From Leifsonia shinshuensis (GTDB lineage: Bacteria > Actinomycetota > Actinomycetes > Actinomycetales > Microbacteriaceae): a stretch of 64,000 nt of DNA. The notes below the pieces were generated by a model. That model was not told where the DNA came from, did no database searches, and saw only the letters and a list, made by a program, of their open reading frames with translations. Each line of letters opens with the position of its first letter. Positions within the stretch are counted from its first letter, which is position 1. The position numbers were made by a program, and so were the translations under genes. Location: the NCBI RefSeq assembly GCF_013410375.1, contig NZ_JACCFL010000001.1:2046001-2110000 (forward strand). The letters are read 5' to 3'. Shown here piece by piece: positions 1 through 64,000 of the stretch.

Positions 1-1016
1 TCGCCGACCGGCTGCGCCGCGACGACCCGTCCGCGGAGGTCCTGGTGCTGGGTACCAAGGAGGGGCTGGAGGCGCGCCTCGTCCCCGACCGCGGCTACGA
101 GCTCGCGACCATCCCCAAGCTGCCGTTCCCGCGCCGGCCGAACGGTGCGGCGCTCCGCTTCCCCGGCGAGTACCGGCGCGCCGTGCGCACGGTGACCGAC
201 CTGATCCGCGACCGCGGCATCGACGTCGTGGTCGGCTTCGGCGGCTACGCGGCCGCGCCCGCCTACTCCGCCGCCCGGAAGGCGCACGTGCCGTACGCGC
301 TGCACGAGGCGAACGCCCGGCCCGGCCTCGCCAACCGGCTCGGCGCGCGCTCCACCCGGTGGGTGGGCGTCGCGTTCGAGGGCACCCCTTTGCGGCACGC
401 TCGCTTCGTCGGGATGCCGTTGCGCCGCGAGATCGAGGAGCTCGACAGGGAGGCCTCCCGCCCGGCGGCCCTGGCCGAGTTCGGCCTCTCCGCCGACCGC
501 CCGACCCTCCTGGTCACCGGAGGCTCGCTCGGCGCCCGGCGGCTCAACGGGACCATCGCCGAGCGCGCGGCAGAACTGACCGCGGCCGGCTGGCAGGTGC
601 TGCACATCCAGGGCGGCCGCGGCGAGCTCACCGACCCGGGCATCGAGCACTACCGGCTGCTGGACTACTGCGACCGGATGGACCTCGCCTTCGCGCTGAC
701 CGACTTCGCCGTCGCACGTGCCGGCGCCGCGACCGTCTGCGAGTTCGCCGCCCTCGGCATCCCCGCGGTGTACGTGCCGTTCCCGATCGGCAACGGCGAG
801 CAGCGCTTCAACGCGGCGGGCGTGGTGCAGGCGGGCGGCGGCATCCTGGTGGACGACGCCGAGTTCCTGCCCGCGTGGGTCGACGGCCGCCTGCTCCCGC
901 TGCTGGCGGACCGTGCGGCAGTGGACGAGATGGCGCGCAAGGCCGCGATCACCGGAGTGCGCGACGGCTCCGACCGGATGGTCGCCCTGATCCGGAGTGC
1001 CCTGAAGGAATCCTGA
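1..1016 (+). CDS. murG: UDP-N-acetylglucosamine transferase MurG (5' end outside window)
   Basis: Membrane-associated glycosyltransferase that converts lipid I to lipid II using UDP-GlcNAc. The reading frame is open from the first bases of the window, so the N-terminus, including the first glycine-rich loop, lies upstream. Visible are the [16 protein letters not shown] segment, [24 protein letters not shown] (lipid I-binding region), the C-domain loop [12 protein letters not shown] and the UDP-GlcNAc-binding stretch [24 protein letters not shown]. It is followed 58 bp later by murC in the same direction, as in other actinobacterial division clusters. Function is secure; only the start is missing. 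Confidence 0.96.
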
Positions 1017-1074
1017 GGTTCGCCGCGTAGCCTGTAACCTGATCAACTCGACTCGCGGAACGAAAGCAGCACCT

Positions 1075-2487
1075 GTGACGATCAAACCCGACCTCAACGC
1101 CACCATCCCCGACGAGCTGGGCAGTCTCCACTTCGTCGGCATCGGCGGCTCGGGCATGAGCGGCATCGCGCGGCTCTTCCTGGAGTCCGGCCACACCGTC
1201 ACCGGCTCCGACGTGCGCCACTCGGCCAACATCGACGCGCTGCGCGCCCTCGGCGCCACCATCGCCATCGGCCACGACGCCGCGAACGTCGGCGACGCCG
1301 ACACCCTCGTGGTGACCGGAGCGCTCTGGCAGGACAACCCGGAGTACCAGCTCGCGCTGGCGAACGGCATCCCGGTGCTGCACCGCTCGCAGGCGCTCGC
1401 CTGGCTGATCAACAAGAAGCGTCTGGTCGCCGTCGCCGGAGCGCACGGCAAGACCACCTCCACCGGCATGATCATCACCGGCCTGCTCGGCCTCGGCGAG
1501 GACCCGAGCTTCGTCAACGGCGGCGTCATCGCCTCCCTCGGCAAGAGCTCGCAAGCCGGCAGCGGGGAGCTGTTCGTGGTGGAGGCGGACGAGTCGGACG
1601 GCTCGTTCCTGCTCTACGACACCGCGGTGGCGCTCATCACGAACGTCGACCCCGACCACCTCGACCACTACGGCTCGCTGGAGGCGTTCGAGGACGCCTT
1701 CCTGACCTTCGCCCGCGAGGCGGACGAGTTCGTGGTCGTCTCCTCGGACGACGCGGGCGCTCAGCACGTCCACCGCCGCCTGGCCGAGGTGGCCCCGGAG
1801 AAGCGCGTGATCTCCTTCGGCGAGGCGCAGGACGCCGACGTACGCGTCCACTCGATCGTCACCGACGGGCCGGTCGCCTTCTCCCTGACCTACGCCGGCG
1901 CGGAGTACTCCGCCCGCCTGCGCGTGCCGGGGCGGCACAACGCGATCAACGCCGCGGGCGCCTTCGCGGTCCTGACCGGGCTCGGCTTCGAGCCGGCGGC
2001 CTCCCTGGCGGCGATCGCGGAGTTCGGCGGCACCGAGCGCCGCTTCGAGCTGCACGGCAACGTCGGCGGCGTGAGCGTCTACGACGACTACGCCCACCAC
2101 CCGACCGAAGTCGCCGCCGCGCTGTCGGCCGCCCGCACGGTCGTCGGCGACGGCCGCATCATCGCCGTCCACCAGCCGCACCTCTACAGCCGCACCCGGC
2201 TGTTCGCGAAGGAGTTCGCCGAGACCCTGGAGACCTACGCGGACGAGACCGTCGTGCTCGACGTCTACGGCGCCCGCGAGGACCCCGAGCCCGGCGTCAC
2301 CGGCGCGCTCGTCGCCGAGCGGTTCGAGCACCCGGAGCACGTCGCCTTCATCGCGGACTGGCAGGAGGCCGCCGACCACACCGCGCGCATCGCGCGCGAG
2401 GGCGACTTCGTGATCACGCTCGGCTGCGGCGACGTCTACCGGATCGTCCCGCAGCTCCTCGACTCGCTCCGTCACGTTCGGGAGTAG
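1075..2487 (+). CDS. murC: UDP-N-acetylmuramate--L-alanine ligase MurC
   Basis: ATP-dependent cytoplasmic ligase adding L-Ala to UDP-MurNAc, the first step of stem-peptide synthesis. The 470-residue product has the usual family length. It shows the N-terminal dinucleotide-like loop [13 protein letters not shown], the ATP P-loop [12 protein letters not shown], the EADESDGSF metal/substrate motif, [11 protein letters not shown], and the C-terminal [10 protein letters not shown] and QPHLYSRT motifs. GTG start at 1075. Only 6 nt separate it from ftsQ, so the two are probably co-translated. Confidence 0.97.
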
Positions 2488-2493
2488 CCGGCG

Positions 2494-3516
2494 GTGAAGC
2501 GTCCCCAGGGTTTCGACCGGTCGGCCGCGCGGCAGGCGCAGGCGGCGCCGTCCGTGCCCGAGGCCGCGCCCGCGCGCCAGGAGACGAGCGGCGGCGCCTC
2601 CGCCCGGGCCGAGTCGGCCTCGCCCGTCGGCACGCTCACCGAGCCCGTCCCGATCGTCCGCTCGGACGACCCGACCCGCGCCGGGACGTCCCGGCCGTCC
2701 CGCGCGACCGACCCCGTGCCGGCCGCCGAGCGCGTCCCGAGCAACCGCGAGATCTCCAAGGCCCTGCGCGCCGCCCGGGCCGAGCGCAGGCGGGTCGAGC
2801 GCGGCGAGGTGCGCCGGTTCACCAAGCGCTCCCGCCGGCGAAGGATGGCCTGGCTGGGGGCCGCGGGCGTCGCGGCCGCCCTGGTGCTCGGCGTCGTCCT
2901 GGTCGGGCTCTCGCCGCTGCTGGCCCTGAAGCACATCCAGGTCGTCGGGGCGTCGCGGCTCGACGCCGCCGCGATCGCGGCCAAGCTCGGCGACCAGGCC
3001 GGCAAGCCGCTCGCCCTGCTCGACCAGGCCGCGATCTCCAGCGACCTCGCCGCGTTCCCGCTCATCCGCAGCTACACGCTGGAGAGCCACCCGCCGGACA
3101 CGCTGATCGTGCGGATCGTCGAGCGTCAGCCCATCGGCGCCGTCCAGCAGGGCTCCGCGTTCGTGCTGGTGGACGCGGCGAAGGTGCCGATCTCGTCCAG
3201 CGCGACGCGGCCGGCCGGCTACCCGATCATCGCGGCGACCGGCGCGGCCGCCGACGCGAACGCGGACTCCGGCTTCGCCGCGGCGGCCGCGGTGCTGTCG
3301 GCGCTGCCCGCCGACGTCCTGAGCCGGGTGGACACCATCTCGGCGAAGACCAAGGACGACGTCTCGTTCACCCTGCGTGAGGGCGGCGCGACCGTCGTCT
3401 GGGGGAGCGCGGAGGACTCCGCGCTCAAGTCCGCGGACCTCGCGGCGCTGCTCAAGGGCGCGCCCAAGGCGAGCCGTTTCGACGTCTCGTCGCCGCACAG
3501 CGTGACGACGGGATGA
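2494..3516 (+). CDS. ftsQ: Cell division protein FtsQ/DivIB
   Basis: Bitopic divisome protein that links FtsB/FtsL to the septal synthase. The first ~115 residues are a basic, Pro/Arg/Ala-rich cytoplasmic tail. A single membrane span (about 118-143) follows, then a POTRA domain starting at LKHIQVVGASRLD and an FtsQ domain containing VRIVERQPIGAVQQ. At 340 residues it fits actinobacterial FtsQ. GTG start 6 nt after murC. Identification rests on the tail-TM-POTRA layout and its place between murC and ftsZ, since FtsQ sequences diverge strongly. Confidence 0.93.
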   Translation: MKRPQGFDRSAARQAQAAPSVPEAAPARQETSGGASARAESASPVGTLTEPVPIVRSDDPTRAGTSRPSRATDPVPAAERVPSNREISKALRAARAERRRVERGEVRRFTKRSRRRRMAWLGAAGVAAALVLGVVLVGLSPLLALKHIQVVGASRLDAAAIAAKLGDQAGKPLALLDQAAISSDLAAFPLIRSYTLESHPPDTLIVRIVERQPIGAVQQGSAFVLVDAAKVPISSSATRPAGYPIIAATGAAADANADSGFAAAAAVLSALPADVLSRVDTISAKTKDDVSFTLREGGATVVWGSAEDSALKSADLAALLKGAPKASRFDVSSPHSVTTG

Positions 3517-3618
3517 CCGCGTGGACGGCGCATTTGCCGACACGCCTGCGAACTGCGGCGGAGGGGGCCTTTGCGCCTCTACCGTCGAATCGAGAATTGC
3601 ATACTCAGCATATCTTTA

Positions 3619-3635
3619 AACCTCGACTTGAGGTT
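3619..3635. promoter_or_regulatory. Inverted repeat in the ftsZ leader
   Basis: AACCTC-GACTT-GAGGTT, perfect 6-bp arms around a 5-bp centre, about 24 bp before the ftsZ GTG in the 142-bp ftsQ-ftsZ gap. The surroundings are AT-rich (TATCTTTAAA just upstream) compared with the genes. It could be a repressor site overlapping an ftsZ promoter or a small leader hairpin; the binding factor is unknown. Confidence 0.45.
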
Positions 3636-3658
3636 GAAGGTTCCCGTGGAGGCCGGAA

Positions 3659-4837
3659 GTGACAGCAAACCAGAACTACCTCGCCGTGATCAAGGTCGTC
3701 GGCATCGGCGGCGGCGGCGTGAACGCCGTCAACCGCATGATCGAGCTCGGCCTGCGCGGCGTCGAGTTCATCGCCATCAACACGGACGCCCAGGCGCTGC
3801 TGATGAGCGACGCCGACGTGAAGCTCGACGTCGGCCGTGAGATCACCCGCGGCCTCGGCGCCGGCGCCGACCCCGAGGTCGGCCGCCGTGCGGCGGAGGA
3901 CCACGCGGAGGAGATCGAGGAGGCGCTCGCGGGCGCCGACATGGTCTTCGTCACCGCGGGCGAGGGCGGCGGGACCGGCACCGGCGGCGCCCCGGTCGTC
4001 GCGCGCATCGCGAAGTCCATCGGCGCGCTGACCATCGGTGTCGTCACCAAGCCGTTCTCCTTCGAGGGCAAGCGCCGCCAGCAGCAGGCCGAGTCCGGCG
4101 TGCAGCGGCTCAAGGAAGAGGTCGACACCCTCATCGTCGTCCCCAACGACCGGCTGCTGGAGATCAGCGACCGCGGCATCAGCATGCTGGAGGCGTTCTC
4201 CACCGCCGACCAGGTGCTCCTCGCCGGTGTGCAGGGCATCACCGACCTCATCACCACCCCCGGCCTGATCAACCTCGACTTCGCCGACGTGAAGTCCGTC
4301 ATGCAGGGCGCGGGCTCCGCGCTCATGGGCATCGGCTCCTCGCGAGGCGCCGACCGCGCCATCAAGGCCGCGGAACTGGCGGTCGCCTCCCCGCTGCTGG
4401 AGGCCTCCATCGACGGCGCCCACGGCGTGCTGCTCTCCATCCAGGGCGGCTCCAACCTCGGCATCTTCGAGATCAACGACGCCGCCCGCCTGGTGCAGGA
4501 GGCCGTCCACCCCGAGGCCAACATCATCTTCGGAGCGGTCATCGACGACACCCTCGGCGACGAGGTGCGCGTCACGGTCATCGCCGCCGGCTTCGACGGC
4601 GGCGAGCCGAAGTCGGTGCAGGCGTCGGCGGCAGACTCGCGCCGCTCCACGTTCGTCGAGGCGGGCTCCGAGGAGCCGGCGATCGCCTCGTCCGCGACGG
4701 TGGAGCACACCGAGACCGCGGCGCCGGCCACCGAGTGGCACGCCACCGGCGAGGCGCCCGTGACCGAGACCGCTCAGAAGGACCCGGCGTTCGACGACGA
4801 GAATGACGACCTCGACATCCCCGACTTCCTCAAGTAG
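3659..4837 (+). CDS. ftsZ: Cell division GTPase FtsZ
   Basis: Tubulin-like GTPase that polymerises into the Z ring and recruits the divisome. The 392-residue sequence starts [27 protein letters not shown]. It has the tubulin signature [12 protein letters not shown], the synergy-loop region [11 protein letters not shown], a variable acidic linker (about 320-380) and the conserved C-terminal tail [10 protein letters not shown] that binds partners such as SepF. GTG start at 3659 after GGAGG. The last 35 bp overlap the next gene. Confidence 0.98.
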
Positions 4838-5507
4838 CCCGCTCGCCGAGCGGCTCGCCGCGGTCCGGGAGGGCGTCGCCGACGCCGCCCGGGCCGCCGG
4901 CCGCTCGCCGGAGGAGCTGACGACGATCGTGGTGACCAAGTTCCACCCGGCGTCGCTCGTCCGCGACCTCGCGGCGCTCGGCGTGCGCGATGTGGGGGAG
5001 AACCGCCACCAGGAGGCGCAGGAGAAGGCGGCCGAGCTCGCCGACCTCGACCTGCGCTGGCACTTCGTCGGCCAGCTGCAGGGCAAGAAGGCGCGCCAGG
5101 TGCGGCGCTACGCGAGCGTCATCCACTCGGTCGACCGGCCCTCGCTGGTGGACGCGCTGAGGATGGACGACGTCCCGGACCTCGACGTGTTCGTGCAGCT
5201 GAACCTGACCGACGACCCGGGGCGCGGCGGCGTCGCCGACGGGGACTTGGAGCCACTGGTCGAGCATGTGCTCGCCGCCGGCGGACTGCGCCTCCTCGGG
5301 GTCATGGCGGTCGCCCCGCTGGACGAGGAGCCGGCCAGGGCGTTCGAGCGCGTGCGGCTCGCGAGCGAGCGCGTGCGCAGGCTCGCGCCCGACGCGGCCG
5401 CGATCTCGGCGGGCATGTCGCAGGACTACCGCGAGGCCGTCGCCGCCGGTGCGACACACCTTCGGATCGGCACCGCCATTACCGGGAATCGGCCGAGCCT
5501 TCGTTAA
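4803..5507 (+). CDS. YggS-family PLP homeostasis protein
   Basis: Non-catalytic fold-type III PLP-binding protein (YggS/PLPBP family) that buffers free pyridoxal phosphate. The 234 residues contain the lysine motif [33 protein letters not shown], and a C-terminal phosphate-binding segment [25 protein letters not shown]. The ATG at 4803 is the only plausible start in frame before the family's conserved N-terminus and lies inside the 3' end of ftsZ, so translation is probably coupled. Its place between ftsZ and sepF is typical of Gram-positive bacteria. Confidence 0.94.
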
Positions 5508-5510
5508 TCT
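5505..5510 (+). promoter_or_regulatory. Candidate -10 of sepF
   Basis: TAATCT overlapping the stop codon of the YggS gene, about 68 nt before the sepF ATG. It would give sepF a transcript separate from ftsZ-yggS. Based only on resemblance to the TANNNT pattern. Confidence 0.35.
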
Positions 5511-5577
5511 CGAAAGGGAAGAAGGTTCATTCAGTGCGTGCGAGGCGTCGGCGCACCGGTCTACACGGAGGAAGCGC

Positions 5578-6099
5578 ATGGCCAACCCGCTGAAGAAGAC
5601 GATGGTCTACCTCGGCCTCGCCGACGAGGAGCTGGAGTTCGACGAACCCCAGGAGCAGCACCAGCCGGTGCAGCACCAGCCGCGCCGCGAGGCTCCCGCA
5701 CCGTCGCCGGTCCAGCCCGTCCCGCACCCTGCACCGGTCGCTCCCGTGGCCGGCCGCGCACCGGTGACCCCGCTGCGCAAATCGTCCACCGCACGGAATG
5801 TTTCGGTACAGGAAATGAACGAGATCCTCACAGTCCACCCCCGTCAGTACCGCGACGCGCAGGCGATCGCCGAGTCCTTCCGCGAGGGCATCCCGGTGAT
5901 CATCAACCTGTCGCAGATGAGCGAGGGCGACGCCCGCCGCCTCATCGACTTCGCCAGCGGCCTCTCGCAGGGCCTCTACGGCAAGATCGAGCGGGTGACC
6001 CCGAAGGTGTTCCTGCTCTCGCCGTCGCACGTCGTGGTCTCCGGCGAGCACGGCGGCCAGGACGCCGACGTCCACGCCTCCTTCTTCGCGCAGGCCTGA
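5578..6099 (+). CDS. sepF: Cell division protein SepF
   Basis: Membrane-tethering protein that bundles FtsZ filaments and serves as the FtsZ anchor in Actinobacteria that lack FtsA. The 173-residue product starts with the amphipathic helix [18 protein letters not shown], followed by a Gln/Pro-rich linker (about 20-75) and the SepF core with [30 protein letters not shown] and [17 protein letters not shown]. The ATG at 5578 is preceded by GGAGGAAG. The frame is open further upstream, but the membrane-binding helix defines this start. Confidence 0.96.
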
Positions 6100-6111
6100 C
6101 CCAGTTTCCTC

Positions 6112-6147
6112 CGAAAGCGCACCGCCCGGCCGGGCGGTGCGCTTTCG
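6112..6147 (+). terminator. Hairpin terminator after sepF
   Basis: A perfect 36-bp palindrome with arms containing AAAGCGCACCGCCCGG and its exact complement, ending GCTTTCG, 12 nt after the sepF stop. Probably a strong hairpin that ends the sepF transcript; the T-run is short (3 T). Confidence 0.75.
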
Positions 6148-6163
6148 CGCATGCCGGGTCGTT

Positions 6164-6169
6164 CATACT
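6164..6169 (+). promoter_or_regulatory. -10 element giving leaderless yggT
   Basis: CATACT ends 6 nt before the GTG at 6176. The predicted transcription start is the start codon itself. It lies just after the sepF terminator. Confidence 0.5.
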
Positions 6170-6175
6170 GGTGAG

Positions 6176-6472
6176 GTGCTTGTCGTCTCGATCATCGCGA
6201 ACGTGCTCTACTACGTCCTCCTGATCTACTTCTTCGTGCTCTGGGCCCGCTTCGTGCTCGACCTGGTGCGCACCTTCGCGCGGCAGTGGCGCCCGCGCGG
6301 CTTCGGGCTCGTCCTCGCGGAGTCCACCTACGTCGTCACCGACCCGCCGATCCGCTTCTTCCGCCGCATCATCCCGCCGCTCTCCATGGGGCCGGTCGCG
6401 ATCGACTTTGGCTGGAGTCTCACCATGCTCGTGGTCATCATCGGGCTGTACGTGACCCTGAGTTTCACCTGA
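6176..6472 (+). CDS. YggT family membrane protein
   Basis: Small integral membrane protein with two hydrophobic spans: ANVLYYVLLIYFFVLWARFVL near the N-terminus and LTMLVVIIGLYVTL at the C-terminus. They flank the family signature TDPPIRFFRRIIPP. The GTG at 6176 gives 98 residues, the usual YggT length; a longer reading from 6137 would begin inside the sepF terminator. YggT is a regular member of Gram-positive division clusters, but its molecular role is not settled. Confidence 0.88.
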   Translation: MLVVSIIANVLYYVLLIYFFVLWARFVLDLVRTFARQWRPRGFGLVLAESTYVVTDPPIRFFRRIIPPLSMGPVAIDFGWSLTMLVVIIGLYVTLSFT

Positions 6473-6632
6473 CGACCGCCGAGCGTCGTGCGGGAACCGG
6501 CTGCGGTCCCGTTGTAATGTGGTCGAGGCCGACGCACCAGGAGTGCGGCGGAGTGCGCGCCCGCCGTGCACTTTGCTAGCGTTGGCTGAACGCACTCAAT
6601 GTTCGTCTTTTCAAGATCTAAGGTGGCTTGCC

Positions 6633-7424
6633 ATGGCGCTGACTCCGGAAGATGTAGTCAACAAGCGGTTCCAACCGACGAAGTTCCGTGAGGGCTACGA
6701 CCAGGACGAGGTCGACGACTTCCTCGACGAGGTCGTCGTCGAGCTCCGACGACTGACCCAGGAGAGCGACGAGCTCAAGCAGCGCCTCGTGGCCGCTGAC
6801 TCGCGCATCGCGGAGCTGCAGCGCAGCGGCGGGTCCGCCCCGGCCGCCGCCGCTCCGGCCGCCGCCGCCGACAACGCGGAGCTCAAGCGCCTCCAGCAGG
6901 AGAACGAGGACCTCAAGCAGCGCCTCGCCGCCGCGCAGCAGGAGGCCGCGCAGGCCAAGCAGCAGGCCGCAGCGGCCCCCGCCGCCGCAGGCGCCGCAGC
7001 AGGCTTCGCCGCCGGTGCGACCGACGCGAACGACCCCAACGCGACCAACAACCTCCTCCAGCTGGCGCGCCGCCTGCACGAGGAGCACGTCCGCGAGGGC
7101 GTCGAGAAGCGCGACGCGCTCATCGCGGAGGGGCACGCCACCGCCGCCCGCATCGTCGCCGAGGCGGAGTCCAAGCAGCGCGCCCAGATCAGCGCCCTCG
7201 ACCAGGAGCGCGCCGGCCTCGAGCGCCGCATCGACGAGCTCCGCGGCTTCGAGCGCGACTACCGCCAGGGCCTGAAGGGCTACATCGAGGGCCAGCTCCG
7301 CGACCTCGACAGCCAGTCCACCTCGTTCGGCGGCAACGCTCCGACTCCGGTCCCCGCCGGCTCCGCCGAGGGCAACCAGGACCAGGGCGCCCAGCCGCCG
7401 GTCTTCCCGGGCTTTGGAGGCTAG
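6633..7424 (+). CDS. wag31: DivIVA/Wag31 polar growth scaffold
   Basis: Coiled-coil protein that marks negatively curved membrane and directs polar cell-wall growth in actinomycetes. The 263 residues begin with the DivIVA domain MALTPEDVVNKRFQPTKFREGYDQDEVDDFLDEV. A first coiled coil, an Ala/Gln-rich low-complexity linker (about 65-125) and a second coiled coil (about 140-230) follow. Start ATG at 6633 after AAGGTGG. The 160 bp upstream have no gene and probably carry its promoter. It overlaps lspA by 11 bp. Confidence 0.96.
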   Translation: MALTPEDVVNKRFQPTKFREGYDQDEVDDFLDEVVVELRRLTQESDELKQRLVAADSRIAELQRSGGSAPAAAAPAAAADNAELKRLQQENEDLKQRLAAAQQEAAQAKQQAAAAPAAAGAAAGFAAGATDANDPNATNNLLQLARRLHEEHVREGVEKRDALIAEGHATAARIVAEAESKQRAQISALDQERAGLERRIDELRGFERDYRQGLKGYIEGQLRDLDSQSTSFGGNAPTPVPAGSAEGNQDQGAQPPVFPGFGG

Positions 7425-8046
7425 CCCCTCGAGGGCCAAGGTCAGCATCAGGGCCTTGGCGATCCTGGCCGTGGTCGCGCTCTGCGTGTACCTCGTGGAC
7501 CAGATCGCCAAGGTCCTGGTCGTCTCGAACCTCTACGAGGGCCAGCAGGTCGAGGTCCTCGGACAGCTCCTCCAGTTCCACTTCGTCAAGAACCCGGGCG
7601 CGGCCTTCTCCATCGGCAGCGGGTCGACCTGGATCTTCTCGATCGTCGGCGTCGGCGTGCTCGGCTTCGTCATCTGGTACGCCCCGCGCATCCGCTCGAT
7701 GGCGTGGGCCGTGCTCTTCGGCCTCCTCCTCGGCGGACTGCTCGGCAACCTGACCGACCGGCTCTTCCGCGAGCCGGGCTTCGGCGTCGGGCACGTCGTG
7801 GACTTCCTGCAGATCCCGCTGCTGCCCGCCATCTTCAACCTCGCGGACGTCGCCATCGTCTCGAGCATGGTGCTGTTCCTCATCATCACGCTGCGCGGCA
7901 TCGGTCTCGACGGGCGGCAGCCCGCAGCCGAGACCGAGGAGGCAGCCGAGACCGAGGACGACGCCGAGACCGAGGACGAGGTCGCGATCGCGGACGACGC
8001 CGCCCCGGTCGACGAGGCGCACGAGCACAAGAACCCGCAGTCCTGA
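7414..8046 (+). CDS. lspA: Lipoprotein signal peptidase LspA
   Basis: Aspartic protease (signal peptidase II) that removes signal peptides from diacylated prolipoproteins in the membrane. The 210-residue product has four hydrophobic spans. Its catalytic aspartates are D130 (GHVVDFL) and D145 (FNLADVAI), and the motifs VKNPGAAFS and GNLTDRLFR are present. The C-terminus carries an acidic extension built from short AETED-type repeats. TTG start at 7414 overlaps the end of wag31, so it is likely translated by coupling; no good ribosome-binding site is visible. Confidence 0.93.
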
Positions 8047-8966
8047 TGGAGTCCCGCAGCCTCCCCATCCCGGACGGGCTCGACGGCACCCGCGTCGACG
8101 CGGGCCTCGCGAAGCTCCTAGGCTTCTCGCGGAGCTTCGCCGCCGAGATCGCCGAGGCCGGCGGCGTCGCGATCGACGGCCGTGAGGCGGACAAGTCCGA
8201 CCGGCTGACCGCCGGCTCCTGGCTCGAGGTCTCCTGGCAGCCGCGCGAGGAGGCCCGCATCGTGCCCATCGCGGTGCCCGAGCTGACCATCGTGCACGAC
8301 GACGACGACATCGTCGTGATCGACAAGCCGGTCGGCGTCGCCGCGCATCCGTCGGTCGGCTGGGAGGGCCCCACCGTCCTCGGCGCGCTGGCCGCGGCGG
8401 GGTTCCGCATCTCGACCTCCGGCGCCGCCGAGCGCGCGGGCATCGTCCACCGTCTCGACGCCGGGACCAGCGGCCTGATGGTCGTGGCGAAGTCCGAGCA
8501 CGCCTACACGGTGCTCAAGCGCGCCTTCCACGACCGGACGGTGGAGAAGATCTACCACGCGGTCGTGCAGGGCCATCCCGACCCGCTCACCGGGACCATC
8601 GACGCGCCGATCGGCCGGCACCCCCGCAGCGATTGGAAGTTCGCGGTCGTCGCCGGCGGCAAGCCGTCCGTGACCCACTACGAGACCATCGAGGCGTTCC
8701 CGGCGGCCAGCCTGCTGGAGATCCACCTGGAGACCGGGCGCACCCACCAGATCCGCGTGCACATGGCGGCCCAGCGGCACCCCTGCGTCGGCGACGCGAT
8801 GTACGGCGCGGACCCCGCACTGTCGGCCCGGCTGGGCCTCACGCGGCAGTGGCTGCACGCCGTGCAGCTCGCCTTCGAGCACCCGGCGACGGGGGAGTGG
8901 GTGACCTTCACCACGACCTACCCGGAGGATCTGCAACACGCTCTCGACGTGCTCCGGGCGTCGTAG
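8046..8966 (+). CDS. RluA-family pseudouridine synthase (RluD-like)
   Basis: Predicted 23S rRNA pseudouridine synthase. The 306 residues comprise an N-terminal S4-type RNA-binding domain (about 15-75), then the catalytic domain with [11 protein letters not shown], the [15 protein letters not shown] motif carrying the catalytic aspartate D138, and [14 protein letters not shown]. The ATG overlaps the lspA stop by one base, and lspA-rluD pairing is common. Which uridines it modifies cannot be told from sequence. Confidence 0.93.
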
Positions 8967-9008
8967 GTCCGACGTAGTCTTAAGCCCTCACCTCGACCCG
9001 GAGCAATA

Positions 9009-12000
9009 GTGCCGACCGACTCCTTCGTCCACCTCCACGTCCACAGCGAGTACTCGATGCTCGACGGGGCCGCACGCGTCAAGCCGCTCATCGAGGCGGC
9101 CGTCGAGCAGGGCATGCCCGCGGTGGCCATCACCGACCACGGCAACATGTTCGGCGCCTTCGACTTCTGGCGCACGGCGACGGACGCCGGCATCAAGCCG
9201 ATCATCGGCACCGAGGCCTACCTGACCCCGCGCACCCACCGCACCGACAAGACCCGCGTGCGCTGGGGCGACGGCGGCGGCGACGACGTGTCGGGCTCCG
9301 GCGCCTACACGCACATGACCATGCTCGCGGCGACCACCGAGGGCATGCACAACCTGTTCCGGCTGTCGTCGTACGCCTCGATGGAGGGCTACTACTTCAA
9401 GCCGCGCATGGACCGCGAGCTGCTCCAGCGCTACTCGAAGGGCATCATCGCGACCACCGGCTGCCCGTCCGGGGAGGTGCAGACCCGGCTGCGGCTCGGC
9501 CAGTACGAGGAGGCCAAGAAGGCGGCCGCCGAGTTCCGCGACATCTTCGGCGCCGAGAACTTCTTCGCCGAGATCATGGACCACGGCCTCGGCATCGAGC
9601 GCCGCATCATGAGCGACCTGATCCGGCTCGCCAAGGAGCTCGGCCTCCCGCTCGTGGCGACCAACGACCTGCACTACACGCACGCGGCCGACGCCAAGAG
9701 CCACGCGGCGCTGCTCTGCGTGCAGTCCGGCTCGACGCTGGACGACCCCAACCGGTTCAAGTTCGACGCCGACGAGTTCTACCTCAAGACCCCTGAGGAG
9801 ATGCGGCAGCTCTTCCGCGACCACCCGGACGCCTGCGACAACACCCTCGCGATCGCCGAGCGCGTCGACGTGAAGTTCGACACCGCGGCCAACTACATGC
9901 CGCGCTTCCCGGTGCCGGAGGGCGAGACCGAGCAGAGCTGGTTCGTCAAGGAGGTCGAGAAGGGCCTCCACGAGCGCTACCCGGGCGGCATCACCGAGGA
10001 GGTCCGCAAGCAGGCCGACTACGAGATCGGCGTCATCTCGCAGATGGGCTTCCCCGGCTACTTCCTCGTCGTCGCCGACTTCATCAACTGGTCGAAGCGC
10101 AACGGCATCCGGGTCGGCCCCGGCCGCGGCTCCGGCGCCGGCTCGATGGCCGCCTACGCCATGCGGATCACCGACCTCGACCCGCTGCGGCACGGCCTGA
10201 TCTTCGAGCGCTTCCTCAACCCCGACCGCGTCTCCATGCCCGACTTCGACGTCGACTTCGACGACCGCCGCCGCGGCGAGGTCATCAAGTATGTGACCGA
10301 GAAGTACGGCTCGGAGCGCGTCGCGCAGATCGTCACCTACGGCACCATCAAGGCCAAGCAGGCGCTCAAGGACTCCGGCCGCGTGCTCGGCTTCCCGTTC
10401 TCGATGGGGGAGAAGCTCACCAAGGCGATGCCGCCGCCCGTGATGGGCAAGGACATCCCGCTGACGGGCATCTTCGACAAGGAGCACCCGCGCTACAAGG
10501 AGGCCGTCGACATCCGCGCGGTCGTCGAGAGCGACCCGGAGGCCAAGACGGTCTTCGACACCGCGCTCGGCCTCGAGAACCTGAAGCGTCAGTGGGGTGT
10601 GCACGCGGCGGGCGTCATCATGTCGTCCGACCCGCTGATCGACGTCATCCCGATCATGAAGCGCGAGCAGGACGGCCAGATCGTCACGCAGTTCGACTAT
10701 CCGGCCTGCGAGTCGCTCGGCTTGATCAAGATGGACTTCCTGGGCCTGCGCAACCTGACGATCATCAACGACGCGCTCGACAACATCCGCGACAACCGCG
10801 GCGAGAACCTGGTCCTGGAGGACCTGGAGCTCGACGACCGCGGTGCGTACGAGCTGCTCTCCCGCGGTGACACTCTCGGCGTCTTCCAGCTCGACGGTGG
10901 CCCGATGCGCTCACTGCTGCGCCTGATGAAGCCGGACAACTTCGAGGACATCTCGGCACTCATCGCGCTGTATCGGCCGGGCCCGATGGGCGCGAACTCG
11001 CACACCAACTACGCGCTGCGCAAGAACAACCTGCAGGACATCACGCCGATCCACCCGGAGCTGGCGGAGCCGCTGGAGGACATCCTCTCGACCAGCTACG
11101 GCCTGATCATCTATCAGGAGCAGGTCATGGCCATCGCGCAGAAGGTCGCCGGGTTCTCGCTCGGCCAAGCAGACATCCTGCGCCGCGCGATGGGCAAGAA
11201 GAAGAAGTCCGAGCTGGACAAGCAGTTCGAGGGCTTCTCGCAGGGCATGGTGGACCGCGGCTACTCGATGGAGGCGGTCGGCAAGCTGTGGGAAATCCTG
11301 CTGCCGTTCTCCGACTACGCCTTCAACAAAGCGCACTCCGCCGCGTACGGTGTCATCTCCTACTGGACGGCCTACCTCAAGGCGCACTACCCGGCCGAGT
11401 ACATGGCCGCGCTGCTGACCAGCGTCGGCGACTCCAAGGACAAGATGGCGCTCTACCTCAACGAGTGCCGCCGGATGGGCATCAAGGTCCTGCCGCCGGA
11501 CGTCAACGAGTCCAACCTCTACTTCGCCGCGGTCGGCGAGGACATCCGCTTCGGCATGGGCGCGGTGCGGAACGTCGGCGCGAACGTGGTCGAGGGCGTG
11601 CGGGAGGCCCGCGAGACCAAGGGCCGGTTCGAGTCGTTCCACGACTTCCTCGGCAAGGTCCCGATCCACGCGGCGAACAAGCGCACGGTCGAGTCGCTGA
11701 TCAAGGCGGGTGCGTTCGACTCGCTCGGCCACACCCGGCGCGCGCTCGTGGAGGTGCACGAGGACGCGGTGGAGTCCGCGGTCAAGATCAAGCGCAGCGA
11801 GGCCAACGGCGACGTCGGCTTCGACTTCGACAGCCTCTGGGGCGACGACGAGCCGAACCAGTCGCAGCACCACATCCCGGACCGCCCGGAGTGGGTCAAG
11901 CGCGACAAGCTCGCCTTCGAGCGCGAGATGCTGGGGCTCTACGTGTCCGACCATCCGCTGGCCGGGCTGGAGCTGCCGCTGGCCAAGCTGGCGAGCACGT

Positions 12001-12527
12001 CGATCGCCGAGCTCCTGGCCTCCGACAGCGTGCAGGACGGGGACACGGTCGTCATCGCGGGGCTCGTCACGAGCGTGCAGCACCGCGTGGCTAAGGCCTC
12101 CGGCAATCAGTACGGCATGATCCAGGTCGAGGACTTCGGCGGCGAGATGACCGTCATGTTCATGGGCAAGGCGTACCAGGAGTTCTCGCCGATGATGCAG
12201 GGCGACTCGATCGTCGTCGTCCGCGGGCGGGTCAGCATGCGCGACGACGGGATGAACCTGCACGCGTTCAGCCTGATGATCCCGGACCTCGGCCAGGCCG
12301 ACGACGTGGGCACCCTCATGATCACAATGGCGGACCAGCGCGCGACGACCGACACGGTCGCCTCGCTCGCGGAGGTGCTCTCCCGGCACCCCGGTGACAG
12401 CGAGGTGCGCCTCCGCCTGGTCAAGGGCCAGGTCGCGCGCGTGTTCGAGGTCCCGAAGCCGGTGAAGGTGTCGCCGGACCTCTACGGCGAGCTCAAAGGC
12501 CTCCTCGGCCCCAACTGCCTCGTGTAG
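9009..12527 (+). CDS. dnaE: DNA polymerase III alpha subunit DnaE
   Basis: Replicative DNA polymerase, 1172 residues, normal for actinobacterial DnaE1. The N-terminal PHP domain starts FVHLHVHSEYSMLDGAARVKPL and retains metal-ligand histidines such as those in ITDHGNMFG. The palm carries GPGRGSGAGSM and the catalytic aspartates of PDFDVDFDD (around residue 411). Thumb, fingers (KAHSAAYGVISYWTAYLKAHYP), helix-hairpin-helix and an OB fold (about 990-1080) follow. GTG start at 9009 with GGAG 6-9 nt before it. A TAGTCT hexamer at 8975-8980 may supply a promoter. Confidence 0.97.
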   Translation: MPTDSFVHLHVHSEYSMLDGAARVKPLIEAAVEQGMPAVAITDHGNMFGAFDFWRTATDAGIKPIIGTEAYLTPRTHRTDKTRVRWGDGGGDDVSGSGAYTHMTMLAATTEGMHNLFRLSSYASMEGYYFKPRMDRELLQRYSKGIIATTGCPSGEVQTRLRLGQYEEAKKAAAEFRDIFGAENFFAEIMDHGLGIERRIMSDLIRLAKELGLPLVATNDLHYTHAADAKSHAALLCVQSGSTLDDPNRFKFDADEFYLKTPEEMRQLFRDHPDACDNTLAIAERVDVKFDTAANYMPRFPVPEGETEQSWFVKEVEKGLHERYPGGITEEVRKQADYEIGVISQMGFPGYFLVVADFINWSKRNGIRVGPGRGSGAGSMAAYAMRITDLDPLRHGLIFERFLNPDRVSMPDFDVDFDDRRRGEVIKYVTEKYGSERVAQIVTYGTIKAKQALKDSGRVLGFPFSMGEKLTKAMPPPVMGKDIPLTGIFDKEHPRYKEAVDIRAVVESDPEAKTVFDTALGLENLKRQWGVHAAGVIMSSDPLIDVIPIMKREQDGQIVTQFDYPACESLGLIKMDFLGLRNLTIINDALDNIRDNRGENLVLEDLELDDRGAYELLSRGDTLGVFQLDGGPMRSLLRLMKPDNFEDISALIALYRPGPMGANSHTNYALRKNNLQDITPIHPELAEPLEDILSTSYGLIIYQEQVMAIAQKVAGFSLGQADILRRAMGKKKKSELDKQFEGFSQGMVDRGYSMEAVGKLWEILLPFSDYAFNKAHSAAYGVISYWTAYLKAHYPAEYMAALLTSVGDSKDKMALYLNECRRMGIKVLPPDVNESNLYFAAVGEDIRFGMGAVRNVGANVVEGVREARETKGRFESFHDFLGKVPIHAANKRTVESLIKAGAFDSLGHTRRALVEVHEDAVESAVKIKRSEANGDVGFDFDSLWGDDEPNQSQHHIPDRPEWVKRDKLAFEREMLGLYVSDHPLAGLELPLAKLASTSIAELLASDSVQDGDTVVIAGLVTSVQHRVAKASGNQYGMIQVEDFGGEMTVMFMGKAYQEFSPMMQGDSIVVVRGRVSMRDDGMNLHAFSLMIPDLGQADDVGTLMITMADQRATTDTVASLAEVLSRHPGDSEVRLRLVKGQVARVFEVPKPVKVSPDLYGELKGLLGPNCLV

Positions 12528-12532
12528 GCGCG

Positions 12533-12591
12533 CACATTCGTGCCGAATGTCGAATTTGGCGCTGCCAAACGCGACATTCGGCACGAATGTG
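12533..12591. repeat. Nested inverted-repeat element between dnaE and flavin reductase
   Basis: A 19-bp perfect inverted repeat, ACATTCGTGCCGAATGTCG at 12534-12552 and its complement at 12572-12590, extended by one outer C-G pair. An inner hairpin TTTGGC-GCT-GCCAAA (12555-12569) sits in the centre. Each arm is itself a small palindrome (CATTCG-TGC-CGAATG). It fills the gap between two convergent genes, so a bidirectional terminator is likely. Confidence 0.8.
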
Positions 12592-12598
12592 AGGGGGG

Positions 12599-13093
12599 TC
12601 AGTCCAGTTCGCTGGGGCGGTGGTAGCGGCGCTCGTGGTAGAGCAGCGGCTCGTCGGGGGCGCCGAGCTCGCCCTCCTCGATCTGCACGACGACCACGGC
12701 GCTGTTGTGCACGGGGAAACGGTCGACGATGCGGCCGACCATCCACGCGGTGACGTCGTTGATGACCGGGAGGCCGTGCGGCCCGCGGCGCCAGTGGTCG
12801 CCGAGGAAGCGGCGGGTGTTGTCCGCCGAGAGGATCTCCGCGACGCCCTTGTTCCGCACGCCGAGCATGTGGATGATCACCCGGTCGGTCTCCGCGATCG
12901 CCGGCCAGCTCGACGCCGACAGCGCCATGTTGAAGGTCGCCAGCGGCGGGACGGCGGAGAGCGACGCGAGCGAGGTCGCGGTGAACCCGACCGGCGTGCC
13001 GTCGGCGGTCTGCGCCGTGATGATCGCCACACCGGCGGCGTGCCGGCGGAACGCCTGCCGGAAGGCGGAGAGGTCGGGGGTCGCGTCAGTCAT
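12599..13093 (-). CDS. Flavin reductase domain protein (RutF/HpaC-like)
   Basis: FMN-binding split-barrel oxidoreductase that probably supplies reduced flavin to a monooxygenase. The 164 residues show FRRHAAGVAIITAQ, the flavin-contacting GFTATSLASLSAVPPLATFNMA, and the C-terminal HNSAVVVVQIEEGELG and LLYHERRYHRP typical of the family. ATG at 13093. A GATAAC/TGATAA sequence lies 5-6 nt upstream, which could again mean a leaderless mRNA but matches the consensus poorly. Divergent from hisD with 91 bp between; no monooxygenase partner is nearby. Confidence 0.85.
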   Translation of the reverse strand: MTDATPDLSAFRQAFRRHAAGVAIITAQTADGTPVGFTATSLASLSAVPPLATFNMALSASSWPAIAETDRVIIHMLGVRNKGVAEILSADNTRRFLGDHWRRGPHGLPVINDVTAWMVGRIVDRFPVHNSAVVVVQIEEGELGAPDEPLLYHERRYHRPSELD

Positions 13094-13169
13094 ACGGAGT
13101 TATCAAGCGCCGTTCGGGGTGAGGAATTCCGCGAAAGGGTTCGGGATTCGGCGGAGCGGGTGGTGCGGA

Positions 13170-13175
13170 TAGGCT
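13170..13175 (+). promoter_or_regulatory. -10 element of hisD
   Basis: TAGGCT ends 9 nt before the hisD ATG at 13185; TTCGGC lies 17 bp further upstream as a weak -35. Predicted leaderless or nearly so. Confidence 0.5.
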
Positions 13176-13184
13176 TGACCGGTC

Positions 13185-14489
13185 ATGATGCAGACCATCG
13201 ATCTCCGCGGAGTCCAGCCTACCCGGGCCGCTTTCGAGCGCCTCGTCCCTCGTCCCGTGGTGGACATCCAAGTCGCCGTGCGCGTCGCGACCGAGCTCAT
13301 CGACGACGTGCGGGCCAGGGGAGCGGCCGCGCTCGCCGAGCAGGCCGAGACGTTCGACGGCGGCGCCCCCGCCTCGGTGCGGGTCCCGGCGTCCGAGATC
13401 GCCGCCGCGGTCACGGCGCTGCCGGCCGATGTGCGCGCCGCCCTGGAGGAGGCGATCGTCCGCGTCCGCGAGGCGACCGCCGCGCAGGTGCCTCCGCCCG
13501 CCGAGACCCGGATCGGACCGGGCGCCACCATCGTGCAGCGCTGGCAGCCGGTGGAGCGCGCCGGGCTGTACGTCCCGGGCGGCAAGGCCGTCTACCCGTC
13601 GAGCGTCGTGATGAACGCGGTGCCCGCGCAGGTCGCGGGCGTCGCCTCCGTGGCTCTGGCGAGCCCCCCGCAGCGCGCGTTCGGCGGCGCTGTGCACCCG
13701 GTCATCCTCGGCGCCGCCGGACTGCTCGGCATCGACGAGGTCTACGCGATGGGCGGCGCCGGCGCGATCGGCGCGCTCGCCTGGGGCGTGGAGGACATCG
13801 GCCTCGATCCGGTCCAGGTCATCACCGGCCCGGGCAACATCTACGTCGCCGCCGCCAAGCGCGTCGTGCGCGGCCAGGCCGGCATCGACTCGGAGGCCGG
13901 CACCACCGAGATCCTGGTGATCGCCGACGAGACCGCGGACGCGCGCTTCGTCGCCGCCGACCTGGTCAGCCAGGCCGAGCACGACGAGGCCGCCGCCTCC
14001 CTGCTGGTCACCGACAGCCCGGCCTTCGCCGATCGCGTCGCCGCCGAGCTGGAGAGGCTCGTCGGCGCGACCAAGCACGCCGAGCGGGTCCGCACGGCGC
14101 TCGGGGGCCAGCAGTCCGCGATCGTGCTCGTGGATGACCTCGCCGCGGCGGCCGCGTTCAGCAACGCCTACGGCCCGGAGCACCTCGAACTGCAGACCGC
14201 CGACCCGGACGCCCTGCTCGCGCTCATCCAGAACGCCGGCGCCATCTTCGTCGGCCCGAGCGCCCCGGTCAGCCTCGGCGACTACCTCGCCGGCTCGAAC
14301 CACGTGCTCCCGACCGGCGGCCAGGCCCGGTTCTCGCCCGGCCTCGGCGCGTACTCGTTCCTGCGCCCGCAGCAGGTGATCCGCTACGACCGGGACGCCC
14401 TGCGGACGGTGGCCGACCGCATCGTCGCGCTGTCGTCGGCGGAGGACCTGCCCGCGCACGGCGAGGCGGTCACCATCCGGTTTCAGTGA
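13185..14489 (+). CDS. hisD: Histidinol dehydrogenase HisD
   Basis: Zn- and NAD-dependent enzyme that carries out the last two steps of histidine synthesis (histidinol to histidine). The 434 residues have ERAGLYVPGGKAVYPSSVVMNAVPAQVAGV, ITGPGNIYVAAAKRVVRG, the QAEHDEAA metal-site region and GPEHLEL, all characteristic of the family. Two ATGs occur in tandem (13185 and 13188); the first is used here. No other his gene is in the window, so hisD is either alone or heads an operon broken here by nrdR. Confidence 0.96.
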   Translation: MMQTIDLRGVQPTRAAFERLVPRPVVDIQVAVRVATELIDDVRARGAAALAEQAETFDGGAPASVRVPASEIAAAVTALPADVRAALEEAIVRVREATAAQVPPPAETRIGPGATIVQRWQPVERAGLYVPGGKAVYPSSVVMNAVPAQVAGVASVALASPPQRAFGGAVHPVILGAAGLLGIDEVYAMGGAGAIGALAWGVEDIGLDPVQVITGPGNIYVAAAKRVVRGQAGIDSEAGTTEILVIADETADARFVAADLVSQAEHDEAAASLLVTDSPAFADRVAAELERLVGATKHAERVRTALGGQQSAIVLVDDLAAAAAFSNAYGPEHLELQTADPDALLALIQNAGAIFVGPSAPVSLGDYLAGSNHVLPTGGQARFSPGLGAYSFLRPQQVIRYDRDALRTVADRIVALSSAEDLPAHGEAVTIRFQ

Positions 14490-14544
14490 GCGGCGCGGGT
14501 CGCCCGGGCTCCCTCGTTCCGGGCGTCCTCCCGTGAATCCCCGC

Positions 14545-14550
14545 TAGAAT
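14545..14550 (+). promoter_or_regulatory. -10 element giving leaderless nrdR
   Basis: TAGAAT ends 7 nt before the nrdR ATG at 14558 and there is no Shine-Dalgarno sequence, so the mRNA should begin at the start codon. Confidence 0.65.
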
Positions 14551-14557
14551 TCCCCTC

Positions 14558-15031
14558 ATGTACTGCCCCTTCTGCCGCCACCCCGACTCCCGCGTCATCG
14601 ACTCCCGCACGAGCGACGACGGGCTCTCGATCCGGCGCCGCAGGCAGTGCCCGGAGTGCGGCCGGCGCTTCTCCACCACGGAGACCGCGAGCCTCAGCGT
14701 GATCAAGCGCAGCGGGGTGGTCGAGCCGTTCAGCCGCGAGAAGATCGTGCTCGGCGTCCGCAAGGCCTGCCAGGGCCGCCCGGTGACCGACTCCGACCTC
14801 GCGGTGCTGGCGCAGAAGGTGGAGGAGACCATCCGCTCCACCGGCGCCTCCCAGATCGAGGCCAACGACATCGGCCTCGCGATCCTCCCCGAGCTCCGCG
14901 AGCTCGACGAGGTCGCCTACCTGCGCTTCGCGAGCGTCTACCAGGCGTTCGACTCGCTGGAGGACTTCGAGGCGGCGATCCAGCAGCTCCGCGTCGAGCA
15001 CTACGGCGAGCCGGCGGACGTCCAGGCCTGA
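14558..15031 (+). CDS. nrdR: Ribonucleotide reductase regulator NrdR
   Basis: Zinc-finger plus ATP-cone repressor that senses ATP/dATP and controls ribonucleotide reductase genes. The zinc ribbon cysteines are C3, C6, C31 and C34 (MYCPFC and CPECGRRF). The ATP cone runs from about 49 to 139 with [14 protein letters not shown]. Length 157 is typical. The ATG at 14558 is fixed by the conserved MYCP start. No NrdR box is apparent next to its own gene, and no nrd genes are in the window. Confidence 0.97.
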
Positions 15032-15045
15032 CGCTGTTTCTACAA

Positions 15046-15097
15046 CCTCGGTCGCAGGCCCGGTCCTCGGTCGCAGGCTCGGTCCTCGGTCGCAGGC
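15046..15097 (+). repeat. Three 19-bp tandem repeats after nrdR
   Basis: Core CCTCGGTCGCAGGC occurs at 15046-15059, 15065-15078 and 15084-15097, giving an exact 19-bp period. Non-coding in any convincing frame. Confidence 0.85.
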
Positions 15098-15102
15098 TCC
15101 CT

Positions 15103-15201
15103 CGGCGCTGGGGTCGCGCCGTCGCTCCGCGCCGCCCTTGAGCTCCACCGCGCGGCGCTGGGGTCGCGGCGTCGCTCCGCGCCGCCCTGAGCTCCACCGC
15201 G
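15103..15201 (+). repeat. Tandem duplication of ~50 bp upstream of pyrD
   Basis: A unit starting CGGCGCTGGGGTCGC and ending GAGCTCCACCGCG is present at 15103-15152 and again at 15153-15201, differing by one substitution and one base deletion. It directly precedes the pyrD promoter. Confidence 0.85.
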
Positions 15202-15206
15202 CGCGC

Positions 15207-15212
15207 TATTCT
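15207..15212 (+). promoter_or_regulatory. -10 element of pyrD
   Basis: TATTCT ends 9 nt before the pyrD ATG at 15222, adjoining the second copy of the 50-bp repeat. Predicted leaderless or nearly so. Confidence 0.5.
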
Positions 15213-15221
15213 CGTAGCGGC

Positions 15222-16265
15222 ATGTATCGCACACTCTTCTCCCTCGTCCTGTCGAAACTCGACCCGGAGCGCGCGCACCATCTCGCCTTCCTGGTGATCC
15301 GGGCCCTTCCCGCCCTCGGGCTCGGCGGCCTCGTCCGCCGGTTCACCGCCCCGGACCCGTCGCTGGCGGTCGAGGCGCTCGGCCTGCGGTTCGCGTCGCC
15401 GTTCGGCGTCGCCGCCGGCTTCGACAAGGACGGCGAAGCGGTCCTCGGCCTCGGCGACCTGGGATTCGGGCACGTCGAGGTGGGCACGATCACCGCCCTC
15501 CCGCAGCCCGGCAACGACCGGCCGCGGCTGTTCCGGCTCATCCCGGACCGCGCCGTCATCAACCGGATGGGCTTCAACAACCACGGCGCGGGGGACGCCG
15601 CCAACCGCCTGCTCCGCGTACGCAGGGCGGCGCACCGTCCGGTGCTGGGCGTGAACATTGGCAAGAGCCGGGTGGTCGCCGTCGAGGACGCCACCCAGGA
15701 CTACCTGACCAGCGCCCGCGCGCTCGCGCCGGTCGCCGACTACCTGGTCGTCAACGTCAGCTCGCCGAACACGCCGGGCCTGCGCGGCCTTCAGGAGCTG
15801 GAGCTGCTCGCGCCGCTGCTGTCCGCCGTGAAGGCGGTCGCCGGCGCGACCCCGCTGCTGGTCAAGATCGCGCCCGACCTCACCGACGAGCAGGTCGAGA
15901 AGATCGCGGGCCTGGCCGTCGAGCTGGGCCTCGCCGGGATCATCGCGACGAACACCACGATCTCCCGCGACGGCCTGGTGACGGACCCCGCCGTGGTCGA
16001 CGCCGCCGGCGCCGGCGGGCTCTCGGGCGCACCGCTCGCCGCCCGTTCGCTGGAGGTGCTGCGCCTCATCCGCGCGCACGTGCCCGCCGAGCTCTGCGTG
16101 ATCTCGGTCGGCGGCGTGGAGACCGCGGAGGACGTGCAGCAGCGCCTCGACGCGGGCGCCACGCTGGTGCAGGGCTACACCGCATTCCTCTACCGCGGCC
16201 CGCTCTGGGCCCGGCAGATCAACCGCGGGCTGCTACGCCTCCGGCGTGCCCTGGTGGAAGCGTAG
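15222..16265 (+). CDS. pyrD: Dihydroorotate dehydrogenase (quinone), class 2
   Basis: Membrane-associated FMN enzyme that oxidises dihydroorotate to orotate with quinone, in pyrimidine synthesis. The N-terminal helices (YRTLFSLVLSKLDPERAHHLAFLVIRAL) mark class 2. Also seen are FGVAAGFDKDGE, GFGHVEVGTIT, RMGFNN, NVSSPNTPGLRGLQ (178-190) with the catalytic serine, KIAPDLTDEQ and SVGGVET. The chosen ATG at 15222 gives 347 residues; upstream sequence is repeats. Its 3' end overlaps the convergent RNase H gene by 33 bp. Confidence 0.95.
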   Translation: MYRTLFSLVLSKLDPERAHHLAFLVIRALPALGLGGLVRRFTAPDPSLAVEALGLRFASPFGVAAGFDKDGEAVLGLGDLGFGHVEVGTITALPQPGNDRPRLFRLIPDRAVINRMGFNNHGAGDAANRLLRVRRAAHRPVLGVNIGKSRVVAVEDATQDYLTSARALAPVADYLVVNVSSPNTPGLRGLQELELLAPLLSAVKAVAGATPLLVKIAPDLTDEQVEKIAGLAVELGLAGIIATNTTISRDGLVTDPAVVDAAGAGGLSGAPLAARSLEVLRLIRAHVPAELCVISVGGVETAEDVQQRLDAGATLVQGYTAFLYRGPLWARQINRGLLRLRRALVEA

Positions 16266-17144
16266 GCGCCAGCGGCCGCCGACGCGCAGCCACAGCGAGC
16301 TGCGCAGGCTGGCGCCGCGGTCGTCCACCGTGCGCGCCGTGAGCAGGATGGCGTCCGCGCCGATCCGCTCGGTGCCGAGCACCGCGAGCTCGGCCGCGGG
16401 GGCGTCCTCCTCGGCCAGCGCCTCCAGGATCGCGTCGCGGCCCCACAGCCGGCCGGAGCGGCCGATCTCCTCGAAGTCGGGGTGCAGCAGCGCGGCCACC
16501 CGGGCGGAGTCCGCGCGGACGGCGGGCTCGACGAGCTCGCGCTCCAGTCGCTTCACGACGTCCTCGTCGGACTCCGACGCCGTGAGCAGGTCGTCGAAGA
16601 GGTCGAGCTCGACCGTCTCGGCCGCCGGGGCCGAGGGCGCGGCGGGCTCGGCCACGGCGGGCGCCGGCTCGTGCACCGCAGCCCCCGGCCAGCCGGGGCC
16701 GATCGGGATCGGGTCGCCGTCGCGGTACGCGGTGGCGGCGGCGCGGGCGCGCTGATCGGCCGCCTCGTTCAGATCGTGGCCGGCGTGCCCCTTGACCCAC
16801 TCGAAGGTGTAGGAGCGGCCGTGCAGCGCCCGGTCGAGGCGCTCCAGCAGCTCCCGGTTGAGCACAGGGGAGCCGTCCGACTTGCGCCAGCCCTTGCGCT
16901 TCCAGCCCGGCATCCACTTGGTCACCGAGTTGATCACGTACTGGCTGTCGCACAGGATGCGCAGGTCGTCGTCCACGTGGGCGGTCGACTCCAGGAGGTC
17001 GATGACCGCCATGAGCTCGCCCATGTTGTTGGTGCCGTGCGGCCAGCCGCCCGCCGACCAGCGATCGTCGTCGACGTACCAGGACCAGCCCGCAGGGCCG
17101 GGATTACCGAGGGCGGAGCCGTCCGCCGCTGCGACGATCGTCAC
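16233..17144 (-). CDS. rnhA: Ribonuclease HI fused to a DUF4440 (NTF2-like) domain
   Basis: The N-terminal ~140 residues are RNase HI, which cleaves RNA in RNA-DNA hybrids. The catalytic set is intact: D8 (AADGSA), E43 (MGELMAV), D66 (LCDSQYV) and D130 (NEAADQRA), and KGHAGHD is present. An Ala/Pro linker (about 155-180) leads to a C-terminal domain (about 195-303) with PAVRADSARVAALLHPDFEEIGRSGRLWGRDAIL and VDDRGASLRSSLWLRVGGRWRLRFHQGT, the DUF4440/SnoaL-like pattern. GTG start one base after the DUF3043 stop, so the two genes form an operon. RNase HI is normally single-domain; the role of the extra domain is unknown. Confidence 0.88.
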   Translation of the reverse strand: MTIVAAADGSALGNPGPAGWSWYVDDDRWSAGGWPHGTNNMGELMAVIDLLESTAHVDDDLRILCDSQYVINSVTKWMPGWKRKGWRKSDGSPVLNRELLERLDRALHGRSYTFEWVKGHAGHDLNEAADQRARAAATAYRDGDPIPIGPGWPGAAVHEPAPAVAEPAAPSAPAAETVELDLFDDLLTASESDEDVVKRLERELVEPAVRADSARVAALLHPDFEEIGRSGRLWGRDAILEALAEEDAPAAELAVLGTERIGADAILLTARTVDDRGASLRSSLWLRVGGRWRLRFHQGTPEA

Positions 17145-17145
17145 G

Positions 17146-17739
17146 TCAGGCGGGGTACTGGCCGCGCTTGACCTGCGGCTTCGGCAGGCGCATGACGCGC
17201 AGCTGCAGCGCGCGCATGGCGGCGTACCACTTGAGCCCGCGCTCCACCTTGGTCTTGCCGAACTTGTCGCCGACCTTCCTGGTCACGACGAGGCCGAGGA
17301 CGATGCAGTCGATCACGGCGATGAGGAAGAACGCCCACAGGGCCACCAGGCCCCAGACCTGCATGAAGGCCCACGGCAGGAAGCTGAGCACGATCACGAG
17401 CAGCATGACCGGGATCAGGAACTCGCCGATGCTGAACCGGGCGTCGACGTAGTCGCGCACGTACCGGCGCTGCGGGCCGCGGTCGCGCGCGGTCAGGTAG
17501 CGCTCGTCGCCCGCCGCCATGCCGACGCGGGCCTTCTCGCGCGCCTCGGCCTGGTGCGCGCGCGCCGCCTTGGCCGCCTCCTTGCGGTCGGTGGGCACCA
17601 GCGGTCGCTTGCGCGCCGCCTCCTGCTCGCGGCGGGTGGGCGTCGGGGCGCCCTTGCCCTGCAGCCGTGCAGCGGTCTGTTCGGGGGTCTCGGCGGCGGG
17701 CGTCTGCGCCTCGGCCGCCGGGTTCTGTCGTTTCGCCAA
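17146..17739 (-). CDS. DUF3043 membrane protein
   Basis: Protein of 197 residues from an actinobacterial family of unknown function (DUF3043). The first ~90 residues are charged and Ala-rich (TPTRREQEAARKRPLVPTDRKEAAKAARA). GPQRRYVRDYVDARFSIGEFLIPVMLL then leads into two membrane spans (about 107-150), and the tail is basic. TTG start at 17739. Upstream of and probably co-transcribed with rnhA, and divergent from the M20 peptidase with 41 bp between. Confidence 0.85.
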   Translation of the reverse strand: MAKRQNPAAEAQTPAAETPEQTAARLQGKGAPTPTRREQEAARKRPLVPTDRKEAAKAARAHQAEAREKARVGMAAGDERYLTARDRGPQRRYVRDYVDARFSIGEFLIPVMLLVIVLSFLPWAFMQVWGLVALWAFFLIAVIDCIVLGLVVTRKVGDKFGKTKVERGLKWYAAMRALQLRVMRLPKPQVKRGQYPA

Positions 17740-17767
17740 AGCTCGAGCCTTCGTTCCGGGGTCCGTT

Positions 17768-17773
17768 TAAGAT
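17768..17773 (+). promoter_or_regulatory. -10 element giving leaderless M20 peptidase
   Basis: TAAGAT ends 7 nt before the ATG at 17781, with no ribosome-binding site between them. Confidence 0.65.
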
Positions 17774-17780
17774 TACCCGC

Positions 17781-19232
17781 ATGACAGACACCCAGCAGAC
17801 TCCTTCCGGCCGATCCGCAGCCGGGGACAGCCCGGAGGTGGAGGAGCGCATCCGCGCCTCCGTCGAGACCGGCATCCCGTCGGCGATCGCCGAGCTCTCG
17901 CGCCTCGTTCGCATCCCCTCGGTCTCGTGGACCGCCTACGACCCGGCGAACGTCCGCGCGAGCGCGGAGGCGGTGGCGGAGCTGCTGCGCGGCACCGGCG
18001 CGTTCGAGAGCGTCGAGATCAAGCAGGCGCCGATCTCCGGCCCGTCGACCGGCGCGGGGGAGACTCTGGGGCAGCCGGCGGTGCTCGCCACGCGCGCGGC
18101 GAAGAACGGCCGGCCGACCGTCCTGCTCTACGCCCACCACGACGTGCAGCCGCAGGGCGACGCCGAGAATTGGGACACCCCGCCGTTCGAGCCGACGGTG
18201 CGCGGCGACCGGCTCTACGGCCGCGGCGCCGCGGACGACAAGGCCGGCGTGATGGCCCACGTCGCGAGCGTCCGGGCGCTCGTGGAGGCCCTCGGCCCCG
18301 ACTTCGACCTCGGCCTCGCCGTCTTCATCGAGGGCGAGGAGGAGTTCGGCTCGCGCTCGTTCGCGAACTTCCTGGAGCAGAACAAGACGGCGCTCGCCGC
18401 CGACGTGATCGTGGTCGCCGACTCCGACAACGTCGACATCGACACGCCCGCCCTCACCGTGTCGCTGCGCGGCAACGTGACCTTCAAGCTCACGGTGTCG
18501 ACGCTCGAGCACGCCTCGCACTCCGGCATGTACGGCGGGGCGGCGCCCGACGCGATGCTCGCTCTGGTCGCCCTGCTGGCGACGCTGCACGACGAGAACG
18601 GGTCCGTCGCGGTCGAGGGGATGCGGTCGCACGACGACGCCGCGGAGCCGCCGGCGCTGAGCGAGGAGCAGTTCCGCGAGGAGGCCGCCCTGCTCCCCGG
18701 TGTGACCCCGATCGGGACCGGTCCGATCCTGTCCCGGATGTGGTCGCAGCCGACCGTCACGATCACCGGCATCGATGCCCCGAGCGTCGTCGACGCCTCC
18801 AACACCCTCCTCCCGAGCGTCGCCGTGCGGCTGAGCGCCCGGGTGGCGCCCGGTCAGCCGGCGTCCGAGGCGTACGCGGCCCTGGAGCGGCACCTGCGCG
18901 CGCACGCCCCCTTCGGCGCGCACATCGAGATCAGCGACGTCGACACCGGGGACGCGTTCCTGGTCGACACGGCGGGCTGGGCGGCGACCGAGGCCAAGCG
19001 CGCGATGACCGACGCCTGGGGCAGGGAAGCGGTGGAGACCGGCGTCGGTGGGTCCATCCCGTTCATCGCCGATCTCGTGCGCGAGTTCCCGGAGGCGCAG
19101 ATCCTGGTCACCGGCGTCGAGGACCCGGACACGCGCGCCCACAGCCCGAACGAGTCGCTCCATCTCGGGGTGTTCAAGCGGGCGATTCTCGCCGAGGCGC
19201 TGCTGCTCGCCCGGCTGGATGCGCGGAACTGA
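17781..19232 (+). CDS. M20 family metallopeptidase (dipeptidase)
   Basis: Zinc-dependent peptidase of the M20/CNDP-like group, 483 residues. Metal-binding motifs are intact: YAHHDVQPQGD, YGRGAADDKAG, EGEEEFGSRSF, VVADSDN and the C-terminal AHSPNESLHLG. The central lid domain contains SLRGNVTFKLTVSTLEHASHSGMYGGAAPDAM. The family takes dipeptides or acylated amino acids; the substrate cannot be fixed here. Start set at ATG 17781 by the -10 spacing and the family N-terminus. Confidence 0.93.
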   Translation: MTDTQQTPSGRSAAGDSPEVEERIRASVETGIPSAIAELSRLVRIPSVSWTAYDPANVRASAEAVAELLRGTGAFESVEIKQAPISGPSTGAGETLGQPAVLATRAAKNGRPTVLLYAHHDVQPQGDAENWDTPPFEPTVRGDRLYGRGAADDKAGVMAHVASVRALVEALGPDFDLGLAVFIEGEEEFGSRSFANFLEQNKTALAADVIVVADSDNVDIDTPALTVSLRGNVTFKLTVSTLEHASHSGMYGGAAPDAMLALVALLATLHDENGSVAVEGMRSHDDAAEPPALSEEQFREEAALLPGVTPIGTGPILSRMWSQPTVTITGIDAPSVVDASNTLLPSVAVRLSARVAPGQPASEAYAALERHLRAHAPFGAHIEISDVDTGDAFLVDTAGWAATEAKRAMTDAWGREAVETGVGGSIPFIADLVREFPEAQILVTGVEDPDTRAHSPNESLHLGVFKRAILAEALLLARLDARN

Positions 19233-19254
19233 GCGATCTCGCGGGAATGGGACG

Positions 19255-19260
19255 TACAAT
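19255..19260 (+). promoter_or_regulatory. Candidate -10 of the Fe-S carrier gene
   Basis: TACAAT, 48 nt before the ATG at 19309. Unlike its neighbours this gene also has a Shine-Dalgarno sequence (GAGGAG), so it should have a conventional leader. Confidence 0.5.
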
Positions 19261-19308
19261 CGACCCAGCTTTCGTAATCCGAATCCTGAACCACGTGTGA
19301 GGAGTCCC

Positions 19309-19665
19309 ATGACCGACACAGCGCTGACCGCGACCAAGGCCCACGGCGTCGGCCTGACCGACAATGCGGCGGGCAAGGTCAAGAGCCTGCTCGAGCAGGA
19401 GGGCCGCGACGACCTGCGTCTGCGCGTCGCCGTCCAGCCCGGCGGCTGCTCGGGGCTGATCTACCAGCTGTACTTCGACGAGCGCATGCTCGACGGGGAC
19501 GCGACCGTCGACTTCGACGGGGTGGAGGTCATCGTCGACAAGATGAGCGTCCCCTACCTGGACGGCGCCACCATCGACTTCGAGGACACCATCCAGAAGC
19601 AGGGATTCACGATCGACAACCCCAACGCGACGGGCTCCTGCGCCTGCGGAGACTCGTTCCACTGA
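19309..19665 (+). CDS. erpA: A-type iron-sulfur carrier (HesB/IscA/ErpA family)
   Basis: Delivers Fe-S clusters to target proteins. The 118 residues contain the family's three conserved cysteines: C47 (PGGCSGL) and C111/C113 (SCACGDSF). Start ATG at 19309 with GGAG 5-8 nt upstream. Its position just before the cytochrome oxidase and bc1 genes fits a role in maturing respiratory Fe-S proteins such as QcrA, though this is inferred from context. The symbol follows the closest functional type. Confidence 0.93.
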   Translation: MTDTALTATKAHGVGLTDNAAGKVKSLLEQEGRDDLRLRVAVQPGGCSGLIYQLYFDERMLDGDATVDFDGVEVIVDKMSVPYLDGATIDFEDTIQKQGFTIDNPNATGSCACGDSFH

Positions 19666-19692
19666 GCGTTCTATAACACAGAAATCAACTCT

Positions 19693-19718
19693 GGGCCGCC
19701 CCTTGTGGGCGGCCCTTT
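19693..19718 (+). terminator. Rho-independent terminator after erpA
   Basis: GGGCCGCCC-CTTGT-GGGCGGCCC followed by TTTGTG, a perfect 9-bp GC stem 27 nt after the stop codon. Confidence 0.85.
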
Positions 19719-19765
19719 GTGTTCGAATCAGGGTGTCCGGCGGAGTAGGGTAGAGAACGCCACAT

Positions 19766-19784
19766 ACAGTTGCATGTGAACTGT
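19766..19784. promoter_or_regulatory. Inverted repeat upstream of ctaC
   Basis: ACAGTT-GCATGTG-AACTGT, perfect 6-bp arms with a 7-bp spacer, 25 bp before the ctaC GTG. Candidate operator for the oxidase operon; no known regulator is assigned. Confidence 0.35.
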
Positions 19785-19809
19785 CCCCGAGTCTCTCGAA
19801 AGGTCACCG

Positions 19810-20697
19810 GTGCGTCACAATCGCCGTTTCCGATGGGTTGCAATCCCGATCGCAGCGACACTCGCTATCGTCCTCGCGGGCTGCACGCAGGCCCAGCTCC
19901 ACGGCTTCCTGCCGGGCTTCGTCGAGGGCGAGCAGCCCGTCACCAACCACACCGACCGCATCAGCGGCCTCTGGGTGACCAGCTGGATCGTTCTGCTCAT
20001 CGTCGGCATCGTCGTCTGGGGGCTCATCCTCTGGGCGGTCGTCGTGTACCGCCGCCGCAAGGGACAGACCGGCCTGCCGGTGCAGCTGCGCTACAACATG
20101 CCGATCGAGATCTTCTACACGATCGTGCCGCTCATCCTGGTCCTCGGCTTCTTCGCCTTCACGGCGCGCGACCAGAACGCCATCGAGCAGCCGTACGCGC
20201 ACCCCGACCTCAAGATCCAGGTGTACGCCAAGCAGTGGGCGTGGGACTTCAACTACGTCACCGACAACGTGTACGACCCGGGCATCCAGGCCCAGCCGAG
20301 CGACACGAACGCCACCCCCGGTTCGGTCCAGGAGAGCGAGATCCCCACGCTCTACCTGCCGGAGAACAAGAAGATCACCGTCCAGCTCGACTCGCGCGAC
20401 GTGATCCACTCCTTCTGGGTGCCGGCCTTCCTGTACAAGAAGGACGTCATCCCGGGCAAGACCAACTACATGTACTTCTCGACCACCGGCCGCACGGGCA
20501 CCTTCGTCGGCAAGTGCGCCGAGCTCTGCGGCGAGTACCACTCGGCGATGCTCTTCAATGTGAAGATCGTGTCGCAGAGCGAGTACGACGCCCACATCCA
20601 GTCGCTCCGCGACAAGGGCTTCGAGGGCCAGCTCGGGTCGGAGTACGACCGCAACAACAACCTGCCCGGCACGGGCGCCCCCACGGGCAACAAGTGA
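19810..20697 (+). CDS. ctaC: Cytochrome c oxidase subunit II CtaC
   Basis: CuA-bearing subunit of the aa3 oxidase, which accepts electrons from cytochrome cc. Residues 1-25 are a lipoprotein signal ending in the lipobox LAGC (C25). Two membrane spans (about 55-80 and 100-118) follow, then the cupredoxin domain with the CuA ligands H200, C236, E238, C240, H244 and M247 (GKCAELCGEYHSAM). Length 295. GTG start at 19810 after GAAAGG. First gene of ctaC-ctaD-ctaF. Confidence 0.97.
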   Translation: MRHNRRFRWVAIPIAATLAIVLAGCTQAQLHGFLPGFVEGEQPVTNHTDRISGLWVTSWIVLLIVGIVVWGLILWAVVVYRRRKGQTGLPVQLRYNMPIEIFYTIVPLILVLGFFAFTARDQNAIEQPYAHPDLKIQVYAKQWAWDFNYVTDNVYDPGIQAQPSDTNATPGSVQESEIPTLYLPENKKITVQLDSRDVIHSFWVPAFLYKKDVIPGKTNYMYFSTTGRTGTFVGKCAELCGEYHSAMLFNVKIVSQSEYDAHIQSLRDKGFEGQLGSEYDRNNNLPGTGAPTGNK

Positions 20698-20722
20698 TTC
20701 CGGCAACGAGTAGGACACACGC

Positions 20723-22471
20723 ATGACGACGACAGCACCGGCGCCCGGGGCGACCACCGCGCCCGCTCCGAAGCCCACCCTCCTCACCGCGAACGGGGTG
20801 GAGCGCAAGGGCAACATCCTCGTGAACTACATCACGTCGACGGACCACAAGACGATCGGGTACATGTACCTGATCTCGTCCTTCATCTACTTCCTCATCG
20901 GCGGCGTGATGGCGCTCATCATCCGCGCCCAGCTCTTCGAGCCGGGGCTCGCGGTGGTGCAGACCAAGGAGCAGTACAACCAGCTCTTCACGATGCACGG
21001 CACGATCATGCTGCTGATGTTCGCGACGCCGCTCTTCGCGGGCTTCGCCAACGTGCTCATGCCGCTGCAGATCGGCGCGCCCGACGTGGCGTTCCCGCGT
21101 CTGAACGCTCTGGCCTACTGGTTCTACTCGTTCGGATCGCTGATCGCGGTCGCCGGGTTCCTCACCCCGCAGGGCGCGGCCTCGTTCGGCTGGTTCGCGT
21201 ACGCGCCGCTGTCGAGCACGACCTTCTCACCAGGGATCGGCGGCAACCTCTGGGTGCTGGGCCTCGGCCTGTCCGGCTTCGGCACCATCCTCGGCGCGGT
21301 CAACTTCATCACGACCATCATCACGATGCGCGCCCCGGGCATGACCATGTTCCGCATGCCGATCTTCACCTGGAACACCCTGGTGACGTCGATCCTCGTG
21401 CTGATGGCCTTCCCGGTGCTGGCCGCCGCGCTCTTCGCCCTCGCCGCCGACCGCGTGTTCGACGCGCACATCTACGACGCCGCGAACGGCGGGGCGCTGC
21501 TCTGGCAGCACTTGTTCTGGTTCTTCGGCCACCCCGAGGTGTACATCATCGCGCTGCCGTTCTTCGGCATCGTGTCGGAGATCTTCCCGGTGTTCAGCCG
21601 CAAGCCGATCTTCGGGTACAAGACCCTCATCTACGCGACGATCGCGATCGCGGCCCTGTCCGTCACCGTGTGGGCGCACCACATGTACGTGACCGGCTCG
21701 GTCCTGCTGCCGTGGTTCTCGCTGATGACGATGCTCATCGCGGTCCCGACGGGCGTGAAGATCTTCAACTGGATCGGCACGATGTGGCGCGGCTCGCTGA
21801 CCTTCGAGTCCCCGATGCTGTGGTCGATCGGCTTCCTGATCACCTTCACCTTCGGTGGTCTCACCGGCGTCATCCTGGCGTCCCCGCCGCTCGACTTCCA
21901 CGTGTCCGACACCTACTTCGTCGTCGCGCACTTCCACTACGTGGTGTTCGGCACCGTCGTCTTCGCGATGTTCGCCGGCTTCTACTTCTGGTGGCCGAAG
22001 TGGACGGGCAAGATGCTCAACGACCGTCTCGGCAAGTGGCACTTCTGGCTGCTGTTCATCGGCTTCCACACGACGTTCCTCATCCAGCACTGGCTGGGCG
22101 TCGTCGGCATGCCCCGCCGGTACGCGACGTACCTGCCGTCGGACGGCTTCACCTGGATGAACCAGGTCTCCTCGATCGGCGCCGGCATCCTGGCCGTCTC
22201 GATGATCCCGTTCTTCGTGAACGTCTACCTGACGGCGCGTAACGCCCCCAAGGTGACGGTCAACGACCCGTGGGGCTACGGCCGCTCGCTCGAGTGGGCG
22301 ACCTCCTGCCCGCCGCCGCGGCACAACTTCACCTCGATCCCGCGCATCCGCTCCGAGTCGCCGGCGTTCGACCTCAACCACCCCGAGGCCGGCATCCCGA
22401 TCGGTATCGGCGGCGGCAAGGACGCCCCGGACGCTCCCGTGCTCGATCTCTCGAACGACAAGGTCAAGTGA
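20723..22471 (+). CDS. ctaD: Cytochrome c oxidase subunit I CtaD
   Basis: Catalytic haem-copper subunit that reduces O2 and pumps protons. The 582-residue protein has about twelve membrane spans. It carries [10 protein letters not shown] (haem a ligand), the [14 protein letters not shown] stretch with the CuB histidine and cross-linked tyrosine, WAHHMYVTG with two more CuB histidines, and [12 protein letters not shown] with both haem ligands. Start ATG at 20723, 25 nt after ctaC. The C-terminal tail is soluble and Pro-rich, as in other actinobacteria. Confidence 0.98.
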
Positions 22472-22475
22472 ACCC

Positions 22476-22898
22476 ATGAGAGCCAATTCCATCCTCTTCT
22501 GGATCCTCTCGGTCTTCTTCATCCTCTCGGCGATCGTCTACACGCTGTGGAGCCTGCTCGACCCGATGCACATGAAGGTCGAGTGGGTCGGCACCGTGGC
22601 GCTGACGCTGAGCGCCATCCTGGCCGCCTTCATCGCGTTCTACGTCGGCCGCTCGCACTCCGCCCAGGGCGGTGAGCTGCCGGAGGACCGCCTCGACGCG
22701 AACATCGACGACGGCGACCCCGAGCTCGGCCACTTCTCCCCGTGGAGCTGGTGGCCCGTCGCCCTCGCGACCGGCGCCGCGCTGGTCATCCTGGGCCTCG
22801 CGGTCGGCTTCTGGATCTGCTTCATCGGCGCGGCGTTCAGCCTCGTCTGCATCGTCGGCTGGGTCTACGAGTACTACCGCGGCTACTTCGCCCGCTGA
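22476..22898 (+). CDS. ctaF: Cytochrome c oxidase subunit IV, actinobacterial type (CtaF)
   Basis: Small accessory subunit of the aa3 oxidase, 140 residues. N-terminal spans ILFWILSVFFILSAIVYTLWSL and VALTLSAILAAFIAFYVG precede a loop and two more hydrophobic spans (WWPVALATGAALVILGLAVGFW, IGAAFSLVCIVGWVYEYYRGYF). ATG 4 nt after the ctaD stop. Supported by sequence pattern and by its fixed position after ctaD in actinobacteria. Confidence 0.94.
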   Translation: MRANSILFWILSVFFILSAIVYTLWSLLDPMHMKVEWVGTVALTLSAILAAFIAFYVGRSHSAQGGELPEDRLDANIDDGDPELGHFSPWSWWPVALATGAALVILGLAVGFWICFIGAAFSLVCIVGWVYEYYRGYFAR

Positions 22899-22915
22899 GC
22901 GCTCACGCACAGTCT

Positions 22916-22946
22916 GAGGGCCGTCTCCCGCTGGGAGGCGGCCCTC
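22916..22946 (+). terminator. Hairpin terminator after ctaF
   Basis: GAGGGCCGTCTCCC-GCT-GGGAGGCGGCCCTC, a 14-bp stem with one G-T wobble, 17 nt after the ctaF stop. No long T-run follows. Confidence 0.75.
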
Positions 22947-22987
22947 GCTGCATCCCGCACGCGTCCCGCGGCGGACGCGCGGCCCAC

Positions 22988-23040
22988 AGGGGTCGCAACA
23001 CGCCGCTATGTCGCCACGATAGCGGCGAGTTGCGACCCCT
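22988..23040. repeat. Nested inverted-repeat element between ctaF and rlmA
   Basis: Outer arms AGGGGTCGCAAC (22988-22999) and its complement (23029-23040), both perfect 12-mers, enclose CCGCTAT...ATAGCGG as a second stem. The element lies between convergent genes, downstream of the ctaF terminator. Rich in GC with no coding frame. Confidence 0.8.
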
Positions 23041-23134
23041 CTCGCCAACGAGATGGCAGGACATGCCGCGCAGGCGGCCGTCGTGACGGCGTGTTCTGCC
23101 AGGCGGATGCACGCACGAGGGTCGCGGGGTCGTC

Positions 23135-23941
23135 TCAGCGCGGCGTGAAGGTGAGGACGTCGACGGAGACCGTCGTCTCAGTCGCCTCGGCGGGGGACGC
23201 CGCGGCGTGGCGGGCCGACGGTCCCATGCCCGCCAGAGCGAGCCGAAGTGTGTCATCGAGCGCGAGGTCGTAGGCGACGTGTTCGCGCGCCAGCGGGGCG
23301 TACAGCGCGTCTGCGGAGGCGATGACGTCCTCCGCTTTGTCGGTGGGGATGTCGAGCATGGTGCCGGCCTCCCGGAGCGACGCCAGGTGCTCGGCGCGCG
23401 GGACCACCACGGCGAGCGTGCCGCCCGGGCGGAGGACGCGGTGGAACTCGGGCAGGTTGCGGGGCGCGAACACGTCCAGCACCGCGTCCGCCCGGTGCGA
23501 GCGCACGGGGAGCGGTCGCCAGGTGTCTGCCACCAGACCGTCGACATCCGGCGACGAGCGCACGGCGCGGGCCACCGCGGTGGGGGAGAGGTCCATGGCG
23601 AGGCCGGCTGCTCCCGAGGAGGCGGCCAGGACGGCGCGCAGGTAGTAGCCGGTGCCGGCGCCCGCGTCGAGGACGTGCGCGGCCGGCGCGACGGCGGCCG
23701 CCAGGGCTGTGGCGATCGGCGCGTAGGCCCCGCCCTCCAGCACCATGTCGCGCGCGTCCAGCATCTCGGCCGTGTCGCCGGCGAACTTGCTCCCGCCGCC
23801 GAGGAGGGACACGTAGCCGCGCTTGTTGACGTCGTGACGGTGCCCGTTCGCGCAGCCCAGCGTGAGGCGGTCGACCGGCTCCAGGTCGAGCTCGCAGACG
23901 GGGCAGCGCAGCCAGGACGCCAGGCGGGTCAGGTCGGTCAC
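23135..23941 (-). CDS. rlmA: 23S rRNA (guanine-N1) methyltransferase, RlmA/TlrB family
   Basis: SAM-dependent enzyme predicted to methylate a guanine in helix 35 of 23S rRNA. The 268 residues begin with a zinc ribbon (LRCPVCELDLEPVDRLTLGCANGHRHDVNKRGYVSLL), then the Rossmann motif HVLDAGAGTGYYL, VLDVFAPRNLPEFHRVLRPGGTLAVVVP and the C-terminal half typical of RlmA. In actinobacteria members can affect tylosin or mycinamicin susceptibility; whether this one does is not visible. GTG start at 23941 after GGAGG. Lies alone between the two respiratory operons. Confidence 0.88.
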   Translation of the reverse strand: MTDLTRLASWLRCPVCELDLEPVDRLTLGCANGHRHDVNKRGYVSLLGGGSKFAGDTAEMLDARDMVLEGGAYAPIATALAAAVAPAAHVLDAGAGTGYYLRAVLAASSGAAGLAMDLSPTAVARAVRSSPDVDGLVADTWRPLPVRSHRADAVLDVFAPRNLPEFHRVLRPGGTLAVVVPRAEHLASLREAGTMLDIPTDKAEDVIASADALYAPLAREHVAYDLALDDTLRLALAGMGPSARHAAASPAEATETTVSVDVLTFTPR

Positions 23942-23987
23942 AGGGGCCTCCAGGACGATCGGGAGCGAGCGGACGCGGATACGCGAA

Positions 23988-24016
23988 AGCGCCGGTGCAG
24001 AAGCTGCACCGGCGCT
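23988..24016 (-). terminator. Terminator of the ctaE-qcrCAB operon
   Basis: AGCGCCGGTGCAG-AAG-CTGCACCGGCGCT, a perfect 13-bp stem with a 3-nt loop, 22 bp beyond the qcrB stop. Read on the minus strand it is followed by TTTCG. Confidence 0.8.
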
Positions 24017-24038
24017 CTCACGGGAGATCAGCGAGGGA

Positions 24039-25658
24039 TCAGTGGTGGCCGTGGTCCGACTCGAGCTCGCCGCGGGTCGGCGGGACCAGGCGGTCCTCGA
24101 AGAACCAGCGGGACAGGCTCGCGCGCATCCGGGTGCCGGCGGTGATCTTGCCGCGCTTGTTCGGGCGGATCATCAGCGGCTCGTAGGCCTCGTAGCTCAC
24201 CAGGCGCCAGCGCTCGTAGTCGCTCAGCTGCTCGTGCACCTCGATGAACTCGCCGCCGGGGAGCTTCACGATGCGGCCGGTCTCGTAACCGTGCAGCGCG
24301 ATCGAGCGGTCCTTCTTCTGCAGCGCCAGGCAGATGCGCTTGGTGAGGAAGTACGCGACCACCGGGCCGACGAACAGCAGCGCCTGGAGGGTGTGGATGA
24401 CGCCCTCCATCGTGAGCTTGAAGTGCGTCGCGATGATGTCCGACGACGCCGCAGCCCAGAACACCGCGTAGAAGGTCACGCCGGCGGCGCCGATGGCCGT
24501 GCGGGTGGCCGCGTTGCGCGGACGGTCCAGGATGTGGTGCTCGCGCTTGTCGCCGGTGATCCACGCCTCGATGAAGGGGTAGATCATCACGGTCACGATG
24601 AAGAGACCGAGGATGGCGACCGGGACGATGATGTTGAACGACCAGGTGCGGTTGAGCCAGACGAACTCCCAGCCCGGCGGGACGAGGCGCAGCGCGCCGT
24701 CCGCGAAGCCGATGTACCAGTCCGGCTGGGTGCCGGCGGACACGGGGGAGGGGTCGTACGGGCCGTAGTTCCAGATCGGGTTGATGGTGAAGAGCGACGC
24801 CATGAGCGCGACGACACCGAACACGATGAAGAAGAAGCCGCCGGCCTTCGCCGCGTACACCGGGAGGACCGGGTAGCCGACGACGTTGCCCTGCGTGCGG
24901 CCGGGGGCCGCGTACTGGGTGTGCTTGTGCACGACCACGAACACGAGGTGCAGCGCGATGAACGCGACCACCAGCGCGGGCAGCAGCAGGATGTGCAGCG
25001 TGTAGAGGCGTCCGACGATCGCCGTGCCCGGGAACTCGCCGCCGAAGAGCAGGAACGAGATCCAGGTGCCGACCACCGGCAGGCCCTTGATGAGGCCGTC
25101 GATGATCCGGAGGCCGTTGCCCGAGAGCAGGTCGTCCGGGAGGGAGTAGCCCGTGAAGCCCTCGGCCATCGCCAGGATGAACAGCGTGAAGCCGATCACC
25201 CAGTTGAGCTCGCGCGGCTTGCGGAAGGCGCCCGTGAAGAAGATGCGGAGCATGTGCAGGCCGATCGCGGCCACGAACAGCAGCGCCGACCAGTGGTGGA
25301 TCTGGCGCACCAGCAGGCCGCCGCGCACCTCGAACGAGATGTTGAGGGTGGACTCCATCGCCGCGGACATGTGGATGCCCTTGAGCGGGACGTACGAGCC
25401 GTTGTAGACGACCTCCGCCATCGACGCCTGGAAGAAGAACGTCAGGAACGTCCCGGTCAGCAGGATGACGATGAAGCTGTAGAGGGCGACCTCACCGAGC
25501 AGGAACGACCAGTGGTCGGGGAAGATCTTGCGACCGAACTCCTTGACCGCGCCCGAGATGCTGGTGCGGTCCTCGATGTAGTTGGCGGCGGCAGCGGTGA
25601 AGCCGCCGCTCTTGGCCGTGGTGGGTGCCGCGGGGGCCGCGGCGGTCGAGGTGCTCAA
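24039..25658 (-). CDS. qcrB: Cytochrome bc1 complex cytochrome b subunit QcrB
   Basis: Quinol-oxidising, di-haem b membrane subunit of the bc1-aa3 supercomplex and the known target of several antimycobacterial compounds. Length 539, including the long C-terminal extension typical of actinobacteria. Haem-ligand helices appear as GGLLVRQIHHWSALLFVAAIGLHMLRI and LHILLLPALVVAFIALHLVFVVVHKHTQ; the PEWY-type motif is replaced by PDWYIGF. TTG start at 25658 overlapping the qcrA stop by 3 bases (TTGA), so translation is coupled. Confidence 0.96.
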   Translation of the reverse strand: MSTSTAAAPAAPTTAKSGGFTAAAANYIEDRTSISGAVKEFGRKIFPDHWSFLLGEVALYSFIVILLTGTFLTFFFQASMAEVVYNGSYVPLKGIHMSAAMESTLNISFEVRGGLLVRQIHHWSALLFVAAIGLHMLRIFFTGAFRKPRELNWVIGFTLFILAMAEGFTGYSLPDDLLSGNGLRIIDGLIKGLPVVGTWISFLLFGGEFPGTAIVGRLYTLHILLLPALVVAFIALHLVFVVVHKHTQYAAPGRTQGNVVGYPVLPVYAAKAGGFFFIVFGVVALMASLFTINPIWNYGPYDPSPVSAGTQPDWYIGFADGALRLVPPGWEFVWLNRTWSFNIIVPVAILGLFIVTVMIYPFIEAWITGDKREHHILDRPRNAATRTAIGAAGVTFYAVFWAAASSDIIATHFKLTMEGVIHTLQALLFVGPVVAYFLTKRICLALQKKDRSIALHGYETGRIVKLPGGEFIEVHEQLSDYERWRLVSYEAYEPLMIRPNKRGKITAGTRMRASLSRWFFEDRLVPPTRGELESDHGHH

Positions 25659-26728
25659 TGACGCTCCCAGAAACTCGGGCCGACGGGCTCGTGGAAGTCG
25701 CTGCGGGCGACCAGGTAACCGTCGGCGTCAACGGTGATCGGCAGCTGCGGCAGTGGCCGCTTCGCCGGTCCGAAGATGACCTGCGCCTCGTGCGTGATGT
25801 CGAACTGCGACTGGTGGCACGGGCACAGCAGGTGGTGGGTCTGCTGCTCGTAGAGGGCGACGGGGCACCCGACGTGCGTGCAGATCTTGGAGTAGGCGAC
25901 GATGCCGTCGTAGTTCCAGTTCTCGCGGCCCTTGGACACGTGCAGGTCCTCGGGCTTGAGGCGCATGAGCAGGACGGCCGCCTTGGCCTTCTGCTCCAGC
26001 ATGTCGGGGGCGTCGTTGAGGCCCTCGGGGATGACGTGGAAGGCGCTGCCGAGCGTGACGTCGGACGCCTTGATCGGGGTGCCGGAGGGGTCGCGGGTGA
26101 GGCGGACGCCCTTGGCCCACATGGTCTGGGACAGCAGCTCGGCCGGGTCCACGCCCTGGGGTGCGAGACCGCGGAACAGGATGACGCCGGGCAGCGGGAA
26201 GGCGATCAGCGCGCCGATGAGGCTGTTGCGGATCAGGACGCGGCGGTTGAAGCCCGACTCCTCGTCGGCCTGGCGGAAGATCTCCGCGGCGCGCGCGGTG
26301 GTCTGCTCCGAGCCGCGCACCGAGTGACGGAGGTCGACGCCCTCCTTCTCGTGCATGAGGGCCTTGCCCCAGTGCACGGCGCCGATGCCGATCGCGAGGA
26401 GGGCCAGGGCGATGCCGAGGCCGATGAACAGGTTGTTCAGGCGGACCGAGCCCGGGTCGCTGTCGTTGATCGGGAAAGCCATGTAGGCGGCGACCGCCCA
26501 GACGGAGCCCGCGATCGACAGGTAGAAGAGCGTGTAGACCGTGCGCTCGGCGCGGCGCTCCTTCCGGGGGTCGAGGTCGGTCACCCGGGGCCGGTGCGGC
26601 GGGAAGCCGGGGTTCTCCACGGCGTCGCGGATGATCACCGCCGTCCCGGGGTCGCCGGTCCGGTGCACGTCGACGGCCGACGAACTGGCTGGCGTCAGCT
26701 CGTGACCGCCGTTCTCGTCCTGTGCCAT
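25655..26728 (-). CDS. qcrA: Cytochrome bc1 complex Rieske iron-sulfur subunit QcrA
   Basis: [2Fe-2S] subunit that takes electrons from quinol at QcrB. The 357-residue protein has three membrane spans (about 65-85, 98-116 and 168-185), as in actinobacteria, and then the Rieske domain. The cluster ligands are in CTHVGC and CPCHQSQ. Start ATG at 26728. Middle gene of qcrC-qcrA-qcrB. Confidence 0.96.
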   Translation of the reverse strand: MAQDENGGHELTPASSSAVDVHRTGDPGTAVIIRDAVENPGFPPHRPRVTDLDPRKERRAERTVYTLFYLSIAGSVWAVAAYMAFPINDSDPGSVRLNNLFIGLGIALALLAIGIGAVHWGKALMHEKEGVDLRHSVRGSEQTTARAAEIFRQADEESGFNRRVLIRNSLIGALIAFPLPGVILFRGLAPQGVDPAELLSQTMWAKGVRLTRDPSGTPIKASDVTLGSAFHVIPEGLNDAPDMLEQKAKAAVLLMRLKPEDLHVSKGRENWNYDGIVAYSKICTHVGCPVALYEQQTHHLLCPCHQSQFDITHEAQVIFGPAKRPLPQLPITVDADGYLVARSDFHEPVGPSFWERH

Positions 26729-26772
26729 TGTTCTCCTTCTTACGCTGTGCTTCTACAAGTACGACAGAACGG

Positions 26773-27627
26773 TCAGTTGGACTTCGCCGTGATCCACACG
26801 GTCAGCGCGACGATGGCGCCCAGACCGAAGATCCAGAGGAAGAGTCCCTCGGCCACCGGGCCGAGCGAGCCGAGCTCGAAGCCGCCGGGGGACGGGTTGT
26901 TCTGGATGTACTTGAGGTAGGTGATGATGTCGGCCTTGCCCTGGGGCGAGATGTTCAGGTCGTTGAACACCGGCATGTTCTGCGGGCCGGTGATCATGGC
27001 CTCGTAGATGTGCTTGGCGCTCACACCGGTGAGCGGCGGGGCGTACTTGCCCTCCGTGAGGGCTCCACCGGCGCCGGCGACGTTGTGGCACATCGCGCAG
27101 TTGATCCGGAAGAGCTCGGCGCCGTTGGCGGCGTTGCCCTTGCCGTCGAGGTACTTCTGCTCGGGGATCGACGGGCCGGGAGCGAGGGAGGCGACGTAGT
27201 CGGCCAGGGCCGCGACCTCTTCGTTCGAGAACTGGACCGGCTTCTCCTGGGCCTGCGGGCCCTGCATCTGCATGGGCATGCGGCCGGTGCCGACCTGGAA
27301 GTCGACCGCGGCGGCGCCGACGCCGATGAGCGACGGGGCGTTGACCGTGCCCTGCGCGTCCATGCCGTGGCAGGTGGCGCAGTTGGCCTGGAAGAGCTTC
27401 TCGCCCTGGGCGACCGACGACGAGGTCGCGGTCTGCGCCTGCGGGGTGTCGGCCGAGGCCGTCGTGGTCGTGAAGGCGGCGTACGCTCCGCCGGTCAGGC
27501 CGAGGCCGATGGCGAGGAGGGCGACAGTGGCGAGCGGGTGGCGGCGGCCGGTCTTGCGCGCGGCCTTCGTGTTACGCGAAGGCGCTGCAGCGCTGGACTT
27601 CCGGGTGCCGGGAACGCGGGGACGCAT
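26773..27627 (-). CDS. qcrC: Di-haem cytochrome c subunit QcrC
   Basis: Membrane-anchored cytochrome cc that replaces soluble cytochrome c and passes electrons straight to CtaC. The 284 residues begin with a basic N-terminus and a signal-anchor (HPLATVALLAIGLGLTGGAYAA). Two cytochrome c domains carry CATCH and CAMCH haem-binding motifs, and a C-terminal membrane span runs LGPVAEGLFLWIFGLGAIVALTVWI. Lies 24 bp after ctaE and 44 bp before qcrA. Confidence 0.96.
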   Translation of the reverse strand: MRPRVPGTRKSSAAAPSRNTKAARKTGRRHPLATVALLAIGLGLTGGAYAAFTTTTASADTPQAQTATSSSVAQGEKLFQANCATCHGMDAQGTVNAPSLIGVGAAAVDFQVGTGRMPMQMQGPQAQEKPVQFSNEEVAALADYVASLAPGPSIPEQKYLDGKGNAANGAELFRINCAMCHNVAGAGGALTEGKYAPPLTGVSAKHIYEAMITGPQNMPVFNDLNISPQGKADIITYLKYIQNNPSPGGFELGSLGPVAEGLFLWIFGLGAIVALTVWITAKSN

Positions 27628-27651
27628 GAGGTGGGGTCAGCTCCTGTTGAT

Positions 27652-28287
27652 CTATCGGATGATGTAGATGACCGCGAACAGTCCGATCCACACGACGTCG
27701 ACGAAGTGCCAGTAGTACGACACGACGATGGCGCTCGTGGCCTCTTTGTGGCCGAAGGTCTTGACCGCGAAGGCGCGGCCGATGACGAGCAGGAAGGCGA
27801 TGAGGCCGCCGGTGACGTGGAGGGCGTGGAAGCCGGTCGTCAGATAGAAGGCGGAGCCGTAGGCGTTGGCGTCGAGCGAGATGCCCTCGGAGACGAGCGT
27901 GGCGTACTCGAGCACCTGGCCGGAGACGAAGATGGCGCCCATGATGTAGGAGAGGGCGAACCACTCCACCATTCCCCACTTCCAGAACTGGAAGGGGCGT
28001 CCCGTGCGGCGCGGCTGGAGACGCTCGGCGGCGAAGACGCCGAACTGGCAGGTGAAGGAGCTCAGCACCAGGATCGTGGTGTTCACTGCCGCGTACGGGA
28101 TGTTCAAGTGCTGCGTCTCGGCGGCCCACAGATCGGGGGACGTCGACTTGAGAGTGAAGTAGATCGCGAACAGACCCGCGAAGAACATCACCTCGGAGCC
28201 GAGCCAGACGATCGTGCCGACGGCCACGACATTGGGCCGGTTGATCGCCGGCGCACTCGTTGCAGGAGAAATGGAGGTGCTCGTCAC
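27652..28287 (-). CDS. ctaE: Cytochrome c oxidase subunit III CtaE
   Basis: Seven-helix membrane subunit of the aa3 oxidase. Visible segments include [20 protein letters not shown], the [19 protein letters not shown] motif and the C-terminal [21 protein letters not shown]. An ATG at 28296 exists. However, a CATAAT hexamer lies exactly 7 nt before the GTG at 28287, so the GTG (211 residues, [11 protein letters not shown]) is the likelier start on a leaderless mRNA. First gene of ctaE-qcrC-qcrA-qcrB, divergent from trpD. Confidence 0.95.
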
Positions 28288-28294
28288 AATTCCC

Positions 28295-28300
28295 ATTATG
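28295..28300 (-). promoter_or_regulatory. -10 element giving leaderless ctaE
   Basis: On the minus strand CATAAT ends 7 nt before the GTG at 28287. It overlaps the alternative ATG, which makes that ATG unlikely to be transcribed. Confidence 0.6.
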
Positions 28301-28432
28301 GCTGAAAAGAAGCCGTGGTTTTCTCACCTGAAAGGCACGAATCCGCCTCGATTCGGAGAAGAGCCAGCCAACACCTGGTACAAACGGGCGGCTCCCCGTG
28401 GCGTGTCGCCTCCCCATAGGATCGCTGTATGA
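28298..28432 (+). CDS. Possible 44-residue peptide upstream of trpD
   Basis: Small frame [13 protein letters not shown]...VSPPHRIAV that occupies the ctaE-trpD gap and ends in TGA overlapping the trpD ATG (ATGA). It is unusually A-rich for this genome and has two tryptophans (W7, W27). A GGAGG lies 19 bp upstream of its ATG, too far for a normal ribosome-binding site. It also overlaps the ctaE -10 and would need transcription starting inside ctaE. Not recognised; may be chance. Confidence 0.2.
28417..28422 (+). promoter_or_regulatory. -10 element giving leaderless trpD
   Basis: TAGGAT ends 6 nt before the trpD ATG at 28429; no Shine-Dalgarno sequence. Confidence 0.6.
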
Positions 28433-29478
28433 CGGAAATGCAGTCCTGGTCGTCCGTGCTCACCGCCCTCCTGGCCCGCGAGGACCTCAGTGTGGCGGAC
28501 GCGGCGTGGGCCATGGACCAGGTCATGACGGGCGAGGCCACCGAGGCCCAGCTCGCCGCGTTCCTCATCGCGCTGCGGGCCAAAGGCGAGACGGTCGACG
28601 AGATCGTGGGCTTCCGCGACGCCATCCTCGACCACGCCGTCCCGCTGCCGGTCGACCCGATGGCGCTGGACATCGTCGGCACGGGAGGCGACAGGTTCGG
28701 CACTGTGAACGTGTCGACCACCGCCTCCATCGTCGCGGCCGCCACCGGCGTCCCGGTGATCAAGCACGGCAACCGGGCGGCCAGCTCCTCGTCGGGCTCC
28801 TCCGACGTGCTCGCGGCGCTCGGGATCGACCTGACCCTGCCTCCGGAGCGCGTGGCCGAGGTGCTGAAGAGCACCGGGATCACCTTCGCCTTCGCGAGCG
28901 CCTTCCACCCCGGCTTCGCCAACGCCGGCCCGGTGCGCTCCCAGCTCGGCGTGCCGACCGTGTTCAACTTCCTCGGGCCGCTGTGCAACCCGGCGCGTCC
29001 CGAGGCGTCGGCGGTGGGCGTCGCGACGCTCGACCGCATCCCGCTGATCGTCGGCGTGTTCCAGACCCGCGGCGCGACCGCGCTGGTCTTCCGCGGCGAC
29101 GACGGCCTCGACGAGCTGTCGACCACCGGTCACAGCCACGTCTGGGAGGTCTCCAGGGGCCTCGTCACCGAGCACGACATCGATCCGCGCGATCTGGGCA
29201 TCCCGCGCGCCAGGATCGAGGACCTGCTCGGGAAGGACGCCGCGTACAACGCGGCTGTCGTGCGTGCCGTGCTCGCGGGCCAGGAGGGCCCCGTGCGCGA
29301 CATCGTCCTGCTCAACGCGGCGGCCGGGCTCGTGTCCTACGAGCTCGCGTCCGACCCGTCGAGGGTCCAGGTGTCCATCCTGGATCGGTTCCGTTCGCAC
29401 ATGGCGGTCGCCGCCCAGGCGATCGACTCCGGGGCTGCGGCCGCGAAGCTCGAGGAATGGGTCGAGGCGACGCACTGA
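28429..29478 (+). CDS. trpD: Anthranilate phosphoribosyltransferase TrpD
   Basis: Second step of tryptophan synthesis: transfers phosphoribose from PRPP to anthranilate. The 349 residues show AFLIALRAKGET, the PRPP-binding loop DIVGTGGDRFGTVNVSTTAS, KHGNRAASSSSGSSDVL and FNFLGPLCNPARP. It stands apart from the other trp genes, as often in actinobacteria, and is followed 25 bp later by dhaK, which has its own ribosome-binding site. Confidence 0.96.
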   Translation: MTEMQSWSSVLTALLAREDLSVADAAWAMDQVMTGEATEAQLAAFLIALRAKGETVDEIVGFRDAILDHAVPLPVDPMALDIVGTGGDRFGTVNVSTTASIVAAATGVPVIKHGNRAASSSSGSSDVLAALGIDLTLPPERVAEVLKSTGITFAFASAFHPGFANAGPVRSQLGVPTVFNFLGPLCNPARPEASAVGVATLDRIPLIVGVFQTRGATALVFRGDDGLDELSTTGHSHVWEVSRGLVTEHDIDPRDLGIPRARIEDLLGKDAAYNAAVVRAVLAGQEGPVRDIVLLNAAAGLVSYELASDPSRVQVSILDRFRSHMAVAAQAIDSGAAAAKLEEWVEATH

Positions 29479-29503
29479 CAGCAAGTGGAAGGAAGGGTTT
29501 TCG

Positions 29504-30505
29504 ATGAAGAAGCTCATCAACGACGTACCCGACGTCGTGGCCGAGTCCCTCGCGGGGTTCGGACGGGCTCACGCGGACATCGTGACGGTGTCGCAGGACC
29601 CCCGCTTCGTCTCCCGGGCCGACGGCCCGGTGCGCGGCAAGGTCGGCCTGGTCAGCGGCGGAGGCAGCGGTCACGAGCCGCTGCACGCCGGTTTCGTGGG
29701 GAAGGGCATGCTGGACGCTGCCGTCCCCGGAGAGGTCTTCACCTCGCCGACGCCGATGCCGATCGTCGAGGCCACCAAGGCCGCGGACGGCGGGGCCGGC
29801 GTGCTCCACATCGTGAAGAACTACACGGGTGACGTGCTGAACTTCGAGACGGCCGCCGACCTGGTGGGCGCCGAGGGGATCACGGTCAGGGCCGTCGTCA
29901 CCAACGACGACGTCGCCGTCCAGGACTCCCTCTACACCGCGGGCCGCCGCGGCGTCGCCGGCACCGTGCTGGTGGAGAAGATCGCCGGAGCCGCCGCCGA
30001 CCGCGGCGACGACCTCGACGCCGTCACCGCCGTCGCCGAGAAAGTCAACGCCAACGTGCGCTCGATCGGCCTCGCCCTCACCGACGGCACCGTGCCGCAC
30101 GCGGGAGAGCCGGGCTTCGTGCTGCCGGAGGACGAGATCGAGTTCGGCGTCGGCATCCACGGCGAGCCGGGCCGCGAGCGGATCAAGATCGAGCCGGCCG
30201 ACCGGCTGGTGGACCGGATGATGGACGCGATCCTCTCCGATCTGCCGTTCGCGTCGGGCGACACCGTGCTGCTGTTCGTCAACGGCATGGGCGGGACCCC
30301 GCTCTCCGAGCTCTACATCCTGTTCCGTCGCGCGGCGGAGATCCTGGACGAGCGCGGCATCGTCCTCGGCCGCTCCCTCGTCGGCAACTACGTCACCTCG
30401 CTGGAGATGCAGGGCGCCTCCATCTCGGTGCTGAAGCTGGACGACGAGCTGACCGCGCTGTGGGACGCGCCGGTGCACACCGCCGCCCTCCGCTGGGGTG
30501 TGTGA
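29504..30505 (+). CDS. dhaK: Dihydroxyacetone kinase subunit DhaK
   Basis: Substrate-binding subunit of the PTS-dependent dihydroxyacetone kinase. Dihydroxyacetone is held as a hemiaminal on H219 (GVGIHGEPGRE), and H57 lies in the GGGSGHEPLHAGF motif. 333 residues, normal length. ATG at 29504 with GGAAGG upstream. Forms dhaK-dhaL-dhaM, in which phosphate comes from PEP through EI/HPr and DhaM rather than from ATP. Confidence 0.96.
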   Translation: MKKLINDVPDVVAESLAGFGRAHADIVTVSQDPRFVSRADGPVRGKVGLVSGGGSGHEPLHAGFVGKGMLDAAVPGEVFTSPTPMPIVEATKAADGGAGVLHIVKNYTGDVLNFETAADLVGAEGITVRAVVTNDDVAVQDSLYTAGRRGVAGTVLVEKIAGAAADRGDDLDAVTAVAEKVNANVRSIGLALTDGTVPHAGEPGFVLPEDEIEFGVGIHGEPGRERIKIEPADRLVDRMMDAILSDLPFASGDTVLLFVNGMGGTPLSELYILFRRAAEILDERGIVLGRSLVGNYVTSLEMQGASISVLKLDDELTALWDAPVHTAALRWGV

Positions 30506-30577
30506 GCTGCCCGGCGCGCGCCGGGGCGTACGCTCCACACACCGGATGACGGACACGATACGAGGAAGGATGCGCTG

Positions 30578-31210
30578 ATGGCGCTGGACACGAACTGGGT
30601 CACCTCCTGGATCTCGGCCGCGGCGACGACCGTGGGCGAGCACAAGGCGGAGCTGAACACGCTCGATCGGGAGATCGGCGACGGCGATCACGGCGAGAAC
30701 ATGGACCGCGGCCTGCGCGCGTCCGTCGACGCGCTCGCGAAGCTGCCCGCCGACGCGACGCCGTCCGCGGCGCTGCGCTCGGTCGCGATGACCCTCATCT
30801 CCACGGTCGGCGGCGCGTCCGGCCCGCTGTACGGCACGGCCTTCCTCAAGGCGGCCGAGCCGGTCGGCGACGCGGACGCGATCGACGGGGAGACCCTGGT
30901 CGCGCTGCTCCGAGCGGCGCGCGACGGGATCGTGTCCCGCGGCAAGGCGGAGCCGGGCGACAAGACGATGGTCGACGCCTGGACCCCCGCGGTGGACGCG
31001 GCCTCGGCCGCGCTCGCCGCGGGGTCCGACCCCGCCGCCATCCTTGCCGCCGCGGCCGACGCGGCCGAGCAGGGCTCGGACGCGACCATCCCGCTCGTCG
31101 CCCGCAAGGGCCGCGCCAGCTACCTGGGCCAGCGGTCGGCGGGCCATCGGGACCCGGGCGCGCAGTCGACCGCGCTCATCCTGCGGGCCGCCGCCGGGGC
31201 GGCCGGATGA
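30578..31210 (+). CDS. dhaL: Dihydroxyacetone kinase subunit DhaL
   Basis: ADP-binding phosphotransfer subunit that carries phosphate from DhaM to dihydroxyacetone on DhaK. The 210 residues have the Mg-binding aspartates D30, D35 and D37 in LDREIGDGDHGENM, plus GGASGPLYGTAF and KAEPGDKTMVDAWTPA. A 72-bp gap follows dhaK; the ATG has GAGGAAGG upstream. The stop overlaps the dhaM start as ATGA. Confidence 0.96.
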   Translation: MALDTNWVTSWISAAATTVGEHKAELNTLDREIGDGDHGENMDRGLRASVDALAKLPADATPSAALRSVAMTLISTVGGASGPLYGTAFLKAAEPVGDADAIDGETLVALLRAARDGIVSRGKAEPGDKTMVDAWTPAVDAASAALAAGSDPAAILAAAADAAEQGSDATIPLVARKGRASYLGQRSAGHRDPGAQSTALILRAAAGAAG

Positions 31211-31929
31211 CCGGCCGGGTCGGGATCGTCTTCGTCTCGCACAGCTCGCAGCTCGCCGCCGGCGCCGTCGCCCTCGCGGGGCAGATGGCGCCGTCGGTGA
31301 CGCTGCTGGCAGCCGGCGGGACGGACGACGACGGCATCGGCACCAGCTTCGGGAAGGTGATGACCGCGGTCGGGGAGGCCGATCAGGGCTCCGGCGTCGT
31401 GGTCGTCAGCGACCTCGGCTCGGCGCTGCTGACCGCGGAGACCGTGCTCGATCTGCTGCCGGAGGACGAGCGCGCGCGTGTGCGCGTGGTCGACGGCCCG
31501 TTCGTGGAGGGCGGCGTCGCCGCGGCCGTGGCCGCGGAGACCGGCGCCGACCTCGCGGGGGTCGCCGCCGCGGTCGAGGGCGCCCGCTCGGCGTGGGTTG
31601 GCGAGGAGGCGCCCGCGAGCGCTGCTCCGGCGCCGGCCGAGCCGGCCGCGTCCCCGCCGTCGACGGGCGGCGCGGGCTACACGCGTGAGGTGCTCGTGCG
31701 CAATCCGCAAGGCCTCCACGCCCGGCCGGCCGCGGAGTTCGTGAAGCTGGCCAACACCTTCCCGGTGAAGGTGACGGTGAACGGCAAGGACGCCAAGAGC
31801 CTGCTCGGCGTGATGTCCCTGGGGCTCACCGCCGGCGCGACCGCGTCCATCGCCTCGCCGGACAGCGACGGCGCGGCGGCCGTGGACGCGCTCGTCGAGC
31901 TGGTCGAGAGCGGATTCGGAGAGGTCTGA
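31207..31929 (+). CDS. dhaM: DhaM phosphotransferase fused to HPr
   Basis: Two PTS domains in one 240-residue chain. Residues 1-130 are the EIIA-mannose-like DhaM domain with the phosphorylated histidine H12 (VFVSHSS) and GGTDDDGIGTSF. An Ala/Pro linker (about 133-155) leads to an HPr domain (158-240) with active-site H171 in NPQGLHARPAAEFV. The enzyme should receive phosphate from enzyme I and pass it to DhaL. Whether the HPr domain serves only this kinase is unknown. No ptsI is in the window. Confidence 0.95.
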   Translation: MTGRVGIVFVSHSSQLAAGAVALAGQMAPSVTLLAAGGTDDDGIGTSFGKVMTAVGEADQGSGVVVVSDLGSALLTAETVLDLLPEDERARVRVVDGPFVEGGVAAAVAAETGADLAGVAAAVEGARSAWVGEEAPASAAPAPAEPAASPPSTGGAGYTREVLVRNPQGLHARPAAEFVKLANTFPVKVTVNGKDAKSLLGVMSLGLTAGATASIASPDSDGAAAVDALVELVESGFGEV

Positions 31930-31930
31930 C

Positions 31931-33442
31931 ATGACTGCAGCGGTCCGGCGGCTCATCCCGTCGTCGTTCACTCCGGTGCCCTCCTACCGTCCGGAGCGCG
32001 TGGTCGGCTTCGAGGCCGTGACGGCGTTCGCCCCGGGGCTCGACGCGATCGGCATCGCGGTCGGCACGGACGGGCCCGTCGACGCCGACCTCGGTCTCGA
32101 CCGGGACGCGCTCGCCCGCGCCGGCTTCGGCGGCAAGGCCGGGCAGACCCTGCTCATCCCGACCGAGGCGGCGCCGCTGCTCTACGCCGTCGGGTCCGGA
32201 GCGTCCGGCGACCTCACGGCCGACGTCCTCCGGGACCTCGCCGCGACCTTCGCCCGCGCCGCCTCCTCGTCGGCCGCCCTCGGGCTGCGCCTGGCGCAGA
32301 CCGGGGCGGTTCCGCCCGCGCGGGTCGGCCAGGTCGTGGCCGAGGGCGCGCTGCTCGGCCGCTACCGGTACGCCGAGCTCAAGTCGGCTCCCGCCGTGAC
32401 GGAGCTCACCCGCGTCGAGGTGCTGGTGGACGAGGCGCCGTCCTCCGCCGTGGCCGACGGCCTTACCACCGGCGCCGTGACGGCGCGCGGCGCGGCCCTC
32501 GCGCGCGACCTCGCCAACACGCCGCCCGGCCACCTGACCGCCACCGACTTCGCCGACCTCGCCGAGGAGCTCGCCGGCGACTTCGGCCTGGAGGTGGAGG
32601 TCTTCGACCGCGAGCGGCTCGTCGAGCTCGGCTGCGGCGGCCTGCTCGGCGTCAACGCCGGCAGCGCGGAGGAGCCACGGATGATCCGACTCCGCTACGT
32701 CCCGGCCGGGGAGTCGACGGGGCACCTCGCACTCGTGGGCAAGGGCATCATGTATGACTCCGGCGGCATCAGCCTGAAGCCGTCCGACCCGATGCACCTG
32801 CTCATGAAGATGGACATGGGCGGCGCCGCCGCGATCTTCGGAGCGCTGTCGAGCCTCCAGGACCTGGGCTGCACGACCACCGTCACGGCCTTCCTGATGT
32901 GCACGGACAACATGCCGTCCGGCTCGGCCTACAAGCTCGGCGACGTGCTGACGGCGCGCGGCGGCACGACCGTGGAGGTCAAGAACACCGACGCCGAGGG
33001 CCGCCTGGTGCTGATGGACGGCCTCGTCCTCGCGACGGAGGAGCGTCCCGACGCCGTCGTGGACATCGCGACTCTGACCGGCGGAGCGCTGATGGCGCTC
33101 GGGCCGGCGCGCGCGGCGCTGTTCGCGAACGACCAGGGGCTGGCGGACGCGGTGGTGGCGGCCTCCCGCAGCACCGACGAGAAGGTCTGGCAGCTGCCGC
33201 TGGAGACCTCCTATCGCAAGCTGCTCGACTCCGACATCGCGGACCTCGCGAACGTGGGCGGACCCTACGCCGGTGCGACGACCGCGGCGCTGTTCCTCCG
33301 CGAGTTCGTCGGGGAGACGCCGTGGGCGCACCTCGACATCGCGGGCACAATGCAGTCCGACAGCGACGACGCCTGGCGCTCGAAGGGCGCGACCGGCTTC
33401 GGCGCCCGCCTCCTCGCCGAGCTGGCCCTGCACTTCCGCTGA
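31931..33442 (+). CDS. pepA: Leucyl aminopeptidase (M17 family) PepA
   Basis: Cytosolic two-metal aminopeptidase, 503 residues. The N-terminal macro-like domain (about 1-170) is followed by the catalytic domain with LVGKGIMYDSGGISLKPSD and the signature NTDAEGRLVL. The ATG lies 1 nt after the dhaM stop, so pepA is co-transcribed with the dihydroxyacetone kinase genes although no functional link is obvious. It ends before a dense intergenic repeat. Confidence 0.95.
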   Translation: MTAAVRRLIPSSFTPVPSYRPERVVGFEAVTAFAPGLDAIGIAVGTDGPVDADLGLDRDALARAGFGGKAGQTLLIPTEAAPLLYAVGSGASGDLTADVLRDLAATFARAASSSAALGLRLAQTGAVPPARVGQVVAEGALLGRYRYAELKSAPAVTELTRVEVLVDEAPSSAVADGLTTGAVTARGAALARDLANTPPGHLTATDFADLAEELAGDFGLEVEVFDRERLVELGCGGLLGVNAGSAEEPRMIRLRYVPAGESTGHLALVGKGIMYDSGGISLKPSDPMHLLMKMDMGGAAAIFGALSSLQDLGCTTTVTAFLMCTDNMPSGSAYKLGDVLTARGGTTVEVKNTDAEGRLVLMDGLVLATEERPDAVVDIATLTGGALMALGPARAALFANDQGLADAVVAASRSTDEKVWQLPLETSYRKLLDSDIADLANVGGPYAGATTAALFLREFVGETPWAHLDIAGTMQSDSDDAWRSKGATGFGARLLAELALHFR

Positions 33443-33450
33443 CCCCGGGC

Positions 33451-33652
33451 GTCGCTACCGGAGGAGATCCGGCCGCCCGACCTCCCGGATCGCAGCTGAC
33501 GGAGGAGTCCCCGCCCGATCAGCCCGGGATCTCCTCCGTTAGCGACCGGCCCGCGCGCGGCTAACGGAGGAGATCCGGTCCGGGCCGGCCCGGATGTCCT
33601 CCGCTGACTGCCGACACGCCGCGGGCGCCCCCGGATCTCCTCCGTTGCCGAC
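33451..33652. repeat. Six-copy alternating repeat between pepA and an acetyltransferase
   Basis: Core CTAACGGAGGAGATCCGG appears six times in about 200 bp. Direct copies are at 33451-33472, 33493-33511 and 33559-33578; inverted copies are at 33523-33546, 33590-33608 and 33631-33652. Copies are 80-100% alike, and neighbouring direct/inverted pairs can fold into hairpins. It fills the whole gap between two convergent genes. Confidence 0.85.
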
Positions 33653-33655
33653 GCG

Positions 33656-34186
33656 TCAGAGAGCGGCGGCCATCTCCAGCTCGAGGGTGCTGCGGTCGAG
33701 CGGGTAGGGGAGCGTGCGCCCGGTGAACGCGAAGCCGCGGCGCTCGTAGTACCGGATCGCCGCCGCGTTGTGCTCGTGGACCTCCAGCAACAGCCGGCCG
33801 GAGCGGGGGCGCGCCCAGTCGACCACCGCATCCAGCAGGGCATCCGTCACCCCGTGCCGGCGCCCGCGCAGGGACGGGGTGACGTACACGCCGACCAAGT
33901 GCGGATCGGGGGAGTCGGACGCGTGGAAGCCGCCCATCGTCCCCAGCCAGCGGCCGTCCGGGGCGATCGCGCCGAACAGCCGGCTGCTGGCGGAGGTGTT
34001 CGCCGCGCGCCGACGCCAGTGCTCGTCCGGGTGCGCCTGCGCCGCGGCCAGCGTCTCGAGGAACGCGATGGGCGTGTCCGCGAGCATCTCCAGCCGGATC
34101 GCCCGGTACGCCTCCCAGTCCGCCTCGACGCTCGGACGGACCACCCAGGGGCGGTCGCCCGGGCCCGGGGCGTCGGCGGGCGTCAC
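33656..34186 (-). CDS. GNAT family N-acetyltransferase
   Basis: Predicted acetyl-CoA dependent transferase, 176 residues. The GNAT core includes RPSVEADWEAYRAIRLEML, LGTMGGFHASD, the acetyl-CoA loop VTPSLRGRRHGVTDALL and the C-terminal NAAAIRYYERRGFAFTGRTLPYP. GTG start 1 nt after the aminotransferase stop, so it is co-transcribed with it. The substrate is unknown. Confidence 0.88.
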   Translation of the reverse strand: MTPADAPGPGDRPWVVRPSVEADWEAYRAIRLEMLADTPIAFLETLAAAQAHPDEHWRRRAANTSASSRLFGAIAPDGRWLGTMGGFHASDSPDPHLVGVYVTPSLRGRRHGVTDALLDAVVDWARPRSGRLLLEVHEHNAAAIRYYERRGFAFTGRTLPYPLDRSTLELEMAAAL

Positions 34187-34187
34187 G

Positions 34188-35477
34188 TCAGTTCCGCTCG
34201 GCCAGCAACGCCTCGGTCTCGGCCAGCAGGATGGCGGTGCACAGCCCGTCCAGGGCCGTGCGGAGCTCCGCGAGCGGCGGGAACGTGGGCGCGATGCGGA
34301 TGTTCGCGTCGCGCGGGTCCTCGCCGTACGGGAAGGTCGCGCCGGCCGGGGTCACCGCGATCCCGGCCTCCTTGGCCAGCTGCACGGCGCGCTTGGCGCA
34401 GCCGTCGAGCACGTCCAGGCTGACGAAGTAGCCGCCGTGCGGCGCGTTCCACGCCCCGGCGCCCCACGGCTCCAGCCGAGCGCGGAACGCCTCGTCCACC
34501 GCGGCGAACTTCGGCTCCAGGATGGCGCGGTGCTTCTCCATGTGCGCCGCGAGCCCGTCCTGGTCGCGGAGCAGCTGCACGTGGCGGAGCTGGTTGAGCT
34601 TGTCCGGGCCGATGCTCTGCGCGGCCGAGTTGCGCTGGAACCAGGCGATGTTGGCCTCCGACGCGCCGATGAAGGCGACGCCGGCGCCCGGGAACGTCAC
34701 CTTGGAGGTGGACGCGAAGATCAGCGGGCGGTCCGGGTTGCCGGCCTCGGCGGCGAGCGCCAGGATGTCGATCGGCTCCGGGCGCTCGTCGCTCAGGTGG
34801 TGGACGACGTAGGCGTTGTCCCAGAACAGCCGGAAGTCGGCCGCCGCGGGCAGCGAAACCAGGGCGCGGGCGACCTCCTCGCTGTAGACGGCGCCGGACG
34901 GGTTGGAGTACACCGGCACGCACCACATGCCCTTGATGCTGTCGTCGGTGGCCAGCAGCGTCTCGATGGTGGCGATGTCGGGGCCGTCGTCGTTCATGGG
35001 CACCGCGATCATCCGGATGCCGAAGCGCTCGCAGATCGTGAAGTGCCGGTCGTAGCCCGGCACCGGGCAGAGGAAGCTGATCGACTGGTGGCCCCAGGGC
35101 AGCTCGCCGCCCGGGACGCCGTGCAGGAGCGCCTGCGCGACCGTGTCGTGCATGACCGTGAGGCTGGAGTTGCCGAGCGCGAGGAGCTGGGCGACAGGCA
35201 CCCGCAGCGCGTCGGCGAAGATCGCGCGCAGCTCGGGGAGCCCGTTGGGACCGCCGTAGTTGCGCAGGTCCGTTCCCGCTGCGTCGCGGTAGGCGCCGTC
35301 CGGCAGGTGAAGAAGGTCGTTCGACAGGTCGAGCTGCTCGGCGGACGGCTTGCCGCGCGTGATGTCGAGAGCGAGGCCGGAGGCCTTCAGCTCGTCGTAG
35401 GCGCGGGCGAACTCCGCGTGCGCGGCGCGGAGCGCCTCGGTGTCGAGGTCGGCGAGGGGTGCTGGGGCGGTGGTCAC
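34188..35477 (-). CDS. PLP-dependent aspartate aminotransferase, AspT-like subgroup
   Basis: Fold-type I aminotransferase resembling the Corynebacterium AspT group rather than classical AspC. The 429 residues show DITRGKPSAEQLDLS, YGGPNGLPELRAIF, CPVPGYDRHFTICE, VPVYSNPSGAVYS, the PLP lysine K259 in STSKVTFPGAG, and HGGYFVSLDVLDGCAKRAVQLAKEAGIAVTPAGATFPYG. The GTG at 35477 is chosen from the -10 spacing. Function in aspartate/glutamate transamination is inferred from the subgroup. Confidence 0.85.
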   Translation of the reverse strand: MTTAPAPLADLDTEALRAAHAEFARAYDELKASGLALDITRGKPSAEQLDLSNDLLHLPDGAYRDAAGTDLRNYGGPNGLPELRAIFADALRVPVAQLLALGNSSLTVMHDTVAQALLHGVPGGELPWGHQSISFLCPVPGYDRHFTICERFGIRMIAVPMNDDGPDIATIETLLATDDSIKGMWCVPVYSNPSGAVYSEEVARALVSLPAAADFRLFWDNAYVVHHLSDERPEPIDILALAAEAGNPDRPLIFASTSKVTFPGAGVAFIGASEANIAWFQRNSAAQSIGPDKLNQLRHVQLLRDQDGLAAHMEKHRAILEPKFAAVDEAFRARLEPWGAGAWNAPHGGYFVSLDVLDGCAKRAVQLAKEAGIAVTPAGATFPYGEDPRDANIRIAPTFPPLAELRTALDGLCTAILLAETEALLAERN

Positions 35478-35483
35478 AAACCG

Positions 35484-35489
35484 ATCGTA
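35484..35489 (-). promoter_or_regulatory. -10 element giving leaderless aminotransferase
   Basis: Minus-strand TACGAT ends 6 nt before the GTG at 35477. Confidence 0.55.
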
Positions 35490-35538
35490 CCGGCGCGCTG
35501 GCATTGACGTCCCGGCGTGACGTGCGAACATCCGTTGT

Positions 35539-36183
35539 GTGACGGACGAACTGAAGCGCGGACGCGGCCACACCCGCGTCAAGCTGTACGTGGCCCTGGG
35601 TGTCGGAATCGTCGTGGCGGTGGTCGCGGCCTTCTTCGAGGTGCTGCACCACGCCATCCTCACCGGCTGGGCGGCGGCCTGCCTGGTGTACGTCGTGTGG
35701 ATCTGGTCCACGGTCTGGCGCATGAACGCGGAGCAGACCCGCAGCCACGCCACGCTGGAGGACCCGGGGCGCCGGACGGTGGACCTGGTGCTGACCATCA
35801 CGGCGCTGGTGAGCCTGTTCGCGGTCGTCTGGGTCCTGGTCGAGGCGCGCAGCCTGAAGGGCGGCGCGCAGCTCGCCGTCGCACTGCTCGCGATCGTGAG
35901 CATCGCGCTGTCGTGGGTCCTCGTCCACACGCTCTACACGCTGCGCTACGCGCGGATCTACTACCGCAGGGACGGCGGCGTCGACTTCAACCAGAAGGAG
36001 CCGCCGCAGTACAGCGACTTCGCCTACCTCTCGTTCACCCTCGGAATGACCTTCCAGGTGTCGGACACGGATATCACGAGCACGTACCTGCGCCGGACGA
36101 TCGTGCGCCACACGCTGCTGTCGTACGTGTTCGGCACGGTGATCGTGGCCGCGACGGTGAACCTGGTGGCCGGGCTGACCTAG
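35539..36183 (+). CDS. DUF1345 membrane protein
   Basis: Integral membrane protein of 214 residues with about five spans (VALGVGIVVAVVAAFFEVL, LTGWAAACLVYVVWIW, LVLTITALVSLFAVVWVLVEA, LAVALLAIVSIALSWVLVH, LSYVFGTVIVAATVNLVAGL). It carries the DUF1345 stretch YDFAYLSFTLGMTFQVSDTDI-like at YSDFAYLSFTLGMTFQVSD. No function is established for the family. GTG start at 35539. Its stop TAG shares the sequence CTAG with the stop codon of convergent folA. Confidence 0.85.
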   Translation: MTDELKRGRGHTRVKLYVALGVGIVVAVVAAFFEVLHHAILTGWAAACLVYVVWIWSTVWRMNAEQTRSHATLEDPGRRTVDLVLTITALVSLFAVVWVLVEARSLKGGAQLAVALLAIVSIALSWVLVHTLYTLRYARIYYRRDGGVDFNQKEPPQYSDFAYLSFTLGMTFQVSDTDITSTYLRRTIVRHTLLSYVFGTVIVAATVNLVAGLT

Positions 36184-36695
36184 CGCCCGCTGTCTCCCCG
36201 GCGCCCGGTGCCGTTCTCGCGCTCGTAGCGGACGAACCGGTAGCGCATCCCGTTCGCGGCCTCGAGCCAGGGGCCGGGCTCGCCGTGCCACTCCGGGCCG
36301 AGTGCGGGCGCGACGGTGTCGCCCGCCACGGCGAGGTCGATCTCGGTCACCTCGACGCGGTCCGCGACGGGCAGGGACTGCGTGTAGAGCTCGGCGCCGC
36401 CCATGATCCACACGGTGCCGTCTCCGGCGGTTCGCACCGCATCGTCGAGCGAGTGGACGACCTCCGCGCCGGGCGCCTCGTAGCGCGCGTCGCGCGTCAC
36501 GACGACGTTCGCGCGCCCCGGGAGTGGACGGAACCGCTCCGGCAGCGACTCCCAGGTGCGGCGGCCCATGATCACGGGATCGCCGTCGGTCAGCTCGCGG
36601 AAGTGCTTCAGGTCCTCCGGGAGGTGCCAGGGCATCACCCCGCCCGCGCCGATCACGCGGTCGTGGGCCTGCGCCCAGATCAGGGCGAGCGTCAT
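36180..36695 (-). CDS. folA: Dihydrofolate reductase
   Basis: NADPH-dependent reduction of dihydrofolate to tetrahydrofolate. The 171 residues have [31 protein letters not shown], with the substrate aspartate/glutamate region in [16 protein letters not shown] and the cofactor loop [12 protein letters not shown]. The ATG overlaps the thyA stop as ATGA, so it is co-translated with thyA, whose product dihydrofolate it recycles. Confidence 0.96.
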
Positions 36696-37501
36696 ACCGC
36701 CACGGCCGCGCGGATCGCGGGGTGGTGCTGGTAGTCCTCCACGACGAAGTCCTCGTACCGGTAGTCGAAGATGCTCTCCGGCTTGCGGGCGAACCGCAGC
36801 GTCGGCGACAGGTACGGGTCCCGGGTGAGCTGCTCGGTCACCTGCTCGACGTGGTTGTCGTAGATGTGGCAGTCGCCGCCGGTCCAGACGAAGTCGCCGG
36901 GCTCCAGGCCGACCTGCTGGGCGACCATCATCGTGAGCAGCGCGTAGCTGGCGATGTTGAACGGGACGCCGAGGAACATGTCCGCGCTGCGCTGGTAGAG
37001 CTGGCAGGAGAGCCGGCCGTCGGCGACGTAGAACTGGAAGAACGCGTGGCACGGCGCGAGCGCCATGTCCGGGATGTCGGCCACGTTCCAGGCGGAGACG
37101 ATGATCCGGCGGGAGTCCGGGTCGCGGCGGAGCGTGTCGATGACCTGCTGGATCTGGTCGATGTGGCTGCCGTCGGGCGCCGGCCACGACCGCCACTGCA
37201 CGCCGTAGACCGGGCCGAGCTCGCCGCGCTCGTCGGCCCACTCGTCCCAGATGGTCACGCCGTTGTCGCGGAGCCAGCCGACGTTGCTCTCGCCGCGGAG
37301 GAACCAGAGCAGCTCGTAGGCGATGGACTTGAAGTGCACCCGCTTGGTGGTGATCAGCGGAAAGCCCTCGGAGAGGTCGAACCGCAGCTGGCGGCCGAAC
37401 ACGCTGCGTGTCCCGGTGCCCGTGCGGTCGGACTTGTGGCTGCCGTTGGCGAGGACGTCGCGCAGCAGGTCTTCGTACGGAGTCGGGATCGGCGTGGTCA
37501 T
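36692..37501 (-). CDS. thyA: Thymidylate synthase ThyA
   Basis: Converts dUMP to dTMP with methylene-tetrahydrofolate, generating dihydrofolate. The 269 residues have [31 protein letters not shown], the catalytic cysteine C151 in [35 protein letters not shown] and [15 protein letters not shown]. The frame runs far upstream, but the -10 spacing and the family N-terminus place the start at ATG 37501. Confidence 0.97.
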
Positions 37502-37508
37502 CGAGACG

Positions 37509-37514
37509 ATGGTA
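37509..37514 (-). promoter_or_regulatory. -10 element giving leaderless thyA-folA
   Basis: Minus-strand TACCAT ends 7 nt before the thyA ATG at 37501. Confidence 0.6.
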
Positions 37515-37580
37515 CTTCTCCCGGCGCCCGCGTGCTCGGTGACCCGCGGTTGCCCCCTGACCCGCCGGACGTTCGGGTCG

Positions 37581-37586
37581 TAGGCT
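37581..37586 (+). promoter_or_regulatory. -10 element giving leaderless NCS1-like gene
   Basis: TAGGCT ends 6 nt before the ATG at 37593. Confidence 0.6.
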
Positions 37587-37592
37587 TCGAAC

Positions 37593-40076
37593 ATGGAGCG
37601 GGCCGATGGCGTGGACGGGGACGGCGTCGCCGAACCGGGCGGGACGATCCGCCACAGCGACGACGAGCTCGCCGACGCCCTCCAGAAGGAGGTGGACCGG
37701 GCGACCGCGGCCATCCCGATCGTGGCGGACGACTCGGACGCCTCGGACGCCGCAGCCGCCGCAGACGCCGCGATGAGCGACGCCGAGGTCACCGCGATCG
37801 TCGACGCGGATCTGCGGATCCACGACACGTTCGGCGCGATCCAGCACCTGCAGAACGTGCTGCGCGCCCGGGCGACGTCCGCGGTCCCGGTCGTGGAGGA
37901 GCCGCCGGTCGCGGGGGAGCCGCCCGTCAAGGAGGTGACGCCGGTCGCGGGGGAGCCGCCCGTCGTGGAGGTGACGCCGGTCGCGGGGGAGCCGCCCGAG
38001 CAGGCCGACGACGTCCAGGAGGCCGAGGCCGAGGAAGAGGAGGAGGAAGAGGAGGGCGACTGGGTGGGTCCGCGGACCCAGCTCATCAGCTTCGACGACC
38101 TCCCGGTGCGGCGACGGGACGACGGGCCGCAGCCGACCTACAGCGCCTGGGTCGGAGCGGCGGCCGCGCCGCCGGCTGCACCCCAGCCGCGCCAACCGGC
38201 CGCACCGCCACCCGAGCCCCAGGCGGCCGCGCCCCAGCCGGCCGCACCGCCGCCGCCGAAGTTCCCGACGCTCGCGTTCGACGCCCCGCCTCCCGCGCCG
38301 GAGCAGCCGGCCGCCGGGCCCCCGGCCACCGCGACCCCGCCGCGCGTCGAGCCGCTCGGCCTCGTGCCGGAGGAGTACGCCCCGACCGACTCCCAGCCCG
38401 TCCCGCTGCTCTCCTCCGCCCTGCCCGTGGCGCTCAGCGCGCCGATCACCGCGCCGTCCGCCGACGCGACCGCCGGGCCACCTCCCGTCGTCACGCACGA
38501 CCTCGGCCCGGTGTCGGCGACCCCCGACCACATCGACCGGGACATCGCCGACGACGCGGACGACGCGCACAGCGCCCCCTCCCCGGTCGCCTCGCGGCGC
38601 CTCCCCGAGGACGCCACCATCCTGTACGGCGCCGCCCCCGTCGCGCCGCCCCCGTTCGTCCCGGAGACCGTCGACCTCGAGCCGACCCCGCTCGAACAGC
38701 GGGCCGGGCACGCGTCGCGGCTGTTCTGGCTGTGGTTCGCCGGCACCTCCTCGCTCATCAGCGTCGGGGTCGGCGCGACGATGTTCCTGCTCGGCCTCAG
38801 CCTCCGCCAGCTCCTGGTGGCGACGCTGTTCGGAGTGGCACTGTCCTTCCTCCCGCTCGGGCTCGGGACCCTCGCCGGCAAGTGGAGCGGGCAGCCGACG
38901 ATGGTCGTCTCGCGCGCCACGTTCGGACTGCGCGGCAATGCCCTCCCCACGGTGCTCGCCCTGGTCACCAAGCTGTTCTGGGGTGCTGTCCTGCTCTGGC
39001 TGGCCGGGTCGGCCGCCGGCTCGCTCGCGGTGTCGGAGGGCTGGTCGCACGGCGCGGCTGTCCCGACCGGGATCGCCCTGGTCGTGACGATCGCCGCGGC
39101 CGGCGTCGTGGCGTTCTTCGGCTACGGGCTCGTCTCCCGAGTGCAGCTGGTGCTGACGATCGCCTCCGCCGTGCTCATCGCGACCACGATCGCGGCGACC
39201 TGGCGGTACGTCGACCTGTCGCGGGCGCTCGCCGTCCCCGACGCGCTCTGGACGCATGTCGTCACCGGCGCGGTGCTCGTGTTCAGCTACGTCGGCCTCG
39301 CTTGGGCCATGAGCAGCGCGGAGGTCGCCCGATACCAGCGCCGCCGGTCGTCCGGCGCGACGGGGATGCTGTGGGCGACGTTCGGCGCGGGCGTGCCGCC
39401 GTTCGTGCTGGTGTCCTACGGCGGCCTGCTCGCCGCCTCCGACCCGCGCCTCGCCGCGGAGCTGGCCAGGGATCCGGTGGGCGGGTTCGTGATGCTCGGC
39501 CTGCCGGTGTGGTTCCCGGTCCCGCTGCTGCTGGCGGTCGGGCTCAGCCTGATCTCCGCGCTCGTGCTCACCATCTACTCGGGCGGCTTCACCCTCGACG
39601 CGCTCGGCGTCCGCCTCGGCCGGCGCTGGAGCACGCTGATCGTCGGGGCGGCGATCGCCGTGGCCGGTGTGGTGCTGGCGCTCACGGTGCGCGACCTGGA
39701 CGTGGTCATCCGCGGCGTCCCCACCGCCCTGGCCGTGCCGGTGGCCGCTTGGGCGGGACTGTTCACCGGCGAGATGATGCTGCGCACGCGCCGGTTCCAC
39801 CACGCGTCGCTGCTGACCAGGGGCGGCGTGTACCCGGACTGGCGCTGGACCAACCTGACGATGCTGGTCGTGGCGAGCGCGGTCGGGCTCGGCTTCGTCA
39901 GCTCGCCGCTGCCCTGGCTGGCCTGGGAGGGCTACCTGTTCCGGCTGCTCGGCGCCGACCCGCAGGGCATCGGCGCGAGCAACATCGGCGTCGTGGTCGC
40001 CCTGGGCATCGGGCTGCTCACGCCGATGGTCTCCGGAGTCCCCGCCGTCCGGAGGCAGGAGCGCGGGGAAGGCTGA
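37593..40076 (+). CDS. NCS1-like nucleobase permease with long disordered N-terminus
   Basis: Two-part protein of 827 residues. The C-terminal ~450 residues form about twelve membrane spans with NCS1 (cytosine/purine permease) features: [49 protein letters not shown] and [18 protein letters not shown]. The N-terminal ~370 residues are soluble, acidic and Pro/Ala-rich, with a 12-residue tandem repeat ([10 protein letters not shown] type, about 100-135) and the run [15 protein letters not shown]1 proteins normally have short tails, so the extension is unusual. The substrate is unknown. No binding or salvage genes are adjacent. Confidence 0.8.
37905..37998 (+). repeat. 36-bp tandem repeat inside the permease N-terminus
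   Basis: CCGGTCGCGGGGGAGCCGCC recurs at 37905, 37941 and 37977, an exact 36-bp period that keeps the reading frame and encodes repeated PVAGEPP. Confidence 0.9.
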
Positions 40077-40143
40077 CGGCGACCCGTCCGGCCGCCCCGT
40101 CCCAGCCGCTCGTCCCAGCCGCCCCGGGCCGGTCGCCTCCGGG

Positions 40144-40149
40144 TAGGCT
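40144..40149 (+). promoter_or_regulatory. -10 element giving leaderless Nif3-like gene
   Basis: TAGGCT ends 7 nt before the GTG at 40157. Confidence 0.6.
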
Positions 40150-40156
40150 CTACTCC

Positions 40157-40975
40157 GTGCCGCACACTCTCCGTTCCGTCTGCGAGGTCGTCGAATCGCT
40201 CTGGCCGATCGCCGGGGCTGAGGGGTGGGACGCGCCGGGGCTCGTCTCCGGCGATCCGGACGCGACGGTCGAGCGCATCCTGCTCTCCGTCGACGCCGTG
40301 GCCGCCACGGTCGAGGAGGCCGTCGGCCTGCATGCCGACCTGCTGATCGCGCACCACCCGCTGCTGCTGCGCGGCGTGACCTCCATCGCGGAGGACCGCT
40401 ACAAAGGCTCTCTGCTGGTGAGGCTGATCCGCAACGACTGCGCGCTCATCGCCGCGCACACCAACGCCGACGTGGTCGCCGACGGCACCAGCGCGGTCCT
40501 GGCGACGGCGCTCGGCCTGACGGACACCGCGCCGATCGCGCCGGCGGCCGACGGCGTGACGGGCATCGGCCGGGTCGGAACGCTCCCGGAGCCGACCACG
40601 CTCGGCGCGCTCGCCCGCGTCGTCGCGGACCTGCTGCCGCCGACCGCCGGGGGAGTCCGGGCAGCCGGCGACTACCACCAGCCCGTCTCGCGGGTGGCCG
40701 TCTGCGGCGGAGCGGGCGACTCCCTGCTCGGCAGCGACGCCGTCCGCGGCGCCGACGTCTACATCACCGCCGACCTGCGCCACCACCCGGCGTCGGAGGC
40801 CCGCGAGCAGGCCGTGCTCGGCGGCGGCCCCGCCCTACTCGACGTCTCGCACTGGGCGAGCGAATGGCTCTGGCTCGACACCGCGGCCGAGCGCCTGCGC
40901 CGCGAGCTGCCCGGCGTCGAGGTCGTCGTGAGCGAGCTGCGCACCGACCCCTGGGATTTCGCGATCCTGCAATGA
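40157..40975 (+). CDS. Nif3-like (DUF34/GTP cyclohydrolase I type 2) metal-binding protein
   Basis: Conserved di-metal protein family whose biochemical role is still disputed. The 272 residues show WDAPGLVSGDPDATVERILLSVDA, the metal-binding LLIAHHPLLLRGV, CALIAAHTNADVVADGT, VAVCGGAGDSLL, and the C-terminal ITADLRHHPASEA and LDVSHWASEW with further metal ligands. The GTG at 40157 is chosen by promoter spacing and the conserved N-terminus. It is 46 bp before the coiled-coil gene, a pairing common in actinobacteria. Confidence 0.92.
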   Translation: MPHTLRSVCEVVESLWPIAGAEGWDAPGLVSGDPDATVERILLSVDAVAATVEEAVGLHADLLIAHHPLLLRGVTSIAEDRYKGSLLVRLIRNDCALIAAHTNADVVADGTSAVLATALGLTDTAPIAPAADGVTGIGRVGTLPEPTTLGALARVVADLLPPTAGGVRAAGDYHQPVSRVAVCGGAGDSLLGSDAVRGADVYITADLRHHPASEAREQAVLGGGPALLDVSHWASEWLWLDTAAERLRRELPGVEVVVSELRTDPWDFAILQ

Positions 40976-41021
40976 TCCACCGCACGACGACAGAGACAGC
41001 ACCAGCAGAGAGCAGAGCACA

Positions 41022-41756
41022 GTGAAAGCCAGCCCCTCCGACCAGAACGAGCTCCTCCGGCTGCAGGCCGCGGACACCCGGCTCAGCCAGCTCGACCACA
41101 CCGTCCGGAACCTGCCGCAGGCCGCGGAGCTGGCCGCCCTCCAGCCCGAGGTGGACGCGCTGCGGGCCCGCTGGATCGCCGCGACCGGCGAGGTGGAGGA
41201 CGCCCGCGCCGAGCTGAAGCGCGTCGAGTCCGACGTGGAGCTGGTGGAGGCGCGCAAGCGCCGCGACACCGAGCGCGTCCAGCACACCTCCTCGATGAAG
41301 GACGTGCAGGCGCTGGAGGCCGAGCTCGCTGCGCTCGCCAAGCGCCAGGGCGACCTGGAGGAGATCGAGCTCACCGTGATGGAGCGGGTCGAGGGCCTCG
41401 AGGCGGCGCTCGCCGCGATCGACGCCGAGCGTGCCGAACTGGACGCTCGCGTGCAGGCACTGGAGGAGGCCCGCGACGGCGAGGCGGGCGCCGTCGGAGC
41501 CCAGCGCGACGCCCTCGCCCGCGACCGCGCAGTCATCGCCGCGGCCCTCCCCGCCGACCTCGTCGCTCTCTACGAGCGGCAGCGCTCCCGCTACGGCGTC
41601 GGCGCCGCGCTGCTGCTGCGTGGGGTGTCGATGGGCTCGAACGTCAAGCTGACCGAGTCCGACCTCGCCGAGATCCGCCGCGCGGCCGACGACGACGTCG
41701 TGCTGTGCCCGGACAGCGGGGCCATCCTGATCCGCAACGAGGAGTCCGGGCTCTAG
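41022..41756 (+). CDS. Coiled-coil protein of the C4-type zinc-ribbon family, ribbon degenerate
   Basis: The 244 residues are mostly an alpha-helical hairpin coiled coil (about 10-175, including VRNLPQAAELAALQPEVDAL and DTERVQHTSSMKDVQALEAEL) and then a small C-terminal domain. Relatives carry a CxxC...CxxC zinc ribbon there; this copy has RGVSMGSN in place of the first pair and only C233 (VLCPDSGAILIR) of the second, so zinc binding should be lost. GTG start at 41022. It follows the Nif3 gene and precedes rnpB. Function unknown. Confidence 0.82.
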   Translation: MKASPSDQNELLRLQAADTRLSQLDHTVRNLPQAAELAALQPEVDALRARWIAATGEVEDARAELKRVESDVELVEARKRRDTERVQHTSSMKDVQALEAELAALAKRQGDLEEIELTVMERVEGLEAALAAIDAERAELDARVQALEEARDGEAGAVGAQRDALARDRAVIAAALPADLVALYERQRSRYGVGAALLLRGVSMGSNVKLTESDLAEIRRAADDDVVLCPDSGAILIRNEESGL

Positions 41757-41793
41757 CAGCGCCGCCGGGCAGCCGCCTCCCACCGCGCTGCGC

Positions 41794-41799
41794 TAGTGT
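41794..41799 (+). promoter_or_regulatory. -10 element of rnpB
   Basis: TAGTGT ends 7 nt before 41807, which is the first base of the RNA's 5' pairing strand. Confidence 0.6.
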
Positions 41800-41806
41800 G
41801 GGGGCC

Positions 41807-42180
41807 GGAACGGGTCGGCCAGACGGTCGCGTCGGTCCGCGCGAGCGGGCCGCCGAGGAACGTCCGGGCTCCGCAGAGCAGGGTGGTGGGTAACACCCAC
41901 CCGGGGCAACCCGCGAGAAAGTGCAACAGAAAGCAGACCGCCTCGCACGTGAGTGCGCGGTAAGGGTGAAACGGTGGTGTAAGAGACCACCAGCGGCCGG
42001 GGTGACCCGGCCGGCTGGGTAAACCTCGCCCGGAGCAAGGTCAGACAGGGGACCATGAGGCTGCTCGTCTCGTCCCCGGGTAGACCGCTAGAGGGCGGCG
42101 GCAACGTCGTCCCGAGAGAGATGGCCGTCCGCGGCGCGCGAGCGCCGTGACAGAACCCGGCGTATCGGCCGACCCGTTCC
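41807..42180 (+). ncRNA. rnpB: RNase P RNA, bacterial type A
   Basis: Catalytic RNA that matures tRNA 5' ends. The closing helix pairs GGAACGGGTCGGCC (41807-41820) with its exact complement (42167-42180). Universal core segments are present: GAGGAACGTCCGGGCTCC, AGGGTGGTGGGTAACACCCA, GAGAAAGTGCAACAGAAAG, GGTAAGGGTGAAACGGTG, GTAAACCTCGCCCGGAGCAA and the 3' GACAGAACCCGGCGTA. About 374 nt, normal for actinobacteria. Exact ends are set by the pairing and the promoter. Confidence 0.96.
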
Positions 42181-42213
42181 CTCCGGGCCGATCCCGCCCG
42201 CCCCGCCACCTGC

Positions 42214-42249
42214 CGAGTACGCAGATAATCCGCGTACTCGACCGTTTTT
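42214..42249 (+). terminator. Terminator of rnpB
   Basis: CGAGTACGC-AGATAATCC-GCGTACTCG followed by ACCGTTTTT; a perfect 9-bp stem with a T5 tail, the clearest intrinsic terminator in the window. Confidence 0.85.
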
Positions 42250-42275
42250 CGGCTGACTTTTCGCGTACTCGACGG

Positions 42276-42986
42276 TTAGTCGGTGACGGGCTCGGGGTCG
42301 GGGTCGGGGGTGAAGCGGTAGCCCATGCCGGGCTCGGTCAGCAGGTAGCGCGGCGCGGACGGGACCGGCTCGAGCTTCTTGCGGAGCTGCGCCAGGTACA
42401 GGCGCAGGTAGCCGGTGTCGTTGGTGTACTGCGGACCCCACACCTGGGTGAGCAGCGCCTGGCGCGTGACCAGCCGGCGCGGGTTGCGCACCAGCAGCTC
42501 CAGGATCTCCCACTCGGTCGGCGTCAGCCGCACCGGCGACTCCCCGTCGGGCGTGCGCTTCAGCACCTGGTGCGCCGCGAGGTCCACGGTGATGTCGCCG
42601 AACTGCACGGTCGGCTCGTCGGCCGGCCCGGACTGGCGGCGGGTCAGCGCCCGGATGCGCGCCAGCAGCTCGTCGGCGGCGAACGGCTTGGTGACGTAGT
42701 CGTCCGCTCCGGCGTCCAGCGCGTCCACCTTGTCGGAGGAGCCGCTGCGGCCGGAGACGACCAGGATGGGCACCGTCGACCAGCCGCGCAGCCCCTCGAT
42801 GACCTCGATGCCGTTCAGCTCGGGCATCCCGAGGTCGAGCATGACCAGATCGGGATGGTGCTCGACCGCCTCCGACAGCGCCTCGGCGCCGGTGCGGGCC
42901 GTGAGCACCTCGTAGCCGCGCGCCGTCAGGAGGATGCGCAGCGCGCGCAGGATCTGCTGGTCGTCGTCGGCGATCAGAATCCTCAT
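42276..42986 (-). CDS. kdpE: Response regulator KdpE
   Basis: OmpR-type transcription regulator, 236 residues. The receiver domain has the acidic pocket (ADDDQQ), the phosphorylated aspartate D51 (VMLDLGMPE) and KPF. The winged-helix domain contains RLTPTEWEILELLVRNPRRLVTRQALLTQVWGPQYTNDTGYLRLYLAQLRKKLE. The ATG overlaps the kdpD stop as ATGA. Its usual targets, kdpFABC, are not in the window. Confidence 0.95.
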   Translation of the reverse strand: MRILIADDDQQILRALRILLTARGYEVLTARTGAEALSEAVEHHPDLVMLDLGMPELNGIEVIEGLRGWSTVPILVVSGRSGSSDKVDALDAGADDYVTKPFAADELLARIRALTRRQSGPADEPTVQFGDITVDLAAHQVLKRTPDGESPVRLTPTEWEILELLVRNPRRLVTRQALLTQVWGPQYTNDTGYLRLYLAQLRKKLEPVPSAPRYLLTEPGMGYRFTPDPDPEPVTD

Positions 42987-45499
42987 GGCGTCTCCTCCGT
43001 GGCCGCGCCGGTGGCGGCTGTCGCTGTGGTCGCGGCGGGCAGCGACACCACCATGGTGAGTCCGCCGCCGGGGGTGTCCTCGGCCTCCAGGGTCCCGCCC
43101 ATCCCCTCGGCGAAGCCCTTCGAGAGCGCCAGCCCCAGGCCGATCCCGGTGTCGTTGTCGGTGTCGCCCAGCCGCTGGAACGGGAGGAAGACGGCCTCGC
43201 GGCGCTCGCCGGGGATGCCGGGCCCGTGGTCGACGACCCGCAGCTGCACCGTGCCGCCGAACTCGCTGGCCGCGATGACGGGCGGCCGCCCGTCGGGCGA
43301 GAACCGCAGGGCGTTGCCGAGCAGGTTCACCAGCACGCGCTGGAGCAGCACGCCGTCGGCGAGGACCGGCGGAAGGCCCTCCGGCAGGTCGAGCTCCACC
43401 TTCGCGGGCCCGAGCCCGAGCTCTTCGAGGGCGGCCGGGATGATGTCGTCCAGCTCGGTCGGCGCGAGCGACACCCCGAGGACGCCGGCCTGGACGCGGC
43501 TGACGTCGAGCAGGTTGGTCACCAGGGTCGCCAGGCCGGCCAGGCTGTCCTCCGCGGTCTCGAGCAGCGCCTCCCTGTCGGCCTCGCTCAGGGCGAGGTC
43601 GCGCTGGCGGAGCGTGGTGACAGCGGCCGTCGCCGCCGCGAGCGGGCGGCGCAGATCGTGGCCGACCGCCGCCAGGAGGGCGCTGCGCACCCGGTCCGCC
43701 TCGGCGAGCGGGCCCAGCTCGCTCGCGGTGGCGGCGAGCTCGCGGTGCTCCAGCGCCGCGTCGAGCTGGGCGACGATGGCCGCCAGCAGGCGCCGGTCGG
43801 CGGCCTCCAGGTCGCGACCGGACAGCTCCAGCGTGCCGCGGTCGCCGACCGCGATCCGCTGCGTGTGCGCCGAGTCGGCGGGCTCGCCGTCCGTGGAGAC
43901 CACCTCGTCGCCGTCGAGCAGCCGCACACCGGTGAGTCCGAACGCCTCGCGGGTGCGGGTCACCAGCGCCTGGAGGGCGTCCTCGCCGCGGATGACGCCG
44001 CCGGCGACCGTGGCCAGCAGCTCCGCCTCCGCCGCCGCGCGCTGGGCGGCACGCGTGCGCCGCGCGGCCTGGTCGACCACCAGGCTGACCAGTGCGGCGA
44101 TGATGAGGTAGAGCACCAGCGCGACCAGGTGCAGCGGCTCGGCGATAGTGATCGTGTAGAGCGGGGCGACGAAGAAGTAGTCCAGCGTGAGGCCGGAGAG
44201 CAGAGCGGCGAACAGCGCGGGCCAGATGCCGCCGACGAGCGCGACGATCACCACCAGGAGCTGGTAGCTGAGCACGTCGGCGGTCATCGACTCGTCCGAG
44301 CGCATGGTCACCAGCAGCAGCGTCAGCAGCGGGCCGCCGACCAGGGCGAGGGCGAAGCCGTAGACCTTTCGCCGAGTGGTGAGGCCGCCGCGCGGCCGGG
44401 GCAGCGAGAACCGGCCGCCGGCGCGCGAGTGCGTGACGATGTGCACGTCGATGTCGCCGGACTCCCTGACCACCGTCGAGCCGATCCCGGGACCGGTCAG
44501 CAGGGCGGCGAGCCGGCTGCGCCGGGAGACGCCGATCACCAACTGGGTGGCGTTCTCGCCGCGGGCGAACTCGACGAGCGCCCGCGGGATGTCGCTGCCG
44601 ACCACCTGGTGATAGCTGCCGCCCAGCTGCTCGACCAGCGCGCGCTGGGCGGCGAGGGCGCCCGGCGTCGCCTCGCGCAGGCCGTCCTGGCTCGTCACGT
44701 GCACTGCCAGCAGCTCGCCGCCGGCAGACCGGGCGGCGATGCGGGCGCCGCGGCGCAGCAGCGTCTCGCCCTCCGGGCCGCCGGTGAGGGCGACGACCAC
44801 GCGCTCGCGGGCCTCCCACTTGCCGGCGATGCCGTGCTCGGCCCGGTACCGCTGCAGCGCGCTGTCCACCTCGTCGGCCAGCCAGAGCAGGGCGAGCTCG
44901 CGCAGCGCGGTCAGGTTGCCGAGCCGGAAGTAGTTGGAGAGCGCGGCGTCCACGCGCGCCGCCGGGTACACGACGCCCTCGGCCAGCCGGTCGCGCAGCG
45001 CCTGCGGGGCGAGGTCGACCACCTCGATCTGGTCGGCGCGGCGCAGCACGGCGTCCGGGATGGTCTCGCGCTGCTGCACGCCGGTGATCTGCTCCACGAC
45101 GTCGTTCAGCGACTCGATGTGCTGGATGTTGACCGTCGACATCACGTCGATGCCGGCGTCGAGCATCACCTCCACGTCCTCCCAGCGCTTGGCGTTCTCC
45201 AAGCCGGGCGCGTTGGTGTGGGCGAGCTCGTCCACGAGCGCGAGCTGCGGCGCGCGGGCCAGCACGGCGTCGAGGTCCAGTTCGGTGAGCTCCACCCCGC
45301 GGTGCTCGACGGCGCGGCGCGGCACGACCTCCAGGCCCTCCAGCATGGCGGCGGTGGCGGCGCGGCCGTGGGTCTCCACGACAGCGACCACGACGTCCTT
45401 GCCGAGCGCCTTGAGCCGCTTGCCCTCCTCGAGCATCGCGTAGGTCTTGCCGACGCCGGGGGCCGCGCCGAGCATGACCCGGAGGTGGCCACGCGCCAT
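42983..45499 (-). CDS. kdpD: Sensor histidine kinase KdpD
   Basis: K+/turgor-responsive sensor, 838 residues with full domain set. The N-terminal KdpD ATPase-like domain has Walker A GAAPGVGKTY (11-20) and LVDELAHTNAPG. A USP-like domain (about 240-360) and a four-helix membrane domain follow. After a GAF-like region comes the kinase core with AVGHDLRRPLAAA as the H-box, NLLGNALRFSPDG and GPGIPGERREAVFLPF. The phospho-His is retained, though the H-box reads HDLRRP instead of the usual HDLRTP. It lies 32 bp after ppgK and may be read from the ppgK promoter. Confidence 0.95.
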   Translation of the reverse strand: MARGHLRVMLGAAPGVGKTYAMLEEGKRLKALGKDVVVAVVETHGRAATAAMLEGLEVVPRRAVEHRGVELTELDLDAVLARAPQLALVDELAHTNAPGLENAKRWEDVEVMLDAGIDVMSTVNIQHIESLNDVVEQITGVQQRETIPDAVLRRADQIEVVDLAPQALRDRLAEGVVYPAARVDAALSNYFRLGNLTALRELALLWLADEVDSALQRYRAEHGIAGKWEARERVVVALTGGPEGETLLRRGARIAARSAGGELLAVHVTSQDGLREATPGALAAQRALVEQLGGSYHQVVGSDIPRALVEFARGENATQLVIGVSRRSRLAALLTGPGIGSTVVRESGDIDVHIVTHSRAGGRFSLPRPRGGLTTRRKVYGFALALVGGPLLTLLLVTMRSDESMTADVLSYQLLVVIVALVGGIWPALFAALLSGLTLDYFFVAPLYTITIAEPLHLVALVLYLIIAALVSLVVDQAARRTRAAQRAAAEAELLATVAGGVIRGEDALQALVTRTREAFGLTGVRLLDGDEVVSTDGEPADSAHTQRIAVGDRGTLELSGRDLEAADRRLLAAIVAQLDAALEHRELAATASELGPLAEADRVRSALLAAVGHDLRRPLAAATAAVTTLRQRDLALSEADREALLETAEDSLAGLATLVTNLLDVSRVQAGVLGVSLAPTELDDIIPAALEELGLGPAKVELDLPEGLPPVLADGVLLQRVLVNLLGNALRFSPDGRPPVIAASEFGGTVQLRVVDHGPGIPGERREAVFLPFQRLGDTDNDTGIGLGLALSKGFAEGMGGTLEAEDTPGGGLTMVVSLPAATTATAATGAATEETP

Positions 45500-45531
45500 T
45501 CGCTCTCGATCCCTCTCGTGATGCCGGCCGG

Positions 45532-46356
45532 TCAGCGGCCGGGCTCGTCTGGGGAGACCCCGACCTCCGCCGACCGTCCGCGCGCTCCCGCGTCGCGGCG
45601 CTCGCTGCGCACTGCGAGCGCCGCGGCGCCCAGGATGCCCGCGTTGTTGCGGTGCACCGCCGGGACGATCTCGGTGTTGAGCTCCAGCAGCGGCAGGAAC
45701 TCTTCATAGTTCTTGGAGACGCCGCCGCCGACGATGAAGAGGTCCGGGGTGAACAGGAACTCGAGCGTCGAGTAGTACTTCTGCAGCCGCTTGGCCCACT
45801 TCTCCCAGGAGAGGTCCTCGCGCTCCTTCGCCGAGTAGGCGGCCCGCGACTCGGCGTCGTGGCCCTCGATCTCCAGGTGGCCCAGCTCCGCGTTCGGGAT
45901 GAGCACGCCGTCGTAGATGAGCGCCGAGCCGATGCCGGTGCCGAGCGTGGTCATGATGATCAGGCCGTCCTTGCCCTTCGCCGCGCCGAAGCGCGTCTCC
46001 GCGTAGCCGGCGGCGTCCGCGTCGTTGACGAAGTGGATGGAGCGGCCCAGCGCCTTCTCGAACAGCTCCTCGGCGTGCAGCCCGATCCACTTCTTGGAGA
46101 CGTTGGCGGCCGAGAGCGTGACGCCGTGACTGACGATCGCGGGGAAGCACACGCCCACAGGCGCGTCCGGCTCCTCGGCCGCGAGCTTCTCGACGATCTC
46201 CGTTGCGGTCTGGACGATGTCGTCCGGCTTGCCGCCCTCCGGCGTCGGGAGCTTGATGCGATCGCTGATCAGCTCACCGCTGTCGAGATCGACCAGCGCC
46301 CCCTTGATCCCGGTTCCGCCGACGTCGATGCCGATTGCGTGGTTCTGCGCGCTCAT
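45532..46356 (-). CDS. ppgK: Polyphosphate glucokinase PpgK
   Basis: Phosphorylates glucose using polyphosphate (and ATP), an actinobacterial speciality. The 274 residues have the ROK-type phosphate loop IGIDVGGTGIKGALV, VGVCFPAIVSHGV, NDADAAGYAE, TTLGTGIGSAL, AELGHLEIEG and EKWAKRLQKYYSTLEFLFTPDLFIVGGGVSK. The frame extends 6 nt upstream to a GTG, but a -10 element spaced 7 nt from the ATG at 46356 makes that the start. The C-terminal ~25 residues are low complexity. Confidence 0.94.
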   Translation of the reverse strand: MSAQNHAIGIDVGGTGIKGALVDLDSGELISDRIKLPTPEGGKPDDIVQTATEIVEKLAAEEPDAPVGVCFPAIVSHGVTLSAANVSKKWIGLHAEELFEKALGRSIHFVNDADAAGYAETRFGAAKGKDGLIIMTTLGTGIGSALIYDGVLIPNAELGHLEIEGHDAESRAAYSAKEREDLSWEKWAKRLQKYYSTLEFLFTPDLFIVGGGVSKNYEEFLPLLELNTEIVPAVHRNNAGILGAAALAVRSERRDAGARGRSAEVGVSPDEPGR

Positions 46357-46363
46357 GCCCACG

Positions 46364-46369
46364 AATCTA
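46364..46369 (-). promoter_or_regulatory. -10 element giving leaderless ppgK
   Basis: Minus-strand TAGATT ends 7 nt before the ATG at 46356. Confidence 0.6.
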
Positions 46370-46405
46370 CCGCGCGGTCCGCTGCGTCGGCAGGAGGCCC
46401 GGCGG

Positions 46406-47272
46406 TCAGGGCAGCGTCAGGATCTCCGCGCCGCGCTCGGTGACGACCAGCGTGTGCTCGAACTGGGCGGTGATGCTGCGGTCACGGGTGACCACGGTCC
46501 AGTCGTCCGCCCACATGTCCCACTCGCTCGTGCCGAGCGTGAGCATCGGCTCGATGGTGAAGACCATCCCGACCTCCATCACGTCGTCGAAGGCGGGGGC
46601 GGCGTCGTAGTGCGGGATGATCAGCCCGGAGTGGAACGCGGCGCCGACCCCGTGGCCGGTGAAGTCGCGCACCACGCCGTAGCCGAAGCGCTTGGCGTAC
46701 GACTCGATGGCGCGGCCGATCACGTTGACCTCGCGCCCGGGGGCGACCGCCTTGATGCCGCGGTTCAGCGCCTCCCTGGTCCGCTCCACCAGCAGGGTGA
46801 CCTCCTGCGACGCGGTCCCGACGATGAAGGTCTGGTTGCTGTCGCCGTGGAAGCCGTTCGTGTAGGCGGTGATGTCGATGTTGACGATGTCGCCGTCCTC
46901 GAGCATGGTGTCGTCCGGGATGCCGTGGCAGACCACCTCGTTGACCGAGCTGCAGATCGACTTCGGGTAGCCGCGGTAGCCGAGCGTCGACGGGTAGGCG
47001 TCGTGCTCGATCAGGAACTCGTGGCCGATCGCGTCCAGCTCCTCGGTGGTGATGCCCGGGCGCACCGCCTCGCCGACCCGTTCGATGGCCCGCGCGGCGA
47101 TCCGGCCGGACTCGCGGATCAACTCGATCTCGGCGGGGGTGTACACGTCGCCGCGGTCCGAGGGCGCCGGGCCCGGCTTGCCGACGTACTCCGGCCGGGG
47201 GATCCGGGACGGGACGTGGCGCAGCGCGGTGACGCGGCCGGGGACCAGGTGACCGGCGGAATCCTTGGGCAT
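46406..47272 (-). CDS. map: Type I methionine aminopeptidase
   Basis: Removes the initiator methionine from new proteins. The N-terminal ~35 residues (HLVPGRVTALRHVPSRIPRPEYV) are the extension that contains a proline-rich ribosome-binding-type motif in actinobacterial MetAP. The pita-bread core follows with VCHGIPDDTMLEDGDIVNIDITAYTNGFHGDSNQTF (two metal aspartates), GHGVGAAFHS and FTIEPML. The frame is open to 47509, but ATG 47272 fits the family and the predicted transcription start. 288 residues. Confidence 0.95.
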   Translation of the reverse strand: MPKDSAGHLVPGRVTALRHVPSRIPRPEYVGKPGPAPSDRGDVYTPAEIELIRESGRIAARAIERVGEAVRPGITTEELDAIGHEFLIEHDAYPSTLGYRGYPKSICSSVNEVVCHGIPDDTMLEDGDIVNIDITAYTNGFHGDSNQTFIVGTASQEVTLLVERTREALNRGIKAVAPGREVNVIGRAIESYAKRFGYGVVRDFTGHGVGAAFHSGLIIPHYDAAPAFDDVMEVGMVFTIEPMLTLGTSEWDMWADDWTVVTRDRSITAQFEHTLVVTERGAEILTLP

Positions 47273-47277
47273 AGGAT
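47272..47277 (+). promoter_or_regulatory. -10 element giving leaderless SPOR-like gene
   Basis: TAGGAT ends 7 nt before the ATG at 47285; GTGACC 17 bp upstream (47249-47254) is a fair -35. It overlaps the map start codon. Confidence 0.65.
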
Positions 47278-47279
47278 CA

Positions 47280-47285
47280 AGCTTA
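47280..47285 (-). promoter_or_regulatory. -10 element giving leaderless map
   Basis: Minus-strand TAAGCT ends 7 nt before the map ATG (47272) and overlaps the start codon of the divergent gene. No good -35 is visible. Confidence 0.5.
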
Positions 47286-47497
47286 TGACCGGCGAGAACG
47301 ACTACGGGATCAAGCAGGATGCCGAGCACAAGTACTGGTACAACATGAAGACCGGCCAGGTCGAGCAGGGTTTCCTCTCGCCCGCCCCGGACCGCGTCGG
47401 CCCCTTCGACACCCGCGTGGAGGCCGAGCACGCGCTCGAGAAGCTCCGCGAGAACAGCGCGAAGTGGGCCGAGGAGGACGCCGAAGAGGGCCGGTGA
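47285..47497 (+). CDS. Small SPOR-like domain protein
   Basis: A 70-residue protein, MTGENDYGIKQDAEHKYWYNMKTGQVEQGFLSPAPDRVGPFDTRVEAEHALEKLRENSAKWAEEDAEEG. The core KYWYNMKTGQVEQG...DRVGPFDTRVEAEHAL resembles the strand-helix unit of SPOR domains, but it has no signal peptide or membrane span, so a peptidoglycan role is not implied. Start fixed by the -10 spacing. Divergent from map with overlapping promoters, and 10 bp before the DUF6194 gene. Confidence 0.75.
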   Translation: MTGENDYGIKQDAEHKYWYNMKTGQVEQGFLSPAPDRVGPFDTRVEAEHALEKLRENSAKWAEEDAEEGR

Positions 47498-47507
47498 CGT
47501 CGCCCGC

Positions 47508-48014
47508 ATGACGATGGAACGGATCCTCGCCGAGGTCAGAGGCTTCGACGGGGTGCTTGAACTCGCGCCGGAGCCCGGTAGCGCGTACCCCGAGATCTCG
47601 TGGGGCGACCACTACTTCTACTACGCGCCGGACGGCGTGGTGCCGACCAAAAGGCAGCCGTACGCGACGATCGTGACGAAGGACTACCCGGACGACGTCG
47701 AGTCGCGGCTCGGCGATCCCGGCCGCTGGCGGCTCAACATCCACGTAGGCCCGAAGACGGCGGCCGAGCTGGTCGCCGGAGCGACGGCCGGCTACGACGC
47801 CGAGGACGTCTTCCTTCCGCACCCGCTCTACGGCGACTACGGCTGGGTGTGCGTCGTGAATCCCGGCGCGGCCACTCTCGAGCGCGCACTCGCGGCGCTG
47901 CGCGACGCGCACACCGAGGACCGCCGCCGCGTCGAGCGCCGCCAGGCGACCACCGGCCAGGCGACCACCGGCCAGGCGACCACCGGCCAGGCGACGACCG
48001 GGGAGAACGCCTAG
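47508..48014 (+). CDS. DUF6194 family protein with C-terminal tandem repeat
   Basis: 168 residues; no known biochemical function. The conserved part (about 1-145) has GSAYPEISWGDHYFYYAPDGVVPTKRQPYATIVTKDYPDD, WRLNIHVGPKTAAEL and HPLYGDYGWVCVVNPG. The tail repeats QATTG four times from a 15-bp DNA repeat and is probably disordered. ATG 10 nt after the SPOR-like gene, so they likely share a transcript. Its TAG stop shares CTAG with the stop codon of convergent panB. Confidence 0.8.
   Translation: MTMERILAEVRGFDGVLELAPEPGSAYPEISWGDHYFYYAPDGVVPTKRQPYATIVTKDYPDDVESRLGDPGRWRLNIHVGPKTAAELVAGATAGYDAEDVFLPHPLYGDYGWVCVVNPGAATLERALAALRDAHTEDRRRVERRQATTGQATTGQATTGQATTGENA
47943..48002 (+). repeat. 15-bp tandem repeat in the DUF6194 gene
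   Basis: GCGACCACCGGCCAG is repeated three times exactly, with a fourth variant copy (GCGACGACCGGGGAG). It keeps the reading frame; copy number could vary by slippage. Confidence 0.9.
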
Positions 48015-48862
48015 AAGCTGTGCTCGGGCGCGGGGAAGACGCCGGACTGGACTTCCGCCTTGTAGGTGCGCGCGGCCTCGGAGAGGGCGCCCTTCAGGTC
48101 CGCGTACTGCTTCACGAAGCGCGGGATGCGGCCGGTCGTGAACCCGGCCCAGTCCGTCCAGACCAGCAGCTGCCCGTCCACGTGCGGGCCGGCGCCGACG
48201 CCGATGGTCGGGATGCGCAGCTCCTGGGTGACCCGCTGGGCGACGTCCGCCGGCACCATCTCCATCACGACCGCGAACGCCCCGGCCTCCTGGACCGCGT
48301 GCGCGTCGGCGAGGATCTGCTCCGCGCTCTCGCCGCGGCCCTGCACGATGTGACCGCCGAGGCCGTGCTCGCTCTGCGGGGTGAAGCCGATGTGCGCCAT
48401 CACCGGGATGCCGGCGCCGACGATGCGGCGGATCTGCTTGGCGCTGCGGCGGCCGCCCTCCAGCTTGACCGCGTGCGCCCCGGTCTCCTTCATGAAGCGC
48501 ACCGCCGTGTGCAGCGCCTCCTGCGGGCCCGTCTCGTACGAGCCGAACGGCATGTCGGCGACCACGAACGCGCGCTTGACCGCCTTCGCGACCGCGCGGG
48601 TCAGCGGGATCAGGTCGTCGACGGTGACGGGAAGCGTCGTGTCGTAGCCGAGCACGTTGTTGCCCGCCGAGTCGCCGACCAGCAGGAAGTCGATGCCCGC
48701 CTCGTCGAAGATCTGGGCGGTCAGCATGTCGTAGCTGGTCAGCCCGGTGAACGGCTCTCCCGCCTCCTTCGCCGACTGGAAGTGGCGGGTCCGCACCCGC
48801 TTCAGCGACTCCATCGCCGGCGTTGCGGGGTGGACGGAGGGCACAGGGGACTGCTCGCTCAT
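48011..48862 (-). CDS. panB: 3-methyl-2-oxobutanoate hydroxymethyltransferase PanB
   Basis: First committed step of pantothenate synthesis. The TIM-barrel protein of 283 residues shows FTGLTSYDMLTAQIFDEAGIDFLLVGDSAGNNVLGYDTTLPVT, with the Mg-binding aspartate in VGDS, FVVADMPFGSY, AHAVKLEGG, PVMAHIGFTPQ and GIGAGPHVDGQLLVWTD-like IGVGAGPHVDGQLLVW. ATG 48862 set by promoter spacing. No other pan gene is nearby. Confidence 0.96.
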   Translation of the reverse strand: MSEQSPVPSVHPATPAMESLKRVRTRHFQSAKEAGEPFTGLTSYDMLTAQIFDEAGIDFLLVGDSAGNNVLGYDTTLPVTVDDLIPLTRAVAKAVKRAFVVADMPFGSYETGPQEALHTAVRFMKETGAHAVKLEGGRRSAKQIRRIVGAGIPVMAHIGFTPQSEHGLGGHIVQGRGESAEQILADAHAVQEAGAFAVVMEMVPADVAQRVTQELRIPTIGVGAGPHVDGQLLVWTDWAGFTTGRIPRFVKQYADLKGALSEAARTYKAEVQSGVFPAPEHSF

Positions 48863-48869
48863 GCGCCCC

Positions 48870-48875
48870 AGTCTA
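48870..48875 (-). promoter_or_regulatory. -10 element giving leaderless panB
   Basis: Minus-strand TAGACT ends 7 nt before the panB ATG at 48862. Confidence 0.6.
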
Positions 48876-48965
48876 GTGACGCGCTGGTGACGCGGCCCCG
48901 GCGGGCATCCGGCCGGTTTCCCGCCGCGGAACCACTAGTCTGGAGGGGCCGACGAAAGGGGCAGG

Positions 48966-50303
48966 ATGGACAAGCAGCGCGACTTCGTTCTTCGCACCAT
49001 CGAGGAGCGCGGCGTCAAGTTCGTGAGGCTGTGGTTCACCGACGTGGTCGGCACGCTCAAATCCGTGGCGATCGCCCCGGCCGAGGTCGAGGGCGCGTTC
49101 ACCGAGGGCCTCGGCTTCGACGGCTCCGCCATCGAGGGCCTGACCCGTGCGTTCGAGTCCGACCTGCTGGCGCATCCGGACCCCACGACGTTCCAGATCC
49201 TGCCGTGGCGCGGGGAGGTCGACCCGACCGCCCGCATGTTCTGCGACATCACCACGCCCGACGGCCAGCCGTCGGTCTCCGACCCGCGCAACGTGCTCAA
49301 GCGCACGCTGGAGAAGGCAGCCGACCGCGGCTTCACCTTCTACACGCACCCGGAGATCGAGTTCTACCTGCTCAAGTCCTCCACCTTCGGCGACGAGGGC
49401 CCGGAGCCCGTGGACTCGGCCGGCTACTTCGACAACGTCCCTGGCGGCACGGCGCACGACTTCCGCCGCCGCTCGGTGCGAATGCTGGAAGACCTCGGCA
49501 TCTCGGTGGAGTTCAGCCACCACGAGGCCGGCCCCGGCCAGAACGAGATCGACCTCCGCTACGCCGACGCGCTGACCACCGCGGACAACATCATGACGTT
49601 CCGCACGGTCATCAAGGAGGTGGCGATCGAGCAGGGCGTCTACGCGACCTTCATGCCGAAGCCGCTCTCCGGCCACCCGGGCTCCGGCATGCACACCCAC
49701 ATGTCGCTGTTCGAGGGCGACACGAACGCGTTCTTCGAGGCGGGCGCGCAGTACCAGCTCTCGAAGACCGGGCGGCAGTTCATCGCCGGCCTGCTCAAGC
49801 ACGCGCCGGAGATCACGGCCGTCACGAACCAGTTCGTCAACTCCTACAAGCGGCTCTGGGGCGGCGACGAGGCGCCGAGCTTCGTCTGCTGGGGGCACAA
49901 CAACCGCTCCGCGCTCGTCCGCGTCCCGCTCTACAAGCCGAACAAGGGCCAGAGCTCGCGCGTCGAGTACCGCGCCATCGACTCCGCCGCGAACCCCTAC
50001 CTGGCGTTCTCGCTGATGCTGGCCGCCGGCCTCAAGGGCATCGAGGGGCAGTACGAACTGCCGCCGGAGGCCGAGGACAACGTCTGGGCGCTCTCCGACG
50101 CCGAGCGGCGTGCGCTCGGCTACAGCCAGCTCCCGGCCAGCCTCGACCACGCCATCTCGCTCATGGAGGACTCCGAGCTGGTGGCCGAGACGCTCGGCGA
50201 GTCGGTCTTCAACTACGTGCTGCTGAACAAGCGGCGCGAGTGGGCGGAGTACCGGGCGCAGGTCACGCCGTTCGAGCTGCGATCGAACCTCGAGATCCTC
50301 TGA
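48966..50303 (+). CDS. glnA2: Glutamine synthetase, GlnA2 type
   Basis: Type I glutamine synthetase fold, 445 residues, shorter than the second copy at 56390-57814. It has GLGFDGSAIEGL, EIEFYLLKS, FSHHEAGPGQNEIDLRYADAL, MPKPLSGHPGSGMHTHMSLFEG, the ATP-loop region NSYKRLWGGDEAPSFVCWGHNNRSALVRVP and EYRAIDSAANPYLAFSLML. The usual adenylylation site NLYDLPPEE is replaced by GQYELPPEA, so control by GlnE is less certain than for glnA. ATG follows GGGGCAGG; a TAGTCT lies about 25 bp upstream. The glnE gene begins 7 nt after it. Confidence 0.92.
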   Translation: MDKQRDFVLRTIEERGVKFVRLWFTDVVGTLKSVAIAPAEVEGAFTEGLGFDGSAIEGLTRAFESDLLAHPDPTTFQILPWRGEVDPTARMFCDITTPDGQPSVSDPRNVLKRTLEKAADRGFTFYTHPEIEFYLLKSSTFGDEGPEPVDSAGYFDNVPGGTAHDFRRRSVRMLEDLGISVEFSHHEAGPGQNEIDLRYADALTTADNIMTFRTVIKEVAIEQGVYATFMPKPLSGHPGSGMHTHMSLFEGDTNAFFEAGAQYQLSKTGRQFIAGLLKHAPEITAVTNQFVNSYKRLWGGDEAPSFVCWGHNNRSALVRVPLYKPNKGQSSRVEYRAIDSAANPYLAFSLMLAAGLKGIEGQYELPPEAEDNVWALSDAERRALGYSQLPASLDHAISLMEDSELVAETLGESVFNYVLLNKRREWAEYRAQVTPFELRSNLEIL

Positions 50304-50310
50304 TCCGCAC

Positions 50311-53300
50311 GTGACCCGCGAGCAGCTCTCCCTCACGACGCTGGCTCGCGCCGGTTTCGTGGGGCTGAGCTCCGTCCGCGGCGAGCTCGACGAGCTGGTC
50401 GAGCTGACCGGCTTCGGGGTCGACGACCTCCTGCCGGCGCTCTCGGCCGCCGCCGATCCGGACACCGCGCTCGCGCTGGCCCTGCGGCTGCTGCGGCACG
50501 CCCCGGTGCAGACCGCCCGCTACGTGCCGTCGCGGAACGACGCGCGCCGGGTGTTTCGCGTCATCGGGGCGTCGGAGGGCGCCGCCGAGTTCTTCCTCCG
50601 CCAGCCCGCCGAACTGAGCGCGCTCGACTACCCGATCACCGCGCTGCCGACGGCGGAGGAGCTGCGCGCCGACCTGCTGGATTCCGTCGGCGCCCTGGAC
50701 GGGGTCGCCGCCCTGGAGGGCGACGCCGCCCGTACCGCCCTCCGCGTCCGCTACCGGCGGCGGCTCGTGCAGATCGCGAGCTTCGACCTGGAGCAGGAGG
50801 ACCCGGTCGCCGGGCTGGATGCCGTCGCCGCGGCCCTCTCCGACCTGGCCGCCGCCGCGCTGGAGGCCTCGCTCGCGGTCGCCCGGCGCGAGACCATCGG
50901 GACCGGCCCCGGCCGGTTCTCCGAGGCGGAGGTGCGCGCCACCCGGTTCGCCGTGATCGGCATGGGCAAGGCGGGCGCGCGCGAGCTCAACTACGTCAGC
51001 GACGTCGACGTCATCTATGTCACCGAGGGCGACGAGGAGGCCGGGCTCAGCTCCGGCCGTGCCGTCGACATCGCGACTCGGCTGGCCATGCTGACCCAGC
51101 GCGGGATCCACGAGCCGGCGATCGAGCCGGGCCTGTGGGAGGTCGACCCGAACCTGCGCCCGGAGGGCAAGGACGGCGCGCTGGTGCGCACGCTGGAGTC
51201 CCACATCGCCTACTACGACCGCTGGGCGAAGGGCTGGGAGTTCCAGGCCCTGCTCAAGGCGCGGCCGCTCGCCGGCGACCGGGAGCTGGGGGAGCGTTAC
51301 GTCGCCGCGCTCGCCCCGAAGGTGTGGAGCAGCGCCTCCCGCGAGAACTTCGTGGAGTCGGTGCAGCGGATGCGGGAGCGCGTCACCGACAACATCCCCG
51401 ACGACGAGACCCACTACCAGCTGAAGCTCGGGCCCGGCGGCCTGCGCGACGTCGAGTTCACCGTGCAGCTGCTGCAGCTCGTCCACGGCCAGACCGACGA
51501 ACTGGTGCGGCAGCGCGACACGCTGTCCGCCCTGGCCGCGCTCGCCGCGCAGGGCTACATCGGCCGGGACGAGGCCGCGGCCTTCTCGCAGGACTACCGG
51601 ACGCTGCGCCTCATGGAGCACCGCCTCCAGCTCCGGCACCTCAGCCGCACGCACCTCATGCCGCGCGACGAGAGCGACGTCCGGATCCTGGCCCGCGCGA
51701 CCGGGCTGGCACCGAGCGCCGAGCAGCTGCTGGTGCGCTGGAACGAGATCAAGCACCGCGTGCGCGGGCTGCACGAGCGGCTGTTCTACCGTCCGCTGCT
51801 CAGCGCGGTCGCGGCCATGCCCACGGACGACACCGGTCTCACCGGGGGAGCCGGGCTGACCAGCGAGCAGGCCGAGGCCCGGCTCGCGGCGATCGGCTTC
51901 CGCGACCCGCGGGGGGCGCTCGCCCACATCGCCGCGCTCACCGCCGGGGTGTCCCGCCGTGCGATCATCCAGCGCCACCTGCTGCCCGTGCTGCTGCAGT
52001 GGTTCGCCGCCGGAGCGGACCCCGACTACGGCCTCCTGACCTTCCGCCGGCTCAGCGAAGACCTCGGCACCACGCACTGGTACCTGAAGATGCTGCGCGA
52101 CTCCACCGGCGCGGCCGAGCGGCTCACCCGGGTGCTGTCCGGGTCGCGGTACGCGGGCGAGCTGCTCGGCCGCATCCCGGAGTCGGTGGCCTGGCTGGAG
52201 TCGGAGGACGACCTGCGCCCGCGCAGCGCCGAGGTGCTGCGCGAGGAGACCGCCGCCATCCTCGGCCGGCACCAGTCCGCGGCGACCGCGGCCGCGTCGC
52301 TGCGCGCCGTCCGCCGCCGCGAGGTGCTGCGGCTGGCGTTCTCGGCGATCCTCGGCTTCGCCACGATCGAGGAGCTCGCCCGCGGGCTGACCGCCGTCAA
52401 CGAGAACGTGCTCGAGGGCGTGCTGTCCGCGATCCGCGCCGAACGCGGTGACGCGGCCGACCTGGAGTTCGCGATCATCGGGATGGGCCGGTTCGGCGGC
52501 CGCGAGCTCGGCTTCGGCTCCGACCTCGACGTGATGTACGTCTTCCGGCCGCTCGCCGCCGACCAGGACGCCGCGCACAAGGCCGCCCTGGCGATCGTCG
52601 CCGACCTCAACCGGCTGACCGAGGACAACCGCCTCCCGCTCGACCTGGACATCGGCCTGCGCCCGGAGGGCAAGAACGGCCCGCCGGTGCGCTCGCTGGA
52701 GGCCTACCGCGCCTACTACAAGCGCTGGTCGCTCACCTGGGAGGCTCAGGCCCTGCTGCGCGCCCGCGGCGTGGCCGGCGACGCCGCGCTGCTCGCGGAC
52801 TTCGAGGCCGTCGCCGACGAGGTCCGCTACCCGGCGGCGATCGGCGAGCAGGAGGTCCGCGAGGTGAAGCGGATCAAGGCCCGCGTGGAGAACGAGCGGC
52901 TGCCGCAGGGCGCCGACCCGGCCCGCCACCTCAAGCTCGGCCGAGGCTCGCTGAGCGACGTCGAATGGTTCGTCCAGCTCGTCCAGCTCCAGCACGCCGC
53001 GGCGATCCCGGCGCTGCGGACCACGTCGACCCTGGAGGCGCTGGCCGTCGCGGTCGACAACGACCTGATCGCGGAGGACGACGCGGCCCGGCTGCGCGAG
53101 GCCTGGCTGTTCGCCTCCCGCGCCCGCTCGGCGATGACCCTCTGGACGAACAAGACGGCCGACGTGCTCCCCGCCGACCGCGTCGCGCTGGAGGGCGTCG
53201 CCCGGCTGCTGGAGTACCCGCCCGGCTCGGCGAGCCGCCTGGAGGAGGACTACCTGGGAGTGACCAGGCGGGCACGCGCGGTCTTCGAGCGCTCGTTCTA

Positions 53301-53334
53301 CGGCCTCCCGCAGCGTCCGGCGCCGACGGGGTGA
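50311..53334 (+). CDS. glnE: Glutamine synthetase adenylyltransferase/deadenylyltransferase GlnE
   Basis: Bifunctional enzyme that adds and removes AMP on glutamine synthetase, 1007 residues. Two nucleotidyltransferase domains are visible by their GSD-type signatures: GMGKAGARELNYVSDVDVIYV (about 215-235) and GMGRFGGRELGFGSDLDVMYVF (about 725-745), each with a following LRPEGK motif and a helical domain. GTG start at 50311, coupled to glnA2. In this group the target is probably the GlnA encoded at 56390-57814. Confidence 0.96.
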   Translation: MTREQLSLTTLARAGFVGLSSVRGELDELVELTGFGVDDLLPALSAAADPDTALALALRLLRHAPVQTARYVPSRNDARRVFRVIGASEGAAEFFLRQPAELSALDYPITALPTAEELRADLLDSVGALDGVAALEGDAARTALRVRYRRRLVQIASFDLEQEDPVAGLDAVAAALSDLAAAALEASLAVARRETIGTGPGRFSEAEVRATRFAVIGMGKAGARELNYVSDVDVIYVTEGDEEAGLSSGRAVDIATRLAMLTQRGIHEPAIEPGLWEVDPNLRPEGKDGALVRTLESHIAYYDRWAKGWEFQALLKARPLAGDRELGERYVAALAPKVWSSASRENFVESVQRMRERVTDNIPDDETHYQLKLGPGGLRDVEFTVQLLQLVHGQTDELVRQRDTLSALAALAAQGYIGRDEAAAFSQDYRTLRLMEHRLQLRHLSRTHLMPRDESDVRILARATGLAPSAEQLLVRWNEIKHRVRGLHERLFYRPLLSAVAAMPTDDTGLTGGAGLTSEQAEARLAAIGFRDPRGALAHIAALTAGVSRRAIIQRHLLPVLLQWFAAGADPDYGLLTFRRLSEDLGTTHWYLKMLRDSTGAAERLTRVLSGSRYAGELLGRIPESVAWLESEDDLRPRSAEVLREETAAILGRHQSAATAAASLRAVRRREVLRLAFSAILGFATIEELARGLTAVNENVLEGVLSAIRAERGDAADLEFAIIGMGRFGGRELGFGSDLDVMYVFRPLAADQDAAHKAALAIVADLNRLTEDNRLPLDLDIGLRPEGKNGPPVRSLEAYRAYYKRWSLTWEAQALLRARGVAGDAALLADFEAVADEVRYPAAIGEQEVREVKRIKARVENERLPQGADPARHLKLGRGSLSDVEWFVQLVQLQHAAAIPALRTTSTLEALAVAVDNDLIAEDDAARLREAWLFASRARSAMTLWTNKTADVLPADRVALEGVARLLEYPPGSASRLEEDYLGVTRRARAVFERSFYGLPQRPAPTG

Positions 53335-53409
53335 GTCGCGGGACCCTCCACACCGCGCCGGAGGAGTACGCTCGCCACAGCACCGCGCTCATGAGGAACG
53401 GGGCGCGGC

Positions 53410-54363
53410 GTGGCCCACGACGAACGGAGACGGGTGGCGGGTTACTTCGAGCAGACCTTCGGCTCCGACGATGTCGACGAATCCGAGGACTGGCTCAACA
53501 CGCGCTACGGGCACGTCGACGTCACCCGTAGTCTCACCCGCTATGACGAGCGCGTGGTCGGCGACGACCGGTTCTTCCTCACCGAGGTCAGCACCTTCGG
53601 GCGGTACGAGTGCGCGATCGATCCCGACACCGTGCTGGTCGTCGCGGCGACCCCCGGTTTCCGCTGGGAACTCGACGGCGACGAGGGGTCGCCGACCGAC
53701 CGTCCCGCGCTGTTCCAGCCGGGCAGGCCGTACCTGGCCAAGGTCGCCGACTCCGACATCATCGGCGTCGGGCTGCCGCCCGAGGCGCTGCAGCGCACGG
53801 CCCGCCTGCTCTACGGGCACGACGAGCTGGAGGTCCGCTTCGACGGGCCCTACCCCGCGGGCGACCGGGCGGGGGCGCGCTGGCTCGCAGCGCTGGAACT
53901 GGTGCGCCGCGAGGAGGCGCGCGGCCTGCTCGGCAACGACCTGATCCGCGCGAGCGCCTACCGGCTCCTGGCGGTGACCGCGCTGGAGTCGTTCCGGCTG
54001 GTCGGCGACCGGAGCTCGTTGCGAGCCTCCGCGGCGCGGCGCACGTCCGTGTACCGCGCGGGCGCCCGGTTCCTCCGGGACCACGCGTCCCTGCCGATCA
54101 CGGTCGAGGACGCCGCCCTGGCCGCCGGGGCCTCCACCCGCGAACTGCTCCTCGCGTTCCGCTCCAGGAACGACGAGGGCGTCACGCCCGCACGCTACCT
54201 GAGGCGCGTCCGGCTCGACGCCGCGCGGCACGAACTGACCGCCTCCGCGGATGCCGCGCCGGCCGTGGACGCGCAGGCGATCGTGGAGCGCTGGGGATTC
54301 GGGTCGCCTGCCGCGTTCGAGCTCGCGTACCGCAGGGAGTACGCGGGCCCGAGCGCGGGCTGA
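53410..54363 (+). CDS. AraC-family transcriptional regulator
   Basis: Probable one-component regulator of 317 residues. The N-terminal ~200 residues form a sensor domain (RYGHVDVTRSLTRYDERVVGDDRFFLTEVSTFGRYECAIDPDTVLVVAA) resembling AraC-binding-like domains. The C-terminal ~110 residues form two HTH units: FLRDHASLPITVEDAALAAGASTRELLLAFRSRNDEGVTPARYLRRVRLDAARHEL and IVERWGFGSPAAFELAYRREYAGPS. GTG start at 53410 after GAGGAACGGGG. Target genes are unknown. Confidence 0.87.
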   Translation: MAHDERRRVAGYFEQTFGSDDVDESEDWLNTRYGHVDVTRSLTRYDERVVGDDRFFLTEVSTFGRYECAIDPDTVLVVAATPGFRWELDGDEGSPTDRPALFQPGRPYLAKVADSDIIGVGLPPEALQRTARLLYGHDELEVRFDGPYPAGDRAGARWLAALELVRREEARGLLGNDLIRASAYRLLAVTALESFRLVGDRSSLRASAARRTSVYRAGARFLRDHASLPITVEDAALAAGASTRELLLAFRSRNDEGVTPARYLRRVRLDAARHELTASADAAPAVDAQAIVERWGFGSPAAFELAYRREYAGPSAG

Positions 54364-54366
54364 CGG

Positions 54367-54678
54367 TCACATACCCGGGATGGCCGTCAGCTCGTAGACA
54401 TCGATCGTGCCGCCCATCGCGCGGTGCGGGTGACCGGTGAGCAGCGTCTCGACGGCGTCGGGACCGTCCGCCTCGATGAGTGTGTAGCCGCCGATGCTGC
54501 GGTCGGCTCCGTCCGAGACGGCGGCCGTGGGGGCGCCGAAGTCGAGCAGGCCAGCGCCGACCTGCTCGCCCCAGGCGGTCCAGGCGGCGTTCATCTGCTC
54601 GGCCTGTTCGGGAGTGGGCTCCGGCATCGAGGCCATCGCCTCGGGGTCGGCGCGGTAGAGGAGGAGATAACGGGCCAT
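54367..54678 (-). CDS. YCII-related (DGPF) domain protein
   Basis: Small cytoplasmic protein of 103 residues: MARYLLLYRADPEAMASMPEPTPEQAEQMNAAWTAWGEQVG, then GAPTAAVSDGADRSIGGYTLIEADGPDAVETLLTGHPHRAMGGTIDVYELTAIPG. This is the ferredoxin-like DGPF/YCII fold often found near ECF sigma factors, but no sigma gene is here. ATG at 54678 after GAAAGG. Convergent with the AraC gene, 3 bp between their ends. Confidence 0.85.
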   Translation of the reverse strand: MARYLLLYRADPEAMASMPEPTPEQAEQMNAAWTAWGEQVGAGLLDFGAPTAAVSDGADRSIGGYTLIEADGPDAVETLLTGHPHRAMGGTIDVYELTAIPGM

Positions 54679-54982
54679 GGTGGGACCTTTCCGTTTCGCG
54701 CGGGCCCCGGTGGCCCAGGCGTGACCGAATCTAGTCGCGCGCGTGCGGCGCGGGAACGGCGGTCGCGGGACGTTTTCTGGGAGTTCATCGGGCATCTGCC
54801 GACCGGGGCGGTTTTCGGTGGGACGATCGGGAGGCCCGGTAGCGCACCCGGTCGTCGGTGGACCCCGAAGCCCGCGGTCCCGAACCGCCGCGGACCCTGA
54901 ACCGCAGCGGAACCCGTACCGCCGCGGAACCGACGCTCCAGCGCCGCGGGCCACCACCCCGAACGCCCGAGGAGACCCGAAC
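54679..54982. other. 304-bp gap with short GC-rich repeats
   Basis: Divergent region between the YCII gene and the LCP gene. At 54881-54931 an imperfect ~17-bp unit, CGAACCGCCGCGGACC and variants, occurs three times and contains CCGCGG palindromes. I see no convincing gene, promoter or terminator in the rest; both flanking genes must have their promoters here. Confidence 0.5.
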
Positions 54983-56323
54983 ATGACCCCGCCCCGCCAT
55001 GCCGACCCGGCCTTCCCGGCCGGCGACAGCGGCGCCGCCGAGCCGGTTCGCCGCAATGTCGCGCACGCCCAGCGCGTCCGCCCCTCCGTGACGAAGCGGA
55101 TCCTGCTCTCCGTCGCCGGGGCGCTCGCGGTCGTGCTCGTCGCCGTGGGCGCGTTCGCCGCCTACTCGTACGTCGACCTGTCGAACGGCCTCCACCGCTC
55201 CGCGATCACGCTCCCCGGCGGCCCCAAGAAGAAGGACGTCGCGGAGACCAACATCCTCGTGATGGGCCTGGACAGCCGGCTGGACGAGAACGGGAACCCG
55301 CTGCCGGCCGACGTCTACAACGCCCTGCACGCCGGAGGCCAGGGCGACGGCGGCTACAACGCCAACGTGCTGATGCTCATCCACATCCCGGCCGGGGGCA
55401 AGAAGGCGGTCGGCATCTCGATCCCGCGCGACGACTACGCGCCGCTCTCCGGGAGCCCGGACGGCGTCTCCCAGTCCAAGATCAAGGAGGCCTACGGCCT
55501 CGCCCTCGACCAGAAGCTCACCGAGCTGACCAAGGCCGGGGTCGCCCACGATGACGCGTACCAGCAGGCCCGCACCTTCGCCCGCCAGACCGAGCTGCAG
55601 ACGGTGTCCGACTTCCTCGGCGGCGTGCGCATCGACCACTTCATCGAGGTCACGATGGCCGCGTTCTACCAGGTCGCCCAGGCCGTCCAACCGGTGACCG
55701 TGTGCATCGCGGAGGACACCCAGGACCCGTACTCCGGCGCCGACTTCAAGGCCGGGGTGCAGCAGCTGTCGGCCTCCCAGGCGGTCAGCTTCGTCCGCCA
55801 GCGCCGCGACGAGAACAACACGGCCCTGAACTTCACCGACCTGGACCGCGAGCGCCGCCAGCAGGCGTTCATCGTGTCCCTGGCGACCAAGCTGAAGAAG
55901 GCCGACACGTTCGCGAACCCGGCGACCCTGGAGTCGCTGATCTCGGCGGCCAAGCAGAACATCGCCCTCGACTCCGGCTTCGACCTGCTCAGCTTCGCGT
56001 CGGAGGCCCAGCACCTGGCCGGCGGCAACATCACCTTCACCACTCTGCCGATCACCGGCTACGGCGTGCGGGACGGCAAGGATGTCAACCTCGTCGACCC
56101 CGACCAGATCCACGCGATCGTGCAGCAGCTCCTGAACCCGCCCGCGGCGACGGCCACGCCGACAGCGGCTCCGGGTGCGACGGCCTCGGGCGTGCCGGTG
56201 CCGTCGGCGTCTGCTGCCGCCCCCGCACCGACCCCCAGCGCGACGAAGCCGCCCGGCCCGAACGGCACCTACACGGACCCGACGGCCCCGCTGCCGTCCG
56301 GGGGAGTGCCCTGCGTGAAGTGA
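54983..56323 (+). CDS. LytR-CpsA-Psr (LCP) family protein
   Basis: Membrane-anchored transferase that attaches glycopolymers such as arabinogalactan or teichoic acid to peptidoglycan. The 446 residues have a basic tail, one membrane span (KRILLSVAGALAVVLVAVGAFAAYSYV, about 38-64) and the LCP domain. The domain shows NILVMGLDSRLDENG, ADVYN...NVLMLIHIPAGGKKAVGISIPRDDYAPL, GGVRIDHFIEVTM and QAVSFVRQRRDENNTALNFTDLDRERRQQAFI. A Pro/Ala/Thr-rich tail (about 385-446) ends in CVK. ATG after GAGGAGACC. Confidence 0.93.
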   Translation: MTPPRHADPAFPAGDSGAAEPVRRNVAHAQRVRPSVTKRILLSVAGALAVVLVAVGAFAAYSYVDLSNGLHRSAITLPGGPKKKDVAETNILVMGLDSRLDENGNPLPADVYNALHAGGQGDGGYNANVLMLIHIPAGGKKAVGISIPRDDYAPLSGSPDGVSQSKIKEAYGLALDQKLTELTKAGVAHDDAYQQARTFARQTELQTVSDFLGGVRIDHFIEVTMAAFYQVAQAVQPVTVCIAEDTQDPYSGADFKAGVQQLSASQAVSFVRQRRDENNTALNFTDLDRERRQQAFIVSLATKLKKADTFANPATLESLISAAKQNIALDSGFDLLSFASEAQHLAGGNITFTTLPITGYGVRDGKDVNLVDPDQIHAIVQQLLNPPAATATPTAAPGATASGVPVPSASAAAPAPTPSATKPPGPNGTYTDPTAPLPSGGVPCVK

Positions 56324-56339
56324 GGGCAGCAAACGCGGA

Positions 56340-56370
56340 AAGGGCCGCACCCCGACGGGATGCGGCCCTT
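56340..56370. terminator. Bidirectional terminator between the LCP gene and glnA
   Basis: AAGGGCCGCA (56340-56349) and its complement (56361-56370) form a 10-bp stem, continued after one mismatch by CCC-GAC-GGG. It lies between convergent stops, with AAA upstream on the minus side. Confidence 0.75.
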
Positions 56371-56389
56371 CCAGCGCTGCTTGAGGTGC

Positions 56390-57814
56390 TTACACCCCGT
56401 AGTACAGCTCGTACTCGAACGGGTGCGGGCGCTGCGCGAGGGGCTTGATCTCCTTCTCGCGCTTGTACTCGATCCAGGTCTCGATGAGCTCCGGGGTGAA
56501 CACGCCGCCTGCGGTGAGGAAGTCGTGGTCGGCCTCGAGGGCGTCGAGGGCCTCGCCGAGGGAGCCGGGGACCTGCGGGATGTTGCGGGCCTCCTCGGGC
56601 GGCAGCTCGTAGAGGTCCTTGTCGACCGGCTCGTGCGGCTCGATGCGGTTCTTGATGCCGTCGAGGCCCGCCATCAGCTGGGCGGCGAACGCGAGGTACG
56701 GGTTGCCCGAGGCGTCCGGCGCGCGGAACTCGATGCGCTTGGCCTTCGGGTTGGTGCCCGTGATCGGGATGCGGATGGACGCCGAGCGGTTTCCGGCCGA
56801 GTAGACCAGGTTGACCGGGGCCTCGAAGCCGGGGACCAGGCGGTGGAAGGAGTTCACCGTCGGGTTCGTGAAGGCCAGCACCGCCGGGGCGTGCTTCAGC
56901 AGGCCGCCGATGTACCAGCGGGCGATGTCGGACAGGCCGCCGTAGCCGGCCTCGTCGTAGAACAGCGGCTTGCCGTCGTTCCACAGCGACTGGTGGGTGT
57001 GCATGCCCGAGCCGTTGTCGCCGAAGAGCGGCTTCGGCATGAACGTGGCGGTCTTGCCCCACTGCTCGGCCGTGTTCTTCACGATGTACTTGAACTTCAG
57101 GATGTCGTCCGCCGCGTGGACCATGGTGTCGAAGCGGTAGTTGATCTCGGCCTGGCCGCCGGTGCCCACCTCGTGGTGCGCGCGCTCCAGGATGAGGCCG
57201 GCGTCGATCAGCTTCAGCGAGATGTCGTCGCGCAGGTCGGCCTGCTTGTCGACGGGGCTCACCGGGAAGTAGCCGCCCTTGTAGGGGGTCTTGTTGCCGA
57301 GGTTGCCGCCCTCTTCGACGCGGCCGGAGTTCCAGGCGCCCTCCTCGGAGTCCACCGCGTAGAAGCTGGAGTTCTGCTTCACCTCGTAGCGGACGTCGTC
57401 GAAGATGTAGAACTCGGCCTCCGGAGCGAAGAACGCGGTGTCCGCGATGCCGGTGGAGGCGAGGTACTTCTCCGCCTTCTTGGCGACCTGACGCGGGTCC
57501 TTCGCGTAGATCTCGCCGTTGCGGGGGTTGTAGATGTCGAAGACCATGATCAGCGTGCGCTCGGCGCGGAACGGGTCGATGTAGGCGGTCGACACGTCAG
57601 GGATCAGCTGCATGTCCGACTCGTGGATCGACGCGAAACCGCGGATCGAGGAACCGTCGAACAGCTGGCCGACGGAGAAGAACTCCTCGTCCACGGTCGC
57701 TGCGGGGATGTTGAAGTGCTGCTGCACACCGGGCAGATCGGTGAAGCGGATATCAAGGAACTTGACGTCGGTGTCCTTGATGTACTTGAGCACCTCGGAA
57801 GAATCACGGAACAT
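56390..57814 (-). CDS. glnA: Glutamine synthetase type I GlnA
   Basis: Main ammonium-assimilating enzyme, 474 residues. It has the GSI signatures [83 protein letters not shown] and the adenylylation tyrosine Y402 in DLYELPPEE, so GlnE control is expected. The frame opens 15 nt upstream, but [14 protein letters not shown] is the family N-terminus and GGGAG lies 9-13 nt before the ATG at 57814. A GlnR operator sits 71-108 bp upstream. Confidence 0.97.
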
Positions 57815-57884
57815 ACGGAGGACTCCCAATGGCTTGCGGTGACGGACTGCGCGTGCAGCCCAAGCTACACGCTAGGGGGAGGCC

Positions 57885-57922
57885 GTTTCCCTCCGGTGAC
57901 GCAAATGTTTCCGGCATGTTAC
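57885..57922 (-). promoter_or_regulatory. GlnR operator upstream of glnA
   Basis: Read on the minus strand: GTAAC-n6-GAAAC-n6-GTCAC-n6-GAAAC. These are two consecutive copies of the actinobacterial GlnR box (gTnAC-n6-GaAAC), all gaps exactly 6 nt. Boxes are at 57918-57922, 57907-57911, 57896-57900 and 57885-57889. A possible -10, TAGCGT (57874-57869), lies downstream, so GlnR may activate glnA under nitrogen limitation. Confidence 0.8.
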
Positions 57923-58004
57923 GCGGTGCGTTGCCTGTCCGCGACAGGGCTGGGGCGTGGCGGGCGGGGAGCAACAGGTCAGGGGAGCGGTCAGCCGGGG
58001 CCGG

Positions 58005-58010
58005 TAAACT
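58005..58010 (+). promoter_or_regulatory. -10 element giving leaderless RDD gene
   Basis: TAAACT ends 6 nt before the GTG at 58017. Confidence 0.55.
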
Positions 58011-58016
58011 CGTGGG

Positions 58017-58442
58017 GTGCCGCAGAACACCCCGCCCTCCCGCTTCGGCGACCTCGCCCCCAGCCGTTACCCGGGGGAGCGGCTCGGCCTCCCGGAGGCG
58101 GGCCCGCGGTCGGTCGGCAGGCTGGGCCGCCGGCTCGGTGCGATCGTCGTCGACTGGGCGCTCGCGTCGCTGATCTCGCTGGCGTTCTTCCACTACGACT
58201 CGTGGGCGAACATCGGCATCTTCGCCCTGATGCAGGTCGTCTTCATCCCCACGATCGGCGGCAGCATCGGCCACCGGCTCTTCGGCATGCGGGTCGTCGC
58301 GCTCGCTGGCGGCTGGGTCGGCGTCTGGCGGCCGGTCGTGCGCACGGTGCTGCTGTGTATCGTGATCCCGGCGCTGGTGTGGGACTCCGACCAGCGCGGC
58401 TTCCACGACAAGGTCGCGGGGACGGTGCTGATCCGCGCGTAG
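58017..58442 (+). CDS. RDD family membrane protein
   Basis: Membrane protein of 141 residues. The RDD signature is seen as RLGRRLGAIVVDWALASLISL (arginine and aspartate in the first span). Second and third spans are IGIFALMQVVFIPTIGG and VRTVLLCIVIPALVW, with the conserved IGHRLFGMRVV and DQRGFHDKVAGTVLI. The family's role is unclear, possibly transport. GTG start by promoter spacing. Divergent from glnA. Confidence 0.87.
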   Translation: MPQNTPPSRFGDLAPSRYPGERLGLPEAGPRSVGRLGRRLGAIVVDWALASLISLAFFHYDSWANIGIFALMQVVFIPTIGGSIGHRLFGMRVVALAGGWVGVWRPVVRTVLLCIVIPALVWDSDQRGFHDKVAGTVLIRA

Positions 58443-58700
58443 CCCGGGCGGCGAGGCGCGTGCCGCTGCGCTCCTGGCGTGTGTGTTCAGGCGAGCGGGA
58501 TGCGCTGGCCGCTGGCCGCTGACCGGCGTTCTCGGCCCCTGCGATGCTGTGCGCTCGCAGCGAAGCGGGCGCTCGCCGGGCTGCTGCCGACGTCTGTCGT
58601 GGCGTGGACCGTCAACGCCTTCCCGGCGCCGATCGTCGTCCGCGATCCGGTCCTCTACCGCGCCCGCGCGCGAGCGTTCCGCTGACGACTGACGAGGGAT
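58443..58700. other. 258-bp gap between convergent genes
   Basis: Lies between the RDD gene and the DUF4191 gene. Short frames exist on both strands (for example 58479-58685) but none has a family signature or ribosome-binding site. Several CGGCCGCTG-like repeats (CTGGCCGCTGGCCGCTGACC at 58503-58522) occur. No terminator is evident. Confidence 0.4.
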
Positions 58701-59399
58701 TCAGCGAGCGCGCTGGGCGCGCACCTTCATCGGGTCGATGCCCTTGGGGATCGGCATCGAGTTCTCCAGCGACTGCAGGCGGTTGCTGATGGCGATGACC
58801 TCGGCCTTGGTGAGCGTCGGCTTGATCTTGGACAGCGTGCGCGGCACCTTGTGCAGCGGGACCGAGTCGGCGTCGGGGCCGACCGAGATCGTGGTGACCG
58901 GCACGTTCGGGAGCACGCGGTTGATCTTGCGGCGCTCCTCGTCGATCATCCGCTGGGTGCGGGTCTTCGGGCCCTCGCTGATGAGCACGACGCCGCCGCG
59001 GCCGGTGGCACGGTAGACCGCGTCCTGCGTCTTGCCGTTGACGGCGACCGGCATCTCCGAGCCGCGCCAGCTGCGCTTGAGCGAGCTGCGCAGCACGGCG
59101 CCGACGGCCCCGGGCTGCCCCTCGATCTGCGAGTACGCGGCACGTTCGGCGCGGCGGCCGAGGATGATGAGGCCGACCAGCACGCCGGCCAGGACGCCCG
59201 CGACGATCCAGAGGACCATCGTGAAGACGTTGCCGCCGGACAGGAACACCGCCATCGCGATGCCCGCCAGGATCGGCAGCACGATTCCACCCACGATGTA
59301 GAGGAGCGCGCGGTCGTCGTAGCGGCGGGTCATCTGGAAGACCTGCCACATCTGCTTCAGCCGACCGGGCTCCTTGGTGGACTTGTCCTTACGTGCCAT
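58701..59399 (-). CDS. DUF4191 membrane protein
   Basis: Actinobacterial family of unknown function, 232 residues, regularly found next to lipA. The basic N-terminus (ARKDKSTKEPGRLKQMWQVFQMTRRYD) precedes two membrane spans (LLYIVGGIVLPILAGIAMAVFL and MVLWIVAGVLAGVLVGLIIL). A soluble domain follows with ERAAYSQIEGQPGAVGAVL, RGGVVLISEGPKTRTQRMIDEERRKINRVLPNVPVT and SKIKPTLTKAEVIAISNRLQSL. ATG at 59399 with a leaderless-type -10. Downstream of lipA by 120 bp. Confidence 0.88.
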   Translation of the reverse strand: MARKDKSTKEPGRLKQMWQVFQMTRRYDDRALLYIVGGIVLPILAGIAMAVFLSGGNVFTMVLWIVAGVLAGVLVGLIILGRRAERAAYSQIEGQPGAVGAVLRSSLKRSWRGSEMPVAVNGKTQDAVYRATGRGGVVLISEGPKTRTQRMIDEERRKINRVLPNVPVTTISVGPDADSVPLHKVPRTLSKIKPTLTKAEVIAISNRLQSLENSMPIPKGIDPMKVRAQRAR

Positions 59400-59406
59400 A
59401 GAGACA

Positions 59407-59412
59407 AGGATA
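59407..59412 (-). promoter_or_regulatory. -10 element giving leaderless DUF4191 gene
   Basis: Minus-strand TATCCT ends 7 nt before the ATG at 59399. Confidence 0.6.
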
Positions 59413-59519
59413 CCGGCTCGCCCGGCCCCTGGATGACCTGTTCACGGCGGGCGTAGCGCCGATCGGGAGGCCGCGCTCAGACGGTCGCGCGGCCTCCCGG
59501 ATCGGCGTGGAGAGCGGTC

Positions 59520-60584
59520 TCAGGAGACGGCCTGGGCGAACCCGGCGGACGCGTCGGCGAGGTGCTGGAGCTCGGCGGGGACCTCGCGTCCCTTGGCCGC
59601 CATCGACTGCGCCCAGAGCCGTCCCGCGCGGTATGACGAGCGCACGAGCGGGCCCGAGAGGACGCCGAGGAACCCGATCTCCTCGGCCTCCTGCTTGAAC
59701 TCGACGAACTCGTCCGGGTGCACCCACCGTGCGACCGGGAGGTGGCGCGGGCTGGGCCGGAGGTACTGCGTGATCGTGATGATGTCGGTGCCTGCGTCGT
59801 GGAGGTCGTGCAGGGCCTGGCTGATTTCGGCGCGCTCCTCGCCCATCCCGAGGATGAGGTTGGACTTGGTGATCAGTCCGGCGTGGCGGCCCTGGGTGAT
59901 GACGTCGAGCGAGCGCTCGTAGCGGAAGGCCGGCCGGATGCGCTTGAAGATGCGCGGCACTGTCTCGACGTTGTGCGCGAAGACCTCGGGCCGTGCCGAG
60001 AACACCTCGCCGAGGTACTCGGGGTTGCCGGAGAAGTCGGGGACCAGGATCTCCACCCCGGTGCCGGGGCTCTGCCGGTGGATCTCGCGGATGGTCTCCG
60101 CATACAGCCAGGAGCCTTCGTCCTCGAGGTCGTCGCGGGCCACCCCGGTGACGGTCGAGTAGCGCAGCCCCATCTTCGCCACGGACTCGCCCACGCGCCG
60201 CGGCTCGTCCCGGTCGAACTCGGCGGGCTTGCCGGTGTCGATCTGGCAGAAGTCGCAGCGCCGGGTGCACTGCGAGCCGCCGATGAGGAACGTCGCCTCG
60301 CGGTCCTCCCAGCACTCGTAGATGTTCGGGCAGCCGGCCTCCTGGCAGACCGTGTGCAGCTCTTCGGACTTCACGAGGTTCTGCAGCTGGCGGTACTCCG
60401 GGCCCATCTTGGCCTTGGTCTTGATCCACGCCGGCTTGCGCTCGATCGGGGTCTGCGCGTTGCGGACCTCCAAGCGGAGCATGCGGCGGCCCTGCGGCTC
60501 GGTCGCGCGGGGTGCGGCGTCCTGAGGCGCGGTGGTCTGGGGTGCGGCGGTCTGGGGTGCGGCGGTCTGCGGTTCGCTGGTCAT
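59520..60584 (-). CDS. lipA: Lipoyl synthase LipA
   Basis: Radical-SAM enzyme that inserts two sulfurs into protein-bound octanoyl groups. Auxiliary cluster cysteines are C80, C85 and C91 ([13 protein letters not shown]); the SAM cluster cysteines are C106, C110 and C113 (CTRRCDFC). The C-terminal serine motif is at [12 protein letters not shown]. The ATG at 60584 overlaps the lipB stop as ATGA and gives 354 residues. The first 34 residues are a PQTAA-type repeat absent from typical LipA, which begins at M35 ([17 protein letters not shown], 60482). Either start is possible. Confidence 0.95.
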
Positions 60585-61297
60585 GCGGCGACCTCCGTCG
60601 CGGTCGTGGCGGGCGTCGTGTGCGCGGCGGCGACCGGGCTGGAGGACGCGTCGGCCAGCCCGCGGTCGAGTGCGGCCTGGATGAGGGGAGCGACGTCCTG
60701 GGGTGTGACCGTGCGGCCGAGGACGCGGGAGATCGTGGTCACCCCGGCGTCGCGGATGCCGCAGGCGACGATCTTGTCGTAGGGGTCGAGGCTGTTGGAG
60801 CAGTTGAGGGCGAAGCCGTGCATGGTGACGCCTTCGGCGACGCGGATCCCGATGGCGGCGATCTTCTCGTCCGCCGGCCGTCCGTCCGCCGTGACGCCGT
60901 GCCCCGGCAGCCAGACGCCGGAGCGCCCCTCCACGCGCTCGCCGGGGACGCCGAGCCCGACGAGCACCTCGATGAGGATCCCTTCGAGCCAGCGCACGTA
61001 CCCGACGACGTCGATCGGCTCGGCCAGGCGCAGGATCGGGTAGCCGACGAGCTGCCCCGGGCCGTGCCACGTGATCTTGCCCCCGCGATCGACGTCGATC
61101 ACGGGCGTGCCGTCGGTGGGGCGCTCGTCCGGGGAGGTGCGCTTGCCCGCGGTGAAGACCGGGGCGTGTTCGAGGAGGAGGACGGTGTCGGGCGTGCGTC
61201 CCGCGACGACGTCGGCGTGCGTCGCGCGCTGACGGACGAGTCCGTCGTCGTAGGGGACGTGCTGCGAGCCGAGTCCGGAGACATCGAAGATCGTCAT
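60581..61297 (-). CDS. lipB: Octanoyltransferase LipB
   Basis: Transfers octanoate from acyl carrier protein to lipoate-dependent enzymes, providing the LipA substrate. The 238 residues have [36 protein letters not shown], catalytic K145 ([11 protein letters not shown]) and C179 ([15 protein letters not shown]). The C-terminal ~25 residues are Ala/Thr-rich. ATG at 61297 by promoter spacing. Confidence 0.96.
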
Positions 61298-61303
61298 AGA
61301 GGC

Positions 61304-61309
61304 ATCCTA
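61304..61309 (-). promoter_or_regulatory. -10 element giving leaderless lipB-lipA
   Basis: Minus-strand TAGGAT ends 6 nt before the lipB ATG at 61297. Confidence 0.6.
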
Positions 61310-61444
61310 AATGGACTCAGTACAAAAAGTCGCGTTCGCGCTCGACTGCGGCTGAGATCCTCCACAGGTGGGCTGCGCCTCGGAGTCGTCCACGGATTCG
61401 CGCCCGGCTGTCCGACTCTCGATTCGCCGCGATGGACTGGGGGC

Positions 61445-63376
61445 ATGCAGAGGAGACGGAGGCCAGTGGACGTGATCGCGCACGCCGAGAGGATCGCCGC
61501 GGCCGAGGGATGGACGGTGCTTGGCCGCCGCGGAACCGGGGACACGGACGAGGCGTCGCTCGTGGTGTCGGGAGGGGACCTTCGCGGGCAGGCGGTGCTG
61601 ACGGTGCGGCGGGGGCCATGGGAGGGGGCGGTTTCGCGCGAGTCGTCGGAGGGCGGGATGCAGGAAGACCGGGAGTGGGCCGCTGAGGGCTCGGCAGGTC
61701 GGCGGTTGTCGCGTGACTCGGTGAGGTCGGGCCCGCGGGGTGCGGGTTCGGGGGCTGGAGGTTCGGGGGCTGGAGGTTCTCGGCCTGGAGGTTCTCGGGC
61801 TGGAGGTCCGGGGGCTGGAGGTTATCGGGCTGGGGGTCTGTCGGCTGGGGGTCTGTCGGCCGGCGGATCGAGGACCGGCAGCTTGCCGGCCGGCGATGCG
61901 AACACGCGTGGATCAGGGCCTGGTGACGTGTGCACCGGTGGCGGTCCGGCTGCTGGCTTGGGAGCCGGTGCCTTTCGGACTGGCGGCGTTCGAGCTGGCG
62001 GCGTTCGGGCCGACGACTTCCGGACTGGCGACTCTCGGACCGATGACGTTCGGGCTGGTGACTTTCCGCCGGGCGTTCGGGGTGGTGACTTTCCGGTGCG
62101 CGTGCGGGCTGGTGGCGTTCGGGCCACACGCATGGGAGCTGGCGACTTTCGGGCCGGTGACCCTCGGGCTGGCGGCGTTCGGGCTGGCGGCGTTCGGGCT
62201 GCCGCCGTGGGGACTGCTGAGCCGCGGACCGCTGGTTGGGGGACCGGCGAGCCGGGGATTGAAGGGCTCGGGTCTGCGGGCGCACAGCGTGGAGACCTCG
62301 CACCGCCGACGCTGTCTCCGCACCTGCCCCGGCCCTTGACGACGCCCGCCGACCGCCGCGCGGCGCGCGGCGCGGTCACGATCCGGCTCGTGGAACACCC
62401 CACGCGCGGCACTCTCGACGACCTGCTCGCCAGGGGCGCCCTCACGGCGGGGGAGGCCGTGACCGTGCTCATCGCCACGGCACGCGGACTCTCGGCGCTC
62501 CACGCCGAGGGCCTCGCCGGCATACCGCTCGCACCCCGCGACGTCGGCTTCCGCGACGACGGCTGCCCCGTCCTGACGGCGGTAGGCCGCCTGCGTGAAC
62601 TCGGCCAGCAGACGATGGCCGACGACGTCGCCGCGTTCGCCGCGCTCGCCCGCACCATCTGCTCCGCCGTGGCAGCGGAGCCCGGTGCTGCAGTGCTCGA
62701 GGCGGCCACGAACCGGAGCCATCGCAGCTGGGAGGACGTCGCCGCAGGACTGCTGCGCGCCGCCGATCCGACCGCGGTCCGCGCCCCGGACGCCGATTCG
62801 ATCGCCGCGATGCCAGCCCGGCCCGCACTGCCTCGCACGCGCAGCCTGGCGACGCGATGGGGCCACCACCAGGCCGCGCGATCGGTGGGGATGGATACGA
62901 CGGCGCGTTCGGTCGGCCGAGATCACCGCCTCCGCTCGGACGCACGGGCTGCGGACGGTCGCTTCGTCCCACGCAACTCCACCGCACCATCGCGCAGACG
63001 CGAGTCGACGGGGCGCTCCGCATCCCGGGACTCCCGCTCGGGATCGCCCGGTCGCCGCCCCGCCGCGCGCCCGATCGGTCGCGAGCGGACATCCCCGTCG
63101 GCCGGACGAGCTTCGCCACCGCGCGCGGTCGGCCGGGCTCCGGCCCAGCGCGCCGTGTCGCGTACCCCACCTGCGCGTGCGGCCGCGCGCGACTTCTTCA
63201 GCGCGCTGGAGCAGGTGCTGGACCTGCTCGGTGATCGCCCGGTCGGCCGCGCCGGGGCCGCTGCCCGCTCCTGGATCGCGGCCCGACCACTCGTGGTGGC
63301 GGTCGGGGCTGCGCCCGTGCTCGCCACCGTGCTGCTGCTGGTGGTTCTGCCGGGAGCACCGGCGCCTCCGGGTTAG
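61445..63376 (+). CDS. Membrane-anchored pseudokinase-like protein with Gly-rich repeats
   Basis: Not recognised as a named family. About 643 residues in four parts. The N-terminal part (1-75) has VIAHAERIAAAEGWTVLGRRG. A Gly/Ala/Arg-rich region (about 99-275) is built from degenerate pentapeptides of AGGVR type. The next part (about 300-460) resembles the kinase C-lobe: GTLDDLLARGALTAGEAVTVLIATARGLSALHAEGL, then IPLAPRDVGFRDDGCPVLTAVGRL where kinases have HRDLKPxN and DFG, so catalytic residues are absent. Last come an Arg/Ser-rich linker and one C-terminal membrane span (about 611-640). ATG 61445 is used; GTG 61472 has GGAGG 9 nt upstream and may be the true start. Confidence 0.65.
   Translation: MQRRRRPVDVIAHAERIAAAEGWTVLGRRGTGDTDEASLVVSGGDLRGQAVLTVRRGPWEGAVSRESSEGGMQEDREWAAEGSAGRRLSRDSVRSGPRGAGSGAGGSGAGGSRPGGSRAGGPGAGGYRAGGLSAGGLSAGGSRTGSLPAGDANTRGSGPGDVCTGGGPAAGLGAGAFRTGGVRAGGVRADDFRTGDSRTDDVRAGDFPPGVRGGDFPVRVRAGGVRATRMGAGDFRAGDPRAGGVRAGGVRAAAVGTAEPRTAGWGTGEPGIEGLGSAGAQRGDLAPPTLSPHLPRPLTTPADRRAARGAVTIRLVEHPTRGTLDDLLARGALTAGEAVTVLIATARGLSALHAEGLAGIPLAPRDVGFRDDGCPVLTAVGRLRELGQQTMADDVAAFAALARTICSAVAAEPGAAVLEAATNRSHRSWEDVAAGLLRAADPTAVRAPDADSIAAMPARPALPRTRSLATRWGHHQAARSVGMDTTARSVGRDHRLRSDARAADGRFVPRNSTAPSRRRESTGRSASRDSRSGSPGRRPAARPIGRERTSPSAGRASPPRAVGRAPAQRAVSRTPPARAAARDFFSALEQVLDLLGDRPVGRAGAAARSWIAARPLVVAVGAAPVLATVLLLVVLPGAPAPPG
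61738..62270 (+). repeat. Degenerate 15-bp tandem repeats
   Basis: About 35 units resembling GGCGTTCGGGCTGGC (early copies GGAGGTTCGGGGGCT) in a mainly 15-bp period. Copies are least diverged at 61740-61860 and 62150-62210. The repeat leaves several frames on both strands free of stops. Confidence 0.85.
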
Positions 63377-63393
63377 ACTGACGCCGGCCGATC

Positions 63394-63415
63394 GGGGCTC
63401 GCGGACGCGAGCCCC
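63394..63415. terminator. Hairpin between the pseudokinase and acyltransferase genes
   Basis: GGGGCTCGCG-GA-CGCGAGCCCC, a perfect 10-bp stem 17 nt after the pseudokinase stop. No T-run follows; it may end or attenuate transcription. A TAGACT at 63374-63379 could be a promoter for the next gene. Confidence 0.55.
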
Positions 63416-63448
63416 CGGCCGCATCGAGGAGAAGGGTCCGAGCAGACG

Positions 63449-64000
63449 GTGACGAACACGACGGTGGCGAACGCGATCGCCAGGCCGAGGTCCGCCGCGA
63501 TCGACGCCGTCCGCGTCCTCGGCGTGGTCGCGATCGTCTACGGCCACGTGTTCGGGCTGAACTTCCTGCGCAGCAGCCTCTTCATCTGGCACGTCCCCGT
63601 GTTCTTCGTCCTCACCGGCTACCTGTGGACGGCGAACCGCTCGATCCTCACCGAGGTGCGCAAGCGCACGCTGACGCTGCTGGTTCCGTACGCCGCCTGG
63701 CTGCTGATCATCCTCTCGCCATTGGTCAACGACCTGATCCTGCACGGCAGGAACACGGTCCCGCTGGAGATCGCGCTGCGCGGCGGCGCGCTGCTCACCG
63801 GCCAGTTCGCCGCGTTCTGGTTCGTGACCGCCCTGTTCTTCGCCGCCATCTACCTGCGGCTGCTGGAGCGCCTCCCCGAGATCGTGCAGTGGGCGGTCCC
63901 GTTGGTGGCGCTCGTCGCTCTGTGGGTCTTCCACGTCCCGTTCCAGCAGGTCCCGCTCTCGGCGGGTGTCGCGGTGCCGTGCCTCATCTTTGTCCTAGCG
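63449..64000 (+). CDS. Acyltransferase family 3 membrane protein (3' end outside window)
   Basis: Start of a multi-span acyltransferase of the OafA/NodX/WcaJ-like family 3, which usually O-acetylates cell-surface sugars. The 184 visible residues begin MTNTTVANAIARPRSAAIDAVRVLGVVAIVYGHVFG, with the family's R..D..R...... and catalytic-type histidine in YGH. WHVPVFFVLTGYLW and at least four further spans follow. GTG at 63449 after GGAGAAGGG. The frame is still open at the window end. Confidence 0.85.
   Translation, partial: MTNTTVANAIARPRSAAIDAVRVLGVVAIVYGHVFGLNFLRSSLFIWHVPVFFVLTGYLWTANRSILTEVRKRTLTLLVPYAAWLLIILSPLVNDLILHGRNTVPLEIALRGGALLTGQFAAFWFVTALFFAAIYLRLLERLPEIVQWAVPLVALVALWVFHVPFQQVPLSAGVAVPCLIFVLA

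Follow-up and report, generated by a model that had tools for sequence, protein, structure and literature searches.

A putative bidirectional promoter for two predicted leaderless genes within 18 bp of Leifsonia shinshuensis DNA, with counterparts across the Microbacteriaceae

Based on a detailed comparison of related genomes, we propose that 18 bp of Leifsonia shinshuensis DNA, located at positions 47270..47287 of the window (the whole 64,000-nucleotide stretch that was analysed), very probably operate as a bidirectional promoter for two leaderless genes, with the transcription starts and leaderless translation being predicted. The element, CATAGGATCAAGCTTATG, holds two ATGs and two -10 hexamers on its two strands. 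The observed basis for the proposal is this anatomy, the conservation of both -10s, an excess of mirrored motifs that is specific to the register, and the recurrence of the layout at other gene pairs.

The two start codons are divergent and separated by 12 bp. On the plus strand, TAGGAT (47272..47277) precedes the ATG of a small gene (47285-47287) with a spacer of 7 nt, and on the minus strand TAAGCT (47285-47280) precedes the ATG of map (47272-47270), again with a 7-nt spacer. Re-reading of the sequence places all four elements exactly where a previous sequence-only reading of the window had put them. The first T of either hexamer pairs with the A of the opposite gene's ATG, i.e. -10 and start overlap reciprocally on opposite strands, an arrangement in which both hexamers are found in all 43 fused loci described below. 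A candidate weak -35-like sequence, GTGACC (47249..47254, plus strand), is located 17 bp upstream of TAGGAT, within map codons, and its function is doubtful. The corresponding 18-mer pattern, CATANNNTNNANNNTATG, has one match in the 4.42-Mb genome, namely 47270-47287; as a reversed-pattern control also matches once, the single match is weak evidence, and it is conservation that carries the case.

The minus-strand gene, map (46406..47272), is predicted to be leaderless and encodes a type I methionine aminopeptidase of 288 aa (TIGR00500, 305.9 bits at a cut-off of 171.35; Peptidase_M24, 179.9 bits). Its plus-strand neighbour (47285..47497), likewise predicted to be leaderless, encodes a protein of 70 aa that is recognized by its conservation, with matches in 193 of 199 family genomes; at the level of the order, a profile matched 173 of 198 genomes, including all 14 family members among them. 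The previous label 'SPOR-like' is poorly founded, with the SPOR domain PF05036 reaching 17.2 bits, under the curated cut-off of 21. A profile search against PDB sequences gave a best E of 0.51, the structural model is weak (mean pLDDT 65.6; three strands and one helix), and Foldseek returned no match to the model at E up to 0.001. The 70-aa protein is conserved over most of the order, without a clear family. Where the small gene occurs without an adjacent map (L013, L014, L022, L026 and similar loci), it is often found near ppgK, and several of these copies are preceded by a TANNNT of their own, with a 6-nt spacer to the ATG. The adjoining DUF6194 gene (47508-48014) contains a short tandem repeat at its end, near 47945-48000, that encodes ATTGQATTGQATTGQATTGE.

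Within the genus, all 28 genomes searched contain CATANNNTNNANNNTATG one or more times, and the 25 loci examined from them have map and the small gene without exception. In a set of 60 genomes, the real 18-mer pattern was detected in 39, as compared to 7 for an A/T-swapped control. For the family, we collected 130 small-gene loci from 129 genomes (one genome gives two); as these are the best-scoring loci from the 193 family genomes that carry the small gene, distant relatives are under-sampled. A divergent map starting within 150 bp of the small gene is found at 90 of the 130, and the other 40 were set aside (37 without map found next door, 3 with map further away). The map -10, in the form TANNNT, is kept at all 90 map-adjacent loci, with a spacer of 7 nt in 78 and 6 nt in 12. 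An opposing plus-strand TANNNT starting opposite the A of map is found in 76 of the 90, while at other offsets between -30 and +39 the same motif occurs in 0-9 of 90 loci. The small-gene ATG is in frame at exactly +13 in 43 map-adjacent loci from 18 genera, as counted by hand from genome codes, and these fused loci, selected by start position alone, have both hexamers in 43 of 43 cases. The previous proposal of two leaderless promoters, with -10s that overlap each other's start codons, is thereby supported for map throughout and for the opposing side at most loci, but does not extend to the 14 that lack the opposing -10. The 18 bp had been suggested for comparison in relatives, where loss of one -10 would have spoken against the proposal, and both -10s are conserved in the genus and across most of the family. 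In a second set, of 80 named loci that overlaps with the 130, both -10s are present in 49 of 49 map-adjacent loci, of which 30 are fused at +13, 14 at +12 and 5 displaced.

The pattern of conservation in the 43 fused loci follows the two hexamers. A1 and T5 of the plus-strand -10 and A8 and T12 of the map -10 are invariant, whereas T0 and A13 are fixed because they are imposed by the two ATGs. Information at the free positions is 0.60-0.75 bits for positions 2-4 and 0.90-1.29 bits for positions 9-11 (1.29 for the G at 9), and the inter-hexamer positions 6 and 7 reach 1.42 (C) and 0.98 bits, respectively. The central bases are thus conserved beyond what two bare TANNNT boxes need; relatedness of the loci may explain this, as may a further constraint.

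At 46 of the 90 map-adjacent loci the small-gene start is displaced, being found at least 33 nt from the A of map according to the best choice of ATG and Shine-Dalgarno (SD) sequence, with an in-frame GTG or TTG nearer than the chosen start in some of them. L158, where an ATG at +13 is out of frame, was placed in this set with a start chosen at 81. The plus-strand TANNNT stays in place in 33 of the 46. Leaving out L158, all 32 displaced loci that retain this -10 have an SD-like match of at least 4 nt before the chosen start, and in 15 of them the match is at least 6 nt, 4-nt matches being weak on their own. Among the displaced loci without the shared -10, 7 of 13 have a TANNNT upstream of the relocated ATG, at a spacer of 6-8 nt. 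With starts at +13 (43 loci), at +12 (one locus, L145, which is fused without a plus-strand TANNNT) or at least 33 nt off, the start therefore either coincides with the predicted transcription start or is distant enough to leave room for a leader, and the plus-strand -10 usually outlasts relocation of the small-gene start. On a map-protein tree, obtained using a quick search and a simple model, the fused or displaced state changes at least nine times, with three changes forced by strongly supported branches. All 14 +12 loci of the named set are from Agromyces and have two spacers of 6 nt, 13 of them reading CATAGGATCAGCCTATG and one having a single base changed. As both spacers are 6 nt, the absence of one central base shortens the two at once.

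Leaderless spacing predicts that mirrored motifs are in excess only at spacers of 6 or 7 nt. This was tested with patterns of spacers 5/5, 6/6, 7/7 and 8/8 in the same 150 family genomes, which matched 8, 66, 73 and 6 genomes and 8, 87, 83 and 9 loci, respectively. The reversed-pattern control gave 23, 17, 31 and 18 loci, and hence does not track the peak at 6/6 and 7/7, yet at 7/7 it exceeds a third of the real count. Loci per pattern and controls are sums over genomes in which orthologous loci are counted repeatedly, and the map locus itself accounts for at least 33 of the 83 at 7/7. Coding-like genes on both sides, as judged from ORF length and GC by codon position, were detected at 17 of 30 fetched 6/6 loci and at 10 of 20 further 7/7 loci, the latter taken in listing order with known map loci and earlier hits left out; two of these ten (L459 and L460) are further map/small-gene loci. 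At the control spacings, such genes were detected at none of 8 loci with 5/5 and none of 9 with 8/8. Two loci failed the coding test despite their appearance by eye, the 5/5 control L446 with two plausible genes and the low-GC 7/7 locus L464 with upp/tadA.

The fused layout is also found at pabB/pabC, upp/tadA and PPK2/DUF255, as identified by protein inspection, with Pfam applied to one locus per pair. The divergent pabB/pabC pair displays the 6/6 or 7/7 form in many genera (L395-L403, L405, L406, L411-L413, L462, L463, L468, L470, L477 and L035; Pfam on L395 only), upp/tadA is fused at L409 and others, and the PPK2 gene and that of a DUF255 protein are fused at L407. In another family, the genes of a low-molecular-weight phosphatase and an endonuclease-exonuclease-phosphatase protein, identified in the same manner, are fused at L219. 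Among 15 other 18-mer hits inspected, a long frame is confined to one side in several cases, as would arise by chance. In one genome (G009), a second exact copy of CATAGGGTCAAGGGTATG occurs at L216 and is not convincingly flanked by genes on the two sides. The upp locus was studied further. It adjoins tadA in 29 of 30 fetched loci (L331-L360), and in all 29 the upp ATG is preceded by a TANNNT at 6 or 7 nt and overlapped by a reverse-strand hexamer. CATA is in the fused register in three, and the remaining loci usually have a longer gap before tadA. The source genome's own upp (L336) has a half-fused form, and judged from its motifs upp would be a second instance of this design, fused by half. 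As the same geometry is present at other divergent pairs, the map locus therefore belongs to a design that recurs at the family level rather than being a unique oddity, and the 'extreme case' of the sequence-only reading does not hold as a one-off.

The surrounding genome is rich in starts of this type. Across 464 kb of the source genome, TANNNT precedes in-frame ATGs of putative genes 30 times at 6 nt and 17 times at 7 nt, as compared to 0-4 times at each of the other offsets from 0 to 39, and leaderless-type starts were assigned to 66 of 475 putative genes. The sample contains six other divergent pairs with two leaderless-type starts, 23-132 bp apart. A rule whereby every leaderless start bears a reverse -10 was rejected, since only 2 of the 47 leaderless-type ATGs, those of map and upp, do so; among other in-frame ATGs the reverse hexamer is found at 5 of 1355. 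Outside the family, 46 order loci were analysed, 13 of them without an opposite-strand map; in 24 of the other 33, a possible map start is preceded by TANNNT at 5-8 nt, using a permissive map-start test, and a leaderless map therefore probably predates the fused layout. The 18-mer has 52 matches in the 184 order genomes outside the family, with 29 for the control, suggesting a small excess of the mirrored motif there. Spread through the class was considered and discarded: a 17-mer gave 29 matches and its reversed control 18 in 148 genomes, and only 1 of 24 class-wide 17-mer loci is flanked by coding-like genes on both sides.

We propose that the element works as follows. With either -10 ending 7 nt before its ATG, transcription would begin at the A of the ATG, i.e. 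at 47272 and 47285, 13 bp apart, and the mRNAs of both genes would lack a leader and be read from a 5' AUG. The -10s lie side by side, with the first T of either pairing with the predicted +1 A of the other gene. RNA polymerase would bind in one of two opposite orientations, melting nearly the same dozen base pairs. As the melted regions would be nearly identical DNA, the geometry suggests that only one polymerase could initiate at a time. Competition between the two genes, or a tie of map expression to the small protein, as envisaged in the sequence-only reading, would be a conjectural step beyond this.

Two alternatives concern the nature of the motifs. Only map might be leaderless, with the AGGA in TAGGAT acting as a Shine-Dalgarno sequence and the promoter of the small gene located further upstream within map. 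AGGA is indeed found 8 nt before the small-gene ATG in the source genome, and 21 of the 43 fused loci have an SD-like 4-nt core at the small gene. However, the other 22 lack a core even though TANNNT is present in all 43, the hexamer, unneeded by an SD sequence, stays in 33 of the 46 displaced loci, and mirrored motifs are rare off register. The coreless fused loci and the TANNNT kept in displaced loci led us to reject the Shine-Dalgarno sequence as a general explanation, and we consider this arrangement improbable. On the map side, no SD sequence is visible in the source genome, and a 4-nt SD-like core is present in 4 of the 43 fused loci. Alternatively, the 18 bp may be a palindrome-like binding site of a regulator rather than two -10s, compatible with the pseudo-symmetry of the element and with a centre (ATCAA in the genus) that is conserved more than two -10s require. 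Such a site is highly unlikely, as the free bases vary among loci even inside the genus, other gene pairs have only the TANNNT frame in common, and both hexamers are retained through the one-base change of spacing in Agromyces. -35 elements were also considered and are unhelpful as an explanation: for the 43 fused loci, the mean TTGACA match at spacers of 15-19 is 3.12 of 6 on the small-gene side as compared to 2.40 in shifted windows, a weak excess that may be codon-driven, and the map side shows none (2.53 versus 2.89).

A further question is the purpose of the packing. The overlapping promoters may be real while their packing has no regulatory role, as two promoters can collapse onto each other by drift and deletion. 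This reading differs in purpose only, is compatible with the bidirectional promoter proposed above, and is on balance favoured. A route is conceivable in a leaderless-rich group, as a -10 on the other strand ends in TA and addition of TG yields ATG. Leaderless-type starts are common in the source genome, as noted above, the changes of state on the quick map tree indicate that the fused or displaced condition is readily lost or gained, and several pairs, e.g. PPK2 and the DUF255 protein, have no obvious common pathway. On the other hand, pabB and pabC act in one pathway, the fused state is maintained at map in 18 genera, and the opposing -10 remains in most displaced loci despite the moved start. 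A more ambitious and rather doubtful possibility is a Microbacteriaceae promoter class (registers 12 and 13) in which each -10 templates the first start-codon base of the other gene, and which is kept, and formed again at unlinked pairs, because forced polymerase exclusion determines the ratio of paired housekeeping genes or makes them less noisy. The packing is more simply accounted for by compaction of two promoters that are each useful on their own.

The bidirectional promoter proposed here joins the study of leaderless genes with that of bidirectional promoters, in a very tight form: a pair of promoters, along with the transcription starts and start codons of both genes, would fit into 18 bp. 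At such a site, mutating a base of one promoter can also change the neighbour's start codon, and one deletion changes two spacers. The same gene pair is found fused (7/7 and 6/6) or displaced with an SD-led start, providing a natural series for switching between leaderless and leadered translation, and equally for asking whether, at native promoters, polymerases of opposite orientation limit one another. If there is no coupling, the locus is still a clear case of the limit of promoter compression.

Comparisons to already described systems place the element between two known classes. As in ordinary divergent pairs, the genes face apart with their promoters between them, but the gap here is 12 bp and either promoter reaches the other gene's start codon. 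In Actinobacteria, TANNNT is located approximately 12 bp upstream of leaderless translation starts, and on average about 19 percent of genes are leaderless (PMC3160421); in M. tuberculosis, leaderless genes, defined by a transcription start within 5 nt of the start codon, have TANNNT without a conserved -35 (PMC3898074). The present genes resemble these in having TANNNT about 12 bp before the start (map in 90 of 90 map-adjacent family loci, the small gene in 43 of 43 fused loci), where no consensus -35 is needed; the excerpts of PMC3160421 and PMC3898074 treat leaderless genes singly and contain nothing on two starts fused in one patch. Bidirectional promoters are defined by divergent starts 7-25 bp apart with reciprocal overlap of -10 and start (PMC10268837), and opposing polymerases cannot bind to them together, as reported by Warman, Grainger and colleagues (PMC10268837, PMC12825309). 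In E. coli, basal activity was too low for polymerases to compete at any of the five bidirectional promoters tested, but activating one direction could lead to repression of the opposite one and cut cell-to-cell variation (PMC12825309). The predicted starts, 13 bp apart, fit the 7-25 bp range and the reciprocal overlap (PMC10268837), while the common distances in E. coli are 18, 10 and 23 bp (PMC12825309) as compared to the predicted 13 or 12 here. The word 'leaderless' is absent from the excerpts of these two accounts (PMC10268837, PMC12825309), and in the portions of the open-licence literature searched we found no description of two leaderless starts fused in this way. By sequence, the element therefore belongs to the known bidirectional promoters, but, in contrast to those of E. 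coli, its two -10s occupy separate bases and incorporate the start codons, making it a new, fused leaderless form.
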